DNA of 64,000 nucleotides from Diospyros lotus (lineage: Eukaryota > Streptophyta > Magnoliopsida > Ericales > Ebenaceae), in the NCBI RefSeq assembly GCF_014633365.1, contig NC_068347.1:21102433-21166432 (forward strand), in the 5' to 3' direction. The position numbers and the translations under genes were made by a program. Each line of letters starts with the position of its first letter. Position 1 is the first letter of the stretch. Positions 1 to 64,000 of this stretch are shown here, piece after piece. Under the pieces are notes generated by a model. The model made no database searches, had not been told where the DNA came from, and saw only the letters and a list, made by a program, of their open reading frames with translations.

Positions 1-2
1 CT

Positions 3-372
3 GAATATTTAACGTGGTATGGAGCTATTTCACATCCAATTGTACAAAATCCTATACATCGATCAAGTTTTGATAGAGGTGCAGAAGATATGCTCAGTCT
101 TGCTGAATCAGTAAGTTTTTAAATTATATTTAAGTATTATTGAATTTAGTTTATTTAAATTAAAAAAATTGATATAATTATTTTTTTTTCAGCGTAATCG
201 ACTAGCATTATATCCTCTCAACCAAACGATATCAAATACAGAGCCTGTATCTGCTGATGCATGGAGAGAGACATGTCTTGGGGTGAATACCATTCTAGGC
301 TCTCAGCATAGCTTCAATCCTAATGTTGATAATATTGGAGCGTCGACATCTGTTACATCTCCTCCAAGATAA
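3..372 (+). CDS. C-terminal end of a plant mobile domain (PMD / 'phosphatase 7 long form homolog') protein, partial
   Basis: Two exons can be read in one frame: 3-110 and 193-372, joined across a GT-AG intron (111-192; donor gtaag, acceptor after a T-rich tract), phase 0, ending at TAA 370-372. The first exon begins EYLTWYGAISHP, which resembles the WY-containing motif near the end of the PMD in MAIN/MAIL-type proteins often annotated as serine/threonine phosphatase 7 long form homologs. The remaining tail is low in recognisable motifs. The 5' part of the gene lies outside the window. PMD proteins exist both as host genes and as passengers of plant transposons. The convergent MULE transposase 340 bp away makes the transposon version plausible here. 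No stop or frameshift is seen in the visible part. Family assignment rests on a short stretch. Confidence 0.55.
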
Positions 373-715
373 TCAATATCAAGTTCACTTCGGACTAATT
401 ATAGCACCAAGTTGCTTATAGTTGTTGTTTATAGTTGTAATTCGTAAATTATAATTTTGGATTATGTATAACTTGTAATAATATTTTATTTTAATATTTA
501 CTGTTAAATTTTATTATGATTTATCTAATTTTAATATCATTTACACAAAAATTAAAAGAATAAATTAATGAAACAAAGAAATATAACTTTGTGCAATTTT
601 ATCACTTCTAACAAAACAAGGAAATATTACTAACATATAATGTAAAACATACACATTCGTCATTCATCAGTTAAATAAAAAATATATAATGTAAAACATA
701 CACATTGGTTATTTA
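373..715. other. AT-rich spacer between convergent genes, with a 49-bp tandem duplication
   Basis: No gene is seen. A segment containing ATATAATGTAAAACATACAC occurs at about 635 and again at about 684. The two copies are imperfect tandem repeats that both run into CATTCATCAGTTAAAT, so the last codons and stop of the neighbouring minus-strand gene are partly duplicated. Confidence 0.5.
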
Positions 716-3320
716 TCATTCATCAGTTAAATCAAAAACATCCTTTGTAATAACATTTTTGTTAATAAGAGACAAAAATGCTTGAATTCGAGTTATATAT
801 GGTGTTTCCCATTCATGTGCAATATCATATCGATATTTATGCTAATTGCGTGCAACGGGAGAAATTGGTGAGCCTAATTTAAGAAATACCTGACAAAATG
901 ATAAGACAATATTGTTAGTACCAAATTTATATTAACATAATTATAGGAATATATAAATAAATTATTAAATAATAATATCTATACAAAATGACAATCATCC
1001 ACAAAACCAAAATAATTCTATGTTGTATAACTGAAGGGGCGGATGATCTCAATGGAAGGTAGGTAAGACACTGCATTCAAGATAAATGAACCAACACAAC
1101 ATTATATTTTGAAGCAATCAAATGACTCATGTCAGGTAAAGTCATCCAATGTTGAGGAGGTGCAACACACTCAAAGCAAGAAAGTGCGTACATTAACTCA
1201 TCTACACGCATAGAAGATCCGTATAACTCTATATACTCATCATGAAAAGTATGCAACTCTCCAATCAAATTTATATGAATATCCCTCAAGTTGTGCTCAC
1301 TCATTCCAAGTAACGCAGCAATAACACGAAATCCACAATGTTCATTCGACTCCACATTAACAATATTATGTATAAAATGATGTATATTTGATGGGAATGA
1401 AATATCATAGCCTAACAATCTGTGTTTGACACTGGTACAATAAAGTTACCTTCATTCAGTGTTTTAACTAAGCTCTGTGTTGTTGGAGATGCACTATCAT
1501 GAATAGACTGTACTATTTCAAAATATGATGGATCACATCGAGTGGATGTATCAACCTGAATTTTATTCTTTGATGATGGCTTACCTTTTGTTCGAACTTT
1601 CACACTTGGTGGGATCAATGAAGTCGTAGCTGGATCTATTAATTCTCTCAACTTTTGTTTTAATACGATTTTACCTCCTACTGGTTCTGACTAAAATATA
1701 TTATATATACTTTCTAACTCTGGATCAATAGTTAACACTGAGGACACATCAACAGTCTGCACTAAATCTAATTTTGTCCAATAAGGGTGCACAAATGATA
1801 AAGGAATTGGTTGTCCCTCCATCATTAATTCTACAATTTCATGTGCACAAGGTAAACCATGTATGCTTCTTATCACACATTCACATGCAACCTTATCCAC
1901 CCCAATTTTTTGAACTATCTATGTTTGCTTTAACACCATATTCATTGCATTTCTTGATATAATACATCTCAATTCTTTAAAAATTTATGGCTTGAAATTA
2001 TGTTGTACCAACATTAAACTCTTCTCAAAAGACCCCTTGATCTCGGTATGTTGCAACTCAATAAGGGAATTGATAATTTTCCATGATGACTCAAAGTCAC
2101 CTTGAGATGATCCCAGATATCTCTTCAACTTCGCATGGGCACTCTCAGCCCTTTGAATAAAAGCATAAGCAGTATTAGATTAATAAGAGATTAATTAGAG
2201 ATATTATAATAAAAATAATAGCAACAACATTTGAGTTTAGTAAAGAATACCTGTTAGTAGTAACATTGCCAAAATGTAATACTTTATTTGTCCACGCTGT
2301 AATAAAATTTTCTTTATAATCATTCAGTCATGTCTTTCTCACATAATCAAGTGCTTCTTCATATGCATGATACTCAACCATTAAGTCACAACGAGGACGT
2401 TCATACTCAATCTCATTAAAGGAAAAAACAAGAAGATTCCACCGTAACATAAACTTCTCCCATGTCTCATTTCTATAAAAATATTTCTTACACTTAGCAA
2501 GTACATTTTTTTTTATATATGCCACCTACATAATAAGGTCATCGTATTGCATTCATCAATGCTAATTCTCTATCAGTGACAACTACTCCTAGAAATGTAT
2601 TAGATCCCATCACATTCTTTAATCTCTTCATAGCCCATGTGTAGTTATCCTCGTATTCATGGTTCATAAATACAAATGCAACAAGAAAAGTTAACTCAGT
2701 GGATGTCACACCAACAACCTCAAGAAGTGGATACCTATACTTGTTAGTTTTGTATGTACAGTCCATTATTAAGACATGTGGAAATACTTTTAATAAATCT
2801 ATAGACATCGGATGAGCCCAAAATAAGTCTGTAATACAATTTATTGATCCATCACTTCTATGCCACTCCACATAATTACATTCTCTTAATTTCTTCATCA
2901 ACTGTTGCATTTGTGATCTACCACCTTTCTCAATAAGTTTGTATCTTTGACGCGTATTATATATAGTTTTGATAGTAGTAACGTTATTCTCATCCTCTGC
3001 CTTTAAGCTCATCAAAATATTTCTAGGTTTCACGAGATTCTCAGACATTGTTTTTAAAATTACTCTCTCTTTTTCTGTAAGCCTCCCTGCATATGAATAA
3101 CCCTCCAGTTGAACTACTAGTGCATGGTTGTGCAGTCCACATACAACTTTCAACTCCCACCGCTCAAATTTCATACCAAGTAATTCAAATGGACAATCAC
3201 ACTTTTTTGAACCTATGTACTTGCGTTTTAATTCTCTTATTATTTCTTCTTTCCTTTTTGATGGTCTATACTTTCCACTACGTTAACAAGCAAGACAAAC
3301 TCTAGGTTTTTTTCCAAGAC
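716..3320 (-). pseudogene. MULE transposase fused to an OTU-type cysteine protease domain, decayed
   Basis: Read on the minus strand. A FAR1/MULE-like N-terminal part (CDCPFELLGMKFERW) is followed by a MULE transposase core (2539-3174) with the acidic motifs MDCTYKTNKY and VTDRELALM. Next come an alpha-helical part (2328-2525), a SWIM zinc finger (CEC...CAH, near 1850-1880), and an OTU-like domain (1077-1418) with the cysteine motif HCGFRVIAALLGM and the block HLIASKYNVVL. Two introns remain readable: 2151-2250 and 890-984, both GT-AG. The last exon is 716-889. Damage: stop at 3283-3285, a small deletion near 2530, stops at 2328-2330 (for Trp), 1691-1693, 1077-1079 and 842-844, and a frameshift near 1412-1430. 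A transposase with an OTU-like extension suggests an autonomous Mutator-like element. No terminal inverted repeats were found. Domain calls come from motif reading. Confidence 0.8.
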
Positions 3321-3384
3321 CCCCAGATTCTGAACTCTTGATCACACACTTGCTTGTGAACAATATAGCATTATAAACTTTTGT

Positions 3385-4496
3385 CATACACTTGCTTGTG
3401 GAGGGCATTTTTTCCACCAAGAAAACAATTGCAAAAATTTACAAAGTGGACTTTATTAGCCAACGTTGTTTAAGGATGTGCATCAAGTTTGCTCCTCTTG
3501 TGATAGATGTCAAAAGCTAGGAAGCCTTACAAAAAAACACATGATGCCATTGCATCCCATTTGTGTGCTCGAAATCTTTGATTGTTGGTGTATAGATTTT
3601 ATGGGACCTTTTGTGAACTCCTTTGGGTACGAATATATTTTGCTAGCCGTTGATTATGTGTCCAAATGGGTGGAGGCCATACCAACTAGAACCAATGATC
3701 ATAAGATTGTAATGAAATTTTTGAAAGAAAATATTTTTAGCCATTTTGGGATGCCGCGAGCAATTATAAGTGATGGAGGATCTCATTTTTGTAACAAACC
3801 TATGGCAGCATTAATAAAAAAATATGGGGTAATTCATAAGGTGTCATCCCCATACCATCCTCAAACAAATGGTCAAGCCGAACTCGCCAATAGGGAAATT
3901 AAGAGGATCCTTGAAAAGACCGCCAGCTCAAACCGAAAGGATTGGTCCCTCAGGTTAATTGATGCTCTTTGGGCGTATCGAACTACATATAAAACCATTT
4001 TAGGCATTTCTCCCTATTGGATTGTCTTTGGGAAGCCTTGTCACCTACTAGTGGAAGCAGAACATAAAGCTTATTGGGCCATTCGTCGAATCGATGAAAA
4101 TATGAATGAAGTAGGTCTCAATAGAAGGCTTCAAATAAATGAGCTTGAGGAAATTAGAAATGAAGCATTTGAAAACGCCAAGCTATCCAAGATCCACATG
4201 AAAGAGCTATATGACAAGCATATCAATCGAAAAATTCTTCAAATCGAACAACGTGTGCTTCTTTATGATTCTAAGCTCCATATATTTCCAGGAAAATTAA
4301 AGTCTAGATGGATTGGTCCATTCAAAATTCGTTCCATCTCAAGCCATGGGGTATGTGAGATAGAAAATCTCGAGTCAGGGCAAATTCTTAAAATCAATGG
4401 GCATCGGTTAAAACCTTATCTTGAGATGTCATTTGGAGAAGAAGATATGGATCTCATTGATCTAGAAAAGGGGAATAATTCAACAAATAGATATAG

Positions 4497-4561
<65 letters not shown>

Positions 4562-4569
4562 ATCGATAA
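3385..4569 (+). pseudogene. Ty3/gypsy integrase fragment (Athila/Tat-like lineage)
   Basis: Integrase of an LTR retrotransposon, which would insert the cDNA copy into the genome. The N-terminal zinc-binding region is visible as GGH around 3400-3408, then CSSCDRCQK. The core shows the DDE triad in CIDFMGPF, SDGGSHF and QTNGQAELANREIK. The C-terminal region contains GKLKSRWIGPFKI and INGHRLKPYLEM. The frame is open from 3460 to 4569, but the last ~20 codons are isoleucine read from an AAT microsatellite, so real homology ends near 4440. Upstream, a conserved Trp codon is a stop (3457-3459), and two frameshifts lie between 3408 and 3450. Reverse transcriptase and LTRs are missing: this is a broken-off 3' pol piece adjoining the MULE pseudogene. 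Confidence 0.85.
4501..4560. repeat. (AAT)n microsatellite, about 20 units
   Basis: Uninterrupted ATA/AAT triplets. A second tract of the same triplet lies at about 4999-5048, directly before the LOB-domain pseudogene. Confidence 0.95.
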
Positions 4570-4998
4570 ATAAAAAAAAAGGGGCCGACCTAGATAGGGT
4601 CAATTATTCTCCTTCCCTCTTGGCACGATTTTCACCAAACCCTCACCCTCAAATCTCTGCATCGCCTCTGCCTCGCCGCTATCTTGTCTCTTCGTTGTCT
4701 CACCGATCGGATCCACATCTGTCAGTCCACGTCTTTGATATCCCCCTCAGTCGACTTCACAGTGAGCCCTAAATCATTAGCATTTTTATTTTTATGTAGT
4801 TGTTTATTTATTTCTCATTTTCTCTCATAAATCTAATACCTCTCTCTCCTTCACCTGGACTTTACATCTGTATGTGTGTCTCACCAACATCATCATCACC
4901 AACTCCAAACCTCAAACCCCAAATCCCAACTCCCAACTCCCAATCCTCTTCAACCTCAGCCGCTTCGAGCCCCTGACAAATATATAAATATAAATATA
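4570..4998. other. Pyrimidine-rich spacer
   Basis: C/T-rich sequence with many CTC and CCTC runs, reminiscent of a plant 5' leader. No reading frame is supported. It lies between two AAT microsatellites. Confidence 0.3.
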
Positions 4999-5002
4999 CC
5001 AA

Positions 5003-5048
<46 letters not shown>
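4999..5048. repeat. (AAT)n microsatellite upstream of the LOB-domain pseudogene
   Basis: About 15-16 AAT units end four bases before the ATG at 5053. Confidence 0.9.
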
Positions 5049-5051
<3 letters not shown>

Positions 5052-5052
5052 C

Positions 5053-5583
5053 ATGCCAGGAACCGGCTCCCCATGTGGTGCTTGCAAGTTTTTGAGAAAA
5101 CAATGTATCCAAGGGTGCATCTTTGCCCCTTACTTCTCATATAATCAAGGACATGATGATTTTGTCGCCATTCACAAGGTGTTTGGTGCTAGTAATGCTT
5201 CAAAGCTCTTGGCCCAACTTCCAGAAGATGACTGTGCTTAGGTTGTATTTTCACTCTGGTACGAAGACCAAGCCAGGATTCATGACCCCATATATGGCTG
5301 TGTTTCCCACATACTTACCCTCCAACAACAGATCATCTATTTGCAAGCCCAGCTTGCGTTGATGCAGGAATCTTTGCTTGCTAGCTCGTGTCCAATCGCG
5401 CAAGTTGTTCCAAATTGGAATCTCCTAGAAACCAGTTTTGGACATCTTCCAAATGGTGGACATGAAGCGTTTTTCATGGATAATCCAGACCCTGTTAATG
5501 CCAGCAACAATCCCTGGCTAGATGGAGAACTTGAAGTTGTAGATGAATTGGGAGCTGTTGTTTTCGGCCGAAATTATCAATGA
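5053..5583 (+). pseudogene. LOB-domain (LBD) transcription factor pseudogene, one premature stop
   Basis: LBD proteins are plant-specific DNA-binding developmental regulators. From ATG 5053 the frame shows the zinc-finger-like C-block C8-x2-C11-x6-C18-x3-C22, then the GAS block ([17 protein letters not shown], residues 37-53). TAG at 5239-5241 (codon 63) interrupts it. The same frame continues to TGA at 5581-5583 with EDQARIHDPIYGC and the glutamine/leucine-rich helix LQQQIIYLQAQLALM, then a variable acidic tail. It resembles the class that includes LBD18/LBD30-type proteins (KVFGAS, ARIRDPIYGC). No intron is visible in 531 bp, and A-rich sequence lies downstream (5725-5745), so a retroposed copy is possible. 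Apart from the stop the frame is fully open, which suggests a fairly recent loss. Its LBD identity is secure; the retrocopy idea is inference. Confidence 0.85.
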
Positions 5584-6084
5584 GCATTTGGAAAATTAGA
5601 TTACTAAGTGTGCATTTCTTGTGTGTATTTTATGACTGCTTTCTTACATGTTTTGTAACCTTGGATATCTGTTTATTATGACTTTATGTATTTCACGATT
5701 ATGCTTTCTTCTAATTCAGTTTACAAAAAAGAAAAAGAAAAACCTGCCTTCTTCCTGCATTGTTGATCACTAGGTACGCCTAATCTCAACTCTTTTTATT
5801 GTGTATCAAGCCAGTGCCGTTTTCAAGTATACCTTGTATCTACAATTTATTATGTTTGCGAACAGTACACAATTCTGTTGGGGGGGGTGAGTTTTAATTA
5901 AGAATGATGGTTTAAAAAAATATATAATAATAATAATAATTCATGTGTAAACATGCAAACTGTTTATGCGTTGTAGTTAGTTTTTTATTTTTAAGTGGTC
6001 ATATGGTTATTGATATTGCTAAGTGCATAATAATAAAAAATAAATAAATATATATATATATAATAATAATTTATTTATTTTAAT
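5584..6084. other. Non-coding, AT-rich
   Basis: Possible 3' UTR-like sequence with an A-rich stretch (5725-5745), a G run (5880-5887), and short AAT and TA simple repeats (5928-5940, 6025-6080). No gene is seen. Confidence 0.4.
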
Positions 6085-6090
6085 TTGGAT

Positions 6091-6219
6091 ATCCGGATGC
6101 CAAGCTCGCATATTCGAATGAAACGCCTATATCCGGATATCAATATCTCTTGTTCGGATGCAACGAGAATCTATCCGGATGCTATTATGCATATTCGGAT
6201 ACATATAGTCCTATTTAAA
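6091..6219 (+). promoter_or_regulatory. Six palindromic ATYCGRAT boxes phased at ~21 bp, upstream of a TATA box
   Basis: Boxes start at 6091 (ATCCGGAT), 6112 (ATTCGAAT), 6131 (ATCCGGAT), 6152 (GTTCGGAT), 6173 (ATCCGGAT) and 6193 (ATTCGGAT). Start-to-start steps are 21, 19, 21, 21 and 20 bp. A TATA-like TATTTAAA lies at 6212-6219, 12 bp past the last box, so a transcription start near 6245 is plausible, ahead of the transposon protein pseudogene. Box positions and spacing are read directly; promoter function is inferred. Confidence 0.6.
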
Positions 6220-6663
6220 CCCATCCAAACAGTCAACACCTCATTTGAACGCGCTCATTTTTGTTCTTGGCCGAACCAAAACCCTTCAAGAATCTCACCA
6301 AATCCATTGCCAAATCACCATTAAGCATCGGTGTTCAATCTAGGGGCATCGTTGCATCATTCGAAGGAGCAAGCCAACTCAAGAAAGCCGAGCATCACCG
6401 ATTAATCGAAGCATTAGGGCTTGGGAGTATTCGGATATCACAAAGAGGTAATCCGAAACTCTCGCTTTCTTTTAAGTTCGGGTTTGGTGATTGAGAAGGG
6501 AGAATAGATTGATTAAAGGATGGAGGAGTGTTGTTGAGATATTGTGGAATGGATAGTTTCAGATGAGCTTAGGAAGAAGAAGGACTGTGCACACTACCTG
6601 TTCGACGAAAAGCCGAGCCTGATTTCCAAACATAAAAGTCCCATAAATTGTAGCTTCTCGGCT
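6220..6663 (+). other. Presumed leader of the transposon protein gene
   Basis: Sequence between the TATA-like box and the likely original start codon at 6664. Two short open frames (6261-6494 and 6085-6324) overlap in different frames and show no recognisable domain. One more box-like pair is present near 6429 (ATTCGGAT, then ATCCGAAA). Confidence 0.35.
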
Positions 6664-7783
6664 ATGGCACCTAGGACCAATTTTTCATAGCATCTAAGGG
6701 AAAGTTCTAAGAGACCAAGACCCGAAGAAGAAACCCCTTTAGATGATGCCAATCCCCTATACTCGAACCCCAGATTCATTAGTCTTGAAGCCCAATAGAA
6801 ATACACTGAGGGATTTGCTAAAAGGCCAGTTTTGTGAAAGAGGGATAAAATTATCTGATTATGCTGAACCCTCTTATGAGTTACAGTCGTTGATAACAAG
6901 TAGAGGATGGCAGACTTGGGTAGACTACGAATATAAGGCTATAGTGCCATTAGTAAAGGAGTTTTATTCCAACATTATAGCAAACAATGATGACTCGGGG
7001 CAAAAATGTATAAAGACTCTGGTTAGGAAGATTGAGTTGCAGTTAACACCCCATGGTATTGCTGAGATGTTTGAGTTGCCTAGAGAAGTGCCTATTCGGA
7101 TGCCTGAAGAACAAGATCCTAAGTTAGAAAAAACAGATCTAGCAAACTTATTGGCTGATAAGGAGGGTGTAGTGTGGCTAGGACCAAGATTCCCTAAGGC
7201 TCGCTTGTCTCCTAAATGTAATGTTTTGCATAGGCTAGTCTGCTCTCATTTTTTACCTCAGGCATATGTGTCATCAGTATTTGTTGATCATGCTATGTTT
7301 ATTGGGAAGCTTTTGAAGGGAGTGCATGTGGATTTGGCCGAACATATTTTTGATATCATTGATTCAGCTGGTCGAACCCCAGCTGGGAGCGGTGGGTCAC
7401 CCTTCGGTGGGCTTATCACATGGTTCTTAGTAAAGAACAGAGTTAAGGAAAAGAGAGGGGTTGAAATAATTAATCCGATGGCACGGATCTGTTTAGCCTC
7501 AGCACATAGGAGTGTGGGACAGTTAAAAAGGAGTGAAAATCCAATGCAAAAAGAGGGTAACCCATCAGAAGGATTAGAAACTGATCCTCAGGCAGCCACG
7601 AGTAAGAGAAATTGACAGTCTATTGAGGGGTTATGCAAACTAATGCAAGAAATGCAGAGCACGCAAGAAGAAATGTATTTGCATCTACTACAGGGGTAGG
7701 ACAGGATAGTTTCAGAGCTGCAAGAAGTCAAAGAAGAACAAAAGAGACTACGTGAATTGGTTAACAGCTGGGCCAATGATTAA
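6664..7783 (+). pseudogene. 'Putative plant transposon protein' domain ORF, decayed
   Basis: This resembles the plant transposon protein domain found as an extra ORF in plant retroelements; its biochemical role is unknown. The likely start is ATG 6664 (MAPRTNF), then an acidic stretch and NPRFISLEAQ, typical of the domain's beginning. Stops in this frame are at 6688-6690 and 6796-6798. A frameshift near 6826-6835 moves coding to the frame of 6743-7615, which carries RGWQTWVDYEY, EFYSNIIANN, LLKGVHVDLAEHIF and GGSPFGGLITWFLVK. After TGA 7613-7615 the same frame still codes a glutamine/glutamate-rich coiled-coil tail (LQEVKEEQKRLRELVNSW), broken at TAG 7697-7699 and ending at TAA 7781-7783. The regular palindrome arrays flanking it (6091-6200 and 8415-8848) suggest a single element. 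Confidence 0.7.
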
Positions 7784-8229
7784 TCCGACAACTTCGTGTC
7801 ATTCTATTGCAAGAACTAGCCGTTTTCTCTCTCATTTTCCTAGCTCCAGTGCCCAGTACCTCATGATTCTGGGCTGTTAATTCTTTTGGATCATTTAATC
7901 CTATTTTGTAATGGATTAAGTCTGACTTGTTTACAACTTTGACGCATTTTTGTTCATTACAGCAGGAATTTTTGTGCTCACTTTTGTGTGTTAATTACAT
8001 CATTAGCTCATGTATGGTTGTCTCCATTCAAAAAAAAAAAAAAATGATTGAACCAATAGAATTTTTAAATTACATAGCAACTGCCCAATGAGTAAGTTTT
8101 GTTGTGTGGGTGAAATTACTTATCATATCACTTTTGTGCCCCACAGTGGAAAATTCATCACCCAAGTTGAGTTTGTGGTTAAGCATAGCCCAGGAAAGAA
8201 TTTAAATTGCTAAGGGTCTAGCAATATTC
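7784..8229. other. Non-coding 3' part of the element
   Basis: No gene. T-rich sequence resembling the region between the last ORF and the polypurine tract of a Ty3-type element; contains an A run at 8031-8044. Confidence 0.35.
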
Positions 8230-10030
8230 AAGTTGGAGGGTGTGATTAGAGGTTAAATATGTCAAAGATTATCATATTTCCTTCCATTTTCTATCTAATA
8301 AAAATGATAATTTGGCATGTTTATTTATTTTTGCAGGGGCTTCTCGAAATTTTGACTAAGCTATGTAAATTACGCAAATGATCAAAGTCATATCTGGGTG
8401 TGTGGAGAGAGACCATCCGGATGTTACCCCGCACATCCAGATGACCATCCAAGGCCATCCGGATATGAAGATGCTGCATCTGGATGTCTCTCAGCACATC
8501 CGGATAAAAATGAAGAAGCTGCCAAGAGAGATATTCGGATACCTCACAACGTATCCAGATATGAAGAGTATATATTCGGATGTCCCTCAGCACATCCGGA
8601 TACAAGAGAAAAATTCCAAAGAAGATACATCCGGATGTCATACAACATATCCGAATATTAATGAAGTCTCATCCGGATGCGTCAATGAAGTATCCGGATA
8701 CAAGACACAAGACTCGCCCAACACATTCGAATACCCCACAACGTATCTGGATATCAGAGAGAAGAGGCAAAGATTGACATCCGGATACTCCACAACGTAT
8801 TCGGATATTAGCCAAACCATATCTGGATATTACATTACATATCCGGATACATAAGGAATAATTGCACAAAGCACACCTTCGCACGATGGGAACAAATTGA
8901 GTACATAAATGCTTTACATCTTAAAAGTGAGCATGAGTGGAAAGTCTTTTACAGAGCATGGGCAAAGGAATGATGAGGAATAATGAGAAATGAAAAAAAA
9001 AAGAGCTGTGGAGAGATTTGAAAATGGGGAGTTCTATTAGAAAAGAAAAAAGGGAAAAGATGGAAAGAAATAAAAATGAGGGCTAATGCAGAACCAAAAA
9101 AGAAAAAAAAAAAAAGAGATATTTTTTGGGATTTTTTTGAAAGTTCGTTCTGCAGATCGTGACTATCATCAAAATCTCCTTGCCAGTTACCTTGAAGCAG
9201 AGACTCAACTATTATCAATTTGCCTGGTTATTTTGTTTTATTTTCTTTATTTCCTTGCAATGTTCTTCTCTTCCAATTTTGATTAAGCAGATTTGTCTTG
9301 TCTTTGTTCAAGAAACTTCATCTTAAACATTTTCAGTTATACAAGTTCATCCGCACCCTTGATTTTCAGAGTTAAGTTCTTGACACTTTAAACACTGCAA
9401 ATTACACATTGAAGGCTTACATTCTGTAATTTTATTTTTCTTCCATACTTTGTAATCCTTTGCATATTATAATAGAAATTTGAGGCTGAGTAATTCAGTG
9501 TTATATATTGTCTAGAATAACCAAACCTCATATGCATAAATAGAAATTTGATTAGCTTAGGTGTTGTGTGTGCATTGAATTTTTGGATTTAAATTATAAG
9601 CATGAGCCTAGCCTAGAGTCTCCATATCATGTATGGAGGTTGCTAAAATTGGAGATGGCGTCATTCTTAGATTCAAGTGAATTATTTTTCTGCATGTTGA
9701 ATGTATCTTAATTTATGGTAGTTATTTGATTTGGACTTTTTCATATAATTTATGTAAATTATTAAATCTAGGGCTATCATCACCTTGCAAACGTGCCCAG
9801 ATTTGTGTTTCAGTTATCTAACTATTGGGAAATCATGGGATTGGTATTGAATTTGCTGTGACTCAAGGGTCTCTACATTTAATTAGCATTTATTTCATGT
9901 AACTCTTACCTTAATTAAACACACTGTTGTTCAAATTTAAAAGAAATTTCTGGTAAAATTATTTCCGTCCATAGATAATCTCCCAGTGAATCGACCTGGA
10001 CTCATCTAGAAATTAAATTTGCGCTACACG
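8230..10030 (+). mobile_element. Probable 3' LTR with polypurine tract; right edge uncertain
   Basis: The purine-rich AAGTTGGAGGG (8230-8240) is directly followed by TGTGATTAG, the layout of a polypurine tract plus LTR start. The segment holds the paired palindrome array (8415-8848). Near 9970-10040 it carries CCCAGTGAATCGACC and CACTTGTACACTCACGAG, text of the type seen near LTR ends of plant Ty3 elements. No clean terminal CA or target duplication was found, so the right end is approximate and the class is inferred. Confidence 0.4.
8415..8848. repeat. Nine paired palindromic-box modules (ATYYRRAT, 12-13 bp spacer, ATYYRRAT)
   Basis: Modules span 8415-8442, 8478-8505, 8533-8560, 8574-8601, 8629-8656, 8671-8699, 8725-8752, 8779-8806 and 8821-8848. 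Each has two 8-bp boxes of the type ATCCGGAT, ATTCGGAT, ATCTGGAT or ATCCAGAT. Eight modules have a spacer of exactly 12 bp (20 bp start to start); the sixth has 13. Spacers share a loose C-rich pattern such as CCTCACAACGT or CCCTCAGCAC. Module starts are 63, 55, 41, 55, 42, 54, 54 and 42 bp apart. All figures were counted directly on the sequence. Confidence 0.9.
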
Positions 10031-10589
10031 TTCACTTGTACACTCACGAGTATAAATACCTCACTCTTATTTTCAATAAATAGTGTACTAATTGTTGAGT
10101 GAGTATTGCAGTCACCTCGCCCCCAAACTTAGCCTTGCCTTTACCTGGAATGAAGAGAAGCAAGAGTGAGTCACAAGACTCAGCAAGCATATAAGAAATG
10201 AAAGGCTGATAAGAGTATGAGAACTAAAGAGTAATTTGCACCCCACGTGCTATAACCATACATCATATGCTCATGAATCACATGACAGATATACAAAAAG
10301 GTAGCATAATAAAATATGTACATACTGGTTATTAGGGCCCACATAAGACACTTGGCATCCAAGTCCCTATCACAAACTTGTCATTACCCTGAAAGCCAAT
10401 GTATAAGTAACATATCAAGCCATAGCTCACTCAGGCCGGCGCGACTGGAACCCAGATTAACACGTACAAATATGATATGCAAGCTGTGTCCTTAAATTCG
10501 ATACACCAGCCAAAACTGCAAACCCTGTAATCCAAATCATCAATCCGCATCTGTAAACCCATCACAACACACCCACACGACGCCAGTAA

Positions 10590-10800
10590 CCATGTAATAC
10601 ACAAATATAATGCAGTGACATAATAAGCATAAACGATGATACAAAGCCCCCATAAGCCATGCATCAAGCCTTGCTCGCCCATATAAGAAATCACATACAA
10701 TGCAGTGCTCATGTAATGTAGAGGCATAATGAGCACAAACGATGATACATAGTCCCCATAAGCCATGCATCATGCCCTGCTCGCCTCGAAGGGAAGATAA
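10590..10800. repeat. Two tandem copies of a ~108-bp unit
   Basis: AAACGATGATACAAAG (near 10630) and AAACGATGATACATAG (near 10738) each lead into a shared block CCATAAGCCATGCATCA followed by CTGCTCGCC or TTGCTCGCC. Confidence 0.7.
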
Positions 10801-11689
10801 ATATGCAACAATATGCCCATGGCCAAGCACTCCAATCACATGAAACCCCTATATGCATATCCCAAGCCCATGCATGCATATGAACTAATAAGATACTGGT
10901 AATAAAAGAAACACATGCAAATACTCTCGGCCACAACAACCTCTAACAAGAACCTACCCATAGATTCCTAGCTTCATTCCAACAACAAAATAGAAAGGAG
11001 AACCGAGCCCTTCAAAGCTCACAAGAAAAGACCCACCATCTGGTAAGGATCTAACAAAGATGGAGAACTAAGCAGAAACAAGCCTATAATCCTCGAATGA
11101 AAGCATCTGCACTCAACAGAGAGTAAATCCTCAAATATCAAGATTATCTGAAAATTCTAACTATAACTTCCAATAAATCTACATACAGAAAGAAAGTAAC
11201 CGGCAATTGTAATCCTCCAATAGTAAACTTAAAATACTCGAAGTATACCATCTACAATCTCCCAATAAGAAAAGTGGAGAAACTAGCAATAGACAAGCTT
11301 ATAATAAAAACCATCAATAACTCGCAATGAGTAAATCCTCACATACATCCTTAATAACAAGCTTATAGTGGTCCTCAATAAGTCATCAATTAAATCCTCC
11401 AAATAAAATTATCTATGACTCACAGTGAGGAGACCCTCAATATATCCATCAATAACAAACTTATAGTGAAAATATCCTTAATAAATCCTCATATACAAGC
11501 TTATCTAAAACTCCAACTACAACTTCCAAATCAACACCGCAGTAAGTAAAATAAACCATTCTCAAGAATAGGCTCACAATCTCAAACGAACCCAATTGAC
11601 TATTCACGACCCGATTACTATTCACATTGAAACTTATCCCAACTGAACGTGGTTTTAACTAAACAAGGACAAGAAAAATTTATCGGCAT

Positions 11690-11815
11690 TTATTGAGGAT
11701 TAAAAGAAGCAAAATAATAACAATTACTATTCATGACTTGGTACTGTTCATCGACTCAGTATTGTTCATAACTTGGTTACTGTTCACACTCGGTACTGTT
11801 CATCGTCGTCTCCAA
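11690..11815. repeat. Short TACTGTTCA-type tandem repeats
   Basis: Five copies of TACTGTTCA or a near variant (ACTATTCA, TATTGTTCA) within about 80 bp, separated by GACTTGG, GACTCAG or ACTCGG. Confidence 0.65.
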
Positions 11816-12395
11816 ATTTCCAGCAAGATTTTCTCCAAAAATATTACACAACTCTTCCATTTCCAAGCTATTGCCCACCCATTTAATCTCTATGCCTCGA
11901 CAAAGCACAACATTAAGGAAACTAACCATTAAATCTTAGTGAAAAAGAAGAGGAAGGAACTTCCATAAGCAAAGGAAAATGAACAGGAAGCTTGCAAGGA
12001 GAATGAGTTTGCAAAGAAAAGGAGAAGAGAAGCTTACAAAGGGAAAGAGATACTTGCCTAATGGAAGAAGAAAATCTCCCTAGAAGCTAGCTGCCAAACA
12101 ACTTCTTCTTCTTCTTCTATTTCTTCTTCTACCTTTGCTCATTGCTGAGCCTTTGCAAGTTCTGCAAAAATCCTCTCTTCTCTCTATATCTCTCCAAATG
12201 TATATAGGCAAGGCAAGAGACACTAATTAATGGCCTAGACGCATGCCCCGACCACATCAAAATTCTCTACCACCATATCAAAATCAAGATAATGGCCTCT
12301 GAAACTCGCTTCCAGAAATGCATTCTGTCAAATCTAAGAAAATACCCGAATGGCCTGACCCGAATCCAGATTTGAGAGGGTTTAATGAAAAACTG

Positions 12396-12770
12396 ATGTT
12401 TCTGGACAGATTCGACACGCTTTCAAATTTTGGGCATAACTCACTCGTCTGAGCTTCGATTGAGATGATTAAAAATGGTATGGAAAGAAAAGAGATAGAT
12501 ATACAACTTTTATGTTTAACATTTTGAGATAATCAAGCTTAATCACAGTCAAAATTTGGCTTCAAAGAGGAGACAGAATGCTGGAATGCAGCATTTACGA
12601 AATTTTGGACAGCTTTGACATATCTCAATAATTTGGACATAACTCTATCATATGAGCTCCAATTTTAGTGATTCAAGATGATATGGAAATCTAAGAGAAA
12701 GATATACAACTTTTATGTTTTAGGTTTTGAGAGATTCGGGCTGCATCAAGGTCAAAATCAGGTTGCAATG
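12396..12770. repeat. Imperfect tandem duplication of ~195 bp
   Basis: The two copies share in order: GGACAG, GGCATAACTC or GGACATAACTC, a GAGCT block, ATGGTATGGAAA or ATGATATGGAAA, ATATACAACTTTTATGTTT, TTTTGAGA and CAAAATTTGG or CAAAATCAGG. The first starts near 12396 and the second near 12598. Confidence 0.75.
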
Positions 12771-12798
12771 AAAATTTCACACACTAGAAATATGGGCA

Positions 12799-13081
12799 AT
12801 CCGAATCACACACACCTAATTCCAATCAATCTTTCCTAATTCAAATCAATCACCCCCAATTCGAATCAATCACGCTTAATTCGAATCACACTCACCAAAT
12901 CTCATCCAATTTCACAATGATTCGAATCACTATTATCCTATTCGAATCTCACTCACAAAATTCACTAAATTCCCACAAGCTTTTTGAATCCACTATGAAG
13001 GCTTCGAAGCACACACACAAACACTTGGTCAATTTCAATTTTGACTTCTTGCATCCGAATATTCCAAGATCCTATTCAAAT
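12799..13081. repeat. 20-bp-phased array of ATTCGAAT / ATCCGAAT boxes
   Basis: Boxes start at 12799 (ATCCGAAT), 12819 (ATTCCAAT), 12839 (ATTCAAAT), 12859 and 12879 (ATTCGAAT), a degenerate one at 12899, then 12920 and 12940 (ATTCGAAT). Weaker boxes follow at 12982 and 13002, then 13053 (ATCCGAAT) and 13074 (ATTCAAAT). The first five steps are 20 bp each. In the left half the spacers are also similar (CAATCACNC), so part of this is a true 20-bp tandem repeat. Confidence 0.75.
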
Positions 13082-13210
13082 ACAAATTAAATTTCTTCAA
13101 ATATTCCAACATATACACAACACTTAATTAATAACCACCAAAAATAACATATTAAACATTAAGACTACGCAATTCAACCTCAAGGCACGATAAGTTAGGA
13201 GCAAAAACCA

Positions 13211-14415
13211 ACAATGCCTATGTATCGGAGCTCGAGAAGACCACCGACGCGTGAAACACACGTGTTAGCTCTTGCTCTCAGTCCACACATAGAGCGCGTG
13301 AGGGAGCGTGACCAATAGGTATTTTTTGAATTTTATTTTAGAATTTCGAGAAAATTATTTTATGAATTTTGGTATAAGAATATTTGAAAAAATATTTGAG
13401 TAGGTATTTATTTTGGAATTTTCAAGATAAAAATAAGAAAAAATAGAGAAAAATCAAAAGAAAATATGGAAAAATGGGTGTTGCTGTTTATTTGAATAAA
13501 TATGATGGATAGGGTGCTTTGGGACTCAAGATTGAGTGATTATGCGAATTTCGAGATTGACACGAAAATTGAAGTTATGTACATTTTTCGAGGTGTACTG
13601 AATTTTGTGTAAAATGTGAGTGATTTCACCCTAAAAGCTTATGCATGATGAATTTTCCCTATATATGTATGTTATTCTCGAGGGTTGCTAAATTATATAT
13701 AATTTATATGCATATTGACATATCTGTACACGTATTATTGTATTGATAATCGTGATTTTTCACTTGGCATGATATTGTTGGCATAATATCAATACTTGTG
13801 CCGGGATGGAATGTTGCCCTGATAGTGTAATCGTAATTCCCTAAGGGTATTGTCGAAATAACATACAAGGGTCTCCCATGCCTTGTGTGCATGTTGGGAT
13901 GACTGCCTATGGTTCCGTGCTGGGCTGGATGGCCAAAAAAGTTACACTAGGGTATATGTTTATTCATGTCTTTGAATTATGCATTTATGTTATTTTAACT
14001 CTCTCTTAGAAGATTCATTTTCTAATGTAAGACATTTGTTCCTAGAATATTCTACGTTCCAAGAGAGATGAGCGATCGAAAGGGCAAGGGATTGATTGAG
14101 GCACGAGAATGATGGAAGTTTTTGTGTGTCCTATGCTAGGGCTAGGACTAGTATTTCAGTTGGTTTTATATTTGATTTTTAATTGATATTGTAATATTTT
14201 GTTGGATGAAGTGATATGAATCTTTTATATATTAATTTACGAGATCATTAGACTCTGATTCTGCTTTGGTTTATGATTAAGTTTACTGTTCCTTAGTTAT
14301 ATTTTAGGAATCCTATTCTTATATGGGTATGTTGAGGATTTTAGTGTGATTTGTGTTAAAAAAAGAAAAAAAATCCTAGCGTATGATCTAATGCCATGAA
14401 GAGATGGAGTGTTAC
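13211..14415 (+). mobile_element. 3' portion of a chromovirus-like LTR ending in GAGTGTTACA
   Basis: Its reverse complement begins TGTAACACTCC, followed by a T-rich tract, matching the start of the solo LTR at 52809 (TGTAACACCCC then poly-T). The block GAGCGCGTGAGGGAGCGTG followed by TTTTGAATTTTATTTTAG (13280-13345) matches the reverse complement of the other LTR near 54190-54120. Only this portion, about 1.2 kb, is recognisable. It abuts, apparently head to head, the opposite-strand LTR segment ending near 13210. Confidence 0.5.
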
Positions 14416-15090
14416 AATATGGACCAAGACCTTGTTAAATGGATCTAATGTGAGCTCAAAAGAAAATTATGAGGAAAGCTCATAGAGAGATAACAAAAAA
14501 TTGACTTGGGGTCAAAATAATCTATCCAATGAATATGCATGACCCAATCACGAAGCTCATAAAGGATAAGTCCAAAAATTAAAAATAATACCCTTTTATC
14601 AGACTTTGATGAAAGAAAAGTCCAAGAAACTTAGCAATCTCTTGGAGACATTTCTTGTGGAATATTCCTAAAATAATAAAAGTGCAAACAAATAACTCTA
14701 AAATTCTATTCGAAAATTATGTAACGAATGAGGATGAGCTAAATCTAAGTCAATATTGAAATATTATGATTATCACAAATTCCTTGAAGCTCTTATATAA
14801 ATATGTGAGCTTTCATTCATCAAGCCTTGATTTGTTTCCCATGTGTTGATGCTGACTTTACAACAAATAATTGGGGGTGTAGGCCTTAATTATGAGGTGG
14901 GACCCAATTAATCTGTTGCTAGTCATAATCACGCAACATATCCATTTTGTTCATTCCTTAAAAAGGGGAAACCTTTGAAACTTATGAAAAAGTTTTACTA
15001 ATTTTTTTAATTACAAAAATCTAATTTAAGTATGAAAGTATTTACATAGGATATTATTCTATGTCTCGTTTTGTGTTTTGTAGAGACTTA
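14416..15090. other. Non-coding spacer
   Basis: AT-rich, no supported gene. It may be host sequence between two transposon insertions. Confidence 0.35.
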
Positions 15091-15613
15091 GGCTGCGTTC
15101 TCTTTGTTTTTCAATTTTCAATTTTGAGTTTTGAATTCATTTTCAATTTTTTATTTTAGTAGTCTGTTTTTAGAGAATTGAAAACGCATTCTCTTTGTTA
15201 TTTTAAAAAACTATTTCTCAAAATAGAAAATTAGAAACCGTGTTCTCTTTGAAATTTTGAAAATAAGTTTTTAATTATATTTTATTCAATAAATTTGATT
15301 ATTCAATAAATTAAAAATATTTAATGTTAATATATTATTAAAAATATATATATATTTTAAAATTAATGAATTTTATAATATTTTTTTCATTACAATAATA
15401 AAATATGAATAAATAAATAAATAAATGTGTTTTGAGTTTTAATTTTGTTTTGGTTGAAAACACTCAAAACAATTTTTTATTGTTTTGAGTTTTCTTTATA
15501 ATTTTTTTTATTTTTGAAAATATATTTTTAAAAATAGTAAAAAGAACACGTTTTCATTATTTTAAAAAATTAAAAACTAAAAATAATTTAAAAATAATAA
15601 AAAAAACGCAGTC
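15091..15613. mobile_element. MITE, PIF/Harbinger (Tourist)-like, TSD TTA
   Basis: The 523-bp AT-rich segment starts GGCTGCGTTCTCTTT and its other end, reverse-complemented, reads GACTGCGTTTTTTT. Direct TTA flanks both ends (15088-15090 and 15614-15616), the 3-bp target duplication of PIF/Harbinger elements. The interior has inverted motifs such as TTTTGAGTTTT and AAAACACTCAAAAC, and no coding capacity. Confidence 0.6.
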
Positions 15614-15654
15614 TTAACGACTTGAAAATGAATTCTAAGCAAATAAAATTTTAG

Positions 15655-15848
15655 TGTTGTATTTAGATAATAATAATTTTGATATTATTAATATTTTTAT
15701 TTATTAGTTAATTTTAAAATTATGATACTATATAGTATAATAAATTAATAATTTTCGATTAATTTTATTTATAAAAAATATTTATTATTAATATATTTTA
15801 CAAAGTACGTTTCTAATATTTTTATTAATATTAACATCTAAACAATTA
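15655..15848. mobile_element. Possible second small MITE
   Basis: The left GTTGTATTTAGATAATAATA is loosely inverted at the right as TATTAACATCTAAACAAT. The interior is almost pure A/T. No clear target duplication. Confidence 0.3.
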
Positions 15849-15889
15849 ATAGTGAGTTTGGTAAGGCTACAATCTGTACAAGGACAACA

Positions 15890-16170
15890 TGGAAAGAATT
15901 CATGTTTGTTAGAATCCCTGGCCTTTTCCCTCCCATTTTCTCTCCCACCAGCTGTTCTTCGTCCTCCAAATCGCCGCTGGTCGTCCTTATTCGAATCGCC
16001 GCCGATCGTCCTTCTCTATTGTGCCGCTTCTCGCCGTCGCCTCCTGCGTCTTCTGCTCTTGCTGGCGCCACCTGCGTCGTCCACGGTCGCCGTCCCCTTC
16101 GTCGAGGCCCGCCGCCGTCGGCCGCCTGTCACCACCCACCGCTGCTCCTCCACCCGTTCCCCCGAACTGG
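15890..16170. other. CG/pyrimidine-rich patch of unknown origin
   Basis: A sharp rise in GC within AT-rich surroundings, rich in TCGCCG and CGTCGTC. Long frames are open on both strands (15852-16328 plus, 15838-16071 minus), expected from the base composition; none shows a domain. It might be the leader or first exon of a captured plant gene, but nothing confirms that. Confidence 0.3.
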
Positions 16171-16459
16171 TAAAACCACCACTTTTTCGCCCATTTTTTT
16201 CACATATTGTTACAGTACCATTAATTAAATTAAATTTTAATTACTTTGTTTATGCAACGGAAGTTATGAATTTGCTCAATTCTGAAAATATGCAATTTGC
16301 TCCATTTAAGAGAACGTCGATTAAGTAGAATATATTGGTGATAATGATCATAAAAATATATAGAATGGGTAAGTGGTAGTGGCCATAGTAAAAGTAATAA
16401 TGTTGGGTGAAATGATGATTATGCTGACCCAAATGTAGGGATGGAGATAGCTACGCTAG

Positions 16460-16940
16460 TGTTGACAAAAATACAACAATTGAAATTTATAGTACAAAAA
16501 TATTAGACCAAGGTAGAGCAAGGCACAAGCTGACCACTAGTGTGGGAGAATGGGAAATGTTGCTATTCGGGAGAGAACTCGCACCATTGTCCGGGAGAGA
16601 ACTTGACAAGCTTATGTCCCTTGAAGCAGTAGCTGTGGACTCAAACAAGCAACTACAAGGAAGAACACAATCAGAAGGAATGCAAGGATTCCTCCCGCGC
16701 GGGCCTTCGATACCGAAGTCAATACAGGTCATGGTAGTGATGAAGAAGAAAGTTAGAAGTAGTTCAAGAGAAGAAATGCTTGCTCCTTCAGATAAATAAG
16801 CAGCTTAATGATGTGCTTAAGCTTAAGTATGAGAGGTTGGTGTGTTTTTCTAGTGGTTTAGTATAGTTGTTTCGAGTGTTTTAGTCGTGATTTGTTCATC
16901 CCGCTATAAATGAAGGGTAGGGGGTATTTATGTTGGAATA
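16460..16940 (-). mobile_element. Ty3/gypsy LTR remnant (same family as the LTR at 33953)
   Basis: TGTTGACAAAAATACAACA at the left edge and the following ~450 bp align by eye, block by block, with 33953-34510: GAGCAAGGCACAA, GGGAGAGAACTCG, TTATGTCCCTTGAAG, AAATAAGCAGCTTAATG, TTTTTCTAGTGGTTTAGTA and GAAGGGTAGGGGGTATTTAT. On the minus strand the last block gives a TATA-type box, fixing the sense. The 5' half of the LTR is absent. Confidence 0.8.
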
Positions 16941-16983
16941 CACATATGACGGTATAGGTAAATTTTAAAAATTTTGCACATTA

Positions 16984-17155
16984 GCAAGGGCGAATCTAGG
17001 GGAGGGCTGGCCCCTAGATTCGCAGGTCGTGCCAGCTGCCCTCCCCCCAAATGGACTAGATTCGCAGGCTAGATCTAGGGGCAGATTTGGGAGAGGGCTG
17101 AGGCTAGCACGGGTTGCAACCCATGCTTGCCCCCTCAAATCTGCCCTTGCACATC
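16984..17155. mobile_element. Short foldback element
   Basis: GCAAGGGCGAATCT at the left is matched by the inverted AAATCTGCCCTTGC at the right. Inside is a perfect 12-bp stem CGAATCTAGGGG / CCCCTAGATTCG (about 16990-17022), and GGGTTGCAACCC is itself a palindrome. Non-coding, GC-rich compared with its surroundings. Confidence 0.5.
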
Positions 17156-17249
17156 GGAGATATGCAATGGAATCCATAAATACACACACCATACACAGGT
17201 TGGGTATTTAAGCAATACAATATTTCATCATATGACATACAATAAATCA

Positions 17250-18931
17250 CATACCTGTAGTTTGATGTTAAGTGGAGTGTAGAAATTGTTTCTACACTGA
17301 GACCAAATCCTCCTCATTACGTGGAAGGCCTAGTTTGTCCATATCTAGCAAGCTACTCAGTACCACGTCTCGATTCTTGACCCATGATAGCCTAAGGATG
17401 TTGATTCACTAACACTCGTGTGTCTCCTCAGACTCTCCAGAATTTTCCCATGTGTAAGAATTATGCTGCTGTAAAATTCCTGCAAATTAATAGAAGCAGA
17501 AACGGAAGAAAAGAGAGACACAAGCCACGCAGAGCAGTTCACTGTTTTGTTTCAATTCCTCCCAATTTATGTCTCCAGAAATGCCACCACCACCTCCCAA
17601 TTTTGTGCCACGTGTAATCCATTACGTTTGGTTGAGATGGCAATGGGAGTCAACTAGCAACTTCAGGGAGTCGATTGTCATGACAGTCATCGACTCCTTG
17701 AATGAGGCAATCGACTTTCCATGCTGTTTCTGCAGAAATTAGAACTGGTTCATCAACTTTTAATGAATCCCGTCATCAACACTTAATGACCTGTCCAAGA
17801 ACCACCATTAACTATTAATGATGTTTAAGACACAACGGGTGCACGGTGCTAATACCAGGTGCCATACTATATGGTGTGTGACTTTCTAGGTTCACTACCT
17901 ACTAACAATTAGATAACGTCAAAACCCTTTTGGCGCCTATCGAATTACCTCGACCCGTCACGAGAATCTTTCCATGTTTAGGTGACGATTTGAAAGATGC
18001 TAGGAAGCACCTAGCAGCGGTCCGGAACAATATAGTAGGCAATTAAGTCAAATTTCAAGTGAGCCTATTACAGTTGATGATTACCGTGTAATACAATTCT
18101 TCCATCACTCGACGTCCTTACTGAACGTGAGTCATGGTATGATAAACTCACAAACTCAAAAACTATGGGTCAAATCTTATCAGTGTGACTAGATGACACA
18201 TTAGAAAATACTTTCTTGATTAATCATTCTTCCTTGGCCAAGGACTTTCTCGTCACATTGACAATAGACCACATAGGACGTTCGCTACATCAAAATGAGG
18301 GTGACAAATCCCATCCCTAAACACCTACTTCCATGCACCAGCAATACAGAACCACATAGATGAACATCTTCACCTTGCAATTGGATGGTTCAACACATTA
18401 GCAAATCCCGTACACTAATACACAAGACAACTGTGTCAGTTCAAGTCTAAGGATCAATTACACAATCGCAACTCAATGACAAGATCGTTATCCACAATGC
18501 CATATGATTAGTCACCAATGTCACATTCAGTGCGTTGTTCTCCAACAACCACCCACAAGTTTATTAGAGACATCCCCATGTTATATGGTATGTGACTCAC
18601 CACTCTTAACTATTAGTCTCTTATACTAATCAAGGTAGTAAATTTTGTGACAGTCCATAATTGACTAATCAAAGTTCCCATCCGATTAATCTAAGGACCA
18701 GAAATATTTAAGAAATTCCGTCACCAAAGAATCTCGTTATATATTCTTAACAAGTTTAAGAATAAAACTCTTAAACATAAAATCTAGGGACTTATTCTTA
18801 TAACAAATTGGAGAGTTTAATGACTGATGCTAAACTTGCTTTTTATTAAGATATACAAAGATACATCAAATGTATTTTTTACAAACATGCCAGACATCAT
18901 CTAAATCTAGAATTAGGACACATCACTAACA
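17250..18931 (-). mobile_element. Copia 3' LTR (element copia-1); lower end approximate
   Basis: The internal side is precise: on the minus strand a polypurine tract AAGTGGGAAAT is followed by TGTTAGTGATG, LTR start at 18931. Parts recur in the second copia element: 17500-17970 matches 58262-58758, and 18398-18545 matches 63813-63947. The distal end near 17250 is not marked by a clear terminus. Confidence 0.65.
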
Positions 18932-20590
18932 ATTTCCCACTTGCACTAATGCTAATTTACATCAAATGCAAAACTAGTGCATCACTGCCAACAAGTATCG
19001 AATACCCATATTCTCAAGATGTCAATCAAGCTGTGATTGATTCAGACCTTTCGTCAGTGGGTTAGTTACATATCTGCTGAATCTATCTTCTCCAATTGCA
19101 TGTCTCCACGTGCGATAATCTCTCAAATAAGGTGAAATTGTCATTTAATGTGTTTGGACTTTTAATGAAACTGTGGTTCGTTTGCTTGTGCAATAGCTCC
19201 ATTATTGTCGCAATATAAAGACACTGGCGATATAATGGACAAAACCACTCCAATTTTAGAAAGAAATTTTTGAATCCAGACAGCTTCCTTAATAGCATCA
19301 CATGCTGCTATATATTCGACTTCTATGGTTGAATCCGCTGTGATTTCTTACTTGGAACTTTTCCAGCACACATCACCATTCAAGAGAAAAACAAAATCAG
19401 ATGTAGATTTGCGATCATCAACATCTGACTGAAAATTCGAATCTGTGTACCTATTAATATGGATATCACCATCTCCATAAACTAGTAACATATATTTAGT
19501 TCTTCTCAAGTACTTCAAGATATGTTTTACTGCGATCTAGTGACTCTTATCGGGATTTGACTGATATCAACTAGCAGTGCTAATCGCGAAAGCAATATCA
19601 GGCCTTGTATATATTATCGCATACATAAGACTCCCAACTGTCGAAGCATAAGGTATCTTACTCATACGATCCCTCTCTTTAGGGGTGTTTGGGGACATAT
19701 ATTTAAAGATATGAATCCTAGGTCTGACAGGTAGAAGACCTTTCTTGGAATTCAACATGCTAAACCTCTTTAACATCTTTTCTATATACAAGCTCTAGGA
19801 AAGACCTATCAATTTTCTAACTCTATCTCTATAAAGTTGAATTCCCAAAATATAGGTAACATTTCGCAAATCTTTCATGAAGAATACTTTGGACAACTAG
19901 GCCTTCGTAGACATCATCATGTCTACATTGTTATCCATGATTAGAATATCATCCACATACAAGACTAGGAACGTTACATAGCTCCCACTAACTTTCTTAT
20001 ATACACATGGTTCATTCGGATTTCTCATATAACCAAACTTTTTGATGTCATGATCAAAATAGATGTTCTAACTCCTTGAAACTTGCTTCAAACCATAAAT
20101 TGATCTTTCAAGTAAACATACCCGACGAGAATCAACCACGAGGCTATTCCATATAGATTTTTTTAACCCATTAAGGAACATAGTTTTGACATTAATATGC
20201 CAGATCTCATAATTATAGTACGCAACAATAGCTAACATCATCCTGATGGACTTTAATATCGCGACTGGTGAAAAGGTCTCGTCATGGTCAATTCCTTGAT
20301 GTTGATGATATCCTTTAGCAACCAACCGTGCCTTATATGTTTGAACTTGCCCATCAGTACCGATCTTTCTCTTGAAGATCTATTTGCAGACTATGGAAAC
20401 AATTCTCTTAGGCGGGTCTACCAAGGTCCAGACCTAGTTAGAGTGCATAGACTCCATTTCCGATTCCATAGCTATTTGCAACTTCGAAGAATCAATATCA
20501 CATATTGCCTCCTCGTAGGTAGTCTAATCAACCAATTGATCACTATCCACATACAAGAACAATTCTTGTATCTCCTCCATATTTAGTCCA
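18932..20590 (-). pseudogene. Copia-1 reverse transcriptase and RNase H region
   Basis: Minus-strand copia pol. Recognisable pieces are the RT N-terminal part (20068-20325: LVAKGYHQ-like start, then YEIWHINVKTMFLNG, where the usual catalytic Asp is Asn), the YVDDIL active-site motif near 19940, the connection region SKIPYASTVGSLMYA and YTRPDIAFA (19567-19791), and RNase H pieces (EVEYIAACDAIKEAVW; LYCDNNGAIAQANEP near 19180-19330). Stops and frameshifts interrupt it at many points. It would have copied the element RNA into DNA; it is now dead. Confidence 0.85.
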
Positions 20591-20639
20591 TACCAGCTTT
20601 TCGAAGAATGAGATACTCTACTCGATTTACGAGGAACCT

Positions 20640-21600
20640 ATGGATCGATAACATGACTAGTTTCACCATGCTCAGTAATCTAATAAGGTATTTGTGGTAT
20701 TGAAGACTCATATTTTAAATTTATTTTCTTACCTATACCACCCTGTTTGATGAATGCTTCTTCTAAGAAGATTATATGTTTAGCAACCACAACTCTTGGA
20801 TCATTTGGAAAATCGACATAATACCCTAAACAATCTTTAGGATATCCCACAAAACGCCATTTCTCATATCTTGGCCCCAACTTCTTTATTTTCAACCTTT
20901 TAACATAAACCGGACAACTCCAAATTCTAACATATTTAAGACTCGGTGGTCTCCCAACCCACATCTCATATGACGTGGTCGAAACAGATTTAGTCAGTAC
21001 TCGATTTAACAAATAAATTGCTGTAAGAATGGCATAACCCCACAAGAAAATTGGCAAATCCATGTATCTAATCATAAAACGTACCATGTTTAATAAGGTT
21101 TGGTTCCTACGTTTTAGCCACTCCATTCAGTTGTGGTGTAGTTGGTGGAGTTAATTGTGGAACAATACCACACACCTTTAGATAATCAACAAATTTAGTA
21201 TTCAAGTATTCACCTCTTTGATATGATCGAAGAATCTTGATACTCTTTCTTGTTTGGTTTTCTACTTCCACCTTGAATTCTTTGAACTTTTTAAAGACTT
21301 CAGAGTTATGCTTTATTAAGTACATGTAACCCTACCGAGATAAATCATCGGTAAAAGTCACAAAGTAGACATAACCACCTTGAGCCATAATATTTATAGG
21401 CCCACATATATCAGAATGTAGTAACTCAAGCAACTTAGTGGCTCTTTTCCCTTATCCAATAAAAGGAGACTTAGACTTTTTTTCGAGAATACAAGACTCA
21501 CAAGTTGGCCCAGGTATAGAACCAAAATTGGAAATAAATCCACGATGAGCCAACTTTGTCAAGCAATTCTCCTTGATATGACTCAGCCAAAGGTGCTATA
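20640..21600 (-). pseudogene. Copia-1 integrase region
   Basis: Minus strand. After the HLRLSH-type zinc-binding start come LLHSDICGP (first Asp), ILRSYQRGEYL (normally SDRGGEYL; second catalytic Asp lost) and PQLNGVAKT. Here one extra base shifts the frame and removes the catalytic Glu; the frame continues as RRNQTLLNMVRFM. The C-terminal part has the copia block ...YEMWVGRPPSLKYVRIWSC at 20680-21126 (GRPPSLKYVRIWSC; KWRFVGYPKDCLGYYV). In-frame stops lie at about 21338 and 21454. Confidence 0.85.
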
Positions 21601-22528
21601 GTTGCATAGGATTAATGTGATTATTCTGAGAATGTTTCTCATTTACCGTGGTATTAGCAACTATTTGTTGACTTTTTTCACATTCACGTGTTTCCAAGAA
21701 ATGCAAACCATTTACCTTACAGCTTTGCCCACACTTATTACCATAATGAATGTAACAACAATTGTTGGCAAAAGAGAATTCATAATTGTGCTGTACAAGC
21801 TTAGGAATAGACATTACATTCCTTATAGTGTTTGGTACATGTAAACAGTCATATAAATACAGCATGTGACCAAAAGGTAAAAGTACAGAAGTAGTTCTAA
21901 TAGCTAATGCATCAACTGTTACTCTATTTCCAACCTTTAGAATCACCTCACGCTTCCTAATTATCCTACTTCGATTGAGATTCTGCACAAATAAATAGAT
22001 ATGAGAAGTAGCACTAGAATCAACAATCCAAGAAGTAGGGTATTGACCAATCGTAAGATCAGTCTCAATCACACACAAGGAAAAAGAAATACCTTGACCT
22101 TCCTGATGCTTTACCTTTAAGCTTCTGAGATAGATAGGGAAATTCCTCTTCCAATGACCTTTCTTCTGGCAAAAATAACAATTACCCTCGCCAACTACCT
22201 CCTTGCCTTTCGACTCTGTCTTACCTATGTCCTTCCTCACCCCAAGAACATTTCTTTTTCTTTTTCCTAGATTTAGGTTTTCTTTGAGAAGAAGACGAGA
22301 CGACGACAAGAACTCCTTTGCCTCTACCCTGCATCTGTGATTGTGCTGTTGTCAATATATTTAACAATTCGGGGAGAGAATACTCAATTTTATTTATATA
22401 AAAACGAGTGATAAAGGAAGAGAACGAGTCTGGCTACGATTGTAGGATTAGATCAATCTTAAGATGAGGATCCATGGGAAATTCCAATACATCAAGTTGA
22501 CCAATCCAATTGATTATATTGATGACGT
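21596..22528 (-). pseudogene. Copia-1 gag C-terminus and protease
   Basis: Minus strand. The gag zinc knuckle reads CYFCQKKGHWKRNF, with the last ligand Cys changed to Phe. The protease motif reads WIVDSSATSHI, where copia proteases normally have DSGA, so the active-site Gly is Ser. The 22309-21596 frame is open over 237 residues. Upstream gag (INWIGQLDVLEFPMDP, 22440-22528) is separated from the gag N-terminus by a solo LTR. Confidence 0.85.
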
Positions 22529-23966
22529 TGTTAGAGTTATGCCCCACAAGTCAATCATGTTTTATGTAATTGATCATACTTTACATTGGGATTCTTTATC
22601 TTCAATCAATTGTTATTACAAGGCATTATATTTTTATTTGTCATTGATAGTTGTCGTCATTATTTATTGCAATCCATACTTGACAAAGTCCATAGATCAA
22701 ATAGGCTCATGGAATATGGTCGTGCATAGAGATGACGATCATGAAACATATTCCTTATAAGTCTTGATCTTAAATGTTCCTAGTCATAGAGTTATTAGGA
22801 ATGGACACTAGTAACTCGAATAGACTAGCACATATGATGCATGTTTAATAAGGAGAATGTCTTGTTTCATGGATATTGGTGTGAGGACACTAGTGCATAT
22901 GTGTGGATGTTTATTATAAGAATAAGTACACTGAATTGACCTGCTACAGAATTCCTAATGGTTATTGTTTAATGTCGAATTAGAATTCTCGTGTTGCAAT
23001 AGTGCAGATTGATCCTTGGACTTGAGATATCATGGTAGTCTTATATTTGACTGGTTACGCCTTGGTGCTTTTTTGGATTCTAATGGAGTCATTGACAAAC
23101 TATCACTAGGCGTGACCTTTATCGCATATGAAGGCTTGTGAATGTTGAAATAGGATTCATCACTTATCGTCAAGATGAGAGGATATCCTATGTATTTGAT
23201 GATTTCATGACTGAGGAAATCCTTGGCCAAGGTGAGGTGGAAATCAAAAGGTGTTTTGATTTCACCTATCAAGTCATAAATCTGGAATGGATACAAGTTA
23301 TTGAATGATTAGGGTTTCGTCATAAAACCATACCCTAAATTCAATCGGGACATAGATGGATGAAAGGATTTTACTGTACGGTAATTGCAATTGAAAAGGT
23401 CCGCATTTTTTCATCATTGGTTAGGTATTCATGGCATGTTGCTAGATGTTAATCGTGATATGTAGGGCTTTAGAATTAATTTGATTAATTTTAAAACTAT
23501 TAATTAAAGAGTTTAATTAAGAAGCCCATGAGATGTGTTAATTAAGAAGCCCATGAGTTTAATTAAAGAGTTTAATTAATCTAATATGTCGGGTTTTGAT
23601 ATAGCCCAATAGATTTGGCCCTACATCTAGTTTAATGGTGGACCTAAAGGGTCACATACTTAGATCGAGACCATTCCACAATTAAAAAGAGTGAGTCGGC
23701 CCAATGTGATTAAAGGTCGAGCCTAAAGTGTTAAGGTTTTTCCAAGGCATGATTAGGGTTCTTAAACTCTATTTATATGCTGCTTAAGAAGCTGGAAAAG
23801 TGCAAGAAAATTTTGGTTCTCTCTAAAGGTGTCTAGGGTTGCTAGCACAGCCAAGGCGTCCATGGAAGGATCGGTCATGTGGACCGACTTAGAGGAGATC
23901 GCGCTTGTGTTTCTACGGATTGAAATCGGGTAGAATCGAACCCTACACGGTCGTGGGTTCCTAATA
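22529..23966 (+). mobile_element. Solo copia LTR inserted in copia-1 gag, TSD GACGT/GACAT
   Basis: The 1438-bp segment begins TGTTAGAGTTATGCC and ends GGTTCCTAATA. Flanks GACGT (22524-22528) and GACAT (23967-23971) are a 5-bp target duplication with one mismatch, and the second copia element still has the uninterrupted site GACATGCTCTC (near 62490-62510). The CTATTTATATG box near 23768 supports plus orientation. Not the same family as its host. Confidence 0.85.
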
Positions 23967-23971
23967 GACAT

Positions 23972-24371
23972 GTTCTCCCACATTCGACCATTCCATCATT
24001 TGAGCCCAAAACAACTTCTTAGATATCTCATATCGAGCTGTCCGACCATGCTCGCCATAAAGGTCACTAAGATTCTAAATCATGCTTACAGCACTAGGAA
24101 AAATCTCATTCTGTTGTTGTAAGTCAATGGACATAGAGGCGAGAATATAGTAACAAGCTCTTATGTCATGACCCTTCAAACTCTCCCAAATAAACCTCTC
24201 CTCCTCAGTCACATCCTCAAGTATAGAAATAAGAGGACTAATGAACATGACATCATCTATCTTTTTCATATCGAGCACTATTTTAGGATTTTGAAACCAG
24301 TTAAAAAAATTAGGGCCAATGAGCCTATTTGTATCCAAAATACAGGTTAACGGATTCATATTGCCTGCCAT
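23972..24371 (-). pseudogene. Copia-1 gag N-terminal part
   Basis: Minus strand, likely start ATG at 24369-24371 (MAGNMNPLTCIL). Typical copia gag text follows: LIGPNFFNWFQNPKIVL and EERFIWESLKGHDIRACYYI; it then runs into the solo LTR after SNVGEHV. The second copy of this gag at 62309-62890 shows the continuation. Confidence 0.8.
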
Positions 24372-25085
24372 TTTAATCTGGAGAAAATAAATAGATATAT
24401 TAGTAGATGTATCTTTGTAAAACTCCATTTAATTAAGGATTTTAAACTAAATGGGTACTTCTACTAAATTTTTCAAATCCTGCATTTCCCAAGCAGAAAA
24501 CGTGATCCTTCGAAAGAATTCAATAGCAGGTGATCGAATTCTCTTTCATACGAATACCCCTTATATTTTAGTTTTTGAAGTACTCACATAATTGAGTAAG
24601 CAACACTTGTCACCACATCACATGTGGAGTTCGATCGTCGACTTCTAACCCATTATAAATCTTACATTTTAGTTTTTGGCTTGATGGACTAGTTAAATCT
24701 CACCCACTGTCTCGGTTAAGTGTAATGGTTTGAACATCATCCTCCCTCACATTTTAGTTTTTGGTTAGGCGAGAACCGTTGAACACACCCAATCAAATTG
24801 ATGAATCTCTACGACAGTGAAAAGCCACGATGAATCAGATTCACTGCTTAAATCTAATATTCTTTTACACATGGGAAGATTTCCGAAGCCTCTTAAAATT
24901 TATGGTCTCATCAATAATAACCATTCATCTCATCATGCATCTCATGTTAAACGAAATGAATAAACAAACATAAAACATAATTAAATAACCAGAATGATCA
25001 TGGTTGTGCACAAATTAAACCCGAGCCTCAAAGGTTTAAGCCATGCTTCTTGGCTTGAGAATCCATCAACACTTGACATTTTCAT
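24372..25085 (-). mobile_element. Copia-1 untranslated leader with repeated CATTTTAGTTTTTGG motif
   Basis: Non-coding and similar over its whole length to 62900-63700. A motif ATTTTAGTTTTTG recurs at about 24564, 24666 and 24750, and four times in the other copy. The 5' LTR expected beyond 25085 is missing. Confidence 0.65.
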
Positions 25086-27182
25086 GTGTGGGAATCGAGG
25101 AAGTTTAGTGAGTCAAATTCCCTTCTAGGATTAGAGGTTTCCAAAGAACTTAATGCTTATTTTTTGTTTTGACATCTGCTTAGAAATTTGAGGGTAGAAA
25201 TGAATTAATAAATGATTAATATGATTTGAGAAAACTTATTAATTAAGTGAGGGAAATCCATGTTTGTGATTTTATGTAACTCACGAATAACACGAAAGTA
25301 TATGCGGTCAAGACAAGTAAAATGATGAGTAAATATCATTTCCACAGAGATTGATAACTAAACCTCTTATTTACTAAAATTAGTCACAACTAACTATATT
25401 TAGACAATCAATTACTCAAAGAAATTAAACCCTAAATTGTGCAACTAGAAAGAAAAAGAAATTAAACTAACAATCACTTAAATTCTAAAGAATTAAAATT
25501 CAATTGGTTAAACCTAGGGTTTTCTAAATTCACCTAGCAAATCCACTTTATCTAATCACTTCAATATTGATTGATTAGGTTACGAACTATATCAATCAAG
25601 TACTCTAATTTATTTATTAGCCTATGAATTAGAATTAGAGAACACATTAAGCATAGGTACTCATAAAATGAAAATATTCACCACAAATATAATCAAAGAT
25701 TGCACATGTAATCAAGTGAATGTCTACCCCAATTAACACATATTATTTTGTCCAAGTGTTTGTTCCTTACTTATCTATGTTTAGCATCATAAGAAATCTT
25801 AAATCATGTAATTGACAATCAAATAATTACAAGCATTAAGTTTAGAACAAAACAAACATAGTCGAAGTAACAATCACAACTAAAAATTGAGTAAACTAAT
25901 AAAGTTTCAATGCATAGAATCCTTTAGAAACCCTAGACAATTAATTAGCCACTCATAATGAATAATATATCAGCAAAAGCATCCAAGAGTTGCTGCATAA
26001 TTGAGATCTTGAATAATCAAAGAAAAACATAATTTAAAAAGCTAAAACTGATTTTTCTTGATGTCGCCCTGACTCCTTGATGAAACTCCACTCTTTGTTG
26101 AACCTCTTGCCTCCAAAACCTTGCTTTTGGTCCCTCTAGGGTTGCTGCAAAAGTTGGGAATAAGCGAACAAGTGGCTGGAACAAAAAGCTCAAAAGAAGA
26201 AGGAAGGAAGCAAAACGATCTCCATGAAAGAAAATCTGTCTTCTCTGTCAAAAGCTGCACTTTTTCTCCTCTTCTTTTTTTTTTAGGGTTTCTTAATGTC
26301 CAATCTGCTCTCTAATGTGTCTCCCATGTTCCTAAATAGATGGCTCCTCTAAGAAGTCCAAAACCATCTTGGAAACAGCTTCCCAAACTAACAGGTCTCC
26401 TTTTACAGCAGGGCTGCCCACGTCCAGCAATTTTGCATGTGTTTTAGACTGCCTTCCTGTCAGAACTGGGATTCACGGGCTTCATGAAAGTTGTAGATAA
26501 TTGTCTTAGCTTTCCAACGCATATAAAAGCACCCAAGTCTGATATTTGTAGAGGAAGTTATGGCCTGAAAACTGAGCAAAGGTCTAGGCTGGAATTTCAG
26601 TTTTTTTGCATGTAGGATTCCAATTCGACCCAACTTCTTTTTCAAAGTTAATTAAGAACTTTGACTTCCAATAAGCCTCTTAATTCCTCTTCTAACTATA
26701 TCACATAATAAAATAAATATTAGTGCAATATTAACTCAAAAATAAATTAATTAACACACTAATTAACTAAAATTCACAAAATTGGGCATTTAATTTGTGT
26801 AAAAATTTCAGCTTATCAATCCACCATTACATGTAAATAATTTTAAAATACTGTAAGGGTATTTTTAGTTTTGAATTGGATTGAATATATAATTATAAAA
26901 TCTTGATTAAATGAAATTTAAATCCTAGTTGTATTCATTTATTGAAGGAAGAATTTAGTTTTGCATTAATTTTTCTTGTTAGTTTTTATTTTGATTTATC
27001 CAATTAATTAATTAGTTCAACTTTGGTTAGTTTGAAATTGGTTTGGTATTGTAATCTAGTCTCTGTGGGATCGACATTTCTTTTATCATTATATGCATAT
27101 TTGACTAAGGTACACTTGCTTGAATAAACTACGTTCCATGATTAATGTTAAGGATACATGAAATCTTGAAATGACATGATAT
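25086..27182. other. Non-coding repetitive spacer, class unknown
   Basis: No gene supported. It contains text common in plant retroelement untranslated regions (TTTCCACAGAGATTG near 25350; CTCTGTGGGATCGAC near 27060, roughly its inverse). 26042-26315 has overlapping open frames on both strands with no domain. Confidence 0.35.
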
Positions 27183-27545
27183 CTTTTCAAACTATATTCT
27201 CAATTTTTCTTTCATTGATGGTCACCGGTAGCTCAACTTCAATCCACTTCACTGATAAGAATTTTCTTTGGCCGAATGCAACTAGGAATGGGTCGAGAAT
27301 GTCCAACCCTCACTGAGCAAATAAGATTGGTTAAAAGATTGGTTGGATGATTGATGAATGCATTGAAGATAATAGGGCGTGCCTTTGACACTTGTTGCAC
27401 GTGCGTACTTTGGCGGTAACGTCTTTATGAAGAGTGGGCCAGAAGAAACCTACCCTTAAGACTTTTGCTTCTCAGGCCCTTGCCCCAAGTGTTCACCACA
27501 ATCTCCTTCATGTATCTCATCCAACACTTGCTATACTTCCTGCAA
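27183..27545 (-). pseudogene. Ty3-Tat integrase N-terminal part, truncated
   Basis: Minus strand. VLDEIHEGDCGEH is the zinc-binding start; CNKCQ-type cysteines follow in another frame. The core start LDILDPFLVAFGQRKFL is followed, after an apparent internal deletion, by KWIEVELPVTINERKIENIV and a stop. The second and third catalytic residues are gone. Confidence 0.7.
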
Positions 27546-28270
27546 GCTTAGACATTTTAACAGTCATAGAGTAGTCTCGCTTGTAGAGAAAATTGTTAAT
27601 GATGGTAAAGTGAGCAGCCCGAATTTTTAACCATCTAGCCTTTGATGGAATGAGGAGAAGCTCTTTTGTGAGAAGGTAGTTAATAATTGGTGTTCTCCAA
27701 TCTCCTACCAATGCAATGAAATGAGTGGCAGCCCCATCATTACTTTCCTCAATGCTAGGCTTTTGTAAGATCTTCATGTGGATTAGCCATTCGAGAACAT
27801 CTCTTATCGCAGCCAATTTGGATAGTGCATCTGTGTGCTGATTGTAGGAACACTTGATTTGTACCAACTAGAAATCTATAAAAGAATGGGCCAACTCCTA
27901 TACCTTTTGAAGATACTTAGCCAAAGTAGGCTCCCTTATCTCGTATAGGCCTTGAAATTGTTGGACAATTAGTTGGGAGTCATTGTGGGCTATCTGTTTT
28001 TGTACTTTTAGCTTTTTTGCGAGATTTAAGCCAACAATGAGGGCTTAATATTGTATAGTGTTATTTGAACTTAGGAAGGTAAACCGTAATGAGTATTCAA
28101 GAACTTCATCCTCGGGATAGATAAGAACAATGCTAGCTCCACTTTTTTGTGTACTTGAGGCCCCATCAACAAAGAACATCCATTTGGGGGTTGTATTGGT
28201 TGTAGAGTTTGGAGTATGAGTGCATTCCATAATGAAGTTTGCAAGAGCCTGCCTCTTAATGGCTTTTGGG
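27546..28270 (-). pseudogene. Ty3-Tat RNase H region
   Basis: Minus strand. WMFFVDGASSTQKSGASIVL carries the first catalytic Asp; EYSLRFTFLSSNNTIQY and HNDSQLIVQQFQ follow across frame breaks, then ALSKLAAIRDV and ARWLKIRAAHFTIINNFLYKR. Stops lie at about 27868 and 28045. Confidence 0.75.
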
Positions 28271-29095
28271 GCTCAAACTAAATGTCAAATTTGCCAAGCT
28301 TGATGGCCCATTTGGTTAATCTGCCTGAGCACTCCGGCCTTTGGAGAATTTGGCATAGGGGCTAGTAAGTTAAGACAATGATTGAATAAACTTGAAAGTA
28401 TGATCTTAACTTCCTCACCAGCACAACAAGTGTTAGGGCGTGCCTCAGCCCCTTGTAAAATTTTGCTTACATAATAGATAAGGTGATTTGCCTGATCAGT
28501 TTTCTACAATAGAATAGCACTGACAGCGGCAAGTAAAGTGGCTCCCCAATATTAGGCTAGGTCAACAGTGGGACTTCCTTGAGGTATACCTTTAAAGCTT
28601 AAAAGGAGGCCTTCTAGCAATCTCCATTTTGACTAAAATTTTTTCCCTCCTTTTAGCACTTGGAAGAAGGGTAAGCTCTTTTTGGTAGACTTGGAAAGGA
28701 ATCAATTAGGGTTTGCCAATCGACCTGTTAACCATTGAATTTCTTTGATAGACGAGGGAGGTTGCATGTTAAGATTGGCTTGTATCTTCTCCAAATTAGC
28801 CTTTATTCCTTGCTGTGTTATCATATATCCCAAAAGTTTATTCGAATGGATGCTAAAAGCACACTTGGTGGGGTTAAGCAGTTAGAAAATTATGATCTCT
28901 TCTCGGTAGACTTGGAAAGGAATCAATTAAGGGCTGCCAATTGACCTGTTAGCCATTGAATTTCTTTGACAGACGAGGGAGGTTGCATGTTAAGATTGGC
29001 TTGTATATTCTCTAGATTAGCCTTTGTTCCTTGTTGTGTTATCATATATCCCAAAAGTTTATCTGAATGGATGCTAAAAGCACACTTGGTGGGGT
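28271..29095 (-). pseudogene. Ty3-Tat reverse transcriptase, distal part, with a duplicated block
   Basis: Minus strand. NPTKCAFSIHSNKLLGYM, ANLEKIQANLNMQPP and IQWLTGRLA are the palm/thumb boundary of a Ty3 reverse transcriptase. This block is present twice (see the tandem duplication), then FLSKSTKKSLPFF. Confidence 0.75.
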
Positions 29096-29118
29096 TAAGT
29101 AGTTAGAAAATTATGATA
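28685..29118. repeat. 221-bp tandem duplication inside pol
   Basis: GTAGACTTGGAAAGGAATCA starts at 28685 and 28906. Both copies end GGGGTTAAG[C/T]AGTTAGAAAATTATGAT. The last 18 bases belong to the end of the adjacent solo LTR, so the duplication happened after that LTR inserted. Confidence 0.9.
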
Positions 29119-30580
29119 TGATCATACGCAGTGGAAACAAAATCTGATTTTACAGGTATCACGTTTTTAAGAAAATATGGTTTACAAAATCAAAGACTGG
29201 GTAGAGAAATACTTGTTGATGAAATCTGATTTCACCGTTTGGTAACTTGCCGTAAAATCCTCCAAATATAGGATGCTGAGTTGGTCCACCCAAAACCACT
29301 TTGATCCAAGAGACTCGAGAGAAAAAACATAAATTTTCTAAAATTTTCTGACTAAAACTGGATTCACTTACCTTTGATTTAGGGTTTATGATCCTATTTA
29401 TAGAACACCATTGAAAACCCTAGGTGCCATTGAGCTGAGCTTAATGTGCTAGCAAAAAGGCCCGATCCAATTATTAATAATTAAATAATTATATTCATAA
29501 TATAATCATTTAATTATTCTTATTTATCTAATAAATAAATGCATCATAATTAGGAATTACATAATTACTAATCTATCCATTTTCTCTTTAAAAGTGATTT
29601 CTTTTTTGTGGGATTATCTGGGTTTACAATTATTAATTCTCGTAAATCATAAGTGACATCTAGCAATATATCATGATTACCCAATTTAATGTGAAGCGGG
29701 TATTGTGTAGCTTTTACTATGATACCATGCAGTACAATTCCTCTATTATCCTATATCTCAATAAGATATGAGATCATGGTTAGCAGGTCAAATTTCTTAA
29801 TCTCGTCATATGACCAAATCCAAAATCAATCTTGACTAATATGACACAATCATTATAGAATACACATTCCATCGTCATATTATCTCGACCAATGATTTAT
29901 TGTTAAGTGATTACTGGATCGCATAGGATATCCTCTTCATAAATCTCGAGGTGATAGATTCCATATCTGACGCACACATACCTCATGCATCACTGAACTA
30001 GGCACATAGATATGTATGATCGTCCCTGATTTGAACGACCATATAATATTTTTGATAATCTAATCCACCAATGCACAGATATCCATGTCATATCAGGTCT
30101 AAGGACTAGTTGCACATCCGTAGTTAACATTGAATCATTGACCTGTGAGATAAAACCCATGTGATTCAATGTTAATAGTCCCGTTTAGTGAACTCGTTCC
30201 TATAACGAGCACCAACTCATCTTTCTTGTATCATACAGAATGGCACGAGACTCACTAAGCTTATCTTTCAGTATCTCATACCGAACAAAGAGGAAGATGA
30301 TGTGCTGGACTTTGCGAGTTGCTAATATCTGGGTTATGAACTCTATGGCTAGGAACTCATGTTTATAGTACAACGAATTATGGGTTATCCGTCACGCATA
30401 TTCTTAACACTTAAGAATGGTATCCCCTTCTTATTATACTAAATGACATTTATATGTTCAATTCAAACTATATAGCAATTTAAATTAAACATAAAACTTT
30501 CCATTAAATTGAGTTTAAAGAGTTACAAGATCAAACTCCGTTGTATCACTAGAACTGGTCTTAAGGGCTTATATCTAACA
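29101..30580 (-). mobile_element. Solo copia LTR inserted in the Ty3 reverse transcriptase
   Basis: 1480 bp. On the minus strand it starts TGTTAGATATAAGCCC and ends AATTTTCTAACT. Target duplication TAAGC at 30581-30585 and TAAGT at 29096-29100; the duplicated copy at 28875-28879 keeps TAAGC, making it a perfect match. The interrupted codons read MWL before and NPTKC after. A TATA-type CTATAAATAGG on the minus strand lies near 29395-29405. Confidence 0.9.
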
Positions 30581-30585
30581 TAAGC

Positions 30586-31060
30586 CACATGTTGTCTCTC
30601 CTGAAGATCGCAAGCACCTGAGAGAGATTGTCGATGTATGGCTCATCATGGCGGCTTTTAAAAATCATGTCATCAACATAAGCTTCCATGGTATTCCCCA
30701 ACAAGTCTTTAAAAACTTTATTCATCATCTGCATATAAGTGGCCTTGGCATTCTTCAACCTAAAGGCATAACATTGTAACAATAAGTGCCTTTTTCAGTG
30801 ATGAAAGAGGTTTTTCTCACGGTCTTGTGGGCGCATGCTGATTTGGTGATGTCTGGAGAAGGCATCCAGGAAACTTAGCATTTCATGGCGAGACATTCCA
30901 TCCACAAGATGATCAATGTGGGGTAGAGGATATGTATCCTTCAGGCATGCTTTATTCAGGCCTTTTCTACCATAACAACGTTAGTCAACCAATCAAGATA
31001 GTAGACATCACGAATAAATCTGGCCTCTAAAAGTTTATTAACTTCTTCTTCGAGGGCTTT
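30586..31060 (-). pseudogene. Ty3-Tat reverse transcriptase, proximal part
   Basis: Minus strand. ACLKDTYPLPHIDHLVD and MLSFLDAFSRHHQI carry the first catalytic Asp; AFRLKNAKATYMQMMNKVFK and the active site EAYVDDMIFKS follow. There is a stop and a small frame change near 30783-30800. Confidence 0.8.
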
Positions 31061-31379
31061 TTAAGCCTATTGGGAGTAATGTTTCTCTTCTTCTACTTCA
31101 TAGGCTTAGCATCTAGTCAGATATTCAAATGACAGGAGATCACTTCAGGTTTAATCCTAGACATGTCAATAGGTATCCATGCAAAGTGTCAGCATTGGTG
31201 CACAAGCATTGAACAACTTCTTGCCTTTTTGGGGGCAAGAGCTAGCTTCTTTCATAAACCAATTTTTCATAATCTTCTTCATGTAGCCTCATTACCTCCA
31301 AGGTTTTGATCGATTGTGGTTTAGCTATGACTTGGTTGGTAATGGACAAGGTTTCAGCCGCTATTGCCACTTTTTTTTC

Positions 31380-31800
31380 ATTTGAGCTTTTCATCAAGGA
31401 TGCATAGCAAACTCTAGCCTTTTTCTAGTTTCCCCTTTCTTGCCAAACTCCATAAGGGGTTGGGAATTTCATTAGTAGATAGGCTAGGGGAATAACTGTT
31501 CTCATGTTGTTGATAAGAGATCTCCCAAGGAAAACATTGTAGGTGGCAGACTGTGTCCTTATTACCATGAAATTAACTGGTGGGGTATACTTTGAGGATG
31601 AGGTCCCAAAGTTATTGGCAACTGTACAAATCCTACAATAGGTATTGCCTCCCTCATAAAATTGTATAGAGGGGAGGAGGCGGGTTTCATGCTCAAAATA
31701 ATTCCAATAGATAAGATTAACGAAATTGCCACTATCTACAAGAATGTGTTCAATAGGATGCTTGACAATCATTGTTGAGATGACAAGAGGGTTGTCATAT
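31380..31800 (-). pseudogene. Ty3-Tat aspartic protease
   Basis: Minus strand. HILVDSGNFVNLIYW is the single-chain aspartic protease motif (normally VDTGSS), followed by NVFLGRSLINNMRTVIP, typical of the protease end. It cleaves the Gag-Pol polyprotein in active elements. Open from 31772 to 31425. Confidence 0.75.
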
Positions 31801-32079
31801 GGTATTAAGACATCACCCTAATCCTCAGGAGTAAATGTGATAGGCTCTTCATCTTTTCAACATGAACCATTGAATCAACATGTAAAGCCCAGCGGGCATA
31901 AGCTTTTTGGGCTGACGAGGAGTCATCGGCCATTGTTTCCCTCCTGAAATGACATGGACTCTCTCTTAGGTGGGTTCGTTGTCTATAGGGGCTGTTGACG
32001 TTTTCCCCCCTTGGTGATTGCCACCATCATCCTTTCTCCTTTGAATATTGCGACCAACCTGGGAGATTGTCTTCAATTA

Positions 32080-33610
32080 CTCTACATTGGCCCCTGTCTT
32101 TGATCTTGTGGTTGCCTTGGTTGATCAAGGATGAATCGATCCAATTTGCCTTCACAAATCAGGTATTCAATTTGATTCCTCAGATTGCAGCATTGCTTAG
32201 TTGAGTGACCCAAACATTCATGGAATTTACAAAAGGCATTCAGGTTTCTACCCAACGATTTATTAAATGGAGGAGGAAAACTAATCAATTTGGTATGGTC
32301 CATAAAAGAAAAAATTTGTTATACGAGAGTCTGAGAGAGGTGTAAAACTCTAAAAATGACATTTTGGCGAAATTATCAATTTTACAGGTCTTCATCTCAG
32401 ATCTACTAGGCCTTTCGCCAGTAGGTCTCTCTCTTCTTTCTTTCTCTCTTGCTTGAAATGCCAAAGGTATTTAGAATTTCCATTTGCACCATGAACCTAT
32501 TGGTGCAAGCGAGCTATTCAACCATTAACATTGGCTAGTCAAAGGACAAGAAGTCTCTTCAAGTGCAAAAGTAGTGCCTTGGAGACGCACTACTACCACC
32601 ATGCCCATCTATAGCTTGTGTACTTCCAAGGTGGAAATCCTGAAGCAGTCAACATACTGCCTTAGCCTCTTAGTAGGGCCTTGACGAATGTTGAGCAAGT
32701 ATGCGAAATCTTCTTCCTAAGGGCATTAACAACTAAAGCTGTAATAAATTCCTTAGGTAACTGATCAAATGAAGCAATATTCCTTTCTTGCAGCTCACTA
32801 AACCAAATGTGAGCGTGATTTGTTAAGGTCAAGGGGAATGTGTAGCACATAGTTGCATCATCCCCACCCATGTAGGAGAAAAGGATTCATGCTACTTCAC
32901 ATGGTGGTTGAGATTCCCTTTCCCAAAATATATGGGCAACTGCAGAAGCTTGAATCTCGGAGGGAGTGGTTGCCTCAACAAGTTAACAAAAAAGGAACTT
33001 TTCTTTTGTTCATTTCACCATAGGAAGTTACAACCCTCTTCTGTTCGAGTATTTCTTCGACAATCCTCTTTACTTTAGATGACCCTAGAGGATTCTGTGA
33101 GGTAGGCTTAGCAGGTTTCAAACAGATAGCCCTAATCCCACTCCCGTCTCCCTTGAAGGTTGGACTTTTTACGGTCTCATCTTGGGTGATGGCTTTTCTA
33201 GTTTTCCTACGCCTTTCTACCTATATTTCTTTAGGGGTAGGCCTATAGGGATGTGCCTCTTGAGGGTTCCGAGGGGGCATATACAACTTTCTTGAAGGTG
33301 ATTGCAGCCTATTTCCTTTGGAAGCCAAATGCCTAGTTAACGGGGGCAATTCAGCATTAGGTAACGGGACTTGCAACAAATCAATTAAGTCTTTTAATAT
33401 TTTGGTATTCTCCTTATGGCTCTTTTTTAACTCATCATATTTTTTCTTCAATTCTTCATATTCCATGAGCGAGACAGTGGGTTGTAATCCTCTTGAGGTT
33501 CTTGGTACCTTTGTAATTGCTTGAGGGTTCCTCCTAGGAGTTGTAGAGTGCCCAGGGGAGTGCATATCTTGCACTTTAGTAGGGGCGAGACGTTCGTGAA
33601 AATGTCTCAT
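32080..33610 (-). pseudogene. Ty3-Tat gag
   Basis: Minus strand. The N-terminal section (33221-33610) has a predicted coiled coil, EYEELKKKYDELKKSHKEN. The gag core (32662-32871) shows MCYTFPLTLTNHAHIWFSEL and SFDQLPKEFITA. The nucleic-acid-binding part (32082-32303) shows CKFHECLGHSTKQCCNLRNQ, a CCHC-like knuckle, then LICEGKLDRFI. Frames are broken between these pieces (about 32310-32660 and 32875-33215). Confidence 0.8.
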
Positions 33611-33952
33611 TTGTTCGAGAGAACATCACCTTTGTCTAGGGGAACGATGAGAGTGTCGGATCATATTGCTAGCTTTGCTCCAAAGAATACTGCTGGCTAA
33701 CCTTGGGCTCCCCTTGTCTATCTCAGAGAAATCAAATGTTGTTCTAGAGGACTACCCATTGTCTGGGAGGACTTCACACTCGACCAAATGAATGTTGCCC
33801 TAGAGAAGGAACTGTGCGCTGTTCTTTGGAAGAACTCACTCTTGTCTCGGTGGCTTCATCTCTATTGGGACGCTATTCTTCAGCATAAGTAGACCTTGTT
33901 CTTGCCATCAAATATGACGTTTTTCCCTTTCCCACAGACGACGCCAATTTAT

Positions 33953-34911
33953 TGTTGCAAAAAATACAACAATTAAAATTTATAGTGCGGGGAGATCATA
34001 CCGAGGTAGAGCAAGGCACAAAATGTGAGGTGACCACTAGTCTGGGAGAGAGGGGGATGTTGCTATCTTGGAGAGAACTTGCATCATTGTCTGGGAGAGA
34101 ACTCGACATGTTTATGTCCCTTGAAGAAGCAACTATGGGCTCAAGCAAATAACAGAATGTTAAAGCGGGAGAGAGATGATTGGTTGCTCGAGGGAGAGCT
34201 CCATTGTTTGGGAGAAAGCAGTTGCAAGGCAGAATACAGTCAAAAGGCAGCAAGGGTTCGTCTTGCATGGGCCCTCTGATGCTTAAGTCAATACAAGTTA
34301 TAGTAGTGATGAAGAAGCAGGTTAGAAGTAGTTCGGGAGAAGAAATGGTTGCTCCTCCAAATAAATAAACAGCTTAATGACGTGCTTAAGCTTTAGTATG
34401 AGTGGTTGGTGTGTTTTTCTGGTGGTTTAGTACAGTTGTTTTGGGTGTTTTAGTTGTGATTTGTTCATCCCCCTGTAAATGAAGGGTAAGGGGTATTTAT
34501 ACCCCCTAAGATGTTGGTAGTGGGACATGTGGCACACATGCATGAGGTGTGCATGGCATTGCCCCAGGTTAAGTATGGATTAGGCTTAGAAAGAACCCCT
34601 TGAAGGATTATGAACCTAGTAAGTCCTTCAAGAGAAAGAGTGCCTTAAGACGGGTTGTCATTGCTTGAGGCAATAACAGGTTGTCTCTATGTATGAGTTG
34701 TTTGGGAGAACATTCTCGTGTTACTGCATGCGAGTAGTATGGGAGGACGTACTATTTGTGTTGTTTAATCCCCTTTCAATAACTGACTTGGAAGCAGGAC
34801 ACCTCTTTGGGAGGATGCTGCTTCTTTTAGAGTTGAGAGTGCTTTCTCTAGGGGAATTACACGAGTGTGCCTTCTTTGGGAGAACTACATACTCCTGGGG
34901 GTTATTCCACA
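33953..34911 (-). mobile_element. 5' LTR of the Ty3-Tat element
   Basis: The inner end is fixed by the primer-site region at 33931-33948. The outer end, TTCCACA at 34905-34911, is a reasonable TG...CA terminus but has no partner to confirm it. On the minus strand GGTATAAATACCCC (34492-34505) is a good TATA box. The inner end carries the inverted motif TTGTTGCAAAAAATACAACAA in near-palindromic form (33952-33972). Confidence 0.75.
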
Positions 34912-35014
34912 ATAATTAGATGATGCATACAATTTGTACAATAATTATGCACTAAGAAAAGGATTTGGGATGTACATATTTGACACATAAATCTGGAACT
35001 AGCAATGGTATATA

Positions 35015-37014
35015 TAAAAAGGGTATTGTATGCAACAAACAAGGACATAAAAATCTTTCAGATAAAAGACAAGTTAGAAAAGATACGAAACATCATCAAG
35101 ACACTTGAATGGGTTGTCAATCAGCTATGGAAGTGATTTTGACAGAGTCTAGGAAGTGGATTGTTAATAAGTTCTTTGATATCCATAATCATGAATTATT
35201 GGCACCTTCAAAAGTGATCATGAATCACTCTCACAATAAATTTCATTGGTCAAGTGCATGCGAAGGACTAATACACAAGTTAAACCATGCAAGGCTTAGG
35301 CTTTGTCAAATTAAAAAAGTATTGAATGCTATTTGCGATACTCAACATGCTGATGTTGTTACATCACAACATATTTGTGACTATTTGAAGGATGTGAGAT
35401 AGAATAATGTTGGAAAGGAATGTATGAGCATAATTAAGCATTTCCAACATATGACAGAATCTGATGATGATTATTTTTTCTCAATTGAATTAGGATCAAA
35501 TGGATGCTTAAAATGTGTATTTTGGGCTGATGGGAGATCACGATCATCATATGCATTGTTTAGTGATGTTGTGCTTGGCGTGACCTATAGAACGAAGAAA
35601 TTTGAATTACCTTTTGCACTGTTTGTGGGTGTGAATCATCATGGACATATATTGTTATTTAATGAACACTATTAGAAGATAAAACTAAAGTAACATTTAC
35701 ATGGTTGTTTCAACAATTTCTCAAGTGCATGTGGAATACATCACCTAAAGCTATTATTACTGATCAAGATCATGCTGTACGAAACAAAATTGAGAAAGTT
35801 TTCCCCACCACCCATCATTGATTTTGTTCATGGCACATCAATAAACATCTTATTGAGCATCATCTTTACAAGATTGTTACAGTGACTTTAAGGAGACTTC
35901 TAGGAAATAGATGAAAAGTAGTACAATAAACGAAGTTGAGTCTGGATGGGAGAAATTGAAGGATAACTATCACATTGAAGATAATAGTTGGCAAATATGT
36001 ACAAGCCACGGGACCATTGGGTAAACATGTACATGAATAATACATTTTTTGCCAGTATGACTTGAAGTGGGCAAAATGAGAGCATTTGTGCATTTTTTTA
36101 TGGTTATGTGAACTCATCTACAATGCCCAATGAGTTTGTTATTCAAAATGATAGGGCAATAAAGGATCATCACAATGGGAAGGAAAATAAAGAATTTATG
36201 ACTTTAAATTTTGAGGTTATCACTAATTCAAGTAACCCAATACAACAACAAATTGGAAAGTGTTACAGTAGAAAAGTGTGTGATATTTTTAGAGCAATGA
36301 CACAAAGTATGAACTATTTTTATCAAGTAGTGAGCAATTCAACTAATGTTGAAACATTTAAAGTTAGTCAACGTGGATTCAAACTATACAAGCAAGTAAT
36401 TGTAGAGTATGATTCATATGGAGATGTAATGTTCAAATGTGGTTGCTGCAAATTTGAGAGGGAAGGAATATTTTGCAAGCACATATTGTTTTTTTCATGA
36501 TAATGAAAGAAGTGCAGACCATTCCCTCATATTATATATTACATAATGGACAATCAATGTTAGATTTCAATTCAATAGAAATGAATGCAGTGCAACCACA
36601 CTAGATGCATCTAAAGTTGATCCGCTAATTTTGTGGGGGTGTTCGATCAATGTTTAACAAGTTAATGATTAATGCAAAACACTCCCCTATTATTGTCAAA
36701 GAGATCACGACATGTATTACTGTTCTATATGAGAAGTTTGGTGAAAGTTATGGAGCTGATCATGTTAAAGAAAATGTATGTCAAAGTTAAGATGCAAATG
36801 TCATTTCTGGAGGATATGCCTCAAATAACTATCTATTCATGATCTTGATGGCTCAGTGAAAATCAAAGGCCGTTGTAGAATTAAATCACGAGAGAAATCT
36901 GGTCATGAATTAGCAGAAGAAACAAAAAAAGAAAAAGAAAAAGAAAAAAAACAGCGCAGATGTAGTTATTGCAGTGAAAAAGGGTATTATCGAACTAGAT
37001 GCCAAAAGTAAAAG
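35015..37014 (+). pseudogene. FAR1-related (FRS/MULE-derived) protein pseudogene
   Basis: FAR1-type proteins are domesticated or mobile MULE transposases acting as DNA-binding factors. Visible in order: FAR1 DNA-binding domain (GIVCNKQGHKN, TGA at 35106-35108, then MGCQSAMEV and FFDIHNHEL); MULE core (VVLGVTYRTKKFELPFALFVGVNHHG; AIITDQDHAVRNKIEKVFP; CSWHINKHL); SWIM finger (FKCGCCKFEREGIFCKHIL, near 36430-36490); C-terminal knuckle CSYCSEKGYYRTRC ending at TAA 37012-37014. Damage: TGA 35106-35108 and 35819-35821, TAG 35400-35402, stop 35673-35675, and shifts between 35830 and 36100 and after 36500. It is unspliced or nearly so, and unlike the minus-strand MULE at 716-3320 it carries no OTU domain. 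Whether it was a host gene or an element is open. Confidence 0.85.
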
Positions 37015-38906
37015 GTATTATTTGAATAATTGAACTTATTTTCTTGTTATTTATAACATTTTGGTATTTGATATGTTTATTATTTTGTCATTTTGTAGAT
37101 AGATGAAGAAAAACTTACACGAGGGCAGTAGTTTTCGTTGCAGTTGCCAACTTATCTGCTTAGTCAACTAGTGCGCTTAAATTAGCCTGTCTTGTATTTA
37201 CTTAATTGTTTAATGTCTGATTTTTTGGATTTTGCCAAGTAAATGGTTAAAATTTTCCTTAATACTATGGTTGTAGAGTTTCAGCAAAGCGCAAGACATG
37301 TCATTTAGCCGGGCTTGGGAGAAGTGATGAACTTTGATGATATTGCTTGGTTACAGTGAAGATCTCAGCAAGTTTTGTATAGTTTTTACTAGTCTGTTGT
37401 TTGTTGGACATGCATGTACCAATATAATTTCTGTTCATTTGAAGACTTGTTTTTGGATACAGTACAGGATTTTGATACTGTTTTATCACTTGGGATTGAT
37501 GATGTTTGCATTAATTAAATTTTTTCAACGAGGGTATGAATATGAACTATGAAAAATGTTAATTTTATACTTCTTTAGTTTTTAGTAGTCACGTGGCTGT
37601 TGCAATTTTTAAGGTCTCATGGCTAATTGTGACCTTGTCATTATTTGTATAAAAAAATCTTTAACATTTTAGCTATTATATTCATGACCCTACTAGCAAA
37701 AAATATACCTCTGTTAATTTTAATTGCATTCCTACTATATCAGCCTCTTTTGTGTTTTTGAATCATCATTTCTGTGTATGTATTAGTCATTTTGTATTGA
37801 AACTTCTTAGTCCCATGGTAACAAGAATGTATTTTCCTTTTAGTAATTTAATTTGTTAGTGGTTGATTTGTATTTTGTCAACTAATTCATGTTAATTCAC
37901 ATATTCATCAAAAGAATTTCTTCTGTAATGCCATAGTATGACCTTTTATGGAAGCAAATTGAAGTAAGTATGCTGAATGGCACTTTCTCATAAATTAAAC
38001 CACATGATTTTAGAATTCCATATCCTCCTTTTTGGTTAGTCTTTTAGATTGATCTTTCTCGCCAGTTAAACCATGCAAAGTCTCTTAAATTTTTGTGAAA
38101 ATCCATTTCTGATTCAGTAATAAATGTTCTCTAATGATCGATTTTGATTTGTTACGTTTCCTTGTTGGATGATTTCTTATATCTCAATTACTTTATGCGT
38201 TTAAACTTTTTTTTGTTATAAATTTACTATCTTTAATAGATGATTATATTCTTGTCACTCAATATATTTTCACGGCGATGCTATGTTGTTTAACATGAGC
38301 TTGTAGGAGATGAGTGTGTAGGTCTCACCTACCCCTCTCTCAATTTGCTCACGTTAGACAAATATTATATTGCCCGATACAAATAAGATAATATTTTCTT
38401 ATGTTTCTATATGCATTGTTAAACTCAGTCAAGTTCTTATCTTTTTCAATTTTTAGAAAGTTCTCCTGTCAAGGTTGTATGAATTCACCTACAAGTCCTT
38501 TAATTAAAATATGTTATTTGGATATTGCTTTGTTTCTGTCCCAATTCTCTAATATTTGAATCGGCCACATAGAAAGGATCCCGATCCCGCCCGACAAATA
38601 TAAATTTGAAAATCAAAGGTGGATAAGGAGGTTGCTTTTTGTAGACAAGGGGGAAAGGGGGAACTGAAGAGGGCAAGGCAGCAGGACAGTCATGAGTCAT
38701 CATATATATAGATCAAAATCAGGCTTTTGGAGGAAGCCAAATGAATTCAACATTATTAATTATGGCAGTTAACTGCATGTGTGAGGAAGGATCGATGCTG
38801 GTGGTGGATTCGTGAAGCAAAAGCATAATAAATTTTTGCCTTTGGGGCCCATCTCTCATTAATCTAACAATGCCAAACCCATTTACAGTCTTCACTTAAT
38901 TAGTTG

Positions 38907-38947
<41 letters not shown>

Positions 38948-41389
38948 TGTTAATCAATATTACGTGCGTTTGATTTTGACAACTAATCTCCTCTACATTA
39001 AATCATGACGTTGAAAAGCTTCCTTTTCTTGCAAGTATGGACTCATGCCCACCAAGCCTGCCAGCGAGCCCGCCTCCCTTTTGGGAAAGGAGACAACAAT
39101 GTGATAGTGAGCCAAGCAAAGGTTTAATTATCATTGTATTTGGCCTGCCCAACACACACAGACGTGTTGGGATATGCCAAATAACCCTTCCTTTTTACAT
39201 TCAAATTCTAACCAAAGATAAGCCAACCACCCTCATTCATAAACCCAATTAAAACTAAATTGGATTTTTCTTTCATTTTTTGGCTCTATAATAAGGGTAA
39301 GGTTTGAATGTTCAAGACACGCTTATTTGATTTTACTTGATTTGTTATTTTATAAATGAGATTAAACAAGATTAAGTTAATAATTTTAAGGTTCCATCAT
39401 CAGCCCTTAAAAAAATAATTAAGTCTCATTTATAAAACTATCAACTAATTACTAACCTATAACCCTAATTTTACTATATATGAAGGACTACCTAAAAAAA
39501 ACTATACACTACTACTATCACCAAAGTTCGAGTAATATCATTAACAAAATTAATTGTATTTAATATCCTTTATGATGCTTACCTAAACCCACCAAAAGAG
39601 TGAGAGACTATGGTACGTACGAAATCTCCATTTCTGTGAAATTTATTCCTTTCCCATCTACTTTTCTTGTTCCTTCATCATTGATCAAAGAGTAATACCC
39701 AGAAGAGAAAAAAAAAAAAAAAAAAAGGAAAAGAAAGAATTTTCGTATTTTATTTTTATAGAATACAGGTGATGAAATGATGCGGCTCATTTATGTTTAT
39801 ACATTAGGTAATGAAAAAAATAGGTAATATTAATTGTTGTGTTTGACCATATATGGTTTAAGATATAATAAATGTATTTTTATTTTTAAATAATGTACAT
39901 TTATTGTATCTTTTTTTTTAATAAATGCATTTATTACAACTTAATTATTGTCATAAAAAAATATTATTGTTAAGAACTAATTGTATGCAAAGTTTTACCG
40001 TGTAAATTTTTTTTATAAAAATTATTTTCTAATGTAAAATATTAATGGAACCTAATAAATTGGGGTCAGTGATGGTAAATAAATGAAGCTTTCGACTTAA
40101 TCAAATTAAATTAATTCTTACTTATTGAGAGTGGAGGGAGTTGTGGATGTGATACTTACTTTGTGTATACTTGTAACCACGCAATTATCTTAATGAAGAA
40201 ATTCTGGAAATTCTGGAGTTTAACTAAATTTATTCTTTTCTCTATTATGCATCATAACTTAAAGTTTCTTTTTCCCATTCTACATCTATAGTACTGATCC
40301 CAAACCATGCTGGAAATTAGTCACAGGACAACTGAAGGAGTCTGCCAATTTTAGGTAGGCTGTCTGTATTAAGAAAATATTATTGTATTTAACTTGGTTT
40401 TGAATTTGATTCATTTATCTAATGTTAAAAATCTCCTTAAGACATAATAAGTTAATAAGCAAACCATTTTTGTTATTGTATTTAAATAATATTTTATTTT
40501 TATTAAATGTTTTTGTTAACTTTGACAAAAGATATATTCCTAAATCATTTTTAACCTAAAGTCTATATTTTCAAAGAAGAAAAATTTCCAAAAATATCTC
40601 TCACAGTTTAAAAGTTGTATCAACTAGTATCCTTATAATTAAATAATGACAGTTAAAAGTTTTGAAAATGCCAAAAATGTCCTCCCATTTCCATCTCTCT
40701 CTCTCTCTCTCTCCCTCTTTTTCTTTTTTCTGCCTTTTTCTCTCTCACGCTCCTCTCTTTTTTATTCTCCAATGAGGGTAATAGCAACAATAATGAGAGT
40801 GGGTGATGTCGAAAGTGTTGGCAAATGTGGCATTTAGCCTGGTTGTTAGTATCCACAAGAGAAAACAGGGAAGAGGAATTGGGAGGTTGGTAAGGCAATT
40901 TGCTACAATGGTGGTTGGTTATTGGCAGATTAGGGTACAGAAAGATGGAGGGATATAGATCAAGGGATCGAGATTGAGTCGTTGGAGGGCTTTCATGGCT
41001 AACAATGGTGTGTAGTGCTGCTATCTATGGCAGCGAGGTAGCAACTAGAATTTTACTAGTAAGAAGAGACAATACCAATTATAAAAACAAAATATCAAAG
41101 ATGGAAAACAGGAAAGGGGGCACAAGAGACAGAGACGGTGTTGAACAAAGCCATTAGTGACCCCCTCCCCCTCTCTTTCCTTTTGTTTCTTCCTTCCTCC
41201 CCCAATCATCTTCGACGGTGAATAAATGGCTATTATTAATTCTATTGACTAATACTAATAATTATTTTATTTTAATATTTAATAATAAGAAAATTTTCGA
41301 TTGTTTCTTAAATTAAAAGAGAAAGTCAAAGCCCTATAATTAGATTCAACATAAAAAATAATTATTAATGTAATTTATTTTTTTATAAG
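37015..41389. other. Long non-coding AT-rich region
   Basis: No gene supported. It holds an (AAT)n tract at 38908-38947, an inverted repeat TTATAAATGAGA / TCTCATTTATAA (about 39350 and 39430), a small palindrome CCCAACAC...GTGTTGGG near 39147-39170, an A run at 39711-39727 and an (AG/TC)n tract at about 40694-40712. Short open frames arise from these simple repeats. Confidence 0.45.
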
Positions 41390-41978
41390 TGTTATAGTTT
41401 TAAAACTATAACAATAGAATTTGTAATGTGAGAAAATTGGAGGTGAGACAGACTGAGGTGGATAGCTAACAAGAGTTTGCTAGTAAAAATAGGCATTGGG
41501 TAGCTTCAGTTCTCGATATCCTAGCTGGGATCGTAGCTAGTCTCTTTAGAGCACCTTCGGTATCGCTTGGGATTAGCCTCTTGTGTGCTTGGAGTATATC
41601 TGTGCTCACCGAAACAAGTTAGAAGGCATGCGGAGATTCTTCACCCACATATGTCCTCCGATGTTTAAGTCAATACGAGTAAGAAAGAAGTGCAATAGAC
41701 AAGTAAAGCATGCTGACATTGAATATAAAACAGTTGTACCTTCCCGACAAGAGAGGGTCAATCTCGATACGGTTACAGTTAACCAGCGATGGATTTGCAC
41801 GTTAGTAGCACTGGACAAGTTTAAGAGAAATCTCCCTCTGAGGGCCAATCAACCTAAGGGGCCCTCAAAGAGAAGGTGGGTTTCGTGACGAGCTGGCGAA
41901 ACAAGTTGGCCTCTAAGTGGCCTATCGAGCAAAGCCTCGGGTTGGTAAAGGATAACTCTAGACATTGCTGTCATCTTT

Positions 41979-42095
41979 GAGAGACTTGCAGCTCTTTTTG
42001 AGAGACTTACTTTCAGTCCTTCCCGAGAGACTTGATGCCCTCTCCGAGAGACTTATTGCCCTCTCTAAGAGACTTTCAGCTCTCCCGAGAGAACT
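41979..42095. repeat. Six GAGAGACTT-type repeats at ~21 bp inside the solo LTR
   Basis: Units start at 41979, 42000, 42025, 42046, 42067 (AAGAGACTT) and 42087 (GAGAGAACT). Confidence 0.8.
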
Positions 42096-42111
42096 ATTTT
42101 CTTGCCGATAT

Positions 42112-42134
42112 ATAGATAGATAGATAGATAGATA
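42112..42134. repeat. (AGAT)n microsatellite
   Basis: Five to six TAGA/AGAT units inside the LTR. Confidence 0.85.
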
Positions 42135-43106
42135 AAGAGATTTTCCAAAAGCCAACCCCTCGTTTAACCATTTCACTTCAATATTTATACCCCATCTTCC
42201 TTTGGATCATTTTGCCCCTCAAGACTTGTCTATTCACCTTTTGCCATTGCTTATGTCATGGTTTCTTTTTGAAAAACGTGTTCTAACTCGAGACCACTTT
42301 TGGGGTTCACTCGTCTTGGACTTATTGACAAAAATACCTCTAGATATTTAGTAACTAAAATACTTTTAGGTGGACGTTTAGAAATTTTATGGCACAACAA
42401 TAAAAAAACCATGGTTTAACTTGCATTTAGAATTTGGGTGAGTGAGTGTGAGTCACCCAATTGCAAACATCAAATTCATTACTTCCACAACAAACAAACG
42501 GTCTAATTTCACATAATTGCAGCCACCCATCAAAGCATAATGAGTAAGGATGGTATTATCTATGTTAGTAAATATGTTTTATTTAAAGTTAAATTGATTA
42601 TAAAAAATTATATTTTAAGTTAGAGAAATAAAAATTATTTTAAATATTTACTAAAATAAGCCTTAATTATATCTTTAAAATTGAAATAAGTTTAAAAAAT
42701 TTAATATTTAAAAGATATAGACATAAGACATATATATTTTAAATATTTACTAAATAAATATATGTAAATAGATAAATAAATAACCCATTATCATATTTAA
42801 TAATAATGAGTATTCAATGTTTTATTCAAAATTAAAAGCTACGGTCAAGATATATAAAAATTGTTCAAATATAATGATTATTAGAATATTAAACTAGCAC
42901 TATCTACACTCCCAAAATGATGAAGGCGTGACCACAACATCTCATCATTAGTTGCATGGCCGGCCCACTCTCCAATGCATAATTTCATTTCTACAAGGCA
43001 CAGAATCCCAAGACGACACCGTTTCAGTTCCAACCACCCCATCAATTAATTATGTGATTAGTTACTAATCCCTAATTATCAGCTGTAACTCATCTTAGAA
43101 CTCAAC

Positions 43107-43113
43107 TATAAAA
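43107..43113 (+). promoter_or_regulatory. TATA box of the FQR1 gene
   Basis: TATAAAA within ACTATAAAATC lies 120 bp upstream of the ATG. A start of transcription near 43138, in CT-rich sequence, would give a ~90-bp leader. Confidence 0.6.
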
Positions 43114-43226
43114 TCAAGCTTCGCTCTCTTCTAATTTCCAAGCCGATAGGGATATTCGATCGGAGTTGAGAAAAAGCGCGCCGGAGAACGCCAACGCCAA
43201 GCAGAAGCTCTTTGACCGCTCGATCA

Positions 43227-46200
43227 ATGGCTACCAAAGTCTATATTGTGTAAAGTTTCTCTCTCTAGTTGCATGATCGTTTATTTCTCTAGGTTTTTGT
43301 ATTCCGTTTCGTTGAGCTTTGTTTCTACCGAGTGTTTGCGATTTCTGATTCTGAATTCTAAAGATTCTGGATCTTTTGACTATACGGACTTTGAAATTCT
43401 GAAGGATGTTCGGCTCTGGTCCTCATTGTTTGGTAATTTTGTTTTCGGTGTTAGAATCGATCGTTTGGGTTCTCCTGTTGTTATTTTTTGTAAATGTTTC
43501 GCCTTGTGCGTTTCTTGTATCTTTCCTTGATTGGATATCGTCTAGTGTAATGCTGATCAGACAATAATTTGAGTGAGAAATGAAGTTATCGGTCTCGTTG
43601 AAATTAGATTGTTATTCTGAGTTCATTTTTTCCTACACTGTCCGGCAATTTTGTTTTCGTTGTTAGAACCGATCATTTGAGTTTTCCTGTTGTCATCTTG
43701 GAAAAAGTTTCACCTTCGCTGTTTCTTGTATCCTTTTTTTCCCTTGATTGGACATCGTACAATGTAGTGCTGATTAATAATTTGAGTAAGAAATAAGGTT
43801 ATCGATCTTGTTGAATTTAGATTGTTATTCTGAGTTCAGTTTTCGCTCAATGTTTGGAAATCTTTTTTCTTGCATTTCTGTTTTTGAAAAGGCACAACCG
43901 ATTTATATTCCCATTTATAGATGCATGACAGCTTGCCCTTGAAATGCTTAGTAATGGAAGGGCCATCTCCTTTGCCTCTTTTATTCTTAATGAAAAATGC
44001 TACAGGAAGAGCCAAATTACTAAAGACGCACATTAAGTCCAAAGCCATCCACAACAAATTAAAGGTGATTCACCACAAACTGTTGATGGGATTGTCAGGA
44101 CATGATAGTTTCTGGTTTAGGAAAATGTGATGCAAGTAATATTCAGATAGCATTGTCTAAGATGCCCAAAGTTTCTGCACCCAATGCTTCCAAAGAATAA
44201 TGGGTAATTGGCACATATTATTTGAGAATGATGTAATTTGAAAGGTTAGGTTCAAGTAAGGTCTGAAAATACAAGTACAAAGACAAGAAGTTTACTTCCC
44301 AAAGCATTAGATAAGGTTTTGGACAGCAAACAAGGCACCCTTGATCCGAAAATATTTGCTTCTGTAAGGCTCCCATGATCCGAAAATAAATTGGTAGTTT
44401 TCTTGTTTGACCAGCAATGTGACTCATGATGTTTATTTAATTGCTGACTAGGTCTGTTAGCGTTAGTTAAGGCACTTTGATCGGTCTTGATGTGTTTATT
44501 CTCTATTCACTTTTACTAATTAAACAATTGACATTGTCGTATCAAATCATATATTAGTCTAAAATTCACCATCTTATTTCTGGAAGTATAATGAGCGGCA
44601 TATTGGACCTTTTTTGAAAAAAATATATACTGATTTTATGCAATAGAGCCGGATGCATTTACCCAAACACACATATCAATGCACACACATTGACAGACTT
44701 ATACGTGCTTGGCTTTATACTCTGTGTTTGAAACAGAGTAGTGCCTATCAATAATAAGTAGGTTGTTTCCATTTTTCTTCTGTCCTCTAGTATAGAATTT
44801 CATCACAATTCTCTTACCTTGATCATCAAACTTTCTATCCTGCTATAGGTACTACTCTATGTACGGACATGTAGAGAAACTAGCAGAGCAGATAAAGAAA
44901 GGGGCTGCATCTGTGGAAGGAGTTGAAGCAAAGCTATGGCAGGTAGATGGTGCTTTTTTTTTTTTTTTTCTCTTTGTTATGCTATTCTTTTATAAGACTT
45001 AGAAATGTAACCCAATGCTTATTGAAGGCCCCTGCAATATTGATCTTTTTTTCTTCTTTCCATTTTTTCAATTGAAACTGAAAGAATACCTGAGCTATTA
45101 GTTATTTATGTCCTTGTCATCATCAAGGTTTATGCTTTCCATTTCTATTGCTGCAATTATATGATAGCATTTTTCCAATAGGCTATAGTAGGCAGTTCTT
45201 ATTGCAGTCATTCAGAAGATTGTAGAACACATTAAAGGTCAGAAGAAAGCAGTTGAGGCTGAAATTTCTGAAGTAAATGCAGATGATGTGGTTTCTAACC
45301 CAAAACGGAAGAGACATGCAAATTATTTTGAAGAATTAGAATGATGGCATCACAAGCTAGTATAATGGTCCAGATGCAATAGAGTCCAATCAATAGTCTC
45401 AGTTTTGTACCATAAGGATTGAGAGAAATAACATGTTACCAAAGAAACTAAGGAAAAGAGAGTTGAGCACCCAACATAAAGCAAAAAGATTTTAGTAGAA
45501 ACTACAAATTAGGAGAGAGTTTTTTTATTAGTTTTAAAACAAGTAATTAAAGACTTGGGCACTAGGAATCCACCATCTACTAGTATTGAACTATATATTC
45601 CTGTTTTACTATGTTGAATCCATTGTTAATGTCTTTCAAGTAGAAGATTTAGCTTTGAAAATTCAAAATATATTTTCAGATAATGAGTTATGTAGTTTAA
45701 TGAAAACCACATTACAGTCAATTCAAATAAATAAGATTGGGATCACATATTAATTAAGAAAAACATGTAATAGACTTGGAGAATAGTTCATCACTCAATC
45801 CTAACTTAAGCTTGGGACTTGGTGTTTGTTAAATTGTTTATCACCATCTCATCTAAAAGCTTACATTGTTAGATAGAGGGGTGACTTTATCTTTTATATT
45901 ATTATTTTTACTCTCAACGCGCTCCTTCATGTGTGCCCAAGCTTCATTGTATAACTTGTCTAACTATTTAAATAATGGGTTAGTGTTGAGATTTGAACTT
46001 AGGATTATAGATGCTAGGGTCACTGTACCCCGTAGCCGAATAGGGACAAATGCCCCAATTTGTGGGTCGGATTGGGTTAGCTGTGAGGTTTGAACCTAGG
46101 ACCATAGGTGTGGGGGTCAGCATACCCCCCAAGGGAACCACAAAGAGGGATGAACATCCCAATTTGTGGGTTGAAAATGACCCAGATCGCTTGGGTTGAG

Positions 46201-49200
46201 AACTGGATCACCAAAAATGGTGATCCTGAGTTTCAAGCAAAAACAGACTGATAATGTTGTGACCAAGAAGAGAACTGCAGTGAAGCTTAAAGAAAAAATA
46301 TTGCGTACAAGGAGAAAGTTACAGTGAGGTATTGCTGAAGACTAACCAAAAAGAGACAAGATCATCGTGGAAGGAAGGACTGGAAGTAGCAGGGGCAGCA
46401 GGTTAGGGAGAGAGAGAAAAACAGTGACTTCGCCGATCAAATCGTCATCCTCCACCAGTGCCTCTACTATTCCATCAAGGGTAAAGTTAAAAAGCCAAAA
46501 AAAAAAAAAAAGCTTTAAAACATTAAGAAAAGTATCATTTTTATTAACAAAAAATAAGATATATACTTTACTTAATATAAATTTAATATTGACCCGAGTA
46601 ACGATTCAAAATGTACCAAGACCCCCAAATAGCATATTGACTAAGGCTACCCCCACAGACCACCTATTATACTAAGTTAGGTACCCTGCCCTTGACCTCA
46701 TACTATGACCCCTAGCATATTGCGTTCTTGGCAACTATGCTCGGGACCTTTGCCTATTGTGATACGATGTTAAATTGTTGTTCATCTCATCTAAAAGTTT
46801 AAGTTGATAAGTAGAGGGTTTGACTTTATCTTTTATATTATTATTTTTTCTTTCAACACCACCTAATGAAGATTGAAGAACACAATAAAAGAATAATGTG
46901 AAAATGCTGCATAATATTTATACATATTAAAATGGCTAAGGATGCAAGAAATTAGAATCTTCTTTCAAATTGGAGTAGAAAAAGCATATTCTTTTTGGAA
47001 CCGACAGGATAATGCCCCAGTTGGACAGCCTAGGATTGTTAAAATTGGACACTTTCAAAAGACTTAGGTTCCCTTAAAATAGACTGAAAATATTTAGACT
47101 TTCTTAGACTATTTGAACGCCTCTGGATCCATTCAAACCCTTTGTTGCAAACAAACGCTTTTGATTTTTTCAATGATTTTAACCCTTTTACTAGCCTGCT
47201 CTACCTTAATCCCACTAGATGGGGCCGGCTATATGAATTCTATACTTCTAGCCATCTCTATTCATAGTCATATCCTCTCTAAGGCTATATTATCTTATGA
47301 CATGTTTTTTAGTCTTCCTTGCATCTTTTGCTATAAACTTCCTCCATTTCATCCACTGGCCTCATAGGTTCTTCTAGTAGTCTTCTTTGCCTGTTCAATC
47401 CCATGTCACAACAAAATATTAATATTCTCCCAAATTATGAATTAGTATGCTCTTTCCAAAATAGTTGTACATTTCATTCTAAAACAACAAATGTGACGAT
47501 CCCATGGAGCTTTTTTTTTTTCATAATTATTCTCTTAAATATTTCTTTGTGAGGAATAGAAACATATGTAATAAATAGAAGATGATACAAATTAGAGTTT
47601 TGACTTTTAAAACCGAAAGGATACAATTATCCATGCTGTCTGAGGAAATATGTTCTTGTATAATGGTGTTGAGAAGATGACCTAGTAGTTATATATGTAT
47701 ATGTATTGGATATCTAATTGTTAAAATAAACATAGCTTTGGAAGTATCTTGAATTTTGTTAATAATATTTACAAGTATACTTCAACCTCATCTTACCACA
47801 TTTTAGAAGATGCCGACTTCTACATTAACGTTTCTGTTCCATATGCGAATACGATCTGTATTCCAGGTTATGTAGGTTTAAATGGCCTTTAACCTTTTCT
47901 CTTTTTCTGTCTCTCTTCCATTCATTCCATGTATTTGATCTCCTTCCAAAATTGGTATTTTGACACCTACAGTGATTACACATTTAGCTTTGGTCTTAGA
48001 AGTTTTGTGACTGGAAGATCATGGTGTGAGTTATGGAACAGATTTTTTTGCAAAAAAAGGCAAGGGGAAAACTACCTACAAATACAACCCTCCATCTACC
48101 CTTGTAAGGCAGTGAGCCTTGTCTACTAGGGTCGCCTTTTTTTTTGTGTGCATTTTATTAGTTGATCCTTACATTATTAAGTTATATTGTGTGAATAATC
48201 TTGAATTTTTAATCCATTTAGTTTGGGTGTCTTCATTTCTCTTTGTGGGAACATGGGAAGATCAGTTTCTCACTTTTGGATGTTCAATCATTGTATTGAG
48301 TTCCTAAGATTTCACATCTTCTGTGACTATATCCATGATTCTATCATCATAATGCTCTCTTTTTGTCATGGTGATCGTTAGTGGTTACTGGTTCCCATTC
48401 GGTGGTCACTGCGTTGTTAAATTTTAGAACATTTAAGTTTGTGGTCCCTTATTTAATTATCCTCCAGCATTACTCCTTGTCATTTCTAGGTTTTCCCTTT
48501 ACCTCCTGCACTTCTTCAAGTTCATTTATGGTGACCATTTTTGTTGTAGTGTTTTGTGGGTTTGATTTCCTTGCTAGATCTTCATTATAGGAATTCTACC
48601 ATTTGATATTCTTAGAACCTGATCAGATTTAGTGGTCATTATTTTGATTTAAATGATCTTTTTTGAATGCTTCTTGAAATTTCAGCTTCGGTGCCTGGTT
48701 AGATTTTGTACATTGAGTGGCCTTAATGACCGGATCAAGTGCACTGAACGAAGTACCATATTCATAACTGGTAATGTACATTAGGAAACATGTACATGAA
48801 TCTCACAATGAATGCATGAGGTAGATAAAGCATGATTTGTGATTTGCAAAGTGTAGTTAAAGATCCTATACTAATTTAATGTGCTTAAATATACTAATTT
48901 AACACGATTATAGATTTTTCTATCTTTGGGAGGTAAATTGGGGTGGAAATGATTTGTTTGCCTAAGTTATTTCCCCTATTCTTTAAATATTTTTCCTTGC
49001 TGAAGAAGAGGGAAAAACTGACAAAAGACCCGAAAGAGAAAAATCAGAACAGAGAGAAGCTGGAAACCAAACATAATTAAGAGAACCCTGACTCGTTTTA
49101 TATGGAAAGATAAGAAGCCAGTGTCTGGATAATTGTGCAGGAAGGCACCAAAGGAATAGGGCAGTAATAATCCAGTGTTAAAAAAAAAAAAAAAAAGCAG

Positions 49201-49980
49201 AAAAGAAAACAAACTGGTCCAGTTTCTTCCGCTTGCCTCCAGCTTCCAGGAAGAAAACTGAATTTTCCCACTTCTGTCTTGTTGCCCTGCTATACGCATT
49301 TCTTTGGACTGGAACTATCGTTGGTAGAGCTTGACTACAACGTCTAATCTTAATGTCCTGCGCTTTCTTAAATATAAGGTACTTTTCATGTGGAACAGGT
49401 CCCTGAGACTCTATCAGAGGAATTCCTAAGCAAAATGAGTGCACCTCCGAAGAGTGACGTCCCAATCATTACACCAGGCGAACTTGCTGAGGCTGATGGG
49501 CTCATTTTTGGCTTCCCCACAAGATTCGGGATGATGGCTGCTCAATTCAAAGCATTTCTAGATGCAACTGGAAGTTTATGGCGAGCGCAGCAGCTTGCAG
49601 GCAAGCCGGCTGGAATCTTCTACAGCACTGGATCCCAAGGCGGGGGACAAGAAACCACTGCGTAAGTTTCCCCTTTTCCCAATTGACCAGACTTTAAAAT
49701 TTCAAAATCCCAGCAGAAAATTTGACCAAGGCGGTTTTGTCTCAGGTTGACGGCCATCACCCAGCTGGTTCACCATGGCATGGTCTTCGTCCCCATCGGC
49801 TACACGTTTGGAGCTGGCATGTTCGAGATGGAAAAAGTGAAAGGTGGAAGTCCTTACGGTGCGGGGACATATGCCGGTGACGGCTCAAGACAACCCTCTG
49901 AACTCGAGCTGGAACAAGCTTTCCACCAGGGGAAGTACATCGCCGCCATCACTAAGAAGCTCAAGGGAGCTACTGCGTGA
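43227..49980 (+). CDS. FQR1: NAD(P)H:quinone oxidoreductase, FQR1/WrbA family (4 exons)
   Basis: Flavodoxin-fold FMN enzyme of the cytosol/plasma membrane that reduces quinones by two electrons, avoiding semiquinone formation; in Arabidopsis FQR1 is auxin-induced. Exons: 43227-43249, 44849-44942, 49399-49661 and 49746-49980. All junctions are GT-AG; coding length is 615 nt, 204 residues, the same as Arabidopsis FQR1. Motifs: MATKVYIV then [13 protein letters not shown] (FMN-phosphate loop, residues 9-21), VPIITP (60-65), [22 protein letters not shown] (76-97, split here by domain rather than by intron), [12 protein letters not shown] (115-126), and [18 protein letters not shown] near the C-terminus. 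No stop or frameshift. Intron 1 is 1599 bp and intron 2 is 4456 bp, inflated by repeats. This is the only intact gene in the window. Confidence 0.96.
45208..45344 (+). other. Exon-like fragment inside FQR1 intron 2, origin unknown
   Basis: After a good acceptor (TTATTGCAG), 45 codons are open and end at TGA 45342-45344. The peptide is charged and coding-like: [19 protein letters not shown], then a basic [15 protein letters not shown] end resembling a nuclear protein C-terminus. I do not recognise the family. It is not part of FQR1. It could be the captured last exon of another gene, or chance. Confidence 0.35.
45827..46200. repeat. Dispersed repeat in FQR1 intron 2, copy A, with an internal ~97-bp duplication
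   Basis: TGTTAAATTGTTTATCACC, ATCTCATCTAAAAGCTTA and TTTATCTTTTATATTATTA recur in copy B at 46769. Downstream, TTTGAACTTAGGATTATAG (45991) and TTTGAACCTAGGACCATAG (46087) begin two tandem units that both contain CCCAATTTGTGGGT. Confidence 0.7.
46769..46862. repeat. Dispersed repeat in FQR1 intron 2, copy B
   Basis: About 93 bp similar to copy A (TGTTAAATTGTT, CATCTCATCTAAAAG, GACTTTATCTTTTATATTA, TTTCAACACC). It lacks the downstream part. Confidence 0.7.
47985..48145 (+). mobile_element. tRNA-derived SINE, Au/TS-like
   Basis: ATGGAACAGATTTTTTTGCA, GGCAAGGGGAAAACTACCTA, ACAACCCTCCATCTACCC and GAGCCTTGTCTACTAGGGTC, then a T run (48137-48145), follow the order and wording of the plant Au and TS SINE consensus (GGAAACAGCC...TTGCA, GGTAAGGCTGCGTAC, GACCCT, GTGCACYGGGT, poly-T). 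The tRNA-related 5' part is degraded, so the start is approximate. Confidence 0.65.
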
Positions 49981-50825
49981 TCGTTGTTGAAAGACAATGA
50001 TACCATTTGGCATTCTTACAGTTGATATTTCTACTATAAACTACAGTGTCGTTTCTGTGTGCATGCAAAAGGTATATTCTTGCCGTCTTTGGATATAATT
50101 AAGCTTGTATGTGTGTGTAATCAGCAACAGTGGTTTTCGACAGTTACAAAAAGTCTGATATTTCATCTGGGAAATCATTTTTGATGTTCTTTTAACTGGT
50201 AAAACTTGAGATTACTTGCTGAGCAGAACCATTAATGTTGAATTATTAAACACTACCGGAGAAGAAAATATCGTCCTATGATATAATTATGTTTTAAGAG
50301 AATTGATCTTTTTATTTATGAAATGTGTGTCTATTTTATAGTTTCGGGAAACTAAATTCAAGAGAGAAATTTTTACTATTCATTAATATTCACATAGCTA
50401 GAGGGGGGCACGGATGATATCCGGAGCTTATGCATTGTTCAATACATTTTATAGCGTCAAAACTGATGATCGACCAACGGATCCTAAATAAAGCATCAAT
50501 GAGGAGAATCTTCAAGGAAAAGAAAATGCTTTCATATTACAATCAAACAAAACCCTGAGTGTCTGTTTGCCTCAGCAAAAGGGGAAAAAAAAAGCTGAAT
50601 GTTCGATTCTTCATTAGCTTTATCATTGATATGTGCTTTTTTATTTTGGATACCTAATTTCATGTATTTCTTTACCAAATGACAGAAACCTAAAACCTTG
50701 CCCACCATTTTATAATTGACTGGAAATCTGGTTCCGGCGCATGGAATCATACCATATTATATATCACTTACTTTTTCAGTTAGTGCGCTTATAGACCAAG
50801 CTAGAATAAAATACACATATATCAA

Positions 50826-50826
50826 T

Positions 50827-50861
<35 letters not shown>

Positions 50862-50863
50862 AA
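50826..50863. repeat. (CA)n microsatellite
   Basis: About 13 CA units followed by ATATACACAC. Confidence 0.95.
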
Positions 50864-51552
50864 TAAATCTTGTATTATAAACAGATAACGTTCTCAGAGT
50901 CTCACTGTGTATTGGGAACCGATTGGGCAACTGATGAGTATGGGTTATTAGTGTTGGACTTGGACCGAAAAGTCCAGCCCACTAAGAAATTAAAATAATA
51001 TAATATAATAATAATAAAATAAAAAAAGAAAGCGGTGAACCTTAGTGCTGCGCAACCATACATATAAGGGTTTGCAAAGCAGTGTGGCTGTGGTGGTGCG
51101 GCGCAGAAGAAAAGCCAAAACAGGAACAGCTCAAAGACAAAACAGCAGCAGCCAATTCACATGGTTGAAGCAAAAGTTCAGCTGCAATGTTGAAGCTATT
51201 TGGAGTAGATTTTTCTAAGTTTTGAATTACAATCATGGAAAGTTGTAAGGATTTGTTGGGGGAATTAATTTTGTATATTCTCTATTATTTGGAAATCTAA
51301 TTTTGGATATTAATCTTGAGATTTAATTGTATAACTTGATTCTAGATTTAATTTGGAGTTTGATATGTTATTTTCTCTTTTGTACTGAAGGTTTTTTTTT
51401 TTTTACGTAAAATCTTATGTGCATATTTGTATTTAATTATTATTATTCGTGTTTAATTTTTATACGTAATTGACATTTATTTTGTACAATTAATTCATGC
51501 TTGTAGACCAACAATTAGCTACACAATTGTTGTTTGCTTACCTTGATTTCTT

Positions 51553-51577
51553 TATATATATATATATATATATATGT
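51553..51577. repeat. (TA)n microsatellite
   Basis: About 12 uninterrupted TA units. Confidence 0.95.
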
Positions 51578-52397
51578 GCACACACATTATGGATACATTT
51601 GAAATACTATTGACTCAATTTAAGATTCGAGTCGATTTCTGTATTTGGCACCCAGGATAGAAGTATCAAGAAATTAGAATATTCTATGCATTATGAGGAG
51701 ACTACCAATTACTATGTTGAGATAAATTTTTAGGATAAATTGCAAGGATTAGTTTTGAGATTTAATAAAAAAAAATAAAAATATTTTTAATATATAAAAG
51801 ATAACGAAGGTCTTTCTATTATTCATTTATTGCATAAATTAATTATTTTATTCTCATATTTAAATTTTCATCTCTCTTTCTCTTTCTCATCTCTTTCTTT
51901 TTCTTGATTCATCTAGTGATAACTCATCTTTTCTAGCAAAAGAGTAAACTGTGTCTTTTCCAATACTTCATTCTTTATCTCTCTTTTTGTTTCTTATTCT
52001 TTCTATATTTTTGGTGGCAAGGTCGACATGAGCAAATCGAATCCCACTTGGTTTGATTTGTCAAAAAATCGAAAATCGTGTTCAATATATCAACATATCA
52101 CTAAATCAAACCCTATTAGTTCCATTTGTAGTGCAAATCGAACTAGTGGAGTTTGATTTCTCCTCAAGTTGTAGCATTATTTATAGATTTACACCCAGAA
52201 AAAGATGTGAGAGAAATGAATAAGAGTCAATTACGAACAATCATCTTGTAGGTCTATTGTGATCAAAGAATGATATGGAACAAAGGATAGAGAGATATGT
52301 AGAGGAAAATGGAGCATTGTTGTCACCTCACAAGAGAAAATAGGTACTTTCTCATCTCTCTCTTTTAGTTTTTCTCTCTATTTCTCAACCTATCATC

Positions 52398-52472
52398 TCT
52401 CTCTCTCTCACACACACACACTCGCGCGCGCACACGCGCGCGCGCTCGCGCGCGCACACACACACACACACA
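52398..52472. repeat. Compound (TC)n-(AC)n-(GC)n alternating tract
   Basis: A TC run passes into AC repeats, then blocks of GCGCGC mixed with AC and TC steps, then AC repeats again. Strict purine-pyrimidine alternation holds over most of 52413-52472. Confidence 0.9.
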
Positions 52473-52784
52473 CCTATATCGACAAGAAGGTTTTTGAAAC
52501 CCCATCCTTGAAGTTGTAGGTTTTAGTGCTTGCTAACACCAATTGTTTTTTTTTTTTTTTTTTTTTTTAATTTTTAAAATTTTCTATAAATAATAGAGAT
52601 GAGGGATAGGGGTTAAAGATAGTTTGAAAATTTAAAAAAATTAATAGTTATTTTTTAATAATTGAGGAAAAGAGATACACGATTCATAATGTCAAGGTGG
52701 TCTTTCTTATTTTTGATATGTTAGGGATGCTATTGTCTTTTTGTGAACCTAAGGGGCACTCAACATAATTTATGTAAATGTTTA

Positions 52785-55700
52785 GGAAAATTCTATTTGC
52801 AGCAACTTTGTAACACCCCGCCCTATACAGGCGTGTCACTATAAGGGTATCCCCGGGATTTCTTTTTTTTTTTTTTTTCCTCCAAGCTCATCACGCGCGG
52901 TGTGTCAAGAACAATCTTCACATACAGATACAAACCCCGAGAACCCCAGCCTTGCCCGTTTAACTATTAAGATCAATAATCTTAAACTAAACGAGACTTA
53001 ATACAACGCAGCAGATACATTAATATCAAAACACCATAGTCTTACATTGATTCCATAGCAAAGTACGTAATACAGATCAAAAGATAACATTGTTAATATA
53101 CAACTGTTCATTTACAACCTGAAATACATATTAAAGCCTCCAAACGTTACAACGACTAACAAACTAAGTACCATTGGCCCTCAACCGGCCACATCCTTGC
53201 CTTCGCAGCAGTCCCTGGCTGGAACGTTAAACGTTCCAGGGGCATAGCCCAGGTTAGATGATAAACATCTAAGTGAAGGCGTAAAATAGTTTATATAATG
53301 CATGATAGACACGAGCATGGCATACTCAGACAAACGAAAATATGCAAGACACGTTTAACTTGAGAAATCTCCCTGACATACTCAACCTATCGTGGAAAAC
53401 ACCATTCCACACACCGTTGGCGTTGACCTTGCCGCGATGTACTTAATCCTCGAGTGCCCTACCGTGTCACCCGATCACCAGCACAAGCCTCGGGTGCCCT
53501 ACCGTGTCACCTGATCACCAAGAATAACCTTGTCCCATTCTCAAGTAGACCCCATCCCGTCCCACACAGAAACAACATCGACACGAATATCAATACCCCG
53601 ATGATATGAAAAATCACACGCCATGCACCGACTCTTTTATAATATAAACAATTGATGCAATATATCATATGTTCAATATGCAAATGATGACATAAATACA
53701 TAAGTAAAACGTTTTTGCAGAACAACCCAAGTTCCAGAGGGTAAAACTGCTCACTAGAACTGGTCCCAATTGCGTGTAACCCTAGTTCGGGAGGGTAACA
53801 CCGCCCACCAGAACTCACTACACACCTTCCAACATATTTTCAAGATAAGGAAAAGTTAGGATCAGACCACTCACCTCGAACGTATTCAGATCGCCTTGAT
53901 CCTTGTGCAACGCCTCGATTTGCGTGCCAAATCCCAAATACTTGAACTTATACTCAACCTCGAGCCACAATACTTCCTAAACACCATATTTAATTAAAGA
54001 AGCATTAAAATCCATTTTTCCTCAATTTCCCATAATTTTCTCTATTTTCTCCCAATTTTCTCCCTGATAATTCCAAAATAATTATTTCTTCAACTATTTT
54101 CCAAAATATTTCAACACAATAAATCCTAAAATAAATTAATAAAAATACTGGAAGAAAATACCAGAAAAACCCTTGTTGCACGCGCCCTCACGCGCTCGGC
54201 GCATGAGTGTGTGTGAAGTGTGGCGCGTGTGGCTCACGCGCCACCTTCTTCTCCGATTTCCAGCCGGCGACACCTCCTCCGATGGCCGATATGACCACAC
54301 CCCCTTCAAGCCTTCGATTAGTGGATCCGAATGGCACCATTTTCTGGCCGAAAGAACACCGGAAAAGGGCCCAAACGGCCGGTTGCAGGCGGCCCTAGGC
54401 GGTCCGCCTCCCGACTTCGGCCATTGCTGGAACAACCTTAAATCTCCACGAAAACACTCCCAAAAAAACCCAGAACTCTTCCCCTCGATGCAAGGAGTAA
54501 TAACCCCTTATCCAACGTCTCAAAATCGCACCAAAACGCGGTCGATTTTCTTACCAATTTTCGGCCGAAACCCTCACCCCTTTTATACTCAATTTCCGGC
54601 CGGATCTCGGCCAATCACCGGCCAAGCTTGGTCCCCAAGCCTTTCCTCGGCTGTATTCGACTGTCCCCAGGTCCGCCTTGGCCGTCCCATCGCCGGAAAC
54701 AGCCCCCATGTGCAGTGGAAGGCGGCGGCCGATTTTTGGCTTTGTGCGTTCACACTACATTTTTGATAATTTGCACTTTCACCCCCTTGACTTTCCAAAT
54801 GACATTTTTGCCCCCCCCCAAAGCACCGCTGATAAATTCAATTATATCACCAAGTTCCTCAAGTTTAGTACATCTCATTTAACCCTCGAAACTTTTGAAA
54901 AATTACCGTTTTGACCTCCCTCGGGCAAAATTAGAAAACTGCACTTAGGCCCGACTGGTCAAATTGTCCTTAAATCCATTTGATTTAAGCCGAAATCGCT
55001 TAAGGGTTGTTTTATACTTAAAATATTAGTCCCTGACACGTTCTGTTGACTTTTCGGACGTCTCCTACGCCGATTCGGTTTTCTCAGCCCGATCGACAGC
55101 TGTACCGAAAACTGTTCCTGATTCAATTTATTTCATCACTAAAAATCATAGTTTAAATTGCTCGTTGATACGATACCATTTTCCCTGGCTATCTAGGGTC
55201 CGGGGTACTCCCTCTGACTAATTCGGTTGTCCAAAGCTGCGTTAGTGTACCTTATAGTCTTATTTTTCTATAAATTCCATTTATACCCTTCATCAAATAT
55301 TATTTATGGCCTTGCATTATTCCTGGGTATTACAAACTTCTTTTTTTTTCCACAACCATTTTCTACAATTGCTCTACGCAACAACACTCAATTACTCTTT
55401 GTTGTTATTATTTTCTCAACGTATTATCATCGCACTCAACATTGGGGTTTGGATTCATTCAAGGCGTCTTGGGATTTGGATGCTTTGAACGCATCCGAAT
55501 CTTAGGATTTAGACGTGTTCAACGATTCCAAATCTTGGGGTTCGGATGCATAACCCTAGGGTTCAGGGTTCATTTATATTTTAAATGTTTGGAAATATAA
55601 AGCAGAATACTTACGAGATGAGATAATGATCCATAGAAATTCCTTTCTTATTCTTTCCTTCCGCTAAGGAAAGACGGGAACGAGCTTGTTTTAATTGCCT

Positions 55701-56387
55701 GACTTTGCTGCCATTTTGTCCATTTGGTGTGCTAAGCTGTTCAATGTTTTCTTGTGTTTTTGTATAGTTTATCATTTTGGTGAAAATTTGATTGTCATGA
55801 TTAATATGTGTATATCATAGTATTGTAACTATTAGCAATTTTTTGTTCTAGTTCTTCTTTCTTCAGTAATTTTATGGTAGCTCAACAGTACACAAGCATG
55901 GGATGATCGCCTTTCAGAACTAGAGGGCACCCCAAATTTGACCATTTGAAACTGGAAGCCAGAAGAGTAAGAAAAGTAAAATGAAATGCAAAAGATCCAA
56001 TTACATCAATCACAAACAAACTACACTCAGATTGGCAATTTCCGCTTGACCACTGAATGCTGCTTGCAGTAGGAAAAACATTTGATATCTTTTTCATTAC
56101 ATAATACTACTGATCCAATGACATAGAAACTGCCCAGCAATACACAAAGCAAATTGCCCAGATATCTTCTTCATTGCACAAAGCAATTTCCTTTAGCTAA
56201 ATCGTATTGACAAAACTCCCAAACTCTCGAATTCGGGATGCGTTGAATTTTTCGATTTCTAGAGTGCGGGAAGATAAGAACAATAGAGGGTAGAAATCGT
56301 TTTCCTTCAAGTCTATTTTAGTCATATTCAAATTTATTAAAAAAGGGCCATGAAGAGCAAAATACACTGCTGCAAATAGAATTTCCC
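52785..56387. mobile_element. Mutator-like non-autonomous element, 9-bp TSD, interrupted by a solo LTR
   Basis: The left end GGAAAATTCTATTTGCAGCA and the reverse complement of the right end GGGAAATTCTATTTGCAGCA form ~20-bp inverted termini. Identical 9-bp direct repeats AAATGTTTA flank them (52776-52784 and 56388-56396), the length typical of Mutator elements. Without the nested LTR and its duplication the element is about 1.07 kb. It codes no transposase. Its inside (55340-56330) includes exon-like pieces that might be captured host sequence, but I cannot name a source. Confidence 0.85.
52809..55334 (-). mobile_element. Solo chromovirus-like LTR, 2526 bp, TSD AACTT
   Basis: Begins TGTAACACCCCG and ends CTGGGTATTACA, terminal inverted repeats of chromovirus LTRs. 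Perfect AACTT duplications flank it (52804-52808 and 55335-55339). It is nested in the Mutator-like element. The reverse complement ends GGGCGGGGTGTTACA, so the sense strand is probably minus. It includes a CG-rich part (54170-54760) with spurious open frames. Confidence 0.9.
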
Positions 56388-56465
56388 AAATGTTTAAGAT
56401 GTCACTTACCTTATTTTAATAGAATTTTGTTTTCATTTTTCAAGGGTTCAAAACTTTTTGAGAGT

Positions 56466-56604
56466 GTGTTTGGATAGAGTTATTTTAACCCTATCATTTG
56501 TCTTTTGGAATTTGAAATTTCGAATCCATCGTTCAGATATACTATTATTAAAAAACATTTAAATTTAGATCCAAATTCACCTTAAATTTGTACTATCTAA
56601 ACAA
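56466..56604. mobile_element. Candidate small MITE
   Basis: GTGTTTGGATAG at the left is inverted as CTATCTAAACAA at the right, 139 bp overall; the interior is AT-rich and non-coding. No clear target duplication. Confidence 0.35.
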
Positions 56605-57099
56605 TCAAAGAACTTAAAATGTAAAGGTGTTATTTTTTCTTCTTTGTTTTTTTCCTCTCAACAAATTGCATAATAATTATATAAACTAGCAACAATGGAG
56701 ACAACATGTATCGGCATGAGCTCAAGCTAGAAACTTCAATGAGCATACAATAGGGACAAAACCATAACCAACAAACAACAAATATACCAAGACACTTAGT
56801 AAATTACAAATAGAACAACCATGAATCAATTGATTACCATTGATGAAAGAAAATGTTGAAACGATGTCATTTTGGTGTTTTCAAAACTTTTTGGTTTCCT
56901 AAAACCCCCTAATTTTTTTTTGGGCCATTTCTATAATTGTGGAAATGTTTTGGGGGTAGTTTTGTAGTTTCTAAAAAGTTTTGGAAATGCGTTTCCTGTT
57001 ATGACGACCACGTTAAAGACAAGATCTTTTTCGTCTTTGTTGTTTCCAAGATACAACAATGAATTTAGTTGCTGGGAAGCATTGTCGTTAAGTTGCTTG
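56605..57099. other. Non-coding spacer
   Basis: No supported gene. It contains AGCAACAATGGAGACAAC-like text and short frames only. Confidence 0.3.
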
Positions 57100-57480
57100 A
57101 GTTTGTAAGGAAGTAAATAATTAGAGGGAGCGAGATGGTCCCCGCACAAGCACTCGGAACCTTAAGTCAAATACTAAGAGTGATAAAAGCCTGAAAACAG
57201 TATTTACACCAATATTAGAGACGTACATTTTTTGGAATGAGTGCTTGCCTACTTATAGAGAAATATGGAATAATCCAAAGTGTCATAGAATTAGGATTCT
57301 TGTAGATAATGTTTATCTTAATTAATCATAGTCTGGCTGGGACTAGGATTGTTGTGGATAACATCTATCTTTTATAAATAATGTTTATCTTGTCCTTTTT
57401 TGGGAATGAAATCTCTTATGGACGATTGACTATCCCTTTCCTAGAAGGATTTTCAACTGTTAGAATTATCAAGTTCACGT
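57100..57480 (-). mobile_element. Ty3 LTR remnant
   Basis: CACTCGGAACCTTAAGTCAA (57152-57171) is the shared core seen in the four other Ty3 LTRs. On the minus strand CTATAAGTAGG (near 57250-57260) lies at the expected TATA position upstream of it. Ends not found. Confidence 0.45.
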
Positions 57481-58261
57481 GTTGTGTGGGACCCCCCTTT
57501 ATTCGAGAAAATACTTCGACGGTGCATTGAATTTCTTGTGCACTTTACCAGAAGGTGGGACCACGAGTTAAGGCCACAGCTCAGGCTATGACTAGTGACT
57601 TCATGGCCACAGGCCTTGTCTTGTAGTTGCTGGCCATGCCTACGGCTGCAGGCTGTATCATTGCCTCGGGCTATGGCTTGCTGCCGCTGACCTTAGCTTA
57701 TGACTGCGGTCTTTTGGGGTTACTTGGGTAGCGAGGTTTTTACGTGCCTTCTTTTTGTTCCATCCATTTGGGTTGATCCATTGATTTAATTAATTTTTTC
57801 CTTTTATTTTGTGTTTTTGCACTATGGCGTATTAGTCTCTAACTAAGATTCGGGTTTAAACTCGAATCTTCTTCTTCCTTCTTCATTTTGGGAAAAAAAT
57901 TTCACCCTAACTTTCCCTCTATACCACTACCGTTGTCCTTATGTCTGTTCATCATTTTGTCATCATCGTCGTCCTTTAGTTTTTCTATCATTTCGTTGTA
58001 TATCCGTCTTTTTGTTAGCAACTGTAACAACCACCATATTCGATCTCTTCAATTGACAACCACAACTTTGTCCATCTTTTCTTTTTCGACTAGTGACCAA
58101 CAATCACAATAACTACGGATGGATGTATATAGTTGTGAGTCTATGATTGTGAATGTATATATATGTTATTGTGAATGTATGTATATAACTATGAGTCTGT
58201 GACTATGAATGTGTATATATATATAGTTGTGTGAGTGCGTCTGAAATTAATTAGAAGTAGA
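57481..58261. other. Non-coding region with degenerate tandem repeats
   Basis: 57580-57720 repeats GGCT/GGCC-rich words (GGCCACAGGCC, GGCTGCAGGC). 58130-58230 has about three ~37-bp imperfect units containing TGTGAATGTATATATATG. No gene. Confidence 0.45.
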
Positions 58262-58758
58262 TGTAGAAGAAGAACAGAGAGTAGAAGCCAAGTATCATCG
58301 CCCCAAAATTCCACTCATCCCTAATTTCTTCTCTGCCCGGTTGCCTCCACCTCACGCTCTAATTTCCCACCACGTGGATAGCACTATCGTTGGCTAAGGC
58401 AGCATCAGGAGTTGACTCCCATCCTCAAGCAAGTTGACTGTTGTAGCAGTCTACTCCTTGAACTGAGGCAGTTGACTCTCAGTGCTATTCTAGAAAAAAA
58501 AAAAAAATAGTAGCTCGATTCACAAATAATTAGCGACCCAAACCTAACCCATTAACATTTAACGAACCATTGTCATTAATATTTAATGACACGTCCAAAA
58601 CCATCATTAACAATTAATGATGTCTAAGACACAATAGGTGTACAATGACAATACCAGATGCCATGCTATATGGTGTGTGATTTTCTAGGTTTATTGTTCA
58701 CTAGCAAACAAATAGCACCAAAACCCATTTGGAGCTAGTCAAACCACCTCGACCCATC
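58262..58758 (-). mobile_element. LTR fragment of copia-2
   Basis: Matches part of the copia-1 LTR (17500-17970): TAATGATGT.TAAGACACAA, GCCATGCTATATGGTGTGTG, TTTCTAGGTT and CACCTCGACCC. Cut at 58758 by the solo LTR. Confidence 0.75.
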
Positions 58759-58763
58759 ATAGG

Positions 58764-60739
58764 TGTTGTTGTAAAAAATACAACAATTATAATTTGTAAA
58801 GTGGGAATGCTAGAGTCGCGGCAGAGCGAGGTGAACAACTGGCAGGTATCTGCTTATGGAAGTGTGCGTCAGGTATATCCGGTCTACGATTATCTAGCCG
58901 AGGTCTCGGATAAGCCCTCGAGAGTATTTTCGATAGATAATTAATTTATCCGGGAGTAGCCTATTGTGTATTCGGGGCATAATTGCGCTCACAAAAACAA
59001 GTCAGAAGGCACGCGAGGATTCCTCACTCGCATATGCCCTCTGATGCTTAAGTCAGTACATGGCGAAAAATAGTGTAATAAATAAAGAATGCCATTAATG
59101 AATATAAAGATTTATCTTTCCTAGGGAGTCCTCCAGGCAAAGATGGGCCTTACGACGTGCTACCAAAGCAGGTTATTAACCTTTGAGTGGCCTGCCTGGG
59201 CGAAACCCCGGGGTGACAGGGGATACGTCTAGATATTGTCTGTTACCTTGAATTTTAGCATATGTTCGAGATTACATCCCGTTTATGCAAGGTATGAATT
59301 AATTCCTTCGGGACGTGTCGCAATGCAGTTAATTAATTATAGGAATCTGTTATACATCTATTACATGTGAAGGGCAATTGGAGAATGCATGGACTAAGCC
59401 CAACTTAGGCCCACTGGGCCCTTGCATGAGAGGAATGCACATATACAATCAAAGATGCATGCTATCTGAGTAAGTGTATATGATATGTATATTATATTTT
59501 TAATTAATCATATACATGATTTATGGGATGTAATTAGAATATTGTAAGGCATAATGTAATACATGTGCAACCCAATTGTAAGGGGAGTGCTTGGGAGAAT
59601 TATGAATATTATATATTTAATTAATTATATTCATAATTATGGATTACAATTAGAATATTGTAAGGTATAACATAGTTTAAAGGGGCTCGTTAGGCACTAT
59701 GGCTTGAGGATAGAAATGGCTTGTTGTGGATGAGGAATTATTGGAAATGGTGGCAAACATGGTCTGCCCATTTGGGGAAGAAATTGGCGGTATGTAGAAC
59801 ACGTGGCCTAAGGAGGAAGCTTGGCATGACAAGAAGGGCAGCACTTTATTGCTTGCAAGATTGGGTTGGCTCACGCGGCCATGGGAGGAAACAAAAAACT
59901 TGTGAGGCTATCATGGGGGAAACAATGTGCACGAAGAAGATGATGGCTAGAAGCAACCAGGACAAAAGGTCACACTAGCTTCATGAAGCTTGCGACGAGG
60001 CTTTGTGGGATAAGAAGCATGCTACCGTTGCCGAGAGAAGGAAAAGAGTGTCGAGAGAAAGGGCCTTGTCGAGAGTAATTGCCTCAAGACCCCTTGCGTT
60101 GCCGCCTTATCGAGAAGAGTTTTCGTAAGGAATGTGTTGCCACAGGGAATGTGTTACCGCAAGGAAGATCCCATGTTGCTGCAAGGAAGCATATTGTGTT
60201 GCCACAAGGGAAATGTTGCCGTAAGAAGGAATTATCGTGAGAAGGGCTGCCACAAGGAATGTCGCTAGAAGGAATGCTGTAAGAAGGGATGCTGCAAGGA
60301 TATGCCTAAAGCCACCAGTAGACTACCGCAAGCCCCCCATTGCGCCGCAAGGAGGCTACAGAAAGAAGAAGCGTTGCAGCAGGTTGACGCAAGGCACCAT
60401 TGTGCCGCGATGATGCATCGCAAGGAGACAAAGAGGAACTTTGAGAATCGTGCCAAAAAGTCCCTTTATGTTCATTTACTGCACAATTTATAAGGAATAG
60501 TCCCACATTTTTTCTTGGACCATTTTGTCCCCAAAATCATGAATATTTTCATTATAAGCATTATTAATTACTTCCTTGCCATTTAATCATGATTTATTCT
60601 TTGGAAAAAATTCTCCCACTTAGAATTACAAATTTAAAATACATCCACTTAGATTTATTCATTAGAAATATGTTCATTTGCATTTATTCACTAAAAATAC
60701 CTCCAGGTGGACGTTTTTTGAAAAATCTATAGCACAACA
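58764..60739 (-). mobile_element. Solo Ty3 LTR, 1976 bp, TSD ATAGG
   Basis: Starts TGTTGTTGTAAAAAATAC and ends ATAGCACAACA. Perfect ATAGG duplications flank it (58759-58763 and 60740-60744). It shares CCCTCTGATGCTTAAGTCAG (59037-59056) with the related LTRs. On the minus strand CCTTATAAATTG (near 60485-60496) is a TATA-type box. Confidence 0.9.
60127..60300. repeat. TGYYRCAAGGAA tandem repeats inside the solo LTR
   Basis: Seven or more units such as TGTTGCCACAGGGAA, TTACCGCAAGGAA, TTGCTGCAAGGAA and CTGCCACAAGGAA, with variable spacing. Confidence 0.75.
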
Positions 60740-60744
60740 ATAGG

Positions 60745-62890
60745 AATCTCTTCTTCAAGAAACCCATTGAGGAACGTCGTTTTGATGTCAATTTGCTAAA
60801 TCTCATAGTCATAGTACACAACAATAGTTAACATCATCCTGATTGACTTAACGTCGCGACTGGCAAAAATATCTTATCATAGTTAACTCCTTGACTCTAA
60901 TGGTATCCTTTAGCTACCAATCGGGCCTTATAAGTTGAAATCTTCCCATCAACACTAATTTTTCTCTTGAGGATCCATTTACACCCTATAGGAACAATTC
61001 CCTCAAGTAGATCTACTAAGGTCCAGACCTGGTTAGAGTACATAGACTCTGTCTCCGATGTATCATGTCTAATAGGGTTTAACCACACCATTAAGTTGTG
61101 GTGTATACAGAGGAGTTAACTATGAAACAATACCACACTCCTTAAGATAATCAACAAACTCAGTACTCATGTATTCACCTCTTTGATTTGATTGAAGAAT
61201 TTTGATACTCTTTCCTTTTGGGTTTTCTACTTCCGTCTTGAATTCTTTGAACTTTTTAAAGACTTTAGACTTGTATTTCATCAAGTACATGTAACCATAC
61301 CTAGATAGATCATCTGTAAAAGTTACAAAATAGACATAACCACCCTAAGCCATAACATTTATGGGCCCACACACATCAGCATGTATTAACCCCAACAATT
61401 CAATAGCCATTTCCTTTTGTCCAACAAAGGAGACTTGGTTATTTTCTCGAGAATACATGACTCACAAGTTAGCCTAGGTTTAAAACCTAAATCGAAAATA
61501 AACCCAAGCTAAGCTAACTTGGTTAGCCAACTCTCGCCAATATGACCTAGCCTAAGGTGCTGCAATTGCATAGGATTAATGCGATTATCTCGAGAACATT
61601 TATCTTTTGCCATGGTACTAGTATCAACAAGTATTTACTGACTATGTTCACACTCATTTGTTTCCAAGAAATATAGACCATTCACTATTATAGCTTTGCC
61701 CACACACACATTACCATAATGTATGTAACAACAATTGTTGGCAAAAGATAATTCATAATTCCGCTGTACAAGGTTAGGAATAGACAAAACATTCCTTATA
61801 GCATTCAGTACATGTAAATAGTCATATAGATACAACACATGTCTAGAAGGTAAATGTATAGAAGTAGTTCCAACGGCTAATGCAACAACTATTGCTCTAT
61901 TTCCAACCTTCCAAACCACTTAAGGCTTCCCAAGCATCCTACTTCGATTGAGATCCTGTGTAGATAAACAAATATGAGATGTAGCACTAGAATCAACAAT
62001 ATAAGAATTAGGGTACTGACCAATCATAAGATTAGTCTTAATAACACACAACGAAGAAGAAATACCTTGACATTCCTTATGCTTGACCTTTAAGCTTATG
62101 AGATAGTCAGGGCAATTTCTCTTCCAATGACTTTTTTTTAGTAAAAGTAATAGTTACCCTTGCCAACTACCTCTTTGCCTTTTGACTCAGTCTTTCCTAC
62201 ATCCCTCCTTGCCCTAAGAACCTTTCTTTTCTTCTTCCTAGGTTTAGGCTTCCTTTGAGAAGAAGATGAGGCAATGACGAGAACCCCTTCTTTGCCTTTA
62301 CCCTTCATCTATGACTGTGTTATCGTTAACATATTCAACAACTTGGGGAGAGAACACTCAATTTTATTTATATGAAAGTAAGTGATAAAGGAAGAAAATG
62401 AGTCTGATAATGATTGCTGAATAAGATCAATCCAAATATGAGGATCCATGGGGCAATCTAATACATCTAACTGACCAATCCAATTGATCATATTGATGAC
62501 ATGCTCTCTTACATCTGACTCTTCCATCATCTGAGCCCGAAATAGCTTCTTCGATATCTCATATTGAGCTGTCTGACTATGCTCACCATAAAGGTCCCTC
62601 AGATTCTGAATCATGCTTGCAGCACTAGGAAAATTCTCGTGATGACGCTGCTTGTCATTGAACATAGGGGCGAGAATATAGTTACGAGCTCTCATGTCAT
62701 GATCTCTCAAAGTCTCCCAAGTAAATCTATCCTTTTTAATCACATCATCAGGGATAGATATAGGAGGACTAAGAAATAAGACATCGTCTATTCGCTCCAT
62801 ACTGAGCACTATCTTAAGATTACGAAACTAGTTGGAAAAATTAGGGCTAGTAAGCTTATTTGTATCCAAAATATGTGATAACAGATTCAT
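60745..62890 (-). pseudogene. Copia-2 gag-pol, internally deleted
   Basis: Same family as copia-1, minus strand. Gag (62309-62890; VLDCPMDPHIWIDLIQQS), zinc knuckle remnant KRNCPDYL with a stop before it, protease/pre-integrase (61635-61919), integrase N-terminal half (61100-61560), then directly the start of reverse transcriptase (60897-61091; WTLVDLLEGIVPIGCKWILK and KARLVAKGYH), showing that the integrase C-terminal half (about 650 bp in copia-1) is deleted. The reverse transcriptase core is also missing: the element joins LTR sequence at the solo LTR insertion site. Confidence 0.85.
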
Positions 62891-63812
62891 ATTACCTGTC
62901 ATTTTATCTATAGAAAATAAATAGATATATAAGTATATGTATCTTGTAAAACACCATTTAATTAAGGACTTTAAACTAAATGAGTACTCCTAGTAAATTT
63001 TTTGAATCCTGCACTTTTCAAGAAGAAAACGTGATCCTTGTAAAGGAACAAATAGCAGGTGATCAAAATCTCTTTCATATGAATACCTCTCATATTTTAG
63101 TTTTTGAAGTACTCACATAATTGAGTAGGCAACATTTTCCACCATATCACATGTGGAGTTCTATCTTTGGCTTCTAACCCACCATAAACCTCACATTTTA
63201 GTTTTTGACCTAATGGACTAGTTAGATCCCACCCATTGTCTGGCTAAGTGCAATGAGTTGAACACCACCCTCCCTCATGTTTTAATTTTTACTGGTTAGG
63301 TGAGACCCGTTGAACACTACCCCATCACATGGTTAAATAGGAGAATCAAACAATCTTTTATGAAATATACCCTCACATTTTAGTTATTGGACACACCCAA
63401 TCAAACTGATAAAGCCCTATGACAATGGAAAGCCATGATGAATCAGATTCACTTCTTAAATCTAATATTTTTTTTGCACATGGGAAGATTTCTAGAGTTT
63501 CTATCCTAACGGTCTCATCGGCACAACCATTCATCTCATCATACATCTCATGCATAACAAAATGAATAAACATGCATGTATAAAACAAAAGCAAGCAGAA
63601 TGATCATGGAGATTAAACTTGAGCCTCAAAACTTTAAGCCATGCTTCCATCATATCATACATGACATGAAATTCTTCTTGGATTCTCCACTTCTTGATTG
63701 ATAATCCATTAACTATTGACATCTTCCCCATCAACTCCTTGATGTTGTCTTATTTTACAATTTTTGTAAAACAAAGACTAAAATAAGCTACTTGAGACTT
63801 ATGTCTCATTAC
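62891..63812 (-). mobile_element. Copia-2 untranslated leader
   Basis: Similar to 24372-25085. The repeated ATTTTAGTTTTTG motif is at about 63093, 63193, 63279 (variant) and 63374 (variant). Confidence 0.65.
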
Positions 63813-63947
63813 AAATCTCACACACTAATACATAAGACAACTGTGTCACTTCAAGTTAAAGGATCAGTTACACAATCACAACTTGATGACAAGATCATTA
63901 TTCACCATGCCACGGGATCAGTCATCGGTGTCACATTTTAGTGCGTT
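63813..63947 (-). mobile_element. Copia-2 5' LTR fragment
   Basis: CACACACTAATACATAAGAC, ACAACTGTGTCACTTCAAG and CAATCACAACTTGATGACA match copia-1 LTR 18398-18545. Cut off at 63947. Confidence 0.75.
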
Positions 63948-64000
63948 TGTAATGTCTCAATTTTTGGGGAAAATAAAGCAATTTATCTAGGGTTTGTGCG
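63948..64000. mobile_element. Start of another LTR at the window edge
   Basis: Copia LTR text breaks off after GTGCGT and is followed by TGTAATGTCTCAATTTTTGG, similar to a chromovirus LTR start (the reverse complement of the one at 52809-55334 starts TGTAATACCC). Too short to classify. Confidence 0.4.

Follow-up and report, generated by a model that had tools for sequence, protein, structure and literature searches.

What could read a palindrome that recurs 19 times within 434 bp of plant DNA? The question is posed by a 64,000-nucleotide stretch of the Diospyros lotus genome (contig NC_068347.1, positions 21,102,433 to 21,166,432 of the forward strand; hereinafter, the window), in which 19 boxes of the type ATYYRRAT lie between positions 8415 and 8848. 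A preliminary description had recognised here nine modules, each consisting of two boxes with a fixed spacer. All nine modules are present at the distances reported, and the 18 boxes were confirmed, but a single box at 8457 had been omitted. The distances hold as well, but they belong to one continuous series (20, 22, 21, 20, 35, 20, 21, 20, 35, 20, 22, 21, 33, 20, 34, 20, 22, and 20 bp from box to box), of which the pairs are only one possible grouping; neighbours are either 20-22 or 33-35 bp apart. Because a pyrimidine precedes and a purine follows the box in 19/19 cases each, the actual unit is the 10-bp box YATCCGGATR, and the array, which we denote array B, occupies positions 8414-8849 of the plus strand.

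The boxes had been described as staying palindromic, which is true of 10 of the 19: these are perfect 8-bp palindromes, nine of them exactly ATCCGGAT, whereas in the other nine, C>T or G>A changes (7 to 4 among the box changes of the array) stand without compensation. When any two mismatches to ATCCGGAT were allowed, array B yielded nothing but exact boxes and variants whose C>T or G>A changes are confined to the inner four positions, compared with 24 matches of this kind among the 156 found elsewhere in the window, outside array B and a second array discussed below (array A). The regularity far exceeds what local composition produces: in 2000 dinucleotide shuffles of the array B stretch, the mean was 0.5 boxes (maximum 4) with no pairs at 20 bp, compared with the 19 boxes and 8 such pairs observed. 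Across the whole window, the pattern of two boxes separated by 12 bases was found 12 times, 8 of these inside array B, against an expectation of 0.02. Each intact box holds CG and CHG cytosines. The CpG observed/expected ratio is 0.97 in array B and 1.77 in array A, compared with 0.53 and 0.38 in the flanking parts of the LTR (long terminal repeat), and the CpG density of array B (20 per 442 bp) is matched by 50 of 1272 windows.

The array belongs to a mobile element. When the Diospyros lotus assembly (630 Mb, 43 contigs) was searched with the array, at least 60 match rows were obtained, a figure in which the window is counted too and one copy may account for several rows, and 38 stretches were taken from these rows. 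Of the 38 loci, 27 begin to resemble the window at 8240-8245, and in 23 the resemblance ends at 10108-10122; in 7 it extends upstream toward or into an accessory gene, and in 4 it starts elsewhere. These edges, which are good to a few bases, delineate a 3' LTR at approximately 8241-10115 on the plus strand and thus place array B, whose first box lies 174 bp from the LTR start, in the U3 part. A purine-rich stretch adjoining the LTR edge (8230-8240, plus strand) is the probable polypurine tract. The assumption that the array is borne by the element is thereby borne out: it sits in the LTR and is present in many genomic copies. Two of these, L032 and L031, located 15.5 kb apart on C12 with 22 differences over 861 aligned positions, appear to be the paired LTRs of a single element.

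All stop-free pieces of at least 60 aa between positions 3400 and 10100 were scanned against Pfam, and the only matches were an integrase core, a LOB domain, and Transposase_32, along with one below-cutoff match of an isoleucine run. The integrase part (rve, 5e-16) lies at 3466-4569 on the plus strand, and no reverse transcriptase was detected downstream of it among these pieces, which indicates the gene order of Ty3/gypsy elements; integrase is the last pol domain seen and is followed by Transposase_32 and then by the LTR. The element is thus an LTR retrotransposon of the Ty3/gypsy superfamily. A Transposase_32 sense open reading frame (ORF) between pol and the 3' LTR is an Athila-type feature, and because Transposase_32 has been reported as a sense extra ORF of a sunflower Athila element (PMC11728184), the element probably belongs to the Athila lineage, judging by its domain content. 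A fragment of a MULE transposase occupies 2539-3174 on the minus strand, directly ahead of the integrase part, where the retrotransposon seems to have been truncated at its 5' side.

The accessory gene (6664-7783, plus strand; Transposase_32, PF20167, 6.9e-21) is located between arrays A and B. Its open part spans 6743-7615, with stops interrupting the earlier and later parts, and the N-terminal homology begins near 6664. A protein search with its product identified three relatives. The gene is also present in six fetched pieces of the same family (L031, L045, L054, L061, L064, and L072). Differences at codon positions 1, 2, and 3 number 130, 137, and 213 for all six copies, and 83, 86, and 146 for the diverged L064 and L061 together; this excess at third positions shows that the gene evolves as a protein.

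Array A (6090-6201, plus strand) consists of six boxes, at 6091, 6112, 6131, 6152, 6173, and 6193, which are 19-21 bp apart; the box at 6152 has its first base altered, and a seventh box-like word, ATTTGGAT, adjoins the array at 6083. Eleven bases past array A lies the TATA-like sequence TATTTAAA (6212-6219, plus strand), a candidate internal promoter. Behind array B, no TATA-like sequence was found close by, the next being at 9502 and 10051. The occurrence of array A in copies was judged on seven upstream pieces, four of which (L068, L072, L069, and L070) carry a homologous array; L071 shares 38 bases with the 3300-8300 region, and L073 and L074 share nothing with it. Although L069 and L070 are only 70-72% alike to the window at array A, the array is retained in them, and copies that are about 70% alike in this region keep both arrays. 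All four copies carrying array A have TATTTAAA or TATTAAAA behind it; in L070, one further changed box stands between the array and the TATA-like sequence.

The boxes are constrained while the spacers drift, as the preliminary description had maintained, and this is seen both within array B and across copies. In the eight dyads of array B, 11 of the 128 box cells deviate from the commonest base, all by transitions, compared with 31 of the 96 spacer cells, ten of them by transversions. Thirty of the 38 stretches were aligned (L054, L064, L065, L066, and L067 were excluded as truncated, and L038, L043, and L062 for want of a recognisable LTR start). In this alignment, transversions affect 53 of 4277 box cells (1.2%) and 513 of 7025 spacer cells (7.3%), and are less frequent in the boxes in 30/30 copies; the outer letters of the box differ in 42 of 2138 cells (2.0%), compared with 524 of 3941 spacer A/T cells (13.3%), so that change is about six-fold lower in boxes by either measure, in tests that treat related copies as independent. 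Inner positions differ in 581 of 2139 cells, only 34 of these being transversions. When the data were split by letter, with box A/T cells taken as in the window, the rate was lower in boxes in only 15 of the 30 copies because boxes already decayed in the window were counted, which splitting by box position resolves. The box letters help to anchor the alignment and might flatter the conservation, but an alignment-free count agrees: 36 of the 38 stretches hold at least nine boxes of the exact or C>T/G>A type, and among the 748 boxes with at most two mismatches, 658 are of these types, 630 of them preceded by a pyrimidine and followed by a purine; some of these matches are due to chance, an equal length outside the array having given 79, of which 19 belong to the C>T/G>A type. 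Departures from ATCCGGAT among the 748 boxes comprise 551 inner C>T or G>A (282 to 269), 50 other inner changes, and 57 changes in the outer A/T letters. Taken together, these comparisons indicate that the boxes look to be under selection.

Compensating change between the two halves of a box, an idea raised in the preliminary description, did not materialise: symmetric double variants account for 38 of 108, with a third expected by chance (p 0.68). Most variants stem from C>T or G>A changes at CG and CHG sites with no matching change in the other half, a pattern of sites apparently selected in the active lineage and then decaying, after insertion, through deamination of presumably methylated cytosines. 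Neighbour gaps in the copies peak at 20, 21, and 22 bp (237, 109, and 91 cases) and at 33, 34, and 35 bp (34, 37, and 32), but the interval length was changed in 69 of 487 box intervals (14.2%), compared with 16.0% in the upstream and 23.6% in the downstream LTR, so the constraint on spacing is weak at best.

The spacing of 20-22 bp is indeed close to two helical turns. As for the proposed placement of the boxes on one face of the DNA, array B is in phase at a pitch of about 10.7 bp, where the resultant is 0.88, and out of phase at 10.5 bp, where it falls to 0.13. None of 5000 orders of the same gaps equalled the observed phase, which was equalled in 93 or 216 of 5000 trials when the long gaps were drawn at random. 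Of 28 near-complete copies, 27 have their best pitch within the range of 9.5 to 12 bp at 10.55-10.85 bp, and only 3 have a resultant above 0.55 at a pitch of 10.5 bp. Permuting the order of the gaps gives a value as high as the observed one in less than 5% of trials for 18 copies and more often for the other 10. Given that the copies share descent, their phase data are suggestive only, and the location of the boxes on one face of the DNA has the same suggestive status.

We consider it probable, albeit well short of certain, that the two arrays form a twin set of promoter elements through which a dimeric DNA-binding protein acts on both the LTR and an internal promoter. Under this scenario, which we derive from the sequence and its copies, each YATCCGGATR would be a binding site for a protein with two-fold symmetry, and many sites roughly two helical turns apart would let dimers line up and act together. 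The U3 cluster, array B, would serve the main gag-pol promoter and array A, just before the TATA-like sequence, the putative internal promoter of the accessory gene, so that one factor could switch on both. Host methylation of the CG and CHG cytosines within the sites could block binding, and silenced copies would then lose their sites through C>T decay. Because the site is short and exact and occurs some 25 times, its binder can be sought directly, and the question of what reads the palindrome and whether methylation blocks the reading becomes testable. A host factor is the larger bet for the reader and is favoured over the Transposase_32 protein.

That the accessory protein of the element itself reads the boxes and so shields or activates its element, in the manner of the VANC proteins of VANDAL transposons, is a special case of the twin-array scenario that we deem possible but unlikely. 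The position of the gene between the two arrays, its presence in six family pieces, and its evolution as a protein all fit such a role; the relative encoded by the sunflower Athila element is predicted to carry a nuclear localization signal (PMC11728184), and the targets bound by VANC are short motifs arrayed in non-coding regions of the elements that encode it (PMC5735166). However, no DNA-binding fold was recognised in the protein: the structure model is poor (mean pLDDT 51.5), and a PDB fold search with this poor model gave no match at E 0.001. Furthermore, the box is unchanged in copies whose accessory genes are about 20% different, whereas VANC target repeats are described as diverging rapidly (PMC10398659); Sireviruses are reported to carry such arrays both with and without an env-like gene (PMC2829016); and five of the six accessory gene copies differ from the window by indels of a length not divisible by three. 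Relatives of the protein were also looked for in viral contigs, and none was confirmed. A specific mechanism in which a Transposase_32 dimer binds the array in the LTR and the one before its own promoter and forms a positive loop competing with CG/CHG methylation, through activation or anti-silencing, is rather doubtful. Were it true, the system would be a retrotransposon counterpart of VANC, and the arrays offer a defined target for asking what Transposase_32 does.

It is improbable that the palindromes act in RNA, with hairpins between neighbouring boxes serving as small-RNA substrates or in the genomic RNA. The sense RNA does fold far better than dinucleotide shuffles (z -8.6), and in maize Sireviruses, an excess of small RNAs has been found to map to palindrome clusters, as recounted in PMC10760457. 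This strong folding, however, is mainly due to the self-complementarity of the boxes: when the boxes were kept and the spacers shuffled, z dropped to -1.7 (all spacers together) or -3.1 (each alone), which still leaves a smaller excess. Pairing between neighbouring boxes is at the level of shuffled boxes (125 vs 124.9 of 140), so that the simple RNA-hairpin reading fails. In addition, C>T and G>A changes are about equally frequent, although only C>T would preserve G-U pairing in the sense RNA.

A neutral minisatellite with functionless boxes, of the kind common in untranslated regions of retrotransposons, is a very improbable explanation. Array B contains a partial internal duplication (8457-8607 vs 8553-8705, 72% match), and tandem repeats near the 3' LTR are reported to be common in Retand elements (PMC11963269), but we reject the neutral satellite on the strength of the conservation of boxes relative to spacers, described above, and of the separate second array at the accessory gene.

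Between the integrase and array A lies a copy of a LOB-domain (LBD) gene (5053-5583, plus strand; Pfam LOB matches of 2.4e-17 and 3.3e-8 to its two halves), with an in-frame stop interrupting the window copy. Among the seven upstream pieces, the segment is present in L068 and, as far as its fetched stretch reaches, in L072, whereas in L070 the sequence passes from the integrase to the later linker with the segment missing; most simply, it would be a captured host gene that has spread with part of the family. The element thus contains a copy of a transcription factor gene, and LOB proteins bind G/C-rich palindromes. That the captured protein reads the boxes is nevertheless hardly credible: L070 has the integrase, array A, and the same box but no LOB segment, so the boxes do not depend on LOB, and a LOB protein as the necessary reader is ruled out. 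Furthermore, the frame is broken in the window, L068 and L072 have just 36 and 41 open codons around the recognisable part, and no report of a LOB protein with a TCCGGA or CCGGA site was found in literature listings. Finally, although the 158-aa frame at 8378-8854 is open, the possibility that array B is a coding repeat of this frame is negligible and is ruled out by boxes falling in all three frames, and a protein search with the frame found no relative at E 1 or better.

Several other palindromes and repeats came to light. A different array at 12799-12947 of the window consists of boxes that are ATTCGAAT or one change away from it, spaced by 20, 20, 20, 20, 41, and 20 bp, the first five being flanked invariably by A and C; a TATA-like sequence on the minus strand, at 12207, lies about 590 bp away, and the array is perhaps the LTR control region of another element. 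The segments 21113-22526 and 61078-62500, 40 kb apart, are 81% alike; the former holds a minus-strand Pol_BBD frame, and the latter overlaps a Retrotran_gag_2 frame. In viral contigs, the exact pattern of two boxes separated by 12 bases occurs in 21 stretches, 18 of which contain one exact pair accompanied, within 300 bp, by no more than two additional degenerate boxes. The other three, L002 (6308-6480), L007 (3148-3326), and L017 (5166-5344), each hold a cluster of eight exact ATCCGGAT at irregular spacings of 6-73 bp; these clusters are apparently unrelated to the plant array. A plant mobile domain lead was discarded because the MORC1 promoter 'DOWN' motif, CATGCAGTTT, as given in the available text (PMC9899485, PMC7156037), is unlike the box.

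How, then, does the twin-array arrangement compare with known systems? Tandem repeats along with an accessory ORF in the 3' part are shared with Retand and other Ty3/gypsy elements, but the Retand-type repeats lie between pol and the 3' LTR, and the accessible accounts tell of no conserved palindrome in them (PMC11963269, PMC7264820), whereas the element described here has an array within the LTR. The target arrays of VANC are similar in being dense accumulations of a short motif, through tandem repeat formation, in non-coding parts of a transposon. The VANC21 motif of Arabidopsis VANDAL, YAGTATTAY (PMC5735166), is unlike the box in not being palindromic, and VANC targets are reported to diverge rapidly (PMC10398659); moreover, VANDALs are DNA transposons, and VANC binding is demonstrated, whereas protein binding to the boxes described here is a prediction.

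The closest resemblance is to the Sireviruses, Ty1/copia elements that have been reported to carry palindromic repeated motifs (RM), most of which have a CGG-CCG core (Bousios et al. 2010, PMC2829016). According to that report, one cluster of motifs, 300-500 bp long, begins 200-400 bp past the edge of the LTR, in its upper half and upstream of the TATA box, and another precedes the env-like gene, with at least 8 palindrome copies per element; the clusters form predicted CpG islands, and the motifs are conserved amid diverged flanks. A regulatory role was proposed and an internal promoter supported, with no common binder named in the available part of the account (PMC2829016). Similarly, many copies of one palindrome are present here (19 + 6 boxes), in one LTR cluster and one cluster before the extra gene (array A; Transposase_32 in place of the env-like gene), with boxes conserved amid diverged flanks; the CpG ratio of both arrays exceeds that of the LTR flanks. 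Array B starts 174 bp past the LTR edge, compared with 200-400 bp, is 434 bp long, compared with 300-500 bp, and has no TATA-like sequence close behind it. The core CCGG of the box holds CCG and CGG overlapping, whereas in the Sireviruses, as far as they are described, the halves are mostly apart and are lacking in Tnd-1. The other differences are the contiguous 10-bp palindrome with its regular 20-22/33-35 bp spacing, and the host, which is a Ty3/gypsy element with a Transposase_32 gene rather than a Ty1/copia element. In the open-access literature searched, we found no paper on such arrays in Athila-type elements. Thus, the layout of palindrome clusters is known from Sireviruses, and what appears to be new is the same design, in the same two places, in a second superfamily, Ty3/gypsy, as assigned from its domains. 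Its occurrence in both superfamilies would suggest that these plant retrotransposons are switched on by a mechanism that they share or have reached by convergence.
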